A DNA stretch of 58,253 nucleotides from Desulfobacteraceae bacterium (GTDB lineage: Bacteria > Desulfobacterota > Desulfobacteria > Desulfobacterales > Desulfosalsimonadaceae), in the NCBI GenBank assembly GCA_021737545.1, contig JAIPDT010000003.1, positions 1 to 58,253 on the forward strand, written 5' to 3'. Positions 1 to 58,253 of this stretch are shown piece by piece. The notes below the pieces were generated by a model. The model was not told the DNA's origin, searched no databases, and saw nothing but the letters and a program-made list of their open reading frames with translations. Within the stretch, counting starts at the first letter, position 1. Each line of letters begins with the position of its first letter. Made by a program: the position numbers and the translations under genes.

Positions 1-576
1 TACATTGCGAATCATATGCCCCGCTGTTTCATCTACCTGCATGGAAAGCGGGTATTCGGAGCGGATCAGCATGGTAACGGACACACCCCGCCTGAGAAGC
101 GAACAGGCGGCCTTGAATCCCACAAGCCCGCCGCCGAGCACCAGGGCGTTTTCGACCCTCGGCAGGATATTTAACATCTGCTTAACCTGCTCGACATTTC
201 TCATGAAAAAAATATTTTCCAGGTCGGCGCCGTCGGCATCTATACTACGGGGGTCTGCACCGCAGGCGATCAGAAGCCGGTCATAGGGGTGAGCTTTTCC
301 GTCTTTGGTGGCAACGACACTGCGGTCCGGGTCAAGGGAGAAAACCCTGGTGCCGAGCACGGGAGTGATCCGGTTTTTCTCGTAAAAGTCTTTGTCGCGG
401 ATCGGCAGTTTTTCGGGGACAACAGAGCCTTCAAGCAGATGGCTGATCATGGGGCGGCAATAAGGAAGGAATGTTTCGTCCGATATAACAGATATGTCGC
501 CTGAAGCATCAAACCGCCGGATATTTTCTGCTGCGGTGACTCCGGCCGCACCGTTTCCGATAATCACGTATTTCAT
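1..576 (-). CDS. NAD(P)/FAD-dependent oxidoreductase, 3' end beyond window
   Basis: The N-terminal 192 residues of a pyridine nucleotide-disulfide oxidoreductase are visible; the C-terminus lies beyond base 1. An FAD-binding Rossmann motif (GNGAAG) starts at about residue 7 and a second, NAD(P)-binding glycine motif (VLGGGLVG) lies near residue 150, the usual two-dinucleotide-fold order. The stretch CRPMISHLL after the first fold resembles the NirB, rubredoxin-reductase and CoA-disulfide-reductase branch, so the electron acceptor cannot be named. Two adjacent ATGs occur at 579 and 576; the GAGGGG Shine-Dalgarno is 2 nt from the first and 5 nt from the second, so I use the second. It is transcribed away from the other genes and no partner is visible. 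Confidence 0.85.
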   Translation of the reverse strand, partial: MKYVIIGNGAAGVTAAENIRRFDASGDISVISDETFLPYCRPMISHLLEGSVVPEKLPIRDKDFYEKNRITPVLGTRVFSLDPDRSVVATKDGKAHPYDRLLIACGADPRSIDADGADLENIFFMRNVEQVKQMLNILPRVENALVLGGGLVGFKAACSLLRRGVSVTMLIRSEYPLSMQVDETAGHMIRNV

Positions 577-700
577 CATGGCCCCTCGATCGATCGGTGA
601 ACCGTGAACAGTGGACTATGATCTGTAATACTAAAGCAATGTGATAATGAACGCAAATACTTTGATAGGACTTTGGATTCAAAAAAATTTTTATTGCCCC

Positions 701-729
701 CTTGAAAGCCTTAAAGCAATGATTAATAT
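701..729 (+). promoter_or_regulatory. candidate promoter upstream of the short HSP-like ORF
   Basis: CTTGAAA at 701-707 matches the -35 element of heat-shock (RpoH) promoters. As a sigma-70 reading, TTGAAA (702-707) is followed after 16 nt by TAATAT (724-729). The heat-shock -10 consensus (CCCCAT-like) is not present at the right distance, so the heat-shock interpretation rests on the -35 half and the downstream ORF only. Confidence 0.4.
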
Positions 730-750
730 ATAGAGGAAAATAAAGGATAA

Positions 751-771
751 TTAACAGATTCAGTCTGTTAA
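751..771 (+). promoter_or_regulatory. 8-bp inverted repeat in 5' leader
   Basis: TTAACAGA (751-758) and TCTGTTAA (764-771) are perfect reverse complements around a 5-nt loop. The repeat lies between the candidate promoter and the ribosome binding site at 781-790. It could be an operator dyad or an mRNA hairpin; nothing in the sequence decides which. Confidence 0.5.
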
Positions 772-796
772 AAAATATATAAGGAGGTGAGAAGCT

Positions 797-1000
797 ATGG
801 CATTGATTAGGAGAAATCCTGCCAGGGCAAGCCTGCCGACGCTGCAGGACAGGATAAATCGGGTATTTGACGAAAGGTCCCCAAGACCGAAGAAACCAAA
901 GGCAAAAAGATCGAAATCAAGTAAGGCATACTCTGTTGCTTTTGTTGACAGCGGGCCGCGTCCCCAAGTTGAGCGGCCCGCTTTTTCTACGTATCATTGA
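797..1000 (+). CDS. short ORF with small-heat-shock-protein-like N-terminus; possible remnant
   Basis: The ORF has 67 codons behind an almost perfect Shine-Dalgarno (AAGGAGGTGA, 781-790, 6 nt spacing). Residues 1-26 (MALIRRNPAR..., LQDRINRVFDE) resemble the start of Hsp20 family chaperones, but no alpha-crystallin domain follows. Residues 27-43 are a Lys/Arg/Ser-rich tail. The frame then runs through a rho-independent terminator at 950-986 and stops only at 998-1000, inside the convergent 3' end of ilvE. A transcript ending at the terminator would have no stop codon. It may be the decayed head of a deleted hsp20 gene or a small basic protein. Translation initiation looks genuine; the C-terminal end does not. 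Confidence 0.45.
   Translation: MALIRRNPARASLPTLQDRINRVFDERSPRPKKPKAKRSKSSKAYSVAFVDSGPRPQVERPAFSTYH
950..986 (+). terminator. rho-independent terminator inside the 3' end of the short ORF
   Basis: A perfect 10-bp stem, AGCGGGCCGC (950-959) with GCGGCCCGCT (973-982), encloses a 13-nt loop and is followed by a T run (982-986). The T run is on the plus side only. The ilvE stop codon on the other strand begins at 989, so the hairpin also lies just beyond that gene. Confidence 0.85.
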
Positions 1001-2057
1001 CCGGTAGGATCCAGCCCCCGGTATCTTCGGCCCTGCCGTACTGGATATCAGTAATGGCGTCAAAAAATTTCCTGGCCCAGGAACCCACCTTGCCGTCGCC
1101 GATTTCCAATCTTTTGTCCTTGTACCTGATCTCTCCCACAGGCGAGATAACCGCGGCCGTACCCGAGCCGAAGCATTCCCGGAGTCTGCCCTCCTCGTGG
1201 GCCTCTACCACCTCGTCAATGGTTATGCGACGTTCCGTGACCGGATGTCCCCATTTTTTGGCAAGGGATATGACCGAATCCCTTGTGATGCCGGAAAGAA
1301 TGCTTCCGGAAAGCTCGGGGGTAACAATTTCATCGTCAATCACGAAAAAAATGTTCATGGAGCCCACTTCCTCCACGTACTTGCGCTCCACTCCGTCCAG
1401 CCAAAGCACCTGGGTATAGCCATTTTTGTGGGCATCTTCTCCGGCGTAAAGGCTTGCTGCATAATTGCCTGCGGTCTTGACCTCTCCTACCCCGCCGGGA
1501 ACCGCTCTTACGTATTTTTCCGTCACCCAGATCTTTACGGGATTAAATCCTTCCTTGTAATAGGCTCCCACCGGGGAAAGAATAATGAAAAACCGGTAGG
1601 TATGCGAGGCTCTCACTCCCAGAAACGGATCCATGGCGATAATCGTGGGCCGGATATACAATGACGTGCCGGGGGCGGAAGGCACCCAGCGGCTCTCGAG
1701 TCTGACGAGCTGTTTTGCAGCTTCGAGCGCGAACTGTTCGTCTAAAACCGGTATGCACATCCTGCGGGCGGAACGGTTAAACCTGCTGAAATTGTGTTCA
1801 GGCCGGAACAATTGAATACGGTTTTCAGGGGTTTTAAAGGCTTTAAGGCCCTCGAAAATCGACTGCCCGTAATGTAACACCATGGTGGACGGGTCCATTG
1901 GAAAAGGCCCGTAAGGTTCGATTCGTGGATTGTGCCACCCGTTATCAGGGTCGTAATCCATATTGAACATGTGATCCGTAAAAAGCGTACCAAAAGCCAG
2001 CTCTGATTCTTCGGGCAGGGGTTTTAAGGCGCCTGCTTTTTTAATGGTAATCTCCAT
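987..2057 (-). CDS. ilvE: branched-chain amino acid aminotransferase
   Basis: This PLP enzyme of fold class IV transfers amino groups between glutamate and the 2-oxo acids of leucine, isoleucine and valine in the cytosol. At 356 residues, with the N-terminal segment TLFTDHMF and the block HYGQSIFEGLKAF (about 62-74), it fits the longer eukaryote-like BCAT type. The Schiff-base lysine is K194 in GEVKTAGNYA and the PLP-contacting glutamate is E230 in YVEEVGSMN. The ATG at 2057 has a GGAG about 8 nt upstream. It appears monocistronic, convergent with the short ORF and diverging from tRNA-Ala. A role in degradation as well as synthesis cannot be separated from sequence. Confidence 0.96.
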   Translation of the reverse strand: MEITIKKAGALKPLPEESELAFGTLFTDHMFNMDYDPDNGWHNPRIEPYGPFPMDPSTMVLHYGQSIFEGLKAFKTPENRIQLFRPEHNFSRFNRSARRMCIPVLDEQFALEAAKQLVRLESRWVPSAPGTSLYIRPTIIAMDPFLGVRASHTYRFFIILSPVGAYYKEGFNPVKIWVTEKYVRAVPGGVGEVKTAGNYAASLYAGEDAHKNGYTQVLWLDGVERKYVEEVGSMNIFFVIDDEIVTPELSGSILSGITRDSVISLAKKWGHPVTERRITIDEVVEAHEEGRLRECFGSGTAAVISPVGEIRYKDKRLEIGDGKVGSWARKFFDAITDIQYGRAEDTGGWILPVNDT

Positions 2058-2225
2058 GAAAACACTCCGCTTTTCCGGTTCTGTCTGAAACCAGAGATTA
2101 TATCAAACTTACTGATTTTCTTATATTTATTCTTTACGCATTATCATATATGTTCTTACGGTAACGTCAATCAATCTTATTATCAAGAAAATTTCAAGGG
2201 TTTTTCTCCAAGTAAAAAAATATCA

Positions 2226-2254
2226 TTGACAAGCTTTTGCGATTTCATTATTAA
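2226..2254 (+). promoter_or_regulatory. sigma-70 promoter for tRNA-Ala
   Basis: A consensus TTGACA (2226-2231) is followed after 17 nt by TATTAA (2249-2254). The expected start is about 2261, nine bases before the mature tRNA 5' end. Confidence 0.6.
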
Positions 2255-2269
2255 TTTTTTTTGTTTTGC

Positions 2270-2345
<76 letters not shown>

Positions 2346-2427
2346 AATAACAACGGAATCAGGTGGTTAAACCTTAATTTTCTGATATTATTATAGAAGA
2401 TGTCCTCTCCGAATATGGGCAAGACTC

Positions 2428-2456
2428 AAAAAGCCGGGCTTTTTCGCCCGGCTTTT
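2428..2456 (+). terminator. rho-independent terminator after tRNA-Ala
   Basis: GCCGGGC (2433-2439) pairs with GCCCGGC (2446-2452) around a 6-nt loop. It is flanked by five A on the left and four T on the right, which extend the stem. Confidence 0.85.
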
Positions 2457-2536
2457 ACATGTCAACCCTTTGTGCCCGCCGCCCAATGGATACCCCAAAA
2501 ACAGTATTTTGGGTTCACAATTGGATTTTATCCGAT

Positions 2537-2565
2537 TTGACACCGATCACGCCCGCAATTATTCT
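2537..2565 (+). promoter_or_regulatory. candidate promoter for the metal ATPase gene
   Basis: TTGACA (2537-2542), a 17-nt spacer and TATTCT (2560-2565) lie 55 nt before the ATPase start codon. I see no clear CsoR or CueR operator palindrome over it. Confidence 0.45.
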
Positions 2566-2619
2566 TTTGAAAGTTAAAGTTATTGGTTGATAAGGAAAGG
2601 AAGGGTCAGGGGGTAGATC

Positions 2620-4698
2620 ATGTCAGATATTGAGTCAAAATCCGGACACGAGCATAAAAATCATGACCGGCAAAGCACGCCTGCCCACGGGCACGCAGGG
2701 GCGCACGGGCAAAAAGGCCATGGTGATCACGGCGGACAGGGAGGCCACGGGGAGCATCACGCCCATATGGTGGCGGATTTCAAGAAACGATTCTGGATAT
2801 CGCTGGCCCTGACAGTGCCGGTGCTGTTTTTCTCCCCCATGATACGGTCCTTTCTGGGGCTGCGGGAAGTCGGATTTGCCGGAGATCAATATGTCCTGTT
2901 CGGACTTTCCACGGGTATTTTTTTCTACGGTGGCTGGCCGTTTCTAAAAGGCATACATGATGAGCTCAAAAAGCTCCAGCCCGGCATGATGACCCTGATC
3001 GCCGTTGCCATAGCCACAGCCTATATCTACAGCAGCCTGGTGGTATTCGGCCTGGCCGGCAAGATATTTTTCTGGGAACTCGCAACCCTGATCGATATCA
3101 TGCTGCTCGGGCACTGGATAGAGATGCGTTCGGTCATGGGGGCGTCCCGCGCTCTGGAGGAGCTGGCAAAGTTAATGCCGGCTGATGCTCATAAAATCAT
3201 GGAAGACGGCAACACAGAAGACGTTTCCATCCAGGAAATTCAGGCCGGAGACCGGGTGCTGGTCAAGCCCGGTGAAAAAATCCCTGTTGACGGAGAAGTG
3301 GTAGCCGGCCAAAGCGCTGTAAATGAATCCATGCTTACCGGAGAATCCATGCCTGTTGCCAGGCAAACCGGCGGGCAAGTCATCGGCGGGTCGGTCAACG
3401 GCGAAGGTGCCTTGACCGTGGAGGTCCAAAAAACCGGCCGGGATTCCTATCTGGCCCAGATGCTTGACTTAGTGGAGCAGGCCCAGCAAAGCAAGTCCAG
3501 AAGCCAGGATCTGGCCGGCCGGGCTGCTCTGTGGCTGACGATTATTGCGCTTGCCTGCGGCGCTGTTACCATGGTTATCTGGCTGGGGCTTATCGGCAGA
3601 GATTTTGCCTTTTCCCTGGAGCGCACCGTGACAGTCATGGTGATCACCTGCCCGCATGCGCTGGGCCTTGCAGTTCCTCTTGTAGTGGCGGTATCCACCG
3701 CAATTTCGGCCCAAAACGGCCTGTTGATCCGGAATCGGGCCGCCTTCGAGCAGGCCCGAAACATCCGGGCCATTATTTTCGACAAAACCGGCACACTGAC
3801 CCAAGGCCGGTTCGGCGTGACCGACACCCTGAGTTTTTCCGACAATTACAGCGAAGATGAATTGCTCGGGTATGCCGCTGCCGTGGAAGCCCAATCCGCG
3901 CATCCCGTGGCACAAGGGATTGCCGGGGCGGTGGAAAACCATCATGAAGCTGCCAACTTCAGGTCCATCACGGGCAAGGGGGCTCAGGCCGAGATCGGCG
4001 GCAAAGACGTAAAAGTGGTCAGCCCGGGGTATCTGCGGGAAAACAACATATCAACAAATGATGACCGGATCGACAAGCTCAATGCCGATGGCAAGACAGT
4101 GGTGTTCGTTTTAATCAACGACGAATTAATCGGTGCCGTGGCCCTGGCAGACATCATCCGGGACGAATCAAAACAGGCCGTCTCCAAACTCAAACAAATG
4201 GGCATCCAGTGCATGATGCTCACAGGGGACAATAAACAAGTGGCCCGCTGGGTGGCCGAAGAAATCGGGCTGGATGATTATTTTGCCGAAGTGCTTCCAG
4301 AGGATAAGGCCGACAAGGTCAAGGAAGTCCAGTCCCGCGGCCTGACCGTGGCCATGACCGGAGACGGGGTAAACGACGCCCCGGCCCTGGCCCAGGCGGA
4401 TGTAGGAATCGCCATCGGCGCAGGCACGGACGTGGCAGTGGAGGCGGCGGATATTATCCTGGTCAGAAGCAACCCGCTGGATGTAGCGGCCATCCTTGGC
4501 CTGTCCCGGGCCACCTACCGGAAGATGCTGCAGAATCTGGCGTGGGCCACCGGATACAACGCCTTTGCCATTCCTCTGGCCGGCGGAGTGCTGTATTCCT
4601 GGGGGGTCCTGTTGTCACCGGCGGCAGGCGCGATTCTAATGTCGCTTAGCACAGTGATCGTTGCGGTCAATGCCAGATTTTTAAAACTTTCCCAATAA
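2620..4698 (+). CDS. copB: copper-transporting P-type ATPase, CopB (P1B-3) type
   Basis: An inner-membrane pump that exports copper ions at the cost of ATP. The 692 residues contain the P-ATPase signatures in order: TGES (240-243) in the actuator domain, CPH (344-346) in the transport helix, DKTGT (388-392) with the phosphorylated Asp, the HP dipeptide (428-429) of the heavy-metal nucleotide domain, and GDGVND (581-586). The CPH motif with [11 protein letters not shown] and [12 protein letters not shown] in the last helices is the P1B-3 (CopB) pattern, distinct from the CPC of CopA. No CXXC metal-binding domain is present; the first 50 residues hold 12 histidines in a Gly/His-rich tract that probably binds metal. 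No chaperone or regulator gene is adjacent. Substrate preference (Cu2+ or Cu+) is inferred from family. Confidence 0.93.
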
Positions 4699-4868
4699 TA
4701 AAATCCCGTGTTATCCTTTTTTGCCTTGACCAGAGATGCGATACTGCTATTCTTAAAATGTATATAAATATCCGGCAGCGGAGGCTGAAGGATTTTTTTA
4801 CTTGGAGAACATCTGCTTTGTTAAATAATAAATAGGTTTTTTATGTATGGTAAAGGAGCATGATATCA

Positions 4869-7034
4869 ATGGAAAATTTGGACTATATTTTTTCGCCTCA
4901 ATCAGTGGCTGTATTGGGCGCCTCAACAACGCCCGGCAAGGTGGGACATGACATTTTTAAAAACATCTTAAGAAACGAGTATACCGGTGTTCTCTATCCT
5001 GTAAATCCAAAAGCAAAATCGATTTTAAGCGTCAAGGCCTATTCTTCAATTCAAGAAATCCCCGGGGGGGTGGATCTGGCCATGATCATTCTGCCCCCGA
5101 AACTTGCATTACAAGCGGTTGAGGAAGCCATTGAAAAAGGCGTCGGCGGAATTGTTATCGTTTCCGCTGGATTTCGCGAGGTAGGCGGGGAAGGCCTGGA
5201 AGTGGAAAACAGGATTGCCGAACTGTGCAGGAATGCCGGGGTGCGGTTAATAGGGCCGAACTGCCTCGGAGTTATCAACCCTGTATCTTCGGTTAGATTA
5301 AACGCAAGTTTTTCAACGCGAATGCCCGAAGCCGGAAATATTTCCTTTATTTCCCAGAGCGGGGCCTTGTGTACATCCGTGCTGGATATGGCAGCAGACC
5401 GACAGTTCGGATTCTCCAAGTTTATATCAATCGGCAACAAGGCTGATGTGGATGAGCTTGACCTGCTGCAGTATCTGCATGAGGACCCGGATACCGAAGT
5501 GATTATGATGTATATTGAAGAGCTGCGCAGGGGACCGGAATTCATTGAAGCCGTGAAAAACATCACCTCAGGAGTGAGAAGAACCCCTATTCTGGCTATC
5601 AAATCCGGACGCACCGCTGCCGGTGCCAAAGCCGCTTCTTCACATACCGGTTCGCTGGCCGGGTCAGAAGGTGTATATGACGCCATTTTTCAGCAATCGG
5701 GGATCATTAGGGTGGAGACCATCAACCAGTTGTTTGATTTTGCGGGAGTCTTTACCTATAAACAGGAAAGCCGGCTCGGGAAAGTGACCCGCAAGCTCCC
5801 GGCAGGCAATCGGGTCGCTATTGTGACCAATGCCGGCGGACCGGGAATCGTGGCCACGGATATGACGATCTCCTCGGGGCTAAAGCTTGCCGAGTTCAGC
5901 CAGGAGACCATAGAAACCCTTTCCAGCCACTTGCCGGCCACGGCCAACCTTAACAATCCCGTAGACATTATTGGAGATGCCGCCCAGGAACGTTACAAAC
6001 AGGCTCTTGAGGCCGTAATTAAGGACGAAGGAGTAGACGGGGCGCTTGTTATCCTCACCCCCCAGTCCATGACCAATGCCCTGGCCACCGCCGAAGCCGT
6101 GGTCAAAGTGGCCAGAACTTCAAACAAACCGATCCTGAGCTGTTTTATGGGGGTGGTAGACGTCTCCAGGGGGGTTGAATATCTCCAGGAACACGGCTAT
6201 CCGGTCTTCAAGTTCCCTGAAAACGCGGCCAGGGCCTTCGGGGTTTTGTATAGATATGCGAGCTGGCTCAATCGCCAACAGTTGGCCGAGTTTAAGTTAA
6301 AGCATGACAGGCAAAAGGCGGCAGATATCATCGAAAACTGCCTGAAAAACGGCAAGACCATGCTCGGCGAGCTCGACGGCCTCGGTCTGCTGGAATGCTA
6401 CGGGTTTGACGTTCTCCCGACAAAACTGGCCGAGGATGCGGATGCGGCGGTCAATGCCGCCTCCGGAATGGGATTTCCCGTGGTAATGAAGATCGTCTCC
6501 GAACAGATTCTTCACAAGTCGGACGCGGGGGGCGTGAAAGTCGATATTCAGGACGAACAAGAGACGCGTGACGCATTTGAATCAATCGTCAACAATTGCC
6601 GCACCTATAACCCGAAAGCCGTACTGAAGGGAGTTTTGGTTCAAAAGATGGCACCGTCGGGTCATGAAGTAATTATGGGCGTAAACAGGTACCCCCACTT
6701 CGGGCCCTTGATAGTCTTTGGATTCGGTGGGATCTTTGTGGAGATATTTCAGGATGTTGAATTCAGATTGGCGCCTATCGGCCGAAACGAGGCCCGGAGC
6801 ATGGTCAGGGGAATTAAGAGCTATAAGATTTTAGACGGTTTTCGGGGCCAGGAAAAGGCGGATATTGAAAAACTGGAAAAACTTCTGGTCGGGCTTTCAG
6901 ACATGGCGCTCCAGCATCCCCAAATCCAGGAAATGGATATTAACCCCCTCCTTGTTCATCCTCAGGGCCAGGGGGCTACAGTGGCCGACTGCCGGATAAT
7001 TCTTCGGGGGGATGCCGGAGATTCCGCCGAATAA
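4869..7034 (+). CDS. acyl-CoA/acetyl-CoA synthetase (ADP-forming), fused alpha-beta
   Basis: A cytosolic enzyme that interconverts acyl-CoA, ADP and phosphate with acid, CoA and ATP, conserving energy from thioesters. The N-terminal part holds a CoA-binding Rossmann fold (SVAVLGAS) and two ligase-CoA domains, with FISQSGAL and the phosphorylated histidine in SSHTGSLAGS (about residue 259). From about residue 500 an ATP-grasp domain follows (FPVVMK, HKSDAGGV, FGFGGIFVE). No GNAT acetyltransferase domain is attached, unlike Pat-type proteins. The start could be ATG 4860 or ATG 4869: the AAAGGAG box is 1 nt from the first and 10 nt from the second, so I use the second. The acid substrate (acetate, aryl or branched-chain) cannot be read from sequence. 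It stands alone. Confidence 0.88.
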   Translation: MENLDYIFSPQSVAVLGASTTPGKVGHDIFKNILRNEYTGVLYPVNPKAKSILSVKAYSSIQEIPGGVDLAMIILPPKLALQAVEEAIEKGVGGIVIVSAGFREVGGEGLEVENRIAELCRNAGVRLIGPNCLGVINPVSSVRLNASFSTRMPEAGNISFISQSGALCTSVLDMAADRQFGFSKFISIGNKADVDELDLLQYLHEDPDTEVIMMYIEELRRGPEFIEAVKNITSGVRRTPILAIKSGRTAAGAKAASSHTGSLAGSEGVYDAIFQQSGIIRVETINQLFDFAGVFTYKQESRLGKVTRKLPAGNRVAIVTNAGGPGIVATDMTISSGLKLAEFSQETIETLSSHLPATANLNNPVDIIGDAAQERYKQALEAVIKDEGVDGALVILTPQSMTNALATAEAVVKVARTSNKPILSCFMGVVDVSRGVEYLQEHGYPVFKFPENAARAFGVLYRYASWLNRQQLAEFKLKHDRQKAADIIENCLKNGKTMLGELDGLGLLECYGFDVLPTKLAEDADAAVNAASGMGFPVVMKIVSEQILHKSDAGGVKVDIQDEQETRDAFESIVNNCRTYNPKAVLKGVLVQKMAPSGHEVIMGVNRYPHFGPLIVFGFGGIFVEIFQDVEFRLAPIGRNEARSMVRGIKSYKILDGFRGQEKADIEKLEKLLVGLSDMALQHPQIQEMDINPLLVHPQGQGATVADCRIILRGDAGDSAE

Positions 7035-7131
7035 AAAGTCCGGAACGTCTGGAAACCATCAAACTTGACAAAAGCCTGATTAATCAATAATATATTTGAC
7101 CTGAATAAACATCTCATAAAAGAGGAAATAC

Positions 7132-9039
7132 ATGCTAAGCTCAATGCGCAAAAGCGCCGGGTCGTGGATGATAAAAATTCTTCTGGGTATTATCGTCCTC
7201 GCCTTTGTTTTCATGGGAGCCGGCAGCTTTTACTCCAATCGTCAGTCCGAAGTGGCAAGAGTCAACGGCAAGCCGATAAGCATCAAGGAATATCAGCAAA
7301 CATACCAAATGATTGTGCAGAATCTGGAACAGCGCTTCGGCAGCCGCCTGGATCAGGAAATGATCGAAAGGCTCAACCTCAGGCAGCAGGCCATAGACCG
7401 GCTGATAAAAAAACATCTGATTATGCAGGTGGCAGAAAAAAACAACCTGCGTCTGCCCGATCAGGTCCTTGCCAACTCCATAGCGGGGATCCAGGCTTTT
7501 CAAAGCAACGGAAATTTTGACCCGCAGCGCTACAAACAAGTACTCAGCCGAAGCCGTCTTTCGCCGGAAGCCTTTGAAGCCCTCCAGAAAGAAAATATAA
7601 TAACAGGCATGGTTGAAAATATTGTAGCCAACGCAGTCCCGGTATCAGAAGATGAGGCAAGGGCGTGGTTCAACTGGAAAAATACCGAGGTCAAAATCCG
7701 CTATGCAAAATTTTCCGGAAAGGACTTTGACAATGTGTCGGTTTCGGAAAAGGAGGTCGAGCAGTATTTTGAAAAACACAAAGACAGCTACAAAACCGAG
7801 CCGAAAATAAAAGCCAGGTACATCCGTTTTGCACCGGAAAATTATCTTAACAAGGTTCAGGTTACAAAAGCGGAAATCAACGATTATTATCACTCAAATC
7901 AATCCGGGTTCACGACCCCTGAAACAGTGGAAGCGCGCCACATTCTGTTGAAAGTCCCGGAAGATGCCGATGAAAAAACCGTGCAGGAAGTACGCAAAAA
8001 AGCTGCTGAAATAATGGAAAAAGCCAGCTCGGGTGCGGATTTTGCTGAACTTGCCAGAAAATTCTCCGAAGGGCCTTCCGCTGCGGACGGCGGGTATATC
8101 GGCACCCTGGAAAAAAATGACGCGGTCAAACCTTTTTCAGATCAGGCATTTTCCATGCAGCCCGGCGAAATCAGCCCCCCCGTGAGAACCCGGTTCGGAT
8201 GGCACATAATCAAGGCCGAAGATCATACCCCGGCTTCTGTAAAACCAATAGACGAGGTGAAAGAAAAAATCCGGCAAAAGCTTGCGCTCAGGAAAGCCAA
8301 AGATATCGCTTATGAAAAGGCGTATTCAGTATACAATATATCATTCGGCGGCGAGGATCTGATCAAAAATTCAAAAGACCTGGGGCTTTCACTTAAAACC
8401 ACCGGTTTTTTCACGAAAAAGCAGGGACCTGAAGGCACGGAAAATTCCCCGGCTTTTGCCAAAGCCGCATTTTCCCTTCCTTTAAAGGAAATCAGCGGGG
8501 TCAAGGAAATCGGAGAGGACTACTTTCTGATCCAGCCGGTCGAAAAACAGGAGCCTTACGTTCCGGAACTCGGATCCGTAATTAAAGAGGTCCGCTCCGA
8601 GGCCCTGAGGGAAAAAAAGACTCAGGGAGCCCGAAAAGCAGCACAGATTTTTCTGGAACAGGTCAAAACGGAAAAAAGCTTTTTGGAAGCCGCAGAGAAA
8701 GCCGATATCAAAGCAAGCACCACCGAATTTTTCAAACGCAAGGAACCCGTACCCGGCATAGGACAAAATGCCCGGATCTCATCGGCCGCGTTTTCCCTGC
8801 GCACCGACAACCCGGTTTCGGACTCGGTCATATCCGGCGGGAAATATATTTTCTATGTAATCTCGCTTTCGGCACGAAAAGAGCCTGACAAATCTGACTT
8901 TCAAGCAGAAAAAAAGGCCGTCCTGGCCGAGTTGGAACCCATGAAGCAACGTCAGGCGGTGGAAAAATGGCTGTCAGCGCTCAGAGAGTCCAGCAAGATA
9001 GAAATATCAGATCAATTCTCAACAAATAAACCGGGGTAA
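7132..9039 (+). CDS. ppiD: periplasmic folding factor, PpiD/SurA-type parvulin isomerase
   Basis: A membrane-anchored peptidyl-prolyl cis-trans isomerase and chaperone for secreted proteins near the Sec exit. The 635-residue protein starts with a cytoplasmic Lys/Arg stretch and one transmembrane helix (about 13-33), then a SurA-like N-domain (about 35-190). One parvulin domain lies at about 265-365, with HILLK (H270), the GGYIGTL turn, AFSM and GWHII (H358). A long C-terminal region without recognisable catalytic motifs follows. This is the PpiD architecture. RBS GAGG precedes the ATG. Its parvulin domain is a useful in-window comparison for the insertion in RpoC. The next gene starts one base after its stop, so the two are probably co-translated. 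Confidence 0.9.
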   Translation: MLSSMRKSAGSWMIKILLGIIVLAFVFMGAGSFYSNRQSEVARVNGKPISIKEYQQTYQMIVQNLEQRFGSRLDQEMIERLNLRQQAIDRLIKKHLIMQVAEKNNLRLPDQVLANSIAGIQAFQSNGNFDPQRYKQVLSRSRLSPEAFEALQKENIITGMVENIVANAVPVSEDEARAWFNWKNTEVKIRYAKFSGKDFDNVSVSEKEVEQYFEKHKDSYKTEPKIKARYIRFAPENYLNKVQVTKAEINDYYHSNQSGFTTPETVEARHILLKVPEDADEKTVQEVRKKAAEIMEKASSGADFAELARKFSEGPSAADGGYIGTLEKNDAVKPFSDQAFSMQPGEISPPVRTRFGWHIIKAEDHTPASVKPIDEVKEKIRQKLALRKAKDIAYEKAYSVYNISFGGEDLIKNSKDLGLSLKTTGFFTKKQGPEGTENSPAFAKAAFSLPLKEISGVKEIGEDYFLIQPVEKQEPYVPELGSVIKEVRSEALREKKTQGARKAAQIFLEQVKTEKSFLEAAEKADIKASTTEFFKRKEPVPGIGQNARISSAAFSLRTDNPVSDSVISGGKYIFYVISLSARKEPDKSDFQAEKKAVLAELEPMKQRQAVEKWLSALRESSKIEISDQFSTNKPG

Positions 9040-9040
9040 A

Positions 9041-9283
9041 ATGGGAATATTCAGCAGGGGGAAGAAATCCCCGCCCGCACGCCACAACTTTCTGGTAAAG
9101 CGTTGCCCGGAGTGCTTTGTAAGTCTCCCCATCGACGCAACAAACTGTTTTTCCTGCAAAACCAGGGTGGGCAGGGTGGACAGCTACGGCAAAGCCAGGC
9201 GGCCGGTGAACTGGTACTCTTACCTGACATGCATCATTACCTGGGGCGCCCTTATTTTATATATCAGGTGGGCTTTTTTTTAA
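9041..9283 (+). CDS. small zinc-ribbon membrane protein, unknown function
   Basis: 80 residues. A CPEC...CFSC pair (about C22, C25, C36, C39) forms a probable zinc ribbon in the N-terminal half, followed by basic residues and one hydrophobic helix (about 58-77) that ends the protein. A cytosolic ribbon on a C-terminal anchor is the likely layout. The ATG follows the ppiD stop by one base, which points to translational coupling and a shared transcript. I do not recognise a named family; a role in membrane protein quality control with PpiD is guesswork from position only. Confidence 0.72.
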   Translation: MGIFSRGKKSPPARHNFLVKRCPECFVSLPIDATNCFSCKTRVGRVDSYGKARRPVNWYSYLTCIITWGALILYIRWAFF

Positions 9284-9292
9284 CACTCCGGG

Positions 9293-9961
9293 TCATTTGG
9301 CAATCATCGCCCGCATCATGTCCCCTGCATTTTCCGAATGATCCGCAATGCTGCCGATTATTTCAGCAAGTCTTACCAGGTGGAAAGACGAGACGGGATC
9401 GGTTTCATTGTGAAAAATCTTCCTGATAAGAGCATATTCGCGCTGGTCTGCGTCATGTTCCATCTGGCGGATATTGGAAATGATCTCCTTGACTTTTTTT
9501 CTCTGCTTTTCTGAAAAATTCCTGAAATAAATCCTGGCTTCGCCGACCATGCGGCTTAATTCCTCTGTAGGTTCAATGGCGGCATCGACGAGAAGGAAAA
9601 AATCCCGCTCCAGGGTCTCAGGAATATTCTGTTCGCTCCGGTGGGAAAGCCAGTTCAATGCTTCCTGCACCGCGTCCAGCACCTTGTCCTGCTCCCTTAG
9701 ATACTGAAACAACTGGAACTTTTCCATAGGCAGCATAACGCCCTTGGGCAAATGACCCCGAATACGCCGTTTTATTGCATCAGCATCCTGTTCAATCCGT
9801 ATTACTTCCTGGCGATGTTCCTCGAAAACCTCGCATCTTGAGGAGGCATAACACTCCATAGCCTGCTGGAACGCCCAGGCACATTCCTTGACCTTCTCGG
9901 CATGCTCCTGCAATGCGTCAAAAGGGGAAGTGATAAACATGGAAAAAAAGGGGATACGCAT
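9293..9961 (-). CDS. DUF47 family PhoU-like phosphate transport regulator
   Basis: 222 residues, almost entirely helical, of the TIGR00153/DUF47 family, distantly related to PhoU. Acidic motifs such as EQDADAIKR (about 57-65) and MEHDADQREY match the metal-binding helical-bundle repeats of PhoU-like proteins. Members usually sit beside Pit transporters and are thought to tune them. The gene begins 24 nt after the pit stop with an AAGGAG box 8 nt before the ATG, so it is the second gene of a pit operon. It converges on the zinc-ribbon gene with a 9-nt gap. Confidence 0.9.
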   Translation of the reverse strand: MRIPFFSMFITSPFDALQEHAEKVKECAWAFQQAMECYASSRCEVFEEHRQEVIRIEQDADAIKRRIRGHLPKGVMLPMEKFQLFQYLREQDKVLDAVQEALNWLSHRSEQNIPETLERDFFLLVDAAIEPTEELSRMVGEARIYFRNFSEKQRKKVKEIISNIRQMEHDADQREYALIRKIFHNETDPVSSFHLVRLAEIIGSIADHSENAGDMMRAMIAK

Positions 9962-9985
9962 GAACCGTCTCCTTGAGAAGGATAA

Positions 9986-11209
9986 TTACATAAAAATATC
10001 GATGATTTTAAAGAGCACCATGCTGGTGACCGCCGCCATGGGAACAGTTAGCACCCAGTATAACATAATTCTAAAAATAACACCAAAATTGACTGCTTCC
10101 AGCCCTCTTGCAAGCCCTACACCCATGACCCCTCCGACCGCTGCGTGCGTGGTCGAAACCGGCAGACCCATTTTGGAAGCAACCAGTACGGTAGTAGCGG
10201 CTGCAAAATCCACTGAAAATCCGCGGGGATTGCTAAGGGTGGTAATCCGTTCGCCCACGGTTCGGATCACACGGGCTCCTCCCATGGCAATTCCCACCGC
10301 GATGCCGAGTCCGCCGAACAGCAGCAGAACAAACGGGACCGGAACAGTTGTTCCTGCTTTACCTGTCTTGACCAGAAAATAGATCAGCGCCAGGGGGCCG
10401 ATTGCGTTTGCCACGTCATTTGCCCCCTGCGCCAGGGCTACATAGCAGGAGGTGCCGATCTGAATGCGACGAAAAATTCCTTCCGCTCCCTCCTCTCCTG
10501 TACGAACATTTCTAAACACCATCAAAGCCTTTTTGCCGGCATATCCCATAACTGTTGCCAGCACCAGAGATATCAGAATAACCGCCGGAGTGCCCAGGTC
10601 AAGATGCTTGCCTAGGGGGGTTTTAAACACAAAAGACATGGCAATGACAAAAACTGCAAGGCCTATAAATACAGGCGAAAGCCTGAAGGCGACCGCCACC
10701 GGATCAGCCCTGGACAAAACCATCCTGACAATGGTCTTAAACATGATAAAGGCGATCACCATCGCAAATACAGGAGATATGACCCAGCTTGCCACCACAG
10801 CGGCCAGACCGGCCCAGTTGATCACGGAAAAACCGCCCGTGACAATTCCGAAGCCTATCATGGCGCCCACGATTGAGTGGGTAGTGGAAACCGGCAGTGA
10901 TTTCCATGTGGCAAACGAGACCCACAGGGCGGCTGCAAGCAGGGCGGCGAGCGCACCTGCAAGCGCAATCTGAGGATCGTCCAGCACCTGCGGTGCCACA
11001 ATACCCTTGCGGATAGTGTCAGTGACGTGGGATCCGATAAAGGCGGCGCCCACGATATTTAATATACCGGCAATGAAAATGGCCTGCCGCAGGGTAATGG
11101 CCTTGGCACCCACGGCCGATGCCATGGAATTGGCCACATCGTTTGCCCCGATGTTCCAGGCCATGTAGAATCCGATGGTAAACCCGACAATCAGAATGAA
11201 ATATTCCAT
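9986..11209 (-). CDS. pit: inorganic phosphate transporter, PiT family
   Basis: A 407-residue inner-membrane permease that takes up phosphate (as metal-phosphate in bacterial homologues) with protons or sodium. The duplicated PiT signature is clear: NIGANDVANSMAS near residue 20 in the first half and ALAQGANDVANAIGPL near 260 in the second. Each half also has a PVSTTHS/A-type motif (LPVSTTHSIVGAM and LPVSTTHAAVGGV). About ten hydrophobic segments are visible. It is the first gene of a two-gene unit with the DUF47 regulator, divergent from the M16 protease. No Pho box is obvious in the 222-nt divergent gap. Confidence 0.95.
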   Translation of the reverse strand: MEYFILIVGFTIGFYMAWNIGANDVANSMASAVGAKAITLRQAIFIAGILNIVGAAFIGSHVTDTIRKGIVAPQVLDDPQIALAGALAALLAAALWVSFATWKSLPVSTTHSIVGAMIGFGIVTGGFSVINWAGLAAVVASWVISPVFAMVIAFIMFKTIVRMVLSRADPVAVAFRLSPVFIGLAVFVIAMSFVFKTPLGKHLDLGTPAVILISLVLATVMGYAGKKALMVFRNVRTGEEGAEGIFRRIQIGTSCYVALAQGANDVANAIGPLALIYFLVKTGKAGTTVPVPFVLLLFGGLGIAVGIAMGGARVIRTVGERITTLSNPRGFSVDFAAATTVLVASKMGLPVSTTHAAVGGVMGVGLARGLEAVNFGVIFRIMLYWVLTVPMAAVTSMVLFKIIDIFM

Positions 11210-11341
11210 GAAAACATCCGCCTGAAGTTTTCAAAATAAAACGTAAAATAACACAAAACCAACGATTTTCAAAATTGTAAAGCTCAATACCACAGCGGAC
11301 ACATCTGTTCAAGCTGAATTCCTAAAAAGGAAAAGAGGGAC

Positions 11342-11370
11342 TTGACGGGCAGACAAGTCGAGATTATGGA
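11342..11370 (+). promoter_or_regulatory. weak candidate promoter with overlapping inverted repeat, M16 protease gene
   Basis: TTGACG (11342-11347) is followed after 17 nt by TATGGA (11365-11370); the -10 match is poor and a second choice (GATAAT near 11377) exists. GACTTG (11339-11344) and CAAGTC (11354-11359) form an inverted repeat across the -35, which could be an operator. This is the most likely start region for the protease unit in the divergent gap 11210-11431. Confidence 0.3.
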
Positions 11371-11431
11371 TTATGGGATAATGATTCAACTTAATCAAAC
11401 CGGTTCAGCAAAACCAAGTTAGGACAAGCCC

Positions 11432-14341
11432 TTGAAAACAAAAACTTTTTCTTCGTCCAAACGTCTGTTTTGGGCGGCGCTTGCCGCCCTGGCGATCTCT
11501 GCCTTTCTTTTCGTTTCGCTTGCAGCGGCGCAAACAACTCAAAAGACACCCCAAAACCGGTCCTGGCCCCACGAAAACAGCGACCTTTCCCCATCTTCGA
11601 ATCTGATTTTCGGCGCCCTGGACAACGGTTTCAGATATATAATGATGAAAAACGCAAAGCCGGAAGACAGGGTCAGCATGCACCTGGCCGTGGATGCGGG
11701 CTCTTTTCAAGAGACAGAAAACCAGAGGGGTGTGGCCCATTTTCTGGAACACATGCTGTTTAACGGCACCAGTAATTTTCCGCCCGGCGAACTGATCAAG
11801 TACTTCCAGCGCATCGGCATGGAATTCGGCCCCGATGTAAACGGCAGCACGGGTTTCTACCAGACTGTTTATGATCTTGACCTTCCGGGCGGCGACAAGA
11901 AGATGCTTTCGGAAGCCATGCTTGTAATGCACGACTTTGCAGCAGAGGCCCTGCTTGAACAAAAAGATGTTATACAGGAACGCAAGGTGATACTGGCCGA
12001 AAAACGCACCCGCGATACTCCGGGCTACAGGACCTTCAAGAAGACTTTTAAATTCGAACTTCCTCATGCAAGGGTATCAAAAAGACTTCCCATAGGCATC
12101 GAATCCGTAATAAAGAACACAGACCGCAAACTACTGAAAACCTTCTATGATACCTGGTATCGGCCGGAAAGGCTTATCCTGGTCGTGGTGGGCGATTTTA
12201 CCCCTGACACCGCGGAAAAGCTCATCAGACAACAATTTTCAGATCTTAAACCCCGGGCTCCGCAAAAGCCGGCGCCAAACTTCGGTCAGGTGAATCATAA
12301 GGGAATCGAGCCTTTTTACCACCATGAACCGGAATCCGGAGGCACCCGCGTTGCAATAGAGGCCATAACCAAGCAGCCTCTGAAAGCCGATACCTCGGAA
12401 TACCAGCGCAGCCGCCTGGCCGCTGATATGGCCAATCAGATCGTAAACCACCGTCTGGAAGCCATGCTTAACAAGCCGGATACTCCTTTTACAGATGCAA
12501 GCATCAGTTCCGGCCGCTATCTAAAATTTGTCAAATCCGCGGAAATAAACGCCGACTGCGCGCCTAAAAACTGGGAACAAGCATTTTCGGCAATTGAACA
12601 GTCACTGCGCAAAGCGCTTGAACACGGCTTCACGGCATCAGAGGTCAAACGCGTTCAAAAAGAATATACCTCACGGCTCAAGCAGGAGGTAAAAGGCGCT
12701 TCTACACGGCAGAGCAGCCATATCGCAGGACAAATCATTCATCATTTAAACAGCGAGCTTGTATTTCAGTCGCCCCGGCAGCGCCTTGACCTGCTGCAGC
12801 CTGCAATTGATGCGACAACCCCCTCCTCCCTTCATCAGGAATTTAAAAAACAATGGGCTCCGGGTCAGCGGCTTCTGCTCGTAACAGGAAACGCGGATTT
12901 GACGGAAAACAGCACGCCGCCCGAAGACAGGATAAAAGCCGTCTACATGCAAAGCCGGAAAAAACAGGTAAAAAAGCCAAAGAATAAAGAAGACGTAAAG
13001 TTTCCATACCTGGCCGCACCCCATGAAGCCGGAGAAATCAAAAACCGGGAAAAAATAGAAAACCTTGGCGTAACCCGGGTAGTTTTTGAAAACGGCGTTA
13101 CACTTCTGGTAAAAAAAACCGACTTTAAAGCAAATCAGGTCCTGGCCGCAGCCAGTTTTGGATACGGCGAATCCGCAGAACCATCCAGCAAACCGGCCCT
13201 GGCAGAGATGTCTGAAAAAGTGATAAATTTAAGCGGCCTTGGACAGCTCAACCGTGAAGAACTAAAACAGGCCCTGGCAGGAAAAAGCACCGAGGTGTCG
13301 TTTGAAGTAGAAGAGGATAAATTCGTCTTATCCGCCAGTTCGGTGCCCGAGGAAACCCGCCTGCTGTTTGAACTGCTCTACGCTCACCTTCTTGACCCGG
13401 GCTTGCGCAAGCAGGCCCACCGCCTGGCGCTCGACCAATTCAAACAGCACTATGAATACCTTTCCCATTCGGTGCAGGGAGCAATGCCGCTTAAGGGAAG
13501 CCGTTTTCTTGCAGGCGGAGACCCGCGGTTCGGACTTCCGCCCTTCGAAGCGGTTGAAAAAACCGGGCTGCCGGACATCCGCAAATGGATAAAGCCGGCA
13601 TTCGATAATGCTTCAGTGGAAGTCGCAGTGGTTGGCGATATTAACACAGACAATATAATAAGGGAGGCATCGGTCTTTTTCGGCAGTCGACCGGAGAGAA
13701 CCGGGAACAAGGAGCCCGAAAATCTCCAAAACCCTGATTTTCCGGAAGGAAAAACAACAAGTATTTCCGTGCCTACCAAAATCTCCAAGGGCTTGGTGGT
13801 AGCCGCTTATCCAACCACAGATATCTGGAACATCGAAAAGACAAGGCGCCTTTCGATTCTCTCCAGAATATTTTCTGACAGAATGCGCATTCGCATAAGG
13901 GAAGAAATGGGAGCTTCCTACTCACAAACAGCATATAACAAACAGAGCCGTGTTTATTCGAATTACGGTGTTTTTGCCGGATATACCGTTATTGATCCTG
14001 ATGATGCTGAAGCCGTGGAAAAAGCCATAAAAACCATAGCCGAAAATCTGAGTCAAAACGGAGCCACCAGCGACGAGCTAAAAAGGGCCCTGGAGCCGAC
14101 TTTGACCGGCATAAAAGAGCAGCTTAAAACCAATGACTACTGGATAAACACGGTGCTCAAAGGCGCAGCCCGCCATCCGGTCCAGCTGGAATGGAGCCGG
14201 ACTCTGCTCAAAGATTATAAATCCATCAATGTTAAAGACGTAAACCGAATGGCTGAAACCTACCTGGAAAATCCAAAGGCCGCGGTCATAAGGGTGCGTC
14301 CCGCATCGCGGAATCCAGTCGACCAAAACCGGAATCAATAA
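11432..14341 (+). CDS. exported M16 family zinc metallopeptidase (pitrilysin-like)
   Basis: A 969-residue peptidase of the clan that degrades peptides in an enclosed chamber, probably in the periplasm. An N-terminal signal peptide is visible (basic start, hydrophobic 14-30, AAAQ near the cleavage site). The inverted zinc motif HFLEH gives H103, E106 and H107, and E183 lies at the expected distance as third zinc ligand. A first M16C domain follows at about 215-400. The second half repeats the fold (NGVTLLVKK... from about 555, MRIRIREEMGASYS near 830) without HXXEH, so it is the usual inactive half. The start is a TTG at 11432, chosen because AGGA lies 7 nt upstream and no ATG gives the signal peptide. 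Confidence 0.92.
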   Translation: MKTKTFSSSKRLFWAALAALAISAFLFVSLAAAQTTQKTPQNRSWPHENSDLSPSSNLIFGALDNGFRYIMMKNAKPEDRVSMHLAVDAGSFQETENQRGVAHFLEHMLFNGTSNFPPGELIKYFQRIGMEFGPDVNGSTGFYQTVYDLDLPGGDKKMLSEAMLVMHDFAAEALLEQKDVIQERKVILAEKRTRDTPGYRTFKKTFKFELPHARVSKRLPIGIESVIKNTDRKLLKTFYDTWYRPERLILVVVGDFTPDTAEKLIRQQFSDLKPRAPQKPAPNFGQVNHKGIEPFYHHEPESGGTRVAIEAITKQPLKADTSEYQRSRLAADMANQIVNHRLEAMLNKPDTPFTDASISSGRYLKFVKSAEINADCAPKNWEQAFSAIEQSLRKALEHGFTASEVKRVQKEYTSRLKQEVKGASTRQSSHIAGQIIHHLNSELVFQSPRQRLDLLQPAIDATTPSSLHQEFKKQWAPGQRLLLVTGNADLTENSTPPEDRIKAVYMQSRKKQVKKPKNKEDVKFPYLAAPHEAGEIKNREKIENLGVTRVVFENGVTLLVKKTDFKANQVLAAASFGYGESAEPSSKPALAEMSEKVINLSGLGQLNREELKQALAGKSTEVSFEVEEDKFVLSASSVPEETRLLFELLYAHLLDPGLRKQAHRLALDQFKQHYEYLSHSVQGAMPLKGSRFLAGGDPRFGLPPFEAVEKTGLPDIRKWIKPAFDNASVEVAVVGDINTDNIIREASVFFGSRPERTGNKEPENLQNPDFPEGKTTSISVPTKISKGLVVAAYPTTDIWNIEKTRRLSILSRIFSDRMRIRIREEMGASYSQTAYNKQSRVYSNYGVFAGYTVIDPDDAEAVEKAIKTIAENLSQNGATSDELKRALEPTLTGIKEQLKTNDYWINTVLKGAARHPVQLEWSRTLLKDYKSINVKDVNRMAETYLENPKAAVIRVRPASRNPVDQNRNQ

Positions 14342-14366
14342 GAAAACCAGAAAAAGCGATGAACTG

Positions 14367-15140
14367 ATGAAACCGGCGATCATTGAATTCACAACATACA
14401 AAGCTTCTGTAGCCGAAGCCTTTGATTCCATCTTGGCAAATCATGCAATCAGAGAACAAAAACGCATCCTGCTCAAGCCCAACCTGGTCACAGCCGATCC
14501 TTTTCCGGTTACCACATCACCGCGTTGCTGTGAGAGTATTATAGACTATATCCGCGCCTGCAACCCGAAGGCTGAGATCGTTATTGCGGAAGGTACCGGG
14601 GACCCGGCCTACAAGGGAATGCAAATCTTTGACGCGCTTGGCTTCACGCAGTTGGCGGCAGAGAAAAACGTCACGCTTATCGATCTAAACGCCGAACCGA
14701 CCGTACGGCTTGAAAACCGGCAATGCAAAAGATTCCCGCAATTCTACCTGCCTGAAATCGCCCTGTCTCATTTTATTATTTCAGTACCGGTGCTAAAAGC
14801 ACATACTTTATCAGGATTTACCGGCACCATGAAAAACATGATGGGGTTTGCCCCGCCCTCTCACTATTCGGGAACGGGGTGGAACAAGGCGGCCTTTCAC
14901 AGTGATCTGCAGTCTGCAATATTTGATCTTAACTGCTACCGGTCCCCCGACCTTACCCTGATGGATGCATCCGTGGCAATGCCGGACTCGCACCTGGGCG
15001 GCCGGAAATGTAACCCGCCTGTGGGAAAACTGGTAGCCGGATACGAGCCGGTGGAAACAGACCGGGTTTCAGCCGGTCTTCTCGGAATGGACTGGAAAAA
15101 GATCGGACACTTAAAGAGCAACTTGCCTGCTCACATCTAA
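14367..15140 (+). CDS. DUF362 domain protein
   Basis: 257 residues of the DUF362 family, with KPNLVTADP near residue 37 and PVLKAHTLSGFTGTMKNMMG near 145-165, the family's core blocks. Longer members carry ferredoxin domains; this one does not, and no CXXCXXC motif is present. The biochemical role is not established. It begins 26 nt after the protease stop on the same strand, so the two probably form a unit. The Shine-Dalgarno is weak. Confidence 0.83.
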   Translation: MKPAIIEFTTYKASVAEAFDSILANHAIREQKRILLKPNLVTADPFPVTTSPRCCESIIDYIRACNPKAEIVIAEGTGDPAYKGMQIFDALGFTQLAAEKNVTLIDLNAEPTVRLENRQCKRFPQFYLPEIALSHFIISVPVLKAHTLSGFTGTMKNMMGFAPPSHYSGTGWNKAAFHSDLQSAIFDLNCYRSPDLTLMDASVAMPDSHLGGRKCNPPVGKLVAGYEPVETDRVSAGLLGMDWKKIGHLKSNLPAHI

Positions 15141-15164
15141 AAAGCGGCCTTGCGGCCTCAAACA
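15139..15164 (-). terminator. possible terminator of the lipoprotein operon
   Basis: On the minus strand GGCC-GCAA-GGCC (short stem with a GNRA-type loop) is followed by GC and five T. The stem is only 4 bp, so the call is tentative. It lies 36 nt beyond the stop at 15200. Confidence 0.3.
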
Positions 15165-15199
15165 GTTTGAAATTTCTGAGGCGTATGTAGTGGTATTTA

Positions 15200-16477
15200 T
15201 TATCTATCAAACCTCACCGCATAATGATAATATCGCCGGGAGTCACCGTGGATCACCGTGATTTCAGGCAGGCCTATATCTCCCTGCCCGGAGCATTCCA
15301 CTTCAAGACGGTGCTTGCCGGGTAAAAGAGTAGTACGCAGCATTGTAAGGTAGGCCGGCAGGGTTTCCCAGGCCCTGGTGTCGGGCTCTTCTGTCAGAAA
15401 AAAGGCTATCCGCACCAGAATTTCAACTGCCGGATCCTCAATATTGGAAGCAATGGATTCTTTGGCCACCACACGCGCGCTCTCTTTGGCAATAATGCGG
15501 GAAGCCCTTTCATTCAGGGAGCTTTTTAATAGTTCTGTTACATCGGTGGTAATACTGAGCTGCCCGTACAGCGCATTTCCCTTGATCACCGGGCCTGCAA
15601 ACCCCCGGGTTTTCGATTGGTATCCGACAAACGAAAAACGGATAGAAGGCGGCAACACAATGTTTTTGGGAATTTTCACAGGCCCCCGGCCCTGTGCCGC
15701 AAAAACGATAAGCTCGGCTTCGGGCCGCCCCTTTGGCACACTCCTGCCCGCTTCCTTTAGCAATCCTGCATATTTCTCGGCTTCATCTGCAAAACCCAAT
15801 CGCACTGCCAGCCTGTACAAAGGTTTTGCCACCGGCAGCGGATCCGGAATGTCCTCGGCCAGTTTCCTGTATTCAATGTAGGCGCCGTTTGCCTCCCCTG
15901 TCACTTCAAAGCAATGAGCTATCAGAGCACGGGTAAAATAATCAGTGCGGCAGGCGTCAGGATAGGCATTGATTACTTCCAGAGCCTGTTTTGCTTCCAC
16001 CAGGGCATCCTCATACTTCCTGATCAAAAGATAGTTCATCATCAGGTAGGTATGCACAAAAAGACGCTCGGCATATTCGCCCTTGTAATCCGTAATCCGC
16101 TCCGAAGTAATCAGGGAGCCACCCTGACGGCTTACACTGATGACTTCCTGGTCTGGCATAAGCCCGGTGGCGCTGCGCAGGGCATTAATGCTCTGCTCAT
16201 ATTTGCCGGCCTCGAATTCCACCAACCCCTTTTCCATGAAATACAGCAGCCGGCTCCTTTTGGGCACCTTGTCCGGATCTTCCAGGGTTTGGGCTGCCTG
16301 CTGTATATCTCCGCGATAGAATTCCGTACGCGCCCGGGCAAGCTTGCCCGAGGCGCACCCGGATACCGCCATGATACAGCATAAAAACACACCGGCCGCC
16401 ACATGGAAATGTCGGCTGCAGGGCTTTGCCGGGCCGGGAAGTACACGACGCCGACTTTTGGACCGCCAGACCGCCAT
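15200..16477 (-). CDS. lipoprotein of the COG3014 type with helical repeats
   Basis: About 425 residues with a basic head, a hydrophobic segment and a lipobox (VSGC), so it is predicted to be lipid-anchored at the outer face of the cell envelope. The N-terminal half is made of TPR-like helical pairs (LYFMEKGLVEFEAGKYEQSINAL and similar); the C-terminal part has beta-rich stretches. It resembles COG3014 proteins often encoded next to LpoB. The ATG at 16477 overlaps the lpoB stop as TAATG, a coupled start; a GTG at 16483 in frame is the alternative. Function is unknown; position suggests a partner of the LpoB-like protein in envelope growth. Confidence 0.78.
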   Translation of the reverse strand: MAVWRSKSRRRVLPGPAKPCSRHFHVAAGVFLCCIMAVSGCASGKLARARTEFYRGDIQQAAQTLEDPDKVPKRSRLLYFMEKGLVEFEAGKYEQSINALRSATGLMPDQEVISVSRQGGSLITSERITDYKGEYAERLFVHTYLMMNYLLIRKYEDALVEAKQALEVINAYPDACRTDYFTRALIAHCFEVTGEANGAYIEYRKLAEDIPDPLPVAKPLYRLAVRLGFADEAEKYAGLLKEAGRSVPKGRPEAELIVFAAQGRGPVKIPKNIVLPPSIRFSFVGYQSKTRGFAGPVIKGNALYGQLSITTDVTELLKSSLNERASRIIAKESARVVAKESIASNIEDPAVEILVRIAFFLTEEPDTRAWETLPAYLTMLRTTLLPGKHRLEVECSGQGDIGLPEITVIHGDSRRYYHYAVRFDR

Positions 16478-17100
16478 TACCACCCAATAAACGGTTTTGC
16501 CGCCTCACGCGCGATTTCCGCGCTGTCGCTCCATTCGATCAGCCCGGTTTCAAGGCTGGTCAGCTCAAGGGTCAGGCTGTAGTACTGAAGTGTTTTGCGC
16601 TTGAGCCTGGCCTGCCTGGGCTGCCTTTTTCTAATTGAACGAAGGGTACCGGTTATCATGTATTCAGCGCCCACCTGACGGGCCATCTCAACCCTGGTCG
16701 CCGGCTCCACATTGCCGCCGTACTGGTATTCCAGTTCTTTTTGAATGGAACTGCGCTGCCTGCGGTTGACAAACCTGGCAGTACCCCTGGACAGCAATTC
16801 TGAACGGATATCGTCTGTGATGCCGGAGGTGCTGATATGCTCCGAGGTCCGGTTGGCCACATCATAGATAATAACCACAGGCCTTGCTTCGCCGCGGCTC
16901 AGGGGAGACTTTTGGACCAGGGAGTCTACAAGATCATTTACGATTTTTTTCTTGTCGCTGAAATCATAGGCCTCATCATAATGTATGCTTTCATCCGGCG
17001 ATATGTCCCGGGTGGTAGCCCGGCATCCGGACAGTGCTACCGCAGCCGTAATCCCGGCAAACAGGGCGCCAATAATAAAAATATGATGTTTCACCTTCAT
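16477..17100 (-). CDS. lpoB: LpoB/CsgG-like outer-membrane lipoprotein
   Basis: A 207-residue lipoprotein with signal peptide and lipobox (ALSGC, Cys at about 26). The body has the LpoB pattern: VVIIYDVANRTSEHIST, then DDIRSELLSRGTARFVNR, then VGAEYMITGTLRSI. In enterobacteria LpoB reaches through peptidoglycan to activate the synthase PBP1B; whether this homologue does so is not known, because the related CsgG fold gives similar hits. An AAGGAG box lies 5-6 nt before the ATG. It is the first gene of a two-gene lipoprotein unit, coupled to the COG3014-like gene. Confidence 0.83.
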   Translation of the reverse strand: MKVKHHIFIIGALFAGITAAVALSGCRATTRDISPDESIHYDEAYDFSDKKKIVNDLVDSLVQKSPLSRGEARPVVIIYDVANRTSEHISTSGITDDIRSELLSRGTARFVNRRQRSSIQKELEYQYGGNVEPATRVEMARQVGAEYMITGTLRSIRKRQPRQARLKRKTLQYYSLTLELTSLETGLIEWSDSAEIAREAAKPFIGW

Positions 17101-17294
17101 GTGGTCTCCTTGCTGTTTGATGTATTTTTTATCCCGTCTTTATAATTTTTATATAAACAAATCCTGTAGAAAACGCAAGAAGGAGTCTTTTACTGAGACA
17201 ATTCCTGTGTATAACAACTACTTCTTGCCCCCTGGACCTGGATCTGATATGAAAAGAAAAATTTATCTGTAAACTTCCGGTCCAAGGAACTCGT

Positions 17295-18695
17295 ATGAAA
17301 ACCAAAAATAAAAACGGGACGGCAATTGAACGCATATGGCATTTTTTTGCCTCAGTTCGGCTTTCGGTTGTTCTGCTCCTGACCCTTGCAGCAACCTCGA
17401 TCATAGGCACAGTCATCCCTCAGAATGCGGATCCCGCCGCCTACGAAAGAAAATTCGGACAGCCTGTTTATACAGTGCTCGAATCCCTTAACATGTTTGA
17501 CATGTACCACTCATGGTGGTTCAGACTGCTTTTATGCGTCCTGATTGTCAATATTATAGTCTGTTCCATCCAGCGGCTCAAATCCACATGGAGGATCATT
17601 TTCCCCAAAACCCCGGCATATCAGCCGGAAAGATTCCGAAAATCTGCGGGCCGGGTTCAATGGCAGGCGGCGGGCGCCTCTGCCGAGGCTTTGAAAAAAA
17701 TGTTTGAGCCTTATATGCGCAAGCATTTTCGAAACATCAAGGTGGAAAATCCGCCCGAAAATCAGGGTATAATGATCTTCGGAGAAAAAGGCCGCTGGAC
17801 CCGGCTGGGGGTTTATGCCGTGCATTTCAGCGTGCTGCTTTTAATGCTCGGAGGCCTTATAGGATCTATTTTCGGGTTCGAAGGATACGTGAATATCCCG
17901 GCCGGCGAGACGCGGCAGGCCTTTTCCCTTAAAAACTCAAATCAAACCCAAAAATTTGGTTTTGCCATACGATGCGACGATTTTAATGTATCTCACTACC
18001 CGTCGGGCAGGCCCAAAGAATACAGATCTGATATCGCCATTATAGACAACGGCAAAGTGGCGGTTACACACAAGCTGCGGGTAAACGCCCCCCTTACCTA
18101 CAAGGGCATAACAATATTCCAGTCTTCCTACGGCAAAACCCCGTCAGGTTCCTTCAACGTGGTATTTACCGACAACGAAGACGGTACGCGGATCACAAAA
18201 AAAGCTGCTATCGGAGAGACCGTGGATCTGCCTGAAGGCAGCGGTGAATTGATTATAAGGGATTACTCAAACAGCTTTTCCTTGCGGGGACATAACATGG
18301 GCCCCTCGTTTCTTGGCATGCTGAAGCCGGAATCCGGACAACCTCGGCCTCTGCTGCTGCCTGTCAATCATCCGTCCTTTGACAAAATGCGGGGCGGTCA
18401 ATATCAGATTTCAGTAAAGGATGTGGAGTTTATCCAATATACCGGTCTGCAAATTGCCCGTGATCCGGGAGTTCCGGTAGTGTATACAGGATTTATTATA
18501 ATGATTGCAGGTTGCTATGTCACGTTTTTCATGTTTCACCGTAAAATATGCATAGAATTGCAGCCGGAGGACAACGGCGCACGGATCTTGGTAGCCGGAA
18601 TTTCGCAGCGCAACCGTACGGGGACAAAAAACGCGGTAAAACGCCTGGCGCAAAAGCTGGACCGGATGGCCCGGCAAACCGGCAAAATTTCATAA
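17295..18695 (+). CDS. resB: cytochrome c biogenesis protein ResB/Ccs1
   Basis: A 466-residue membrane protein of System II cytochrome c maturation. With CcsA it forms the synthase that moves haem across the membrane and attaches it to CXXCH motifs. Transmembrane segments are visible at about 18-38, 72-92 and 174-195, followed by a large periplasmic domain and a last helix near 396-415. VRLSVVLLLTLAATSIIGTVIPQ at the first helix is a typical ResB opening. An AAGGA box lies 7 nt before the ATG. It precedes ccsA by about 44 nt and the qrc genes, whose QrcA needs haem attachment. Confidence 0.92.
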   Translation: MKTKNKNGTAIERIWHFFASVRLSVVLLLTLAATSIIGTVIPQNADPAAYERKFGQPVYTVLESLNMFDMYHSWWFRLLLCVLIVNIIVCSIQRLKSTWRIIFPKTPAYQPERFRKSAGRVQWQAAGASAEALKKMFEPYMRKHFRNIKVENPPENQGIMIFGEKGRWTRLGVYAVHFSVLLLMLGGLIGSIFGFEGYVNIPAGETRQAFSLKNSNQTQKFGFAIRCDDFNVSHYPSGRPKEYRSDIAIIDNGKVAVTHKLRVNAPLTYKGITIFQSSYGKTPSGSFNVVFTDNEDGTRITKKAAIGETVDLPEGSGELIIRDYSNSFSLRGHNMGPSFLGMLKPESGQPRPLLLPVNHPSFDKMRGGQYQISVKDVEFIQYTGLQIARDPGVPVVYTGFIIMIAGCYVTFFMFHRKICIELQPEDNGARILVAGISQRNRTGTKNAVKRLAQKLDRMARQTGKIS

Positions 18696-18739
18696 ACCGA
18701 AAGCAAAACAAATATCAATAATTGGATCAGGATCTCATT

Positions 18740-19573
18740 ATGCCAAACAGCGCAATTCTCATATCCGTTATTACCTTTATCTACGGCCTGGCCCTGGTAT
18801 TCTACATCGGCTGCTGGATATTTAAAAAAGAACTGCCCGGCAAGCTGGGCACCTGGACCCTGATTGCCGCGGCTGCCGGAAATGCCGCCGGGTTTGTGCT
18901 TCGTTGGATCGAATCCCACCAAATGGGATACGGATACGTACCCCTGTCAAACATCTACGAATCACTGATTTTCTTTGCCCTTTGCGTGGCCGGCATTTAC
19001 CTGTTTGTTGAGTTCAAGTACAAAGTACGCACCATCGGTGTGTTTGCCTCGCTGTTCTCATTTCTGGCCGTGGCCTATGCGTCGCTTCCCTCGGTGGAAA
19101 GCAACATTGAGCCCTTGATCCCTGCGCTGCAGAGCAACTGGCTTATTGCTCACGTTATAACCTGCTTTATCGGCTATGCCGCATTTGCCATAGCCTGCGG
19201 CATCAGCCTCCTGTACCTGATCAAGTCGGCGGAAAACAATCCGGCTTCAGGCGTTACAGACCGTATCCCGGACCTCGACTCTCTGGATGATTTAACCCAC
19301 CAGATGATTACGTTCGGATTTCTCTTTTTGTCCATTGGCATCATTACCGGTGCTATCTGGGCCAACCAGGCCTGGGGGCGATACTGGGGCTGGGATCCGA
19401 AGGAAACATGGTCGCTGATTACCTGGCTGATTTACGCCACCCTGCTTCATGCCCGGCTCATGAGGGGGTGGACCGGAAAAAGAATAGCAATTCTCTGCTG
19501 CATAGGTTTTGCGGCGGTGCTGTTTACTTATTTCGGAGTGAACTTGTTGCCCGGACTGCACAGCTATCAGTAA
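18740..19573 (+). CDS. ccsA: cytochrome c biogenesis protein CcsA/ResC
   Basis: The haem-handling partner of ResB, with about eight transmembrane helices. The tryptophan-rich WWD-type segment WGWDPKETWSL lies at about residues 216-226, and histidines in the flanking helices (for example in LIAHVIT and LLHARL) are probable haem ligands. I chose the ATG at 18740 because AGGA sits 7 nt upstream; an in-frame TTG at 18722 has no ribosome binding site. Together with resB this is a complete System II, consistent with a deltaproteobacterium. Confidence 0.93.
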   Translation: MPNSAILISVITFIYGLALVFYIGCWIFKKELPGKLGTWTLIAAAAGNAAGFVLRWIESHQMGYGYVPLSNIYESLIFFALCVAGIYLFVEFKYKVRTIGVFASLFSFLAVAYASLPSVESNIEPLIPALQSNWLIAHVITCFIGYAAFAIACGISLLYLIKSAENNPASGVTDRIPDLDSLDDLTHQMITFGFLFLSIGIITGAIWANQAWGRYWGWDPKETWSLITWLIYATLLHARLMRGWTGKRIAILCCIGFAAVLFTYFGVNLLPGLHSYQ

Positions 19574-19733
19574 AAGAAAAACGATTTTCTATTTTTAATT
19601 GACAATTTTATTCAAACCCGCTATTGGATTTTCCTTGAAGATAACCTTGGGACGGATACTTAATATATTTGTATAAACAATAAAGCGTATTAAGAATAAA
19701 CGATGAACCACCAACAGTTTTAACGGAGTACCC

Positions 19734-20369
19734 ATGAGCACACAATCGGACAACCAAACGGCCTCTGCCGTAAATCGATCCTCCGGCTGGGTAATATTCG
19801 TTTTTTTCCTGATCGGACTCATCGCAAGTATGATCACCGGCTGGACGGCCTTCCCGAAACTACTTTACTCCACTAAAGAACAACCGATAGATTTCAGCCA
19901 CAAGGTACATATAGAGCAGCTCGGCGACTGCCGGGCCTGCCATTTTTTCAGGGATGACGGCTCTTTTTCAGGCGCACCGAGCCTTGATGAATGCAAAGAT
20001 TGTCACATGTATCCCATGACGGGCAATCCCAACGAGCAGAAATTTATAGAGGAATATATAGAAAAGGACAAAGAAGTCCCGTGGTTAAATTACGCCGAAC
20101 AGCCGCCCTGCGTGTTTTTCTCCCATGCCGCCCACGTAAAGGGATCCGACATGCAGTGCGAAACATGCCACGGCGACATGGGGCATTCCGATTCCCTGCG
20201 CGAGTACCAGGAGAACCGGATTACCGGCTACAGTCGGGATATCTGGGGATACAGCATGCTGCCCATAGGTGAGGCCGAACACGGTCCTAGGCAGAAAATG
20301 AACGATTGTGCGGCATGTCATTTAAAAAAGACCGGAAGCAAGGGCGATTGCTTCCAGTGCCACAAGTAG
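19734..20369 (+). CDS. qrcA: menaquinone reductase, multihaem cytochrome c subunit QrcA
   Basis: QrcA accepts electrons from periplasmic type I cytochrome c3 and feeds the quinone reductase complex. The 211-residue protein has an uncleaved-looking N-terminal helix (about 18-40), so it is membrane-anchored with the haem domain in the periplasm. Canonical CXXCH motifs occur at 66-70, 87-91, 142-146, 192-196 and 206-210, giving five haems; the family is described as hexahaem, and the sixth is not visible as CXXCH. A lone CVFFSH (126-131) in a conserved-looking segment could be a non-standard site. GGAG precedes the ATG. First gene of the qrc operon. Confidence 0.93.
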   Translation: MSTQSDNQTASAVNRSSGWVIFVFFLIGLIASMITGWTAFPKLLYSTKEQPIDFSHKVHIEQLGDCRACHFFRDDGSFSGAPSLDECKDCHMYPMTGNPNEQKFIEEYIEKDKEVPWLNYAEQPPCVFFSHAAHVKGSDMQCETCHGDMGHSDSLREYQENRITGYSRDIWGYSMLPIGEAEHGPRQKMNDCAACHLKKTGSKGDCFQCHK

Positions 20370-20436
20370 CTGAAGTGTTAAAATATACCAAAAATACAAC
20401 TGGTGTCATGCGGATATATGAATAAGGGGTAAATTC

Positions 20437-22719
20437 ATGAAAATCGATCGCAGATGTTTCTTGTCATTTGTCATCGGAGGAGCTCTCGGCACGGCTTTGA
20501 CGCCGGTGCCCTGGAAACTCACGGACGACATCGCAATCTGGACTCAGAACTGGCCCTGGACGCCGGTACCCGAAGAGGGCCCGAGCATATACAAGAAATC
20601 CGTATGCACCATTTGCTCCGGCGGCGGATGCGGAATCAATGTGCGTACAATCAAGGGGCAAGCAAAAAAAATCGAAGGACAGCCGGATTACCCCGTCAAC
20701 CGGGGCAGCATATGCCCCCTGGGCATATCCGCCACCCAGCACCTCTACGGTCCGTCACGTATACAGTCTCCTTTGAAGCGGGCGGGCAAACGCGGCGAAG
20801 GTCGATGGGAAAAGATTTCCTGGGATGAAGCGATTTCCACGGTTTCTGAAAAACTATCCGCACTGCGGAACCAAAAAAAACCGCACACCGTAACCTGCAT
20901 TGCCGGATCCGATCGGGGCACCGTTGCGTACCTGCTTGAACGGTTTTTAACCGCCTACGGGTCTCCCAATTTCATACGGGCGCTTTCTTCTTTTGATGCC
21001 TACGAATTGGCTTTTTCTCTGACCCAGGGACAGCAGGGGACACTCGGCTATGATCTGGCAAATTCAGACTTTATTGTAAGCTTTGGCGCCGAATTAATGG
21101 ACGGCTGGGGAACAGCGGGACAGATGTTTTCCTTATATCCCGGCAACGGCAAAAAAAGCAACCTTGTCCAGGTAGAGCCTCGACTATCAGATACCGCCGC
21201 AATGGCAAACCAATGGATCGCCGCCAAACCTGGAACCGAAAGCGCGCTTGCCCTGGGGATTGCTCATGTAATCGTTAGGGACAATCTGTATAACAAAAAT
21301 TTTATAAACAACCATTGCTTTGGTTTCGAGGACTGGGAAGATAAAAACGGCAAGGCGCACCAGGGGTACCGCAGTTTGCTTAGACAGTATCCCCCGGCAA
21401 AAGTCGCCGAAACCACCGGCATTGACAAAGGCACCATCGAATCCTTGGCTCGCGGTTTTGCCCGCGCCAAAAGACCGGTCGCCATCGGCGGCCGCGGCGG
21501 CCACCTGGCCTCGGGCGGCCTTGATGAAGCCCTGGCCGTTCAAGCCTTAAATGCCTTGGTGGGAAACATTAACCAGCCGGGCGGGGTTGTGGTGGTACCG
21601 GAACCGGATTATCTGAGCTGGTCTGAAATGAAGACCGACAAGACCGCCTCTGAAGGACTCCGGCAGCCGCGAATTGATGAAGCCGGTACGGACAAGTTCC
21701 CCAACACGCGGTTTCTTCTTAACCGGATTCCCGAAGCTATCAACAGGGCAAAGGGCGAATCCCCGATCCAGGCGCTGCTCGTTACCGGAGGCAATCCTCT
21801 TTACACCATGCCCAATACTGAGGCAGCCAAAAAGGCGTTTGACAAGATTCCATTTATCGCCAGTTTTTCCACTTATATGGACGAAACCGCCCAGCATGCA
21901 GATATCCTGCTTCCCAACCACCATTTTCTGGAGCGCTACGAGGATGTGCCCACCCCGGCGGGCACCCCCACAAGAGTGATCGGCTTGACTCGTCCGGTGG
22001 TCAAGCCCCGGTTTGACACCCTTCATATCGGTGATGTAATTATCCGGATAGCCGGTTCCCTTGGCGGTTTCATCGGGCAGGCCTTTCCATGGAAAAACTA
22101 CCAGGAATTTTTAAAACAAACCCTTTCCAAGCAATGGGAAACCCTTGAAAAACAAGGTTACTGGGTGGATTCTGAATTTATTCCGCCCAGATGGGCAAGG
22201 GCGTTTAACACTCCCTCGGGTAAATATGAATTCTACCCGCAGGAACGTAACAACCCATCAGGCAAGGACACGGATGCTCTGCCCGGATTCCGGCCCGCCG
22301 ATTTGCCCGGCAATCCGGATAAAATGCCGCTTACACTTTTACCCTACTCGTCTATACGGATCGCGGGCGGGGCCGTGGCAAACCCACCCTTTATGACCAA
22401 AACCGTGGATGCCGACGTAATCAGGAACAACGACATATTCGTGGAACTAAATCCCGGGACTGCAAAAAAATTAGGGTTTTCCGAAGGCGATGCCGCGATC
22501 TTGAAAACCCCCGCCGGCGAGGCCAGGGTTCGCATTCATCTGTTTGAAGGCCTTATGCCGGGATTGGTGGCCATGCCCACCGGTCTGGGCAGAAACGCAT
22601 TCAGTTCTTACATAGCCGGCAAGGGGGCCAATGTCAATGCCCTGCTCGCAGATATTGCCGAACCCGGATCCGGGCTAAACAAGGCATGGGCAAGCCGCGC
22701 ATCGCTGGTCAAAGCATAA
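20437..22719 (+). CDS. qrcB: menaquinone reductase, molybdopterin-oxidoreductase-like subunit QrcB
   Basis: A large periplasmic subunit (760 residues) of the molybdopterin oxidoreductase fold. In characterised Qrc complexes it lacks molybdenum and serves as an electron-transfer scaffold. The N-terminus has a twin-arginine-like stretch (DRRCFLSF) and hydrophobic segment, suggesting Tat export. Cysteines C57, C60, C65 and C93 form the [4Fe-4S] pattern CX2CX4CX27C. The core has GSDRGTVAYL, GGRGGHLASGG and VTGGNPLYTMP; the C-terminal dinucleotide-like domain starts near 625. The RBS AAGGGG lies close to the ATG. The gene follows qrcA by 67 nt. Confidence 0.93.
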   Translation: MKIDRRCFLSFVIGGALGTALTPVPWKLTDDIAIWTQNWPWTPVPEEGPSIYKKSVCTICSGGGCGINVRTIKGQAKKIEGQPDYPVNRGSICPLGISATQHLYGPSRIQSPLKRAGKRGEGRWEKISWDEAISTVSEKLSALRNQKKPHTVTCIAGSDRGTVAYLLERFLTAYGSPNFIRALSSFDAYELAFSLTQGQQGTLGYDLANSDFIVSFGAELMDGWGTAGQMFSLYPGNGKKSNLVQVEPRLSDTAAMANQWIAAKPGTESALALGIAHVIVRDNLYNKNFINNHCFGFEDWEDKNGKAHQGYRSLLRQYPPAKVAETTGIDKGTIESLARGFARAKRPVAIGGRGGHLASGGLDEALAVQALNALVGNINQPGGVVVVPEPDYLSWSEMKTDKTASEGLRQPRIDEAGTDKFPNTRFLLNRIPEAINRAKGESPIQALLVTGGNPLYTMPNTEAAKKAFDKIPFIASFSTYMDETAQHADILLPNHHFLERYEDVPTPAGTPTRVIGLTRPVVKPRFDTLHIGDVIIRIAGSLGGFIGQAFPWKNYQEFLKQTLSKQWETLEKQGYWVDSEFIPPRWARAFNTPSGKYEFYPQERNNPSGKDTDALPGFRPADLPGNPDKMPLTLLPYSSIRIAGGAVANPPFMTKTVDADVIRNNDIFVELNPGTAKKLGFSEGDAAILKTPAGEARVRIHLFEGLMPGLVAMPTGLGRNAFSSYIAGKGANVNALLADIAEPGSGLNKAWASRASLVKA

Positions 22720-22764
22720 TGCAGCCATCATCCTTGATACGGTAACCATATAAAGAGGTTTTTG

Positions 22765-23586
22765 ATGACAAAACAAGAACAACACACCAGTACAAAACGT
22801 TACGGGATGGTAATTGATCTCGACAGGTGTACCGGATGCGGGGCATGCATGGTGGCCTGCTATGCGGAAAACAACGTTCCGTTCAGCAAGGACGAATCCG
22901 ACAAGATGCTGACCCTGAACTGGATCCGGGTTTTCAAGGTCGACAACGGCAAGCCCTTTCCTGACACGGAAATCTGCTACATCCCCAAGCCATGCATGCA
23001 GTGCGACGGCGAACACATGGACGGACATTCCCCCTGCGTTTCGGTATGCCCTGCAGTGGCAACCGACTATGATCATCTCACAGGCATTGTCAGCCAGATC
23101 TATACCCGATGCTTCGGCTGCCGCTACTGCATGGCTGCATGCCCCTACCACGCCCGCAAATTCAACTGGTGGGATCCTGTCTGGCCCGCTGAGATGGAAA
23201 AATACTTAAATCCGGATGTTTCGGTTCGTATGCGCGGGGTGGTGGAAAAATGCTCCTTTTGTTACCATCGTTACCAGAAGGCAAGAAACAAAGCTTATCT
23301 GGAAGGCAGGGACGAGGTTTATGAGGACGAGTACCAGCCCGCATGCGTAGAGGCCTGCCCGACAAAAGCCATAACCTTCGGAGATCTTCTAAACCCCGAA
23401 CATCAGGTTTATAAGCTGAGCAAAAGCAGGAAAGCTTTCAGACTGCTTGAAAAGTTAAACACCAACCCCAAGGTCTATTACATGACCTCAAAAAAGTGGG
23501 TACGGCGTAAGACCGATAATTACATAGAAAACGAATCACCCGGGGAAACAAGAAACTCCAGTAAAACGCAGAAAGCATCACATTAA
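22765..23586 (+). CDS. qrcC: menaquinone reductase, iron-sulfur subunit QrcC
   Basis: A 273-residue ferredoxin-type subunit that wires QrcB and QrcA to the membrane subunit. Four cysteine groups are visible: CTGCGACMVAC near residue 22, CMQC...CVSVCP near 77-95, CFGCRYCMAACP near 115 and CSFC...CVEACP between about 162 and 200, consistent with four cubane clusters as in the NrfC/PsrB family. GAGG lies 6 nt before the ATG at 22765; an in-frame TTG directly before it is less likely. There is no signal peptide of its own; export with QrcB by Tat hitchhiking is the usual assumption. Confidence 0.93.
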   Translation: MTKQEQHTSTKRYGMVIDLDRCTGCGACMVACYAENNVPFSKDESDKMLTLNWIRVFKVDNGKPFPDTEICYIPKPCMQCDGEHMDGHSPCVSVCPAVATDYDHLTGIVSQIYTRCFGCRYCMAACPYHARKFNWWDPVWPAEMEKYLNPDVSVRMRGVVEKCSFCYHRYQKARNKAYLEGRDEVYEDEYQPACVEACPTKAITFGDLLNPEHQVYKLSKSRKAFRLLEKLNTNPKVYYMTSKKWVRRKTDNYIENESPGETRNSSKTQKASH

Positions 23587-23618
23587 ATCTTATACAAACA
23601 CCAAGGAGTCAACTGATC

Positions 23619-24857
23619 ATGACGACACCGGCAATTCCAGAAGGTGTAAAGCGATGCTCCACCGGAAAATTCGCACTTGGTCTGGCTGTGGCCGGCGCCG
23701 TGTTGCTGTGGGGCGTCTATGCCATGTTCCTGGTATGGTACAAGGGGTTAAATCAGACCGGTATGGACAATGCCTATGGATTCGCCCTCTGGATATGGGC
23801 TGACCTGGCCATTATCGCGTTTGGAGGAGGGGCCTTTTTCTCAGGGTTCCTTACCTATATAATTGGCAGAAAGGAGCTTAAAAGCATTATAAACTACGCA
23901 GTGATAATCGGCGTTATTTGTTATAGCTCCGCACTTTTGATTCTGGGCCTGGATGTCGGTCAGCCGCTTCGGGGGTGGTTTATCTTCTGGCACGCAAACG
24001 TACACTCCATGCTAACCGAGGTGGCATTCTGCCTGTCATTGTATTTAGGGGTGCTGGTCATTGAATTTATCCCGGTGGTGCTTGAAAACCCCAAGCTTGA
24101 CCGGTTTCGGTTTATCCATCACTTCAGCCACAATATGCACGAAGTAATGGCTGTATTTGCCGCCACTGGCGTTTTTCTTTCATTTTTCCATCAAGGCTCG
24201 CTCGGCGGGGTCGCCGGAGTACTCTACGGCCGTCCATTCAGCTTCAGAGAGGGACTGCTTATCTGGCCGTGGACCTTTTTTTTGTTTACCTGGTCTGCAG
24301 CCGCAGTGGGTCCCTGTGTTACGGTGCTTATCACCTGGCTTACAGAAAAAATTGCAGGGAAAAAGCTGGTCAAACAGGAAATTTTCCGGATGCTGGGCAA
24401 AATCTCCGGCTGGATGCTGCTTACCTACATGATCGCCAAGATAGCGGATACCTGGTACTGGGCCGCTGTAACAGCCCCTTCAAAGGGTTTTGCCCTTATG
24501 GATTTCTACACCAACAACCCGATATACGGCATCTGGATACTGATAGCCGAACTGGTGGTATGCGGACTGGTGCCCGCACTTATCCTTATTTCCCGCAAGG
24601 GCAGAGAAAACAACTTTCTGCTGGCAGGCGCCATGATACTGGCCGTAATAGGAATCGGTATTAACCGGTGGGTTATGATTTTGCAGGTAATGGCGGCTCC
24701 TTTGCTGCCTTTCCAGGATTGGTACATGTACATGCCGACCTGGCAGGAAATCGCCACCACAATTTTGCCGATCGCCTACGGAACGATCCTGATCATGCTG
24801 GCATACAGGTATTTGCCGATTTTTCCGCAGGAAAAAGAACTCAATCCCGGCAGTTAA
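23619..24857 (+). CDS. qrcD: menaquinone reductase, integral membrane subunit QrcD
   Basis: A 412-residue NrfD/PsrC-family membrane protein with about ten hydrophobic helices, expected to hold the menaquinone site of the complex. Characteristic stretches include GFALWIWADLAIIAFGGG near 50-67 and FIFWHANVHSMLTEVAF near 123-140. An AAGGAG box lies 10 nt upstream of the ATG. The complex as a whole links periplasmic hydrogen or formate oxidation, through cytochrome c3, to the menaquinone pool that supports QmoABC and sulfate respiration. It is followed at once by a small membrane-protein gene. Confidence 0.94.
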   Translation: MTTPAIPEGVKRCSTGKFALGLAVAGAVLLWGVYAMFLVWYKGLNQTGMDNAYGFALWIWADLAIIAFGGGAFFSGFLTYIIGRKELKSIINYAVIIGVICYSSALLILGLDVGQPLRGWFIFWHANVHSMLTEVAFCLSLYLGVLVIEFIPVVLENPKLDRFRFIHHFSHNMHEVMAVFAATGVFLSFFHQGSLGGVAGVLYGRPFSFREGLLIWPWTFFLFTWSAAAVGPCVTVLITWLTEKIAGKKLVKQEIFRMLGKISGWMLLTYMIAKIADTWYWAAVTAPSKGFALMDFYTNNPIYGIWILIAELVVCGLVPALILISRKGRENNFLLAGAMILAVIGIGINRWVMILQVMAAPLLPFQDWYMYMPTWQEIATTILPIAYGTILIMLAYRYLPIFPQEKELNPGS

Positions 24858-24881
24858 TGCCGTATAAAGGAGGGGCCTGAT

Positions 24882-25046
24882 ATGTTTCCTTTTATATTCG
24901 AATGGGAATGGGACATTGCACACCTGGTATTCATGGGAGCCGCGGGTTTCGCTGTGAGCATTATCGGCGCGGGCATTACCTACTGCATCCTCAAAACAAT
25001 CTATGACACTGCAACTGAAGATGGCGGAGAAAAAGGACACCATTAA
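24882..25046 (+). CDS. 54-residue single-helix membrane protein at the end of the qrc operon
   Basis: A short gene lies 24 nt after the qrcD stop with an excellent Shine-Dalgarno (AAAGGAGG, about 8 nt before ATG 24882). The product starts MFPFIFEWEWDIAHLVFMG, continues with a hydrophobic helix (about 15-37, rich in Gly, Ala and Ile) and ends in an acidic and histidine tail (TEDGGEKGHH). It is followed by the terminator at 25109-25148, so it closes the operon. I do not recognise a named family. Its position and size suggest an accessory or assembly subunit of the Qrc complex, as small single-helix proteins do in many respiratory complexes; this is inference. Confidence 0.78.
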   Translation: MFPFIFEWEWDIAHLVFMGAAGFAVSIIGAGITYCILKTIYDTATEDGGEKGHH

Positions 25047-25108
25047 TTCCGTAAAAAACGAGAGGCAGCGTTATTAAAATCTTTAATTGTCTGAAGCATT
25101 CTTATAAG

Positions 25109-25148
25109 CGCCACACTCCCATGCCAGGAAATGAGTGTGGCGTTTTTT
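25109..25148 (+). terminator. rho-independent terminator of the qrc operon
   Basis: CGCCACACTC (25109-25118) and GAGTGTGGCG (25133-25142) form a perfect 10-bp stem with a 14-nt loop, followed by six T. Confidence 0.92.
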
Positions 25149-25188
25149 GATCAGATTTCAAATTTTGATGGTTCCGTAAAAAGCTTCT

Positions 25189-25207
25189 AACCTCATTTGA
25201 GGTTTTT
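25189..25207 (+). terminator. second weak terminator-like hairpin before murA
   Basis: AACCTC and GAGGTT (25189-25194, 25199-25204) pair around ATTT and are followed by T residues. The stretch around it (about 25149-25260) is A/T-rich, contains no gene and may be part of a dispersed repeat. Confidence 0.45.
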
Positions 25208-25307
25208 ATAGAAAGAAAGCCCTGCGGTCGGGGTCAGTTTTTTCGCAAAATGCCTCAGCAGAGTAGAAATTTTTTTAAAAACACGCCTATCTTTAAGGTA
25301 AAACAGC

Positions 25308-26585
25308 TTGGATGCCATTCTAATTAAAGGGGGAAACAGGTTAAACGGAGAAGTCAGGATCAGCGGCGCCAAGAATGCTGCTTTGCCGATGCTGGCTGCT
25401 TCCCTTTTAGTCGGGGGCAAATTCTGTTTTGAAAATGTTCCTGAATTAAAAGACATTGAAAGCATTCTCCAGCTGATATCCTACATGGGGGCGGAAGTTG
25501 AACGCCGGGACCGCAGTGTCTCGATAGACACCCGGGATTTAAACAATATTGAAGCCCCTTACGAAATCGTCCGCAAAATGCGGGCCTCGGTTCTGGTACT
25601 CGGACCGCTAGTGGCCAGGCTTAAACGCGCCCGGGTATCGCTTCCGGGCGGATGCGCCATCGGAGCACGACCCATTAACATGCATATGGACGGCTTGTCC
25701 CGGCTGGGGGCGAAAATCACCCTGGAACACGGCTATGTGGAAGCAGAGGCCTCCGAGTTAACAGGCAATGAGATCTTTTTTGACGTACCTACTGTTACTG
25801 GTACGGAAAACCTCATGATGGCCGCTGCTCTGGCCAAAGGAACCACCGTGATCAGAAACGCTGCAAAAGAGCCTGAAATAGCAGCCCTGGCGGAAATGCT
25901 TAACCGGATGGGCGCGGATATTTCAGGTGCGGGCAGCCCGGTTATCACAATAAAAGGGGTTGATAAGCTTTCATCTGTATCGGCCAGGATTATTCCGGAT
26001 CGTATTGAAACCGGCACATACATGGTAGCCGCCGCGCTCACGGGCGGAACCATTCGGATTAACGAAGCCGAGCCCGAACATCTCAAGGCGATTATATCAA
26101 AACTCCGGGAGACCGGAGCAAAGGTAGATGTAGAAACGAATTCCATTACCGTTACCGGCGGGCAGCCTATTCGCAGCGTGGATATAAAGACTCTGCCGTA
26201 TCCCGGCTTTCCCACCGACATGCAGGCCCAGTTCATGGTGCTCATGAGCGTGGCAAACGGGCTGAGCATAATTTCAGAAACCATATTTGAAAACCGTTTT
26301 ATCCATGTGCTGGAACTCCAGCGCATGGGCGCAGAAATTGAGGTTTCAGGGAATAACGCAATGGTGCGCGGGGTTGAAAAACTCTCCGGGGCGCCGGTGA
26401 TGGCTTCCGATCTCCGGGCAAGCGCATCCCTGGTGCTGGCAGGTCTTGTGGCAGAAGGCACCACCCGTATTAACCGGGTCTATCACCTGGACAGAGGCTA
26501 TGAGTCAATTGAACATAAATTCGGAGGCCTGGGTGCAAATATCCGCCGGGTGCCGGAAAACGCCGCCCCGGACAGCACCGCCTAA
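25308..26585 (+). CDS. murA: UDP-N-acetylglucosamine 1-carboxyvinyltransferase
   Basis: A cytosolic enzyme for the first committed step of peptidoglycan synthesis, transferring enolpyruvate from PEP to UDP-GlcNAc. 425 residues in the two-domain inside-out barrel, with [12 protein letters not shown] near 20-31, the catalytic loop [11 protein letters not shown] with C116 (fosfomycin target) and [10 protein letters not shown] near 303. The start is TTG at 25308: the homologous N-terminus (MDAILIKGG) begins there, and the nearby ATG at 25312 runs into a stop after two codons. AAGG lies about 9 nt upstream. It is followed by comEC after 17 nt. Confidence 0.97.
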
Positions 26586-26602
26586 AACCAAGCATCCCTG
26601 AA

Positions 26603-29137
26603 ATGGCTGCAGCAGCCGAAAACCAAAACAGAGATTCGCGCAAGGAGCCATGCTCATTTTACCATCGGCCGCTGTTGCCGTTGCTCATCGCCTACATAGC
26701 CGGCATATTACCGGCGCGTTATCTCCCTTTTTATACACCGGTTCATGTCATTGCCTGGGCAGTTCTTGCAGCGGCAGGCATAAGGCTTGTGTTCCTGCTG
26801 GTTCGGGCAAAGCCGGCCCTTATATCTCCAATGGTTCTTTTTTTTACACTCGGTTTTCTTGCACTGTCACCCTGGCATCCGCCTTATTTTCCGCCCGAAA
26901 ATGTTTCCTCATATCTGGATTCCGGTAATGTGCAAATCTCCGGCACTATAGCAGCCCCGGCCGAGGTGGAATCATATCGCACAAATTGTCTGCTCGAAAA
27001 TCCGACAATTTCCCTGAAAAAAGGGGACGTAAAACCTTTGCCGGGCCGAATCCGTGGAATTTTTTACGGCGATTGCCCGGAGCTCGAGCCGGGCGACAGA
27101 GTCACGGTCAAGGGCGGACTCCGCAGTTTTCAAAACTTTAGCAACCCCGGGGGATTCGACTACAGACAGTTTATGGCCGACCGCAATATATGGGGATGCC
27201 TGTACTCGGACAAACATAACGTCAAAAAATCGGAAAGACCTTCTGACAAACTCGGCATTGCTCATAAAGTACACAGATTTAGAAACCGTCTTGATGCAGC
27301 TATCGGGCATGCGGCCGACGGAGACAGCGCGGCAGTGCTCTCCGCGCTGGTGATCGGCGAACGCGGCGGTATCGATCAGGATCTGCGCAAAGCCTTTGCC
27401 CGGGCCGGCGTAAGTCACCTGCTGGCCATTTCCGGATTACACGTGGGTATTGTTGCCGCATGCGCTTTTCTGCTGTTTAAACTGCTGCTTTTAAGATCCA
27501 GGTCGCTGCTCCTGCGGGGATGGGCCGTCAGAGGGGCGGCCGTTCTCACCGTACTGCCCGTGGTCGCCTACGGGATGATTTCAGGCATGTCGCCTTCAAC
27601 TCAGCGGGCCATGATAATGGTGCTGGTCTTTTTTGCCGCATTTGTTCTGGAAAAGCCCTACAATCCGGTAAACATTCTTGCGGCAGCAGCACTCTGCATA
27701 CTTGCAGTGTATCCGCCCGGGCTTTTTTCCATTTCCTTTCAGCTCTCGTTTGCGGCGGTATCAGCCATTTTTTTCGGCCTTTACCTGTTTTACGCAACAT
27801 CATTTCTAAAAGAAAAACACCATCACCAAACCGCAAGACTCCGCCTGTTAAAACGGGGAACGGTCTTTATTCTGGTCTCTGCTTTCGCCATCGCCGGCAC
27901 CATGCCGCTGGTCATGCATTATTTCAACCAGGCTTCGTTCATGGGCATAATCTCCAATCTACTGCTGGTTCCCTGGATCGGTTTTGCCGTGATAACGGCA
28001 GGCCTAATGTCTTCTCTGGTTTTTGTGTTTTCTCAAACTGCAGGAACCTGGTTTTTAAGCGTTACCGACCAGATACTTCAACCTGCAATATCTGTAATAT
28101 ATGCAATTGCAGACCTTCCGTTCAGCTCATTTTATACGGTCACGCCCACCGCTCTTGAGGTGGCGTGCATTTATGCATTGATGATATGCATAGGCCTGCT
28201 GGCATGCAAAAGCCGGGGCCGATACCGCAAATTTACTGCCGCCGCTGCCTGCGTGGTTCTGCTGGTGATAACGGCTGATGCCGGATACTGGATTCACAGA
28301 CGGATTTTACACCGGGATCTGCGGATAACAGTACTGGATGTGGGAAGAGGACACGCCTCGCTTTTGGAATTGCCCGGAGGCAAGACAGTGCTTATAGACG
28401 GAGGCGGTTTTTCCGACAATTCGGTTTTTGACGTTGGCGCTTATATAGTGGCGCCGTTTTTGTGGCAAAACAAGATCCGCACTATTGATACCGTCATACT
28501 GTCTCACCCTGACGCAGACCATTTAAACGGACTTCTCTTTATTATGCGGCACTTTCGGGTCCGGAAAGTGATCAGCACGCATCAAAAAGCGGAATCTGAC
28601 AACTATTCCCGGTTTCTGCAAATCATTAAAGACAAACAAATCCCGCATCCGCCGTTCAAAAATACAGCACGCACCCAGCTTGTCAACGAAGTAAAAATCG
28701 GCATCCTGCATCCTGGCGCAGAGCCCCGAAAAACGAGTGCAAACTTCGCCGGAGCCAACAATTACTCCATTGTCCTGCGGGTTCAATACAGAGGAAAATC
28801 AGTTCTTTTTCCCGGAGACATAGAAAAACGCGCAGAATCCGAAATTGTATCCACCCATGCGACCCGCGCGGCATCGGACATATTAATAGCGCCGCACCAC
28901 GGGAGCAAATCTTCTTCAAGCAAGAATTTCATCAATACAGTCGATCCGGATACTGTCATCATATCTGCACGGAAAAGCAGACTCGGACCTCCATCGCAGG
29001 AAATAATAGATCGTTATAAGCAGATGGACTGCCGGATTCTACGCACGGACAAAAACGGGGCGGTCCGCATTATTGTGGACAGGGAGGGGACAATGAAAAT
29101 TACGCCGACAATCGGGAACAAAGGTATAAGAAGATAA
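26603..29137 (+). CDS. comEC: DNA internalization protein ComEC/Rec2
   Basis: An inner-membrane channel protein for uptake of single-stranded DNA in natural transformation. At 844 residues it has the complete three-part layout: two N-terminal helices and a DUF4131 region (to about 190), a competence domain with many helices (about 230-500, including ARAGVSHLLAISGLHVGI near 263), and a C-terminal metallo-beta-lactamase fold (about 570-830) with LSHPDADHLNG, FPGDIEK and APHHGSKSS metal motifs, so the hydrolase part looks active. The Shine-Dalgarno is poor; coupling to murA 17 nt upstream is possible. Other competence genes are not in the window, so function in transformation is inferred. Confidence 0.93.
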   Translation: MAAAAENQNRDSRKEPCSFYHRPLLPLLIAYIAGILPARYLPFYTPVHVIAWAVLAAAGIRLVFLLVRAKPALISPMVLFFTLGFLALSPWHPPYFPPENVSSYLDSGNVQISGTIAAPAEVESYRTNCLLENPTISLKKGDVKPLPGRIRGIFYGDCPELEPGDRVTVKGGLRSFQNFSNPGGFDYRQFMADRNIWGCLYSDKHNVKKSERPSDKLGIAHKVHRFRNRLDAAIGHAADGDSAAVLSALVIGERGGIDQDLRKAFARAGVSHLLAISGLHVGIVAACAFLLFKLLLLRSRSLLLRGWAVRGAAVLTVLPVVAYGMISGMSPSTQRAMIMVLVFFAAFVLEKPYNPVNILAAAALCILAVYPPGLFSISFQLSFAAVSAIFFGLYLFYATSFLKEKHHHQTARLRLLKRGTVFILVSAFAIAGTMPLVMHYFNQASFMGIISNLLLVPWIGFAVITAGLMSSLVFVFSQTAGTWFLSVTDQILQPAISVIYAIADLPFSSFYTVTPTALEVACIYALMICIGLLACKSRGRYRKFTAAAACVVLLVITADAGYWIHRRILHRDLRITVLDVGRGHASLLELPGGKTVLIDGGGFSDNSVFDVGAYIVAPFLWQNKIRTIDTVILSHPDADHLNGLLFIMRHFRVRKVISTHQKAESDNYSRFLQIIKDKQIPHPPFKNTARTQLVNEVKIGILHPGAEPRKTSANFAGANNYSIVLRVQYRGKSVLFPGDIEKRAESEIVSTHATRAASDILIAPHHGSKSSSSKNFINTVDPDTVIISARKSRLGPPSQEIIDRYKQMDCRILRTDKNGAVRIIVDREGTMKITPTIGNKGIRR

Positions 29138-29242
29138 AAAATCGCGCTTTGGATTATCTCTCCGGAACAGCCGAACCTTTACGCCTCCTCCACCATGGGG
29201 GGAGGATTTAAATTCTAATAATTTGTTAACCCCGACAAGGAC

Positions 29243-29626
29243 TTATTTTTTTGCTGATACTTCTTCAGGTTTTTCCCCTGTTAGTTCCACAACCGATACA
29301 GGCGCAGAATCGCCCGGTCTGTGGCCGATCTTTACCACCCTGGTATAGCCGCCTTCCACACCGGCAAATCGATCCGGGGCTTCTGCAAACAGTTTATGCA
29401 CTACCGCTTTTTCCCGGACTATTGAAAGCGCCTGGCGCCTGGCATGAAGATCTCCCCGCTTGGCAAGGGTTATGACATGATCAGCCCAACGGCGTAGTTC
29501 TTTTGCCTTGGCATCCGTGGTCTTGATACGATCATGTTTTAATAGGGAGGTGACCATATTTCGAAACATCGCCCGGCGGTGACTGCCGGTGCGATTTAAT
29601 TTGACTCCGCCTTTTCTGTGTCGCAT
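29243..29626 (-). CDS. rplQ: 50S ribosomal protein L17
   Basis: 127 residues; [12 protein letters not shown] and [17 protein letters not shown] are the L17 opening. It binds 23S rRNA at the exit-tunnel side of the large subunit. Last gene of the alpha cluster, 5 nt after rpoA. A GC-rich CCTCC/GGAGG hairpin lies beyond it near 29184-29205, but it lacks a T run and I do not call it a terminator. Confidence 0.98.
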
Positions 29627-29631
29627 GATTT

Positions 29632-30660
29632 TTATTCCTCTTTCTGCTCCTGCTGCTCTTCTTTGGGCGGAACAAAGCCCTCCAGCTTCATTCCCAGAGA
29701 AAGCCCCATCTCGCCTAGTAGCTCCTTGATCTCATTTAAGGATTTCCTGCCGAAATTCTTGGTTTTAAGCATTTCGTTTTCAGTTCGCTGAACAAGCTGG
29801 TAAATTTTCCGGATATTGGCGTTTCGCAGGCAATTGGCACTTCGCACCGAAAGCTCAAGTTCGTCGACATCAAGATAAAGGTTCGGGTTAAAACGAGGAG
29901 CGACTTCCTCCTCCGGCTCCTCGGGCGGAGCGGGTTCCTCGTCCTCGTCGAAATTAATGAAAGAATTCATCTGTTCCTTTAAAATCTTTGCCGCATATGC
30001 AATGGCATCCATGGGCTTGACAGAGCCGTCGGTCCATATTTCCAGGGTGAGCTTGTCATAATCAGTGCGCTGGCCCACCCTGGCATTGCCGACCACATAA
30101 TTAACCCTCTGTATCGGCGAAAAAATGGCATCAATAGGAAGTGTGCCAATGGGAGCTTCGGGGTCCCGGTTGTTTTCCGCCAGAAAATAACTCTTGCCGG
30201 CCCCGACTGTCATCGACATCTGCAGCTGCCCCTCCGAGGTAAGGGTTGCTATATGCTGGTCCGGATTAAGCACTTCGACCCGGCCGTCCACGCTTACGAT
30301 GTCGGCCGCGCTTACCGTTTGTTCGCCCTCTGCCTCCAGAGTCAAAGTCTTGGGCTCTGCATCGTCTGTTTTGACCCGCACTTTTTTCAAATTCAGTATA
30401 ATTTCGGAAACGTCTTCCAGAACGCCGGGGATTGCGCTGTATTCATGCATCACCCCCTCGATCTTAACCGAGGTGATCGCAGCACCGTAAAGCGAGGACA
30501 GTATAATCCGTCTGAGCGAATTGCCTATCGTTATACCGTAACCCCTTTCCAGCGGCTCCCAGACAAACTTCCCGTAGGTTGCAGTCTGGCTGTCTACCTG
30601 AACCTTGCCGGGACTTATCATCTCCCGCCAGTTCATATATGTCAGTTCATTCAAGGGCAT
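29632..30660 (-). CDS. rpoA: DNA-directed RNA polymerase alpha subunit
   Basis: 342 residues. The alpha dimerises and nucleates core enzyme assembly through its N-terminal domain (about 1-235: [26 protein letters not shown]), and contacts UP elements and activators through the C-terminal domain (about 257-325: [28 protein letters not shown]). The linker (237-254) is unusually acidic and proline-rich ([15 protein letters not shown]). A charged tail of about 12 residues ([10 protein letters not shown]) ends the protein. GGAGAG precedes the ATG at 30660. Between rpsD and rplQ, as in most bacteria. Confidence 0.98.
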
Positions 30661-30721
30661 TTTTAACTCTCCAAAGTATTTGAGATATCCGTGGCCTGGT
30701 TTCTTGGGGTATTCTCAGGGC

Positions 30722-31351
30722 CTATTTCGAGTAGAACTCGACGATCTGATGTTCCTGGATCGGCATGGTGATATCATCGCGTACAGGCAAAGCCTTGACA
30801 CTGCCTTTCATGCCCTCCTTATCCAGTTCAAGCCACTGCGGCATGCTGCGGCGGATGACAGCTTCCATCGCCTCTGTAATCGCAGCCACGTTTTTGCTCT
30901 TTTCACGCACCTCTATCACTTCGCCGGGGCTGACCTGGTAAGAAGGGATATTGACTTTCCTGCCGTTTACAAGGAAATGATTATGCTTTAAAAGCTGTCT
31001 TCCCTGACTCCTGGAATTGGCAAATCCCAGGCGGTAAATGACATTGTCGAGGCGACGCTCCAGCATCACGAGCAGTACGGTGCCGGTAACCCCTTTTCCC
31101 CGGTCGGCCCGATGAAAAAACAGTCTGAACTGCTTTTCAGAAAGTCCGTACATCCTTTTGACTTTCTGTTTTTCCCGCAACTGAAGACCGTAATCCGATA
31201 TTTTTCCGCCCCGCCTCTGGCCGTGTTGACCCGGCGGAAAACTGCGCCGGTCATATGCGCATTTATCCGAATAACAGCGATCCCCCTTAAAATAGAGTTT
31301 CAGGTTTTCGCGTCGGCATATCCGGCATGCAGATCCACGATATCTTGACAA
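30722..31351 (-). CDS. rpsD: 30S ribosomal protein S4, zinc-binding form
   Basis: 209 residues; organises the 5' domain of 16S rRNA early in small-subunit assembly. The N-terminus has C9, C12, C26 and C31, the four-cysteine zinc site of the C+ form, and an S4 RNA-binding domain follows ([16 protein letters not shown] near 98). The start is TTG at 31351 with GGAGG 5 nt upstream; no ATG gives the conserved MSRYRG start. Confidence 0.97.
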
Positions 31352-31378
31352 TGCTTCCTCCCTTGATATGGAATAATT

Positions 31379-31771
31379 TTATACTCTGCGTCGTTTAGGC
31401 GGCTTGCAGCCATTATGCGGAACCGGCGTGACATCCCGAATCATGGACACGTTCAGGCCGCTGGCCTGCAGAGCCTTGATCGCTGATTCACGCCCGGGCC
31501 CCGGACCTTTAACATAGACCTCAACACTTTTTAAACCATGCTCCATAGCCTTTTTGGCAGCATCTTCCGAGGCCTGCTGCGCGGCAAACGGCGTGCTTTT
31601 GCGCGACCCCTTGAATCCGTTAATCCCGGCACTTGACCAGGAAAGAACATTGCCCCCCGAATCGCTTATGGTCACAATGGTATTGTTAAAGGTGGACTGA
31701 ATATGCACAACGCCGTTTGCAATATTCTTTTTGACCTTTTTTTTCGTACGTACTGCTTTGCGTTTCGCCAT
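31379..31771 (-). CDS. rpsK: 30S ribosomal protein S11
   Basis: 130 residues with [16 protein letters not shown] and the C-terminal [17 protein letters not shown], both S11 hallmarks. Platform protein of the 30S near the mRNA exit. Lies 28 nt after rpsM and precedes rpsD. Confidence 0.98.
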
Positions 31772-31798
31772 CTGTTACCCGCCTTTGGATGAATTCAA

Positions 31799-32182
31799 TT
31801 ACTTTTTCTTTGCTCCGCCCTTTTTCTTTACCGCTGCCCGCCGCGGCCCCTTGCGCGTACGCGCATTGGTCGATGTCCGCTGTCCGTGGACAGGCAGAGA
31901 CCGGCGGTGACGCAGGCCGCGATAGCACCCCAAATCCATCAGCCGTTTGATATTCATTGAGGTCTCAGTCCGCAATTCGCCTTCCACCTTGTAATCATTG
32001 TCGATTACCCTGCGGATCTGATTGATATCGCCTTCTGTCAAATCATCGGTCAGAATGTTTTCATCAATGCCCAGCCTTGTAAGAATCTCCCTGGAGGAGG
32101 AAAAGCCGATGCCAAAGATATAGGTAAGGCCGATAACAATCCGCTTGCTTTTCGGTAAATCGACTCCTGCGATGCGTGCCAA
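31799..32182 (-). CDS. rpsM: 30S ribosomal protein S13
   Basis: 127 residues; head protein that contacts the P-site tRNA and the inter-subunit bridge. [15 protein letters not shown] and [15 protein letters not shown] are diagnostic, and the tail is lysine-rich. The start is TTG at 32182 with AAGGAGG about 8 nt upstream. Confidence 0.97.
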
Positions 32183-32199
32183 TGTGCTTGCCTCCTTTA

Positions 32200-32313
32200 T
32201 TATCCCTGCCGCTGTTTGTGTCGTCTATTGGAACATATCACACGGACGGTACCCTTGCGCTTGATAATCCTGCAGTTACGGCATATTTTCTTTACAGACG
32301 CTCTGACTTTCAT
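32200..32313 (-). CDS. rpmJ: 50S ribosomal protein L36, zinc-binding form
   Basis: 37 residues ([14 protein letters not shown]...), with zinc ligands C11, C14, C27 and H32. It is the smallest ribosomal protein here and sits between infA and rpsM, its usual place. Being the C+ type, it suggests a zinc-replete ribosome; any zinc-independent paralogue would be elsewhere. Confidence 0.97.
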
Positions 32314-32373
32314 GATCGCTCCTCTTATTTTTTTACAGCTAAACAACGGTTTTTTCCGCATATCCGCCGGAAA

Positions 32374-32592
32374 TTACTTGCTCCTGTAAGTAATCCGTCC
32401 CCGCGTCAAATCATAGGGAGAAAGCTCAACCGTTACATTGTCCCCGGGCAAAATCTTGATAAAATGCATCCGCATTTTTCCCGAAAGATGAGCCAGAATC
32501 TGGTGCTTGTTTTCCAGCTCAACCTTAAACATTGCATTGGGCAGGGTTTCAACCACCTTGCCCTGAACCTTTATCGGTTCCTCTTTTGCCAT
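32374..32592 (-). CDS. infA: translation initiation factor IF-1
   Basis: 72 residues forming one S1-like OB fold ([31 protein letters not shown]). It blocks the ribosomal A site during initiation. The correct start is the ATG at 32592 ([11 protein letters not shown]) behind a GGGGG box; upstream in-frame codons to 32619 are not part of the family. It follows secY directly; the adk and map genes that often lie here are absent. Confidence 0.97.
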
Positions 32593-32672
32593 GCAAATCC
32601 CCCGCTTGCAAGTTTCCATTATAACCCGTGCCGTCTTGTCGCCTTCTACACAGGTTAAATTTCCTTGTTCTC

Positions 32673-33995
32673 TTACCGCCCCCTGCGCTTTCCTGAAGCC
32701 GGGCTCATGAAGCCTTCATAATTTCTGGTAATCAAGTGTGACTCAATCTGCCGCACCGTATCGATAGCCACTCCCACAACGATTAGCAGGGCGGTACCGC
32801 CGAAATAAAACGGGACATTGAACTTGGTCATCAAAATCGAGGGCAGCACGCAAACCGCTGAAACATATATCGCACCTCCCAGAGTGATCCGGCTCAAGAC
32901 CCTGTCTATATAATCTGCGGTCCGCCTGCCCGGCCGGATTCCGGGGATATATCCCCCGTATTTTTTCATGTTTTCGGCCACGTCTTCGGGATTAAAAACA
33001 ATGGCCGTGTAAAAATAGCAGAAAAATACTATAAGAACCACGAACAAGAGTTCGTATATAATTGAACCAGGTGCAAGCGCGTTTGTCACATACTTCATCC
33101 ACCATACGTCCTGAAAGAAATTGGTAATGGTAGACGGAAACATGATCAGCGAGGAGGCAAAAATCGGGGGAATAACCCCGGCAGTATTAATCTTGAGCGG
33201 CAGATGCGTACTCTGGCCGCCATACATTCGCCGGCCCACCACCCGCTTGGCATACTGCACGGAAATGCGCCGCTGGCCCTGTTCCATAAAAATTATAAAG
33301 GCGATTACTGCAACCATAAGAATAATCAGCAGGACCACTCCGAAAATGCCCATTTCGCCGGTGGTTGTCATACGGAACGTATTTCCGATAGCGGCGGGCA
33401 TGCGGGCGACGATGCCTGCAAAAATAATCAGGGAAATGCCGTTTCCTATTCCACGTTCGCTTATCTGCTCGCCGAGCCACATGATAAAGGCGGTACCCGC
33501 AGTCAGCGTAATCATGGTCATCAGCCGAAACGCCCAGCCGGGTTCTATAACAATCGGAGCGTTGCTCGGTGAAGACATATTCTCCAGGCCGACTGCAATA
33601 CCGAACCCTTGAAAAAGGCTCAACACCATGGTGCCGTAGCGGGTATACTGGGTAATCTTTTTCTGCCCTTGTTCTCCTTCTTTGGAAAGCCGCTCCAAAG
33701 AAGGTATAACGACTCTTAACAGCTGCAAAATAATAGAGGCGCTGATATAAGGCATAATCCCGAGGGCAAAAACAGAAAGCCGCTCCAATGCCCCCCCGGA
33801 AAACATGTCAAATATACCGAATATGGTGTTCTGGTGCTGAGCAAAAAATGCGGCCAGGGCGTCTCCGTCGACCCCCGGCGTAGGAATATGCACACCAATG
33901 CGATATACAGTTAACAACGCCAGCGTGATCAGAATCCGGCGCTTTAGCTCGGGTATTTTAAAAATATTCTGTGCGCCCACACCCGATACAGCCAT
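32673..33995 (-). CDS. secY: protein translocase subunit SecY
   Basis: 440 residues with about ten transmembrane helices, forming the channel for export and membrane insertion of proteins with SecE (encoded at 57199-57606) and SecG. Visible motifs are [23 protein letters not shown] at the start, [15 protein letters not shown] near 75 and [15 protein letters not shown] near 400. The start overlaps nothing; rplO ends 2 nt before it. Confidence 0.98.
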
Positions 33996-33997
33996 AA

Positions 33998-34438
33998 TTA
34001 TGCCACCTCAACCTTGCCGCCAGCGGCTTGGACCTTTTCCCGGGCGCTCCTGCTTACAGCCGCAACCTTGACCTCAACCGAAACTCCGAGTTCTCCCTGC
34101 CCCAGCAATTTAACCGGCTTATCACGATCTTTGACAATACCTGCAGCCCTCAGGGCCTCGCCGTCAACCCGGGATCCGGCTTCAAACCGGTTCAAATCCC
34201 GAATATTGACAATGGAAAACTCCTTTTTAAAAAGATTGCGGAAACCTCGCTTCGGCAGCCTGCGCTGAAGCGGCATCTGGCCGCCCTCGTAACCGGGCCG
34301 CACACCTCCGCCGGACCGGGCATTCAAGCCCTTGGTCCCCCTGCCTGCAGTTTTGCCCTGCCCGGAGGCAACACCGCGGCCCACGCGTTTTTTGGATTTT
34401 TTAGCGCCTTTTTCAGGACTTAGTTCATGCAGTCGCAT
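33998..34438 (-). CDS. rplO: 50S ribosomal protein L15
   Basis: 146 residues; MRLHELSPEKGAKKSKKRVGRG and the glycine/arginine-rich segment GTKGLNARSGGGVRPGYEGGQ are typical. A late 50S assembly protein. The start codon overlaps the rpmD stop by one base (TAATG at 34438). Confidence 0.98.
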   Translation of the reverse strand: MRLHELSPEKGAKKSKKRVGRGVASGQGKTAGRGTKGLNARSGGGVRPGYEGGQMPLQRRLPKRGFRNLFKKEFSIVNIRDLNRFEAGSRVDGEALRAAGIVKDRDKPVKLLGQGELGVSVEVKVAAVSRSAREKVQAAGGKVEVA

Positions 34439-34623
34439 TATTGCTTTTCCTCCACTCGAACCAGATGCGAAACCTTGTCAGTCATACCGCGGATGGCCGG
34501 ATTATCCTTTTTTTCAACTGTCTTGTTCATCCTGGTCAGGCCCAGTGCCTTTAAAATCCGGCGATGCTTGGGTGGACGACCGTAATAGCTTCTAACAAGC
34601 GTAACCTTTATTAAATCGGTCAT
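34438..34623 (-). CDS. rpmD: 50S ribosomal protein L30
   Basis: 61 residues (MTDLIKVTLVRSYYGRP). The ATG at 34623 is the homologous start; the longer in-frame extension to 34734 overlaps rpsE and is not conserved. It overlaps rplO by one base, so the two are translationally coupled. It lies 13 nt after rpsE. Confidence 0.95.
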   Translation of the reverse strand: MTDLIKVTLVRSYYGRPPKHRRILKALGLTRMNKTVEKKDNPAIRGMTDKVSHLVRVEEKQ

Positions 34624-34636
34624 TTGCCACAATTCC

Positions 34637-35137
34637 TTATATAGAAAGTTCTTCCGCTGTGATGCCTCGCTTGGTAACAACCCGCTCTCTGCTCTGAAGG
34701 CGGGAAAGCCCGTCGATGGTAGCCCTGACCACATTGTGAGGATTGTTTGTTCCGATACACTTGGTCAGAATATTGCGAACTCCAACGGCTTCAAGTACAG
34801 CTCTTACCGCCCCACCTGCAATCACGCCGGTCCCCTTTCCGGCGGGTTTCAAAACCACGGAACCGGCCCCGAACTTGCCGTTAACCTGATAGGGGATCGT
34901 GCCTTCGACAAGGGGAATTTCTATCATGCTCTTCTTGGCTTTTTCGACACCCTTGCGGATAGCTTCCGGAACCTCGTGTGCCTTTCCAAGACCAAAGCCC
35001 ACTTTTCCCTGGCCGTCGCCCACGACCACCATGGCGCTGAAGCTAAACCGGCGTCCGCCTTTGACCACCTTGGCTACCCGGCTGATGTGCACGACCTTGT
35101 CAATAAACAAGTTTTCTTCTGTTTCCTTCTTGAGCAA
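34637..35137 (-). CDS. rpsE: 30S ribosomal protein S5
   Basis: 166 residues; [19 protein letters not shown] and [16 protein letters not shown] form the double-stranded RNA-binding region that shapes mRNA entry and decoding accuracy. The start is TTG at 35137 with GGAGG 7 nt upstream. Residues of the spectinomycin loop (VVKGGRR) appear wild-type. Confidence 0.97.
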
Positions 35138-35159
35138 GGGATCGCCTCCTTATATCCGT

Positions 35160-35528
35160 TTAAAAATCCAAACCGTTTTCCCGTGCGCTTTCAGATACCG
35201 CCTTAACCCGGCCATGATACATATAGCCGTTTCTGTCGAAAACCACGGTATTAATACCTTTGTCTGCCGCCCGCTGAGCAATGCGCTTTCCGATTTCGCC
35301 GGCCGCGGCCTTCTTGTTCTCAAAGTCGCCGCGATCCCGAAGTTCTTTTTCCATTGTGGAAGCCGCCGCCAGAGTCCGGCCGTGATGATCATCAATAATT
35401 TGTGCGTATATATGCCTGGCGCTGCGGAAAACCGTAAGGCGCGGACGCTCGGCCGTGCCCTGAACCTTTTTGCGGATACGTTTTTTCCGCTTAATGCGCA
35501 TAGCCTCTCGTTTCTGTGTCGAACCCAT
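35160..35528 (-). CDS. rplR: 50S ribosomal protein L18
   Basis: 122 residues; binds 5S rRNA with L5. The arginine/lysine-rich N-terminus ([13 protein letters not shown]) and [20 protein letters not shown] are characteristic. ATG at 35528; an internal Met at residue 10 is a possible alternative start. Confidence 0.97.
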
Positions 35529-35543
35529 GATTTTACAACCCCT

Positions 35544-36077
35544 TTATTTCGCTGTCTTGCCTGCCTTGCGCTGAACCAGCTCCTCGGCGTATTTGACCCC
35601 TTTTCCTTTATAGGGCTCCGGCGGACGCATTTTTCGTATGGAAGATGCCGTAAAGCCGAGCAACTCCTTGTCAATTCCCGAAAGCCGAATCGTTGCTTTG
35701 TCTACCGCGGCATCAATTCCCTCCGGCAGCTCAAAGTTGATGGGGTGAGAATACCCCAGGTGCAGTTCTATGTTTCTCCCCTTCAGCTCAGCCCGGTAGC
35801 CGATGCCGTAGATTTCAAGGACCCGCTCAAAACCGCTGCTGACACCGGCAATCATGTTGGCCACCTGTGCCCTGGTGGTACCCCACAAGGCCTTGGTAGT
35901 CTTATCACTACGATCCACTGTAACCGCAACCTGCTCGTCGCCGATATCAAGTTCAACCTTGGGGTGGATGCGCCGGGTCAGGGTGCCTTTTGGTCCTTCA
36001 ACTGTCAGCACTCCCTGACTGTATGTAATTTTTGTCTTCTCGGGTACTGGAATCGGTTTTTTGCCCACGCGAGACAT
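35544..36077 (-). CDS. rplF: 50S ribosomal protein L6
   Basis: 177 residues; MSRVGKKPIPVPEKTKI and the C-terminal PEPYKGKGVKYAEE are diagnostic. It lies near the sarcin-ricin loop and supports elongation-factor binding. Lies 15 nt before rplR in transcription order. Confidence 0.98.
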   Translation of the reverse strand: MSRVGKKPIPVPEKTKITYSQGVLTVEGPKGTLTRRIHPKVELDIGDEQVAVTVDRSDKTTKALWGTTRAQVANMIAGVSSGFERVLEIYGIGYRAELKGRNIELHLGYSHPINFELPEGIDAAVDKATIRLSGIDKELLGFTASSIRKMRPPEPYKGKGVKYAEELVQRKAGKTAK

Positions 36078-36091
36078 GTTCTACTCCTTGA

Positions 36092-36487
36092 CTACCAGAT
36101 ATTGCAGAGAACCTCTCCGCCGATATTTTGTTTTTTTGCCTGACCGTCTGTCATCAACCCTTTTGAAGTGGACAGAACGGAGACGCCAAGCCCGTTTAAT
36201 ACAGGCTTTATTTCATCGCTTCCTGCATAGACCCGGCGGCTTGGACTGCTCACTCGCTCCAGGCCGTCAATCACGTGCTTTTCCTCGGCATCGTATTTTA
36301 AAAATATCCGCAGAACTCCCTGCTTGTTGTCCTTTATGAACTTGTAATTCCTGATATAGCCTTCCTGTTTCATCACATCCGCCAGGGCGACCTTTGTCCT
36401 GGAACCGGGTATGTCCACACTTTTATGTTTCGCCTGCCCGGCGTTTCGAATGCGGGTCAGCATATCCGCAAGTGGATCACTAAACAT
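36092..36487 (-). CDS. rpsH: 30S ribosomal protein S8
   Basis: 131 residues; DPLADMLTRIRNAGQAKH at the start and SVLSTSKGLMTDGQAK near the end. It binds the central domain of 16S rRNA and in E. coli is the translational repressor of the spc operon; whether that holds here cannot be judged, as I see no clear target hairpin. Confidence 0.97.
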   Translation of the reverse strand: MFSDPLADMLTRIRNAGQAKHKSVDIPGSRTKVALADVMKQEGYIRNYKFIKDNKQGVLRIFLKYDAEEKHVIDGLERVSSPSRRVYAGSDEIKPVLNGLGVSVLSTSKGLMTDGQAKKQNIGGEVLCNIW

Positions 36488-36571
36488 GGCCTACTCCGTG
36501 TATGTCCAAAAATTTGTAAAATAGAACAAATGTATTTTCTTATTTTTGCCCGGGATCCCCGGATTCTTCTT

Positions 36572-36757
36572 CTACCAGCTTGACTTCTTTACGCCCGGCA
36601 GCAGGCCTTCTGAGGCCATATTCCGAAAACAAATACGGCAAATGCCGAATTTACGCATAAAAGCCCTGGAACGACCGCAGATCGGGCACCGATTGTATGC
36701 CCTTACCTTGAACTTGGGTGTTTTCATCGCCTTTTCGCAAAGTGCTTTTCTCGCCAA
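36572..36757 (-). CDS. rpsN: 30S ribosomal protein S14, zinc-binding short form
   Basis: 61 residues, the short type with C24, C27, C40 and C43 (CPIC...CRIC) binding zinc. TTG start at 36757 with GGAGG 7 nt upstream. It follows rplE after 63 nt. Confidence 0.96.
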
Positions 36758-36820
36758 ACCTGCTCCTCCTTATTCGCCGGGACCCCTTAAAGGACCAACC
36801 CGAGCCTTCTGCCAAAATGG

Positions 36821-37357
36821 TTAGTTGCGAAACGGCATTCCCAGCAGCCGCAGCAACTCCTTTCCTTCCTGATTGCTTTGTGCGGTGGTTACAATGGTAA
36901 TGTTCATACCCTTGATCGACTCCACCTTGTCGTATTCGATTTCCGGGAAAATAATCTGTTCCCTGATCCCCAGCGTATAATTGCCGAATCCGTCGAAGGC
37001 CTTGCCGGAAACCCCTCTGAAATCGCGCACACGCGGCAGGGCGATGTTGACAAGCTTGTCAAAAAAATCATACATGCGCTTGCGCCTCAAAGTGACCATA
37101 CACCCGATGGGCATGCCCTCGCGCACCTTGAATGCGGCCACAGACTTCTTCGCCCGGGTCACCACCGGAGCCTGCCCGGTAATGGCCTTGAGTTCGGCCT
37201 GAGCGGTATCGAGTATCTTGATGTTCTGGATCGCTTCTCCGAGCCCCATATTGATAACGATTTTCTCAAGTCTCGGGAGCTGATGAATATTTGAGTATTC
37301 AAAGGCGTCCTCGAGCTTGTTTATGACTTGGTTTTCGTAATATTCTCTAAGTGACAT
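36821..37357 (-). CDS. rplE: 50S ribosomal protein L5
   Basis: 178 residues; binds 5S rRNA and contacts the P-site t[19 protein letters not shown] near 30 and [18 protein letters not shown] near 85-102 are diagnostic, and the C-terminal [19 protein letters not shown] is family-typical. Confidence 0.98.
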
Positions 37358-37380
37358 GAAATCCCTCCGGCTATGATCTG

Positions 37381-37710
37381 CTAGGTATCAAGAAGCTCAC
37401 TGCATTTACCGCAGATCCGCACCTTTCTGCCATCTGCCATCCGTTTGGCCTTTATCCGGGTGGGCTTTGCGCATTTATCGCACATTATCATCACATTGGA
37501 AGCGTGAATAGGGGCCTCGCCCTCTATGATTCCGCTCTGCCGGCTATGAGCACCGGCCTTCTGATGCCGCTTGACGATATTTATGTTTTCCACCATTACC
37601 CGGTTGTGCTTGCGGTCCACGCTTAAAACCTTCCGAATCTTTCCGCGGTCTTTTCCAGCCAGGACCTTAACTTTGTCATCTTTTTTGATGCGAGACTTGA
37701 CTTTTTCCAT
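37381..37710 (-). CDS. rplX: 50S ribosomal protein L24
   Basis: 109 residues; a KOW domain ([19 protein letters not shown]) that initiates 50S assembly near the tunnel exit. The C-terminal part has CDKC...CGKC, a zinc ribbon present in many but not all bacterial L24 proteins. Confidence 0.97.
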
Positions 37711-37771
37711 GAGCCGTTTACCTCTCGGCCTGATTTATACCATGTTTATACTAATGTTAATACAAAAATAG

Positions 37772-38140
37772 CTAAAGGACTTCCGGGGCCAGGGAAATGA
37801 TTTTCATGAACCGCTGGGCCCGCAGCTCACGGGCTACCGGCCCGAATATGCGGGTTCCGATCGGTTCCCGGTGCTGGTTGATCAACACGGCCGAATTTTC
37901 ATCAAACCTTATAAAAGATCCATCTGCACGCCGGATTTCCTTTTTGGTGCGGACAACCACTGCCTTTACCACATCGCCTTTTTTCACTTTGGAATTCGGA
38001 ATGGCCTCCTTGATCGAAACCACAATAATATCGCCGATACTGGCATACCTGCGCCGGCTGCCGCCGAGCACCTTGATGCAGTAGACCTCTTTGGCTCCTG
38101 AATTATCTGCAACAGACAACCTCGTTTCCGCCTGAATCAT
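37772..38140 (-). CDS. rplN: 50S ribosomal protein L14
   Basis: 122 residues; [19 protein letters not shown] and [13 protein letters not shown] are diagnostic. It forms a bridge with the 30S and is the docking site for the silencing factor RsfS in other bacteria. 18 nt after rpsQ. Confidence 0.98.
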
Positions 38141-38158
38141 TTTTTATATCCCCTGTGA

Positions 38159-38422
38159 TCATACCGCTTTTTCAATGATCTGGCTCACCCGCCATCGCTT
38201 GCGGCGGCTTATCGGCCTGGACTCGGTGATTAACACACGGTCGCCGATTCCGCAGGCATTGTGTTCGTCATGGGCGGCGTAACTAGACCGGCGCCGAATA
38301 TATTTCTTGTAAACCGAATGCCTTACGAGCCTTTCGACCTGCACTGTAACGGTTTTGTCCATCTTGTTGTTCAAAACCGTCCCTACCACTTGTTGTTTAA
38401 TCCCTCGTTGCTTATTGTTCAT
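38159..38422 (-). CDS. rpsQ: 30S ribosomal protein S17
   Basis: 87 residues, OB fold (QQVVGTVLNNKMDKTVTVQVERLV...). A primary 16S rRNA 5'-domain binder. GIGDRVLITESRPISRRKRWRV is the usual C-terminal block. Confidence 0.97.
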   Translation of the reverse strand: MNNKQRGIKQQVVGTVLNNKMDKTVTVQVERLVRHSVYKKYIRRRSSYAAHDEHNACGIGDRVLITESRPISRRKRWRVSQIIEKAV

Positions 38423-38438
38423 CGACCCAACCCGTCAG

Positions 38439-38636
38439 CTATCTGATTTGTAAAGCCTGTTCCCGTTTAACTGTCTTGACACGAGCAATGTCGCGTCGCA
38501 CTTGCCGGAGACGCTTTGGATTTTCAAGTTGCCCGGTCTTATGCTGAAAACGCAGATTAAAATAGGTCTGCACCAAGTCCTCCAACTTGCTGTCGAGTTC
38601 CTCAAAACTCGATCCTCGCAGTTCCCTGACTTTCAT
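38439..38636 (-). CDS. rpmC: 50S ribosomal protein L29
   Basis: 65 residues, a two-helix hairpin near the tunnel exit where signal recognition particle and trigger factor dock. [18 protein letters not shown] and RRDIARVKTV are typical. Its ATG overlaps the rplP stop (TAATG at 38634-38638). Confidence 0.97.
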   Translation of the reverse strand: MKVRELRGSSFEELDSKLEDLVQTYFNLRFQHKTGQLENPKRLRQVRRDIARVKTVKREQALQIR

Positions 38637-39049
38637 TATACTTGGCTCCTTTCGACAACCTTGGTTTTAAACGGGAGCTTGTGAGAAGCCAGCCGAAGGG
38701 CCTCAAAAGCCAGTTCCCTGGGAACGCCTTCCATTTCATAGAGAATTCGTCCGGGTTTGACAACCGCCACCCAGCTTTCAGGGCTTCCCTTTCCCTTGCC
38801 CATTCGGACTTCAGCAGGCTTTTTGGTAATCGGCTTGTCAGGAAAGATCCGTATCCACATCTTGCCCCCGCGCTTTACCTTGCGGGTCATTGCGATACGG
38901 GCCGCCTCGATCTGGCGCGATGAAATCCAGCCGCACTCCATGGCCTGCAGGCCATAATCGCCGAAATTAAGCTTTGCTCCGCGATAGGCCTTGCCCTTCA
39001 TACGGCCTTTCTGCTGTTTTCTGTATTTAACCTTTTTTGGGGTCAGCAT
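38636..39049 (-). CDS. rplP: 50S ribosomal protein L16
   Basis: 137 residues; [16 protein letters not shown] and [18 protein letters not shown] are diagnostic. It positions the A-site tRNA acceptor end. Coupled by one-base overlap to rpmC. Confidence 0.98.
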
Positions 39050-39068
39050 TATTCATACTCCTGTTACG

Positions 39069-39722
39069 TTACTGCCGGTCTCCCGCCAGCTGATCGTCCT
39101 GCAGAATCTCGCCTTTGAAAATATAAACCTTAACACCGATGGTACCGTAGGTGGTTTCAGCCACAGCCAGTCCGTAATCAATGTCGGCCCGCAACGTGTG
39201 AAGAGGTATCCGCCCTTCTTTGTACCACTCGATCCTGGCCATTTCAGCACCGCCGAGCCGCCCTGAGCAAATAATCTTAACCCCGCGCGCACCGAAGCGC
39301 ATTGCCGAGGCAACGCACCGCTTCATGGCACGGCGGAACGCAACCCGACGGACCAACTGATTGGCTACGTTTTCCGCCACCAACTGGGCATCGAGCTCTG
39401 GTTTTCGCACTTCCTGGATATCAACCATAACCTCGGCGGAAACCAGCTTTTCGAGTTCTTTTTTCAGGGCATCGATCTCCGCGCCCTTTTTGCCGATAAC
39501 GATGCCCGGTCTGGAGGCATAGATCCGGAGCTTTATCCGCCTGGAGGAACGCTCGATTTCTATTTTGGAAATTCCGGCATGATAGAGTTTTTTCTTTAAA
39601 AACTGCCGGATCTTGTGGTCCTCGTAAACATAGCTGGGATAATCTTTGTCTGCATACCACCGGGAACTCCAAGTCCGGTTGATTCCCAGGCGCATGCCGA
39701 TGGGATTTACTTTCTGACCCAA
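39069..39722 (-). CDS. rpsC: 30S ribosomal protein S3
   Basis: 217 residues; a KH domain ([20 protein letters not shown] near 70-90) and C-terminal S3 domain ([17 protein letters not shown]). It helps form the mRNA entry tunnel with helicase activity in E. coli. Start is TTG at 39722 with an AGGAGG box upstream; no ATG gives the conserved [12 protein letters not shown] start. Confidence 0.97.
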
Positions 39723-39738
39723 ACCACCTACCTCCTTT

Positions 39739-40077
39739 TTATGCGCTGCCTTCGCCGACTATTACGGTTATATGGCTCGTCCGCTTCAAAATCCGGGTTC
39801 CTCTTCCCCTGGCCCTGGGCCGGAACCGTTTAAGCATGGGGCCTTCGTCTACAATGATATTTTTTATCACCAGTGCGTCCACATCGAGTGATTGGTTATG
39901 GTCCGCATTGGCCACGGCCGACCGCACAATCTTTTCGACCATCCCGGAGGCTTTCTGCGGCATGAATTTAAGCACATTAAGCCCCGTTTCCACGGGCATA
40001 CCCTTTACTGTCCCGCAGATCTTTCGCACCTTTTGAGGCGATATGCGCATATATTTCCCTGTCGCCTTCACATCCAT
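39739..40077 (-). CDS. rplV: 50S ribosomal protein L22
   Basis: 112 residues; contributes the tunnel-constriction loop ([21 protein letters not shown]). The macrolide-relevant loop looks ordinary. Confidence 0.97.
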
Positions 40078-40092
40078 ATCCGCATCCTTGAT

Positions 40093-40374
40093 CTATCTCT
40101 TCATTTTGGTTTTCTTATCCCCGGCATGTCCGTAAAACGTCCGGGGCGGGGAAAACTCGCCCAGCTTGTGGCCGACCATGTTTTCCGTGACAAATACCGG
40201 GATAAATTTTTTCCCGTTGTGCACCGCCAGGGTCAGCCCCACCATTTCAGGAATGACGGTCGAACGCCTGGACCAGGTCTTGATTACTTTTGCGCTGCGG
40301 GCCTCCTGAGATGAAACCACCTTGTCATAAAGGCTTGGTTCCACATACGGACCCTTTTTCAACGAACGCGGCAT
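40093..40374 (-). CDS. rpsS: 30S ribosomal protein S19
   Basis: 93 residues; [19 protein letters not shown] and [15 protein letters not shown] are diagnostic. Head protein next to S13. Confidence 0.98.
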
Positions 40375-40443
40375 AAGTATTGCTCCTGCTTTTTCACCCG
40401 ATTTCGATTCTTTTAAATGTATATGCAGTATTTGCTTTCTTCT

Positions 40444-41271
40444 CTACTTGCTGCGCCTCTTTACAATCAACCTACTGCTTTGTTTGCTTCTATTGCGGGT
40501 GCGCAGCCCCTTGGTGGGCTTGCCCCACGGAGTACACGGATGCCGGCCGCCCGAAGACCGGCCTTCTCCGCCGCCCATGGGATGATCTACCGGATTCTTA
40601 ACCACACCTCGAGTAATAGGACGCTGTCCCAGATAGCGCTTTCTGCCGGCCTTGCCCAGTGAAATATTCGATTGATCAGCATTTCCAAGCTGTCCTATAG
40701 TTGCACGGTTGACCACCAAAACCATCCTGACCTCGCTGGAGGGCAGCTTGATGGTGGCATAGCGTCCTTCTTTGGCTATGAGCTGGGCAAAGCCTCCGGC
40801 GCTTTTTACCAGCTGACCACCTCTGCCTGTGCGCAACTCAATATTGTGCACAAACGTGCCCAGCGGAATATGAGTTAGCGGCAGACAATTGCCGGGCCTG
40901 ATTTCCGCCTCCGGCCCCGACATCACGGTCTGCCCCACTGAAAGCCGGGCGGGAGCCAGAATATAGCGTTTTTCCCCGTCAGCATAGTGCAAAAGGGCTA
41001 TGCGCGCCGAGCGGTTGGGATCGTATTCTATCGTAGCAACCTTTGCAGGTACGCCGTCCTTGTCGCGCTTAAAATCGATCATCCTGTAGTGTCGCTTTGT
41101 TCCGCCGCCCCGGTGGCGCGATGTGACCCTCCCGTTGGCGTTTCTGCCGCCCGATTTTTTAACAGGCTTTAAAAGCGATTTTTCCGGCTCGGACTTGGTA
41201 ATCTCCGAGAAAGTGGAATATGTCTGAAATCGGCGCCCCTGGGATGTGGGCTTTACTTTTTTAATCGCCAT
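40444..41271 (-). CDS. rplB: 50S ribosomal protein L2
   Basis: 275 residues; a conserved core protein at the peptidyl transferase centre and an inter-subunit bridge. [17 protein letters not shown] and [20 protein letters not shown] (with the histidine implicated in activity) are visible. Confidence 0.98.
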
Positions 41272-41287
41272 TGGTCATCACCTTCTT

Positions 41288-41575
41288 TTATGCACCTTCG
41301 AAAAATCTGATTCGGCTTCCGGGCATCAGAGTCACGATCGCTTTTTTCCAGTCCTTGCGTTTTCCCAGTACCAGCCCCCGGCGTTTGACCTTGCCCTTGA
41401 CACGCAATGTTTGTACCGACTTGACCCGTACATCGAAAATATTTTCAATCGCCTTGCGGATCTGAACCCGATTTGCCGTAGGAGCGACTTCAAAGACGAC
41501 TTTGTTTAGCTCCTCTTTCTGAAGATTGGTTTTTTCCGTATCTACCGGTCCTATGATAATGTTGTAATCGTTCAT
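41288..41575 (-). CDS. rplW: 50S ribosomal protein L23
   Basis: 95 residues; tunnel-exit dock for trigger factor and [25 protein letters not shown] is typical. Overlaps the end of rplD by 4 nt (ATGA), indicating coupled translation. Confidence 0.97.
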
Positions 41576-42195
41576 GCCGCAAGCCTCCCCTCGATACCCT
41601 TGATCGACGGTTTCAACAAAACCAGCGTCTTGTGGTTCAATATATCGTAAACATTTAGCCCTTCGACCCGCAGAACCTTGACGCCCGGAATATTTCTGGA
41701 GGAGAGCTCCAGTTTTTCATCTTTTGCGTTTATGACTATAAGAGGCTTTTCAAGCGCCAGGCGATCAATTACCGATGCAACGGCTTTTGTCTTTACCTGA
41801 TCAAGATCGAATCCGTCAAGCACAATTATTTCATTATCCCGATACTTCGAAGACAACGCCATTTTAAGCGCCAAACGCTTGACCTTCTTGGGCACCTTGT
41901 ATGAATAATCCCTGGGCTCCGGGCCGAATACCACTCCGCCGCCCCGCAGCAACGGACTCTTGATGTCTCCGCGTCTGGCATTGCCGGTGCCTTTCTGACG
42001 AAACATCTTGCTTGTGCTGCCCTTTACTTCCGAGCGACGCTTGACCTTCGCAGTGCCCCGGCGGCGGTTTGCAAGCTGCATTTGCACAACTTCGTGCAGC
42101 ACTCTTTTTTTCACCCTGACGTTGAAAATCTCTTCGGCCAGTTCGATTTCCGAAACCGTTTCACCCTGTATGTTTTTGACTTCCACGACAGCCAT
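41572..42195 (-). CDS. rplD: 50S ribosomal protein L4
   Basis: 207 residues; [31 protein letters not shown] is the tunnel loop region. In E. coli it also represses the S10 operon. The homologous start is ATG 42195 behind GAGGGAG; an in-frame ATG at 42216 is upstream of that box and not conserved. Confidence 0.96.
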
Positions 42196-42269
42196 GTCTC
42201 CCTCTTTGCATTGCATCCGGCTTGATACCGCGCCTCGCTGCCTTGACAGCCGACAGGCTTGGCCGGCGA

Positions 42270-42899
42270 TTATGCCTTGCCGGCTTTACTGATTTCAATA
42301 ACTGCGTTCTTCGGACCGGGCACAGCACCCTTTACAAGGATCAGGTTCTGTTCCGGGCGAATGTCGACGACCTCCAGATTCCGCATGGTCTGGCGTTTGT
42401 TGCCGTAGCGGCCGGGCATTTTTTTACCCTTTGCCACTTTTGACGGCCATGCACTCTGCCCTATAGAACCCGGCAACCGATAACAACGGCCACCGTGGGT
42501 CTTTCTACCCAGTCTGAATCCGTGGCGCTTGACCACACCTGCAAAACCACGGCCCTTGGTATTTCCCGCAATATTAATCTTATCTCCAACCGAAAACATC
42601 TCCAGGGTCACCTTTTGTCCAGGTTCATATTCCCCCGGGCTGTCCACGGAAAACTCCCGCAGCCTGGCAAAGCCGATATTACCGTTTTTTTCAAAGTGCC
42701 CCTGAAGCGGACGGGTAAGACGCTGTTTTTTCTTTTCCAGAAAACCGAGTTGAAGGGCATCGTATCCATCATTGGCCCGGGTCTTTACCTGGGTTACAGT
42801 ACAGGGACCGGCTTCAATGACTGTTACCGGAAGATATCGGCCGTCATTGGAGAAATAGCTCGTCATTCCAAGTTTTTTTCCTAGTAATCCATTGCACAT
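42270..42899 (-). CDS. rplC: 50S ribosomal protein L3
   Basis: 209 residues from ATG 42899 (MCNGLLGKKLGMT). A GGTGA box lies 5 nt upstream; a GTG at 42908 adds three codons and is less likely. GGRCYRLPGSIGQSAWPSKVAKGKKMPGRYG is the central extension reaching the peptidyl transferase centre. Confidence 0.96.
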   Translation of the reverse strand: MCNGLLGKKLGMTSYFSNDGRYLPVTVIEAGPCTVTQVKTRANDGYDALQLGFLEKKKQRLTRPLQGHFEKNGNIGFARLREFSVDSPGEYEPGQKVTLEMFSVGDKINIAGNTKGRGFAGVVKRHGFRLGRKTHGGRCYRLPGSIGQSAWPSKVAKGKKMPGRYGNKRQTMRNLEVVDIRPEQNLILVKGAVPGPKNAVIEISKAGKA

Positions 42900-42920
42900 T
42901 TCCGTCACCCAGTCTTTATC

Positions 42921-43232
42921 CTATAATTTGATATCCACATCAACGCCCGGAGACAAATCCAGCTTCATAAGTGCATCCACGGTCTGCTGGGTCGGATCCT
43001 GAATATCTAACAGCCGCTTGTGGGTCCTGACCTCGAACTGTTCCCTGGACTTCTTGTTGACATGCGGAGACCGCAGCACAGTATACTTGTTGATCCGTGT
43101 GGGAAGAGGGACTGGTCCCACCACCCTGGCGCCCGTCTTTTTTGCCGTATCAACGATGTCCCGGACGGATTGATCCAGGAGCCGGTGATCATAGGCTCTT
43201 AACCGGATTCGGATTTTGGTGTTTGTAATCAT
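42921..43232 (-). CDS. rpsJ: 30S ribosomal protein S10
   Basis: 103 residues ([18 protein letters not shown]). It is both a 30S head protein and NusE, which joins NusB and NusG in antitermination, linking ribosome and polymerase. Only 13 nt separates it from tuf, so no S10 leader as in E. coli can exist here. Confidence 0.98.
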
Positions 43233-43245
43233 GGCAATCCTGTAC

Positions 43246-44439
43246 CTATTCTATGATTTCACTTACCACGCCGGCGCCTACAGTGCGGCCGCCTTCACGT
43301 ACCGCAAACCGCAGACCCTCTTCCATGGCAATCGGGGTTATCAGCTCCGCCGAAATCGTTACGTTGTCTCCGGGCATCACCATCTCCACTCCCTCCGGAA
43401 GGGTGACAACTCCGGTAACATCCGTGGTCCGAAAATAAAACTGAGGACGATAACCGGAAAAAAACGGCGTATGACGACCGCCTTCATCCTTGCTCAATAC
43501 ATAAACCTCGGCCTTAAACTTCGTGTGCGGCGTAATCGTCTTGGGCGCCGCCACCACCTGGCCGCGCTCAACATCATCACGCTTGGTACCCCGCAACAGC
43601 AAACCCACATTGTCGCCGGCCTGACCCTCGTCCAAAAGCTTGCGAAACATCTCAATGCCGGTACACGTCGTGTTCATCGTATCACGCATACCAACTATCT
43701 CGATCTTATCATTTACCTTGATAACACCGCGCTCCACACGGCCCGTCACAACCGTACCACGACCCGAAATGGAAAATACGTCCTCGATCGGCATCAAAAA
43801 CGGCTTGTCAACATCGCGCTGAGGCTCAGGTATATAAGAGTCCGTGGCCTCCAAAAGCTCCCAGATAGGCTTGACCTCATCGCTGGCAGGATCATCGCTT
43901 TCCAAAGCCTGCAAAGCACTGCCGCGAACAATAGGCGTGTTGTCACCGTCAAACTCATAATTGGTCAAAAGCTCGCGAAGCTCCAACTCCACCAACTCTA
44001 TTAGCTCCTCGTCATCCACCATGTCGCACTTGTTTAAAAATACCACAATCTGAGGAACTCCAACCTGACGCGCCAACAATATGTGCTCACGGGTCTGCGG
44101 CATCGGACCGTCGTCTGCGCCAACCACCAGTATCGCACCGTCCATCTGCGCCGCACCCGTGATCATGTTCTTAATATAGTCGGCGTGACCGGGACAGTCC
44201 ACGTGCGCATAATGACGGGTAGCAGTCTGATACTCCACATGCGCAGTGGCAATCGTGATACCTCTGGCCTTTTCCTCCGGCGCCTTGTCAATCTTGTCAA
44301 ACGGAATAAACTCCGCCATACCCTTTAATCCGCAATGCTTCGTAATCGCCGCCGTCAACGTAGTCTTGCCATGGTCTATATGACCAATCGTACCCACATT
44401 TACATGCGGCTTCGTACGCTCAAACTTCTGCTTTGCCAT
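43246..44439 (-). CDS. tuf: elongation factor Tu, first copy
   Basis: 397 residues; delivers aminoacyl-tRNA to the ribosome with [13 protein letters not shown] (P loop, about 19-28), DCPGHADYI (G3) and NKCD (G4) are intact. GGGAGG lies 7 nt before ATG 44439. It follows rpsG with 124 nt in between and no fusA. A second copy begins at the right edge; over about 255 nt of shared 3' sequence I count about nine differences and one amino-acid change (Glu here, Gly there, in TLPxGVEM). Confidence 0.98.
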
Positions 44440-44491
44440 CTTGCATCCTCCCGGTCAAAACGGGGTTTTCATTAAATCATTCAAAACAAGA

Positions 44492-44540
44492 TATTTTGCC
44501 CATCCGGCCGCATGCATATACAAACTGGATGGGCAAAATA
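44492..44540 (-). other. 14-bp inverted repeat in the rpsG-tuf gap, where fusA would lie
   Basis: TATTTTGCCCATCC (44492-44505) and GGATGGGCAAAATA (44527-44540) are perfect reverse complements around a 21-nt loop. In the direction of transcription the hairpin is followed by a moderately T-rich stretch, so it could be an attenuator, a processing site or the scar of a deletion. There is no reading frame in the gap. Confidence 0.75.
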
Positions 44541-44563
44541 AATCAAAAAGTCGGGATACAGGG

Positions 44564-45034
44564 TTACCAGCGGTAATGGGCAAACGCCTTGTTGGCCTCC
44601 GCCATCCGGTGGGTGTCTTCCCGCTTCTTTACAGAAGCCCCTCTTTGCTGGGCTGCATCCATGAATTCTCCGGCAAGCTTTCTGGCCATTCCTTTTTCCG
44701 GCCTTTTGCCTGCAAAAGTCAGAATCCACCGGATTGCCAGGGCGGTCTGCCGCTGAGGACGTACCTCCGTAGGCACCTGATAGGTGGATCCCCCTACCCG
44801 CCGGGATTTTACTTCCAACTGAGGCTTTACATTGCCGACAGCCTGCTCAAAGATTTTCAACGCGGGTTCGTTCATACGATTCTCAACAATATCGAAGGCA
44901 TCATATACCAGTGCCTGCGCCGTGCTCTTTTTTCCGTCTTTCATTACCGAATTTACGAACCGCGACAGAAGCTGACTGTTATACTTGTAATCCGGCGTAA
45001 TCTTTCTTTCTGGGACTTCTCTTCTTCTCGGCAT
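44564..45034 (-). CDS. rpsG: 30S ribosomal protein S7
   Basis: 156 residues; [20 protein letters not shown] and [15 protein letters not shown] are diagnostic. It nucleates the 30S head. In E. coli it represses str operon translation. Here it is followed by a hairpin and tuf, not by fusA. Confidence 0.98.
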
Positions 45035-45077
45035 TGCTATAGCATTCCCTGCAGACTTGTTTGTCTATATAAGCGCC

Positions 45078-45449
45078 TTACTTCGGGCGCTTGGCCCCAT
45101 ATTTGGAGCGACCCTGCTTTCGATCCGTAACTCCAAGCGTATCGAGCGTTCCCCGCACAATATGGTAACGCACGCCCGGCAAGTCCTTTACACGTCCCCC
45201 TCGCACGAGCACAACCGAGTGTTCCTGAAGATTGTGGCCGATACCCGGGATATAGGCCGAAACCTCTATACCGGTGGTAAGACGCACCCTAGCCACCTTA
45301 CGAAGAGCCGAGTTCGGCTTCTTGGGCGTGGCCGTATAAACCCGGACACATACACCGCGCTTTTGAGGCGAGGCCTTCAATGCAGGCGTGCTTTTCTTCT
45401 TCTCTATCTTTTTGCGACCCTTGCGAACAAGCTGATTAATCGTCGGCAT
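45078..45449 (-). CDS. rpsL: 30S ribosomal protein S12
   Basis: 123 residues; decoding-site protein. The streptomycin-relevant lysines are present in [11 protein letters not shown] and [12 protein letters not shown], so the sequence is the sensitive type. GGGGAG precedes the ATG. It is the first gene after the promoter at 45510-45538. Confidence 0.98.
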
Positions 45450-45509
45450 GATCTCCCCTGTACCTAATACCTACGCAAATTAATTTTTCCTGACAAGTAA
45501 AAATATAAC

Positions 45510-45538
45510 ACCATACCCTTTACTATCCGGCCTGTCAA
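45510..45538 (-). promoter_or_regulatory. sigma-70 promoter for the str cluster
   Basis: Read on the minus strand, TTGACA (45538-45533), a 17-nt spacer and TATGGT (45515-45510) lie in the 120-nt rpoC-rpsL gap. The start would be near 45503, about 54 nt before the rpsL ATG. This would separate str expression from rpoBC. Confidence 0.65.
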
Positions 45539-45569
45539 GCATTTTCTTGCTCAAGGCAATAATATTTCA

Positions 45570-49988
<4,419 letters not shown>

Positions 49989-50012
49989 TTCTTTCTCCTT
50001 GAATAGATTGAA

Positions 50013-54110
<4,098 letters not shown>

Positions 54111-54144
54111 TTCCTCTCCAAATAAATAATATTTGTTTCAATCC

Positions 54145-54186
54145 GCAGAAAACGGCGACCGTGAAAATCCCGGTGCCGTTTTCTGC
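54145..54186 (-). promoter_or_regulatory. 12-bp hairpin between rplL and rpoB
   Basis: GCAGAAAACGGC (54145-54156) and GCCGTTTTCTGC (54175-54186) pair perfectly; an inner ACCG/CGGT helix extends the stem past one bulged G. No T run follows in the direction of transcription. E. coli has an attenuator and an RNase III site in this same gap, so partial termination or processing is likely. Confidence 0.7.
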
Positions 54187-54269
54187 TGCTTTATATAAGC
54201 AAGGGCTTTAAAACACGCCCGTTTCCTGTAAATAAGGCAATTTCATGGAGCGTAGAAAGCATGCCGGAG

Positions 54270-54656
54270 TTATTTGATTTCAATGGTCGCGCCCGCACCC
54301 TCGAGCTGTTCTTTGATCTTGTCGGCTTCTTCCTTGACAACGCCTTCCTTAACCGGTTTGGGGGCTTCTTCGACCAGGGCTTTGGCTTCCTTTAATCCCA
54401 GTCCAGTAATGGCCCGGACTTCCTTAATAACCTGAATCTTCTTGTCGCCCGCAGAATTAAGTATTACATCAAACTCTGTCTTTTCCTCTGCCGGCGCGGC
54501 TTCCTCTCCTCCGCCTGCAGGTGCGGCAGCCGCAGCCACCGGGGCTGCAGCGGAAACCCCGAATTTATCTTCCAGTTCCTTGACAAGCTCGGAGAGCTCC
54601 AGGACCGACATATTTGCTATAAAATCAATTACATCCTGCTTGGTGATCTCTGCCAT
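54270..54656 (-). CDS. rplL: 50S ribosomal protein L7/L12
   Basis: 128 residues; the N-terminal dimerisation helices, an Ala/Gly/Pro/Glu hinge (about 35-58) and the factor-binding C-terminal domain ([37 protein letters not shown]). It forms the stalk that recruits GTPase factors. Lies 70 nt after rplJ. Confidence 0.98.
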
Positions 54657-54726
54657 TTTCTATAATCCTCCGGATTTATTTATTCAAAATTTTATACAAT
54701 ATCACTTGCGTGCAAACCTGTGACGG

Positions 54727-55251
54727 CTATGCTGCTTCTTTCTGGTCTTTAACGGCCTGAAGCGCATAAAGCAGCCGTTCCGGGACATTGGAAAGCGCTC
54801 TTACAAGTCCGCGCGGCACCGCATTCATGGTGCCGAACACCTGGGCGAGCAACACCTCGCGCGACGGCAGCTCTGAAAGACGTCTGACTCCCTCGGCATC
54901 GAGCGCTGAACCTCCCATTACGCCGGCTTTGATCTGAAGCTTCTCGTTGTCTTTTGCAAACTGGCAAAGGGCCTTTGCCGGGACTACGGGATCTTCATAG
55001 CTCAGGGTCACCGCGCTCGGTCCCTCAAAATGCTCCCGGATAAGTTCCACGTCCGTATCCTGGGCCGCCCGGACAAGAAGGGTGTTTTTTACCACCCTGA
55101 ATTCCACGCCGGCTTCCCGGAGCCTGGTCCGCAACTCGTTGATTTTCGAAACATTAAGCCCCTTGAAGTCCACAAGAATCAGAATTTTTTTCTGATCGAA
55201 CTTTTCTTTGAGCTCTGATACGAGTTCCTGCTTTTGTGATCGCGTCAGCAC
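54727..55251 (-). CDS. rplJ: 50S ribosomal protein L10
   Basis: 174 residues; base of the L7/L12 stalk. ILILVDFKGLNVSKINELRTRLREAG and KNTLLVRAA are diagnostic. The start is GTG at 55251: a perfect AAGGAGGTG lies 6 nt upstream and the product then begins MLTRSQKQELV as in relatives. A longer in-frame ORF reaching 55353 is the leader RNA read through. In many bacteria L10 with L12 represses its own leader, which is visible here. Confidence 0.96.
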   Translation of the reverse strand: MLTRSQKQELVSELKEKFDQKKILILVDFKGLNVSKINELRTRLREAGVEFRVVKNTLLVRAAQDTDVELIREHFEGPSAVTLSYEDPVVPAKALCQFAKDNEKLQIKAGVMGGSALDAEGVRRLSELPSREVLLAQVFGTMNAVPRGLVRALSNVPERLLYALQAVKDQKEAA

Positions 55252-55311
55252 TGAATCCACCTCCTTTCTGAATCTGTAAAAACCACGGGCCTCCACAGCA
55301 TCAGAAAGCCT

Positions 55312-55380
55312 GCCTCGGTAGGCCGGAAAAAACATCTTTTTCCGATTAAACACGCCTGATGGGGTGAACCTACGGTCTTT
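55312..55380 (-). ncRNA. L10 leader RNA (rplJL autoregulation)
   Basis: Read on the minus strand, GACCGTAGGT (55377-55368) pairs through GTAGG/CCTAC with GCCTACCGAGG (from about 55323), enclosing a hairpin CGGAAAAA/TTTTTCCG (55344-55324). This order and the two consensus blocks match the L10 leader, which binds the L10(L12)4 complex. It lies between rplA and rplJ, 60 nt before the rplJ start. A GC hairpin (GGGGCC/GGCCCC, near 55403-55422) precedes it. Confidence 0.8.
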
Positions 55381-55457
55381 GACAGATATAATTTAAAGAA
55401 TCCGGGGCCCAAAAAGGCCCCGACTTCGGGTTAACCCTGGAAGGGATAATTTATTTG

Positions 55458-56162
55458 TTATTTCAATAGTTCCTTGACATGAGCCGGATCCACTTTAAAG
55501 CCGGGACCCATTGTAGTTGAAACCGCTATGCTGCGCAGATAGGCTCCTTTGCTGGCAGAGGGCTTTAGCCGCAAAAGCGTATCCATAAAAGCCCTGATAT
55601 TTTCGAACAGCCTTTCCGCGCCAAAGGAAACTTTTCCCATGGGCGCATGGACGATTCCGGTTTTATCAACCCGGAATTCAACTTTGCCGGCCTTTAGCTC
55701 GCTTATTGCCTTTGACACATCAAAAGTCACGGTGCCCGTCTTTGCATTGGGCATAAGCCCTCTGGGGCCGAGAATCTTTCCGATCTTTCCCACCGACCCC
55801 ATAACATCCGGAGTGGCCACCGCCTTGTCAAAATCGAGCCAGCCGCCTTTGATTTGTTCGATAAGATCGTCGCTGCCCACGTAATCGGCTCCGGCTTCTC
55901 TGGCTTCCTTTTCTTTTTCCCCCTTGGCAAAGACCAAGACCCGGACCTCTTTTCCAAGGCCATGGGGCAGCACCACCGAGCCGCGCACCATCTGATCGGC
56001 ATGACGCGGATCAACGCCCAGTTTGGCAGCGATATCTACGGTTTCATCAAACCGGACATATGAAGATTCCATAGCCGCCTGAACAGCACCGGTAAAATCC
56101 AAACGATCCCGTGCTTCGAATTTCGACTTGACCTCTCTGTATTTTTTGCTCCGTTTGCGCAT
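55458..56162 (-). CDS. rplA: 50S ribosomal protein L1
   Basis: 234 residues; L1 stalk protein that moves E-site tRNA, and autorepressor of rplKA in E. coli. [17 protein letters not shown] and [20 protein letters not shown] are diagnostic. 28 nt after rplK. Confidence 0.98.
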
Positions 56163-56190
56163 TGTTTTCCCTTTAACTCACTGTTTGCCG

Positions 56191-56613
56191 TTAGACCACT
56201 TCGAGTCCCATGCTTCTTGCCGTTCCCGCAATGATCCGGCAGGCGTTTTCGCTGTCCGGAGCATTTAAGTCAGGCATCTTGGTTTTTGCAATCTCCTCGA
56301 CCTGCGACCAGGACACCTGGCCGACTTTTTCGGCCTTGGGACTTCCCGAACCTTTGGCTATACCGGCCGCTTTTTTTAACAGCACCGCTGCCGGCGGGGT
56401 CTTTGTGATAAACGTAAACGTCTTGTCCTGATATATAGTTATCACCACCGGAGTGATCGTGCCTTCATCGTTTGCCGTCCGGGCATTGAATGCCTTGCAG
56501 AAATCCATGATATTGACCCCGTGCTGCCCCAGCGCCGGGCCGATGGGCGGCGAGGGGTTGGCTTTTCCGGCCTGCACCTGAAGCTTTACCTGGGCTACTA
56601 CTTTTTTTGCCAT
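56191..56613 (-). CDS. rplK: 50S ribosomal protein L11
   Basis: 140 residues; [35 protein letters not shown] in overlapping blocks is the thiostrepton/RelA-relevant N-terminal domain. It forms the GTPase centre with 23S rRNA. 20 nt after nusG. Confidence 0.98.
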
Positions 56614-56632
56614 ATCTCAAACATCTCCTGTT

Positions 56633-57163
56633 CTAATTTTTAGCAACTTGCACGAAATCAAGTTCCACGGGCGTGGAACGCCCGAAAATGCTGACCAGTA
56701 CCTTGAGTTTCCCTTTTTCCGGATTTACGTCTTCCACGGTTCCGTTAAAATTTGTAAAGGGGCCGTCAATTACCCGGACCTCATCGCCGACTTCAAAGTA
56801 GAATTTGGGCTGCGGCTTGTTCTTGCCCGCCTCCATCCGGTTGATGATCTGATCGGCCTCTTCATCGGGTATGGGAACCGGCTTCTCCCGTCCGCCTAGA
56901 AAGCCTGTAACTTTTGCCGTATTTTTCACCAGATGCCAAGTGTCTTCATCGAGCTCCATGCTCATCAGAATATAGCCCGGGTAAAACTTCCGGTTCGAGG
57001 TCTTGCGTTTTCCTTTCACCAACTCCACTACCTGCTCGGTGGGGACGATCACCTCGCCGAACTTTTCCGGATGGTTTGAGGCGGCAATGCGCTCTTCAAG
57101 GTTTGTTTTCACCTTGTTTTCAAAACCGGAATAAACATGGATAATATACCATTTCAGCGCCAC
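56633..57163 (-). CDS. nusG: transcription termination/antitermination factor NusG
   Basis: 176 residues; an NGN domain ([28 protein letters not shown]) and C-terminal KOW domain ([17 protein letters not shown]). It binds the RNA polymerase clamp and links it to Rho or S10. The start is GTG at 57163 (MALKWY), with a GAGAGG box upstream. 36 nt after secE. Of interest beside the unusual beta-prime. Confidence 0.97.
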
Positions 57164-57198
57164 GCCTTACCTCTCTTGTTTCACTTTTGTATCTATAT

Positions 57199-57606
57199 CT
57201 ACAGGATCAACCGCACCAGACTGGAGAGCACAAAATCGACAGCACCCAGAAATATCGCGATAATAAAGACAAACACAAGGACAACAGCGGTCGTTCCGAC
57301 CGTTTCCTTGCGAGAAGGCCAGGTCACCCGTGCCAGTTCGACCTTGACCTCACGCAAAAACTGTATCCAGTTGCCGAAATACCGATTAACAAGTTTTACA
57401 ACAAAGGTCTGCTCCGCCCCTGCGCGGCCGGTGCCGGAATACGAAGATTTCTGCTTTTTGCGTTTTGCCTCGATATCGGAAGATGAGCCCGCCGGCACCC
57501 CGGCGGTATCCGCCTGTTTACCAGTTGCGCTGCCGGAAACGGAACCCTCGGCCGACTTGTTTTTCTTCTTTTTCTCGGTCGGCTTTTTTTTCTGCATGCG
57601 TGCCAT
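57199..57606 (-). CDS. secE: preprotein translocase subunit SecE with long N-terminal extension
   Basis: 135 residues. The SecE core is the last 60: amphipathic FLREVKVELARVTWPSRKETV and one transmembrane helix (about 107-130). The first 70 residues are a low-complexity Lys/Ser/Gly-rich tail (KKKPTEKKKKNK...) with no predicted helix, much longer than in single-helix SecE proteins of about 60-65 residues. ATG at 57606. It clamps SecY. Confidence 0.95.
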   Translation of the reverse strand: MARMQKKKPTEKKKKNKSAEGSVSGSATGKQADTAGVPAGSSSDIEAKRKKQKSSYSGTGRAGAEQTFVVKLVNRYFGNWIQFLREVKVELARVTWPSRKETVGTTAVVLVFVFIIAIFLGAVDFVLSSLVRLIL

Positions 57607-57701
57607 TTCGGATCCTAAAATATCGAAAGCTCAAAGTTGATCTTTAATCTGTTATATCGTTTATTATAAAGTGCCAACCTTTGAGCTTCCCGTTGATTTT
57701 T

Positions 57702-57777
57702 TGGCAGGCCAGGAGGGATTTGAACCCCCAACCACCGGATTTGGAGTCCGACGCTCTGCCGTTAGAGCTACTGGCCT
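57702..57777 (-). tRNA. tRNA-Trp (anticodon CCA), CCA encoded
   Basis: The acceptor stem AGGCCAG pairs with CTGGCCT. The anticodon stem TCGGA/TCCGG holds loop CTCCAAA with anticodon CCA. Discriminator G, as required for tryptophan, followed by encoded CCA. It lies between rpmG and secE, a classic location. Confidence 0.97.
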
Positions 57778-57817
57778 GCAGTTACCTGCCCATGGCCTCA
57801 ATTCGCCGTAAACTCAA

Positions 57818-57967
57818 TTATTTTGTCTCCCGATGCATGGTATGCGTTTGGCAGAACCGGCAATATTTTTTAAACTCAAGCCTGTCGGGCTTGGTACGCT
57901 TGTTCTTTGTGGTTGAATAATTCCGCCGCTTACATTCCGTGCATGCCAGATTCACTTTGACTTTCAA
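57818..57967 (-). CDS. rpmG: 50S ribosomal protein L33, zinc-binding form
   Basis: 49 residues ([19 protein letters not shown]...), with zinc ligands C9, C12, C36 and C39. The start is TTG at 57967 with GGGAG 7 nt upstream. It lies between tuf and tRNA-Trp. Too short to appear in standard ORF lists of 60 residues. Confidence 0.96.
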
Positions 57968-57990
57968 GTATCTGCTCCCGATAAATTCCG

Positions 57991-58253
57991 TTATTCTATG
58001 ATTTCACTTACCACGCCGGCGCCTACAGTGCGGCCGCCTTCACGTACCGCAAACCGCAGACCCTCTTCCATGGCAATCGGGGTTATCAGCTCGGCCGAAA
58101 TCGTTACATTGTCTCCGGGCATCACCATCTCCACTCCCCCGGGAAGGGTTACTACACCGGTAACATCCGTGGTACGAAAATAAAACTGAGGACGATATCC
58201 GGAAAAAAACGGCGTATGACGACCGCCTTCATCCTTGCTCAATACATAAACCT
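57991..58253 (-). CDS. tuf: elongation factor Tu, second copy, 5' part beyond window
   Basis: The last 87 codons of a second tuf gene are visible up to the window edge ([26 protein letters not shown] and onward in blocks). The 3' end differs from the copy at 43246 at about nine of 255 nt, mostly synonymous, with one Glu-to-Gly change. Stop TAA rather than TAG. It heads the rpmG-tRNA-Trp-secE-nusG unit, the classical tufB place. Confidence 0.96.

Follow-up and report, generated by a model that had tools for sequence, protein, structure and literature searches.

qrcE, a small membrane protein gene that accompanies the Qrc menaquinone reductase and probably encodes its fifth subunit

Introduction

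In sulfate respiration, the menaquinone reductase Qrc brings in the electrons that come from hydrogen and formate; it also contributes to the proton gradient. Small accessory subunits with a single helix are found in other respiratory complexes, such as CydX of bd oxidase. In the accessible parts of the papers on Qrc, the complex is described with four subunits, QrcABCD, and the protein that we discuss here is not among them (PMC6303296, PMC8076601, PMC13059093, PMC5109826). The site at which its membrane subunit QrcD reduces menaquinone is close to the periplasmic side of the membrane, and the protons come from the cytoplasm (PMC6303296, in part). For the Strep-tagged complex purified from N. 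vulgaris four subunits were reported, and Qrc described with four subunits was active in liposomes (PMC13059093, in the sections available), while the available parts of a proteomic study of D. multivorans record detection of all four (PMC5109826). A protein of about 6 kDa could escape notice in a Qrc purification. Among the papers listed in a literature search that covered titles and the beginnings of abstracts, with most subscription journals outside its coverage, none deals with an additional Qrc protein of this kind, and the searched parts of the transposon-fitness papers on D. alaskensis and D. vulgaris contain no mention of it (PMC4215793, PMC10102598).

The closest described likeness comes from the Hmc complex (HmcABCDEF). 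HmcD (NF045712) is a protein of 51–54 amino acids with one hydrophobic segment and a charged tail, its gene directly follows that of the NrfD-like, QrcD-like protein HmcC, and it occurs in the same kinds of organisms. According to the accessible part of PMC10924467, HmcD is counted as a component of the complex, and HmcB, which is related to QrcC, has a tail anchor.

The qrc operon of the window and its last gene

The window, i.e., the whole stretch of DNA that was analysed, comprises 58,253 nucleotides of contig JAIPDT010000003.1 from a Desulfobacteraceae bacterium. The labels qrcE and QrcE are proposed here for a 54-codon ORF of the window and for its protein family. The features of the operon are as follows:

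19734-20369, + strand: qrcA, multiheme cytochrome c subunit (NF041781, 243 bits, cut-off 180)
20437-22719, + strand: qrcB (NF041783, 517 bits, cut-off 440)
22762-23586, + strand: qrcC, iron-sulfur subunit (NF041782, 441 bits, cut-off 400)
23619-24857, + strand: qrcD, NrfD-like membrane subunit (NF041784, 667 bits, cut-off 570)
24866-24873, + strand: Shine-Dalgarno AAAGGAGG, read from the sequence, 8 nt 5' of the qrcE ATG
24882-25046, + strand: proposed qrcE, small membrane protein gene with ATG start and TAA stop, 54 amino acids (ORF and translation, conservation, co-occurrence, purifying selection)
25106-25147 (about), + strand: intrinsic-terminator-like hairpin with U-run, operon end (folding energy against shuffles)

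With the scores of all four products above the NCBIfam equivalog cut-offs, the operon is a bona fide qrcABCD. Exactly 24 nt separate the qrcD stop (24857) from the start of qrcE, which is translated into MFPFIFEWEWDIAHLVFMGAAGFAVSIIGAGITYCILKTIYDTATEDGGEKGHH. The hairpin 3' of qrcE has a folding energy of -22.5 kcal/mol (z -4.5), and none of 200 shuffles was equally stable. In the window, qrcE belongs to the operon, placed between qrcD and the terminator-like hairpin. The initial annotation had named a near-perfect ribosome site, a 24-nt gap and a strong terminator, and all three were borne out. A simple promoter and terminator scan did not have the hairpin at 25106-25147 among its hits, probably because the loop is long; its sole terminator-like hit, at 25219-25234, lies further downstream and was set aside.

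Of the 12 residues published for the quinone site and the proton path, QrcD of the window has kept 10; the mapping relied on a constant offset, which covers these 10 and breaks before the other two (residues from the available parts of PMC13059093 and PMC6303296). QrcC of the window has no hydrophobic segment of sufficient length for a membrane anchor (maximum KD19 1.09), unlike HmcB with its tail anchor. Just 5' of qrcA lies a gene named by eye as CcsA-like, for cytochrome c biogenesis (18722-19573, + strand); ccsAB adjoins a qrc cluster also in D. multivorans (PMC5109826, in part).

Coding status of qrcE

Among the 60 nearest genomes, 54 contain a qrcE match at E ≤ 5.7e-6, far more than chance would give; of the other six, two show matches of chance level only and four show nothing. 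In all 30 loci returned by this search, the window included, qrcE is located downstream of qrcD, and when loci were found via QrcD, it was present within 700 nt in 79 of 80, with L107 as the sole exception. The differences to seven relatives are distributed over the three codon positions as 72/37/148, and within the genus the median pN/pS is 0.20 (28 pairs), while the two shifted frames give 1.5 and 1.9. Conservation of the frame behind qrcD and the substitution pattern were the two tests which the initial annotation had set for itself, and neither refuted its proposal. Short length, together with an ORF of 187 codons that overlaps the end of qrcD and qrcE in the other direction (24480-25043, - strand), could be taken to mean that the frame is spurious or conserved by chance beside qrcD. 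Against this stand the codon pattern, the matches in 54 of 60 genomes and the unlinked homologues described below, many with ribosome sites of their own. Conservation in the nearest genomes, distribution across the phylum and the substitution pattern refute that explanation, which retains practically no probability; that the ORF 24882-25046 is a real gene under purifying selection is practically certain.

Linked and unlinked copies across the phylum

QrcD scores above the cut-off in 77 genomes of the 395-genome phylum sample, and the 700 nt 3' of qrcD were examined in 76 of them, G083 being left out as cut by a contig end. A qrcE family member follows qrcD in 39 of the 76. The gap is usually 10–50 nt (maximum 427 nt), and in the linked genomes qrcE usually closes the qrc operon with the same gene order as in the window. 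Three of the 37 negative cases have a contig edge within 64–168 nt. Linkage is all-or-none per taxonomic family: it is always present in 13 and never in 11. GGAGG sites similar to that of the window precede many of the relatives.

A profile of 32 family members (A1) was searched against the same 395 genomes. It matched in 79 at E ≤ 1.2e-5, all remaining matches having E ≥ 0.0036. With three clear QrcD fragments (G004, G078, G313) the number of QrcD genomes rises to 80, and the qrcE family is present in 79 of these 80 vs. 0 of the 315 genomes without QrcD (Fisher p 2e-83, a value that ignores shared ancestry). The one QrcD genome without qrcE, G002, is 66% complete and has only 123 nt left 3' of qrcD. 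By coordinates, 41 of the 79 qrcE genomes carry the gene beside qrcD (the 39 above, G004 and G313) and 38 carry it elsewhere. Of 40 loci of the non-adjacent type that were inspected by eye, 39 hold family members and one (L252, in G002) does not; the 39 include L244, the diverged form of G004, which is placed right after the qrcD fragment and bridges the linked and the unlinked types.

Away from qrcD, the family members are short ORFs, in many cases with a ribosome site, and read MLPWDIPWYDPSHAVFF... or similar. Their settings vary by family: in the 20 of 40 loci whose surroundings were viewed, with neighbors named by eye, qrcE is flanked by an rsmA-like gene and YqeY/MutS2/DnaG-like genes, adjoins a TatC-like gene or precedes a phosphomannomutase-like gene. 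Comparison of the profiles of the linked and unlinked groups gave 99.6%, a likeness that is partly due to selection, since the unlinked profile (A2) was collected from A1 hits and includes one linked-like row. DsrP, a general marker of sulfate reduction, served as control. It is above the cut-off in 235 of the 395 genomes, and those with DsrP but without Qrc have no qrcE; thus qrcE goes with Qrc and not with sulfate reduction at large, and a functional tie of qrcE to Qrc is very likely.

For the second sample, 119 genomes were taken from f49, the family to which G040 belongs. This is probably the Desulfovibrio family and apparently includes the characterised model organism. QrcD was found at 1e-60 in 94 genomes, 91 of them above the cut-off, and qrcE in 92 at E ≤ 6e-9, the 93rd hit (0.009) being counted as noise. 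The gene is present in 88 of the 91 genomes with QrcD above the cut-off. When the three weaker QrcD hits are included, 89 genomes have both, 5 QrcD only, 3 qrcE only and 22 neither (Fisher p 3e-16, shared ancestry again ignored), and the pattern of occurrence with QrcD, not otherwise, was found here as in the 395 genomes. The discordant genomes are G481, G508, G539, G546 and G550 (QrcD without qrcE) and G479, G491 and G541 (qrcE without detected QrcD). G479 and G541 are incomplete (72% and 91%); for G491 the match is partial (E 6e-9), possibly to a remnant. The weakest QrcD hits, at 357–383 bits and hence below the cut-off, are those of G481 (C14:12157-13305) and G508 (C284:13501-14643), both without qrcE; these proteins possibly belong to another NrfD-type complex. 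Genera such as g76 and g282 lack both genes, the single g282 hit being the one at 0.009.

In the five f49 genomes with qrcD for which linkage was examined no copy follows qrcD. Copies between rsmA-like and YqeY/MutS2/DnaG-like genes were seen at L218 (3946-4071, reverse strand orientation), L221, L217, L220 and L239. The f49 copies have an N-terminal extension, HGETVxSPLPQDLPW, that is absent from the qrc-linked forms.

Anatomy of the protein

The family pattern is MxPFxFEWxWDxxHxVFxG..., followed by one transmembrane helix and a His-ended tail. QrcE of the window has one hydrophobic segment (residues 15–33, mean KD 1.96) and an acid/His tail, in agreement with the single helix and tail first noticed in the sequence. 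M1, P3, E7, W8, F17 and G19 are invariant in 111 unique linked sequences, W10 is found in 99% and K38 and G31 in 93% of them. The last residue is His in 94 of the 111 linked sequences and in 35 of 39 others (codons 25038-25043, + strand, in the window), and the last two are His-His in 63 and 23, respectively; the rest of the tail is variable. The mean number of K+R rises from 0.02 before the hydrophobic segment to 1.9 after it in the 111 linked sequences, and from 0.45 to 2.7 in 11 unlinked examples. On the positive-inside rule, this distribution predicts a periplasmic N-terminus and a C-terminus inside.

An AlphaFold2 model was made for L076, a read-through of qrcD into qrcE (77 rows). It has a mean pLDDT of 72 and a pTM of 0.75, and predicts one helix for QrcE residues 10–44, with pLDDT mostly 75–90. 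The QrcD part resembles ActC of alternative complex III (Z 33) and chains of bd oxidase, in fold searches that covered mostly model residues 45–411, which are QrcD, and hardly included the small helix. The model informs on helix boundaries and on the fold of QrcD, and the docking proposed below does not rest on it.

Comparison with known families

QrcE of the window has no match in Pfam or NCBIfam up to E 1. When 32 members were compared with Pfam up to E 10, only ten unrelated weak families appeared, each for one member (best E 0.036). Profile searches of the PDB with A1 and A2 gave matches of chance level (best E 0.23 and 0.31), and phmmer with QrcD retrieved no PDB chain at E ≤ 0.001.

Identity with HmcD was considered and rejected. 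The genes that come after hmcC in two Hmc clusters have products of 51 and 54 amino acids, which match NF045712 (65 and 75 bits), whereas none of 32 QrcE members up to E 10, and none of 19 up to E 1, matches this family. A relation at the profile level was likewise discarded, the hhalign probability being 0.5% and 1.8%. QrcE thus resembles HmcD in layout, not in sequence, and at most works like it. CydX is broadly similar in size and in its one helix, but no CydX family was among the Pfam hits of the 32 members up to E 10. With QrcABCD itself, QrcE shares the operon in the window, and it accompanies QrcD in a nearly one-to-one manner.

Discussion

The reading that we favor, and consider likely, is that QrcE is a single-helix accessory protein and a stoichiometric fifth subunit of the Qrc menaquinone reductase. 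A missed fifth subunit had been proposed in the initial annotation, and the near-exclusive co-occurrence with QrcD, which holds also when the genes are unlinked, supports this, physical association being what we infer from it. The linkage in 39 of 76 genomes, the co-occurrence in both samples, the bridging form of G004, the likeness of the profiles, the charge asymmetry, the modelled helix and the precedent of HmcD count in favor, while the four-subunit purification, the discordant f49 genomes (5 with QrcD only, 3 with qrcE only) and the blindness of the Fisher p to ancestry count against. The helix of QrcE would pack against the QrcD bundle, and its periplasmic motif MxPFxFEWxWDxxH may dock on QrcD/QrcC near the periplasmic menaquinone site, where the site itself is a guess. 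The acid/His tail would face the cytoplasm, from which QrcD draws its protons; a role of the tail in this uptake is speculation. As QrcC itself lacks an anchor in the membrane, QrcE might clamp QrcC to QrcD, and its main job could be to assemble or stabilise this pair.

One may ask if QrcE has to be present in the finished enzyme. The same genomic evidence fits an assembly or membrane-insertion factor, specific for Qrc, that matures QrcD/QrcC and then is absent from the complex. The activity in liposomes of a complex described with four subunits (PMC13059093, in part) would agree with such a role, and a gene unlinked in many families would suit it. However, the place at the operon end after an NrfD-like gene matches that of HmcD, which the accessible part of PMC10924467 counts as a complex component, and the six invariant residues of the 111 sequences fit a fixed interface, yet they would fit a chaperone too. 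On balance a factor of this kind appears unlikely, though it is the more serious of the two alternatives that accept a real gene. The other holds that QrcE is a membrane protein of the same pathway, handling e.g., cytochrome c3 or menaquinone, and never binds Qrc. Co-occurrence of profiles alone cannot tell binding from a shared pathway, but genomes with DsrP and without Qrc also lack qrcE, which links the gene to Qrc specifically, and adjacency to qrcD recurs in distant families; this possibility is therefore quite improbable.

To a wider reading we give slightly less than an even chance. All Qrc complexes, including that purified for years from bacteria of the Desulfovibrio type, would be five-subunit enzymes. 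In these bacteria the fifth gene would be located beside rsmA and a YqeY-like gene, at a great distance from the operon, and for this reason would have been missed by operon-based cloning and on gels. The conserved His-ended tail, on the cytoplasmic side, would help to deliver protons to the channel of QrcD.

Why might the gene have been overlooked? A length below the usual ORF cut-offs, as was first suggested, is part of the explanation, although 54 codons are not below the limit of every gene caller, and the sampled f49 copies are outside the operon altogether. A caller favoring long ORFs could also pick the frame 24480-25043 on the - strand and hide qrcE. The original observation was right and is larger than stated, and it extends to clades in which synteny hides the gene.

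The mechanism of Qrc is currently dissected with mutants and liposomes on the assumption of four subunits. If QrcE is a fifth subunit, its conserved helix would span the membrane at the electrogenic QrcCD module, and structural models, the design of expression constructs and the way in which proton uptake is interpreted would have to change. QrcE is also a marker for Qrc in metagenomes, and qrcE illustrates how a gene that likely encodes a subunit can lie outside the operon in many lineages and still be tied to its complex.
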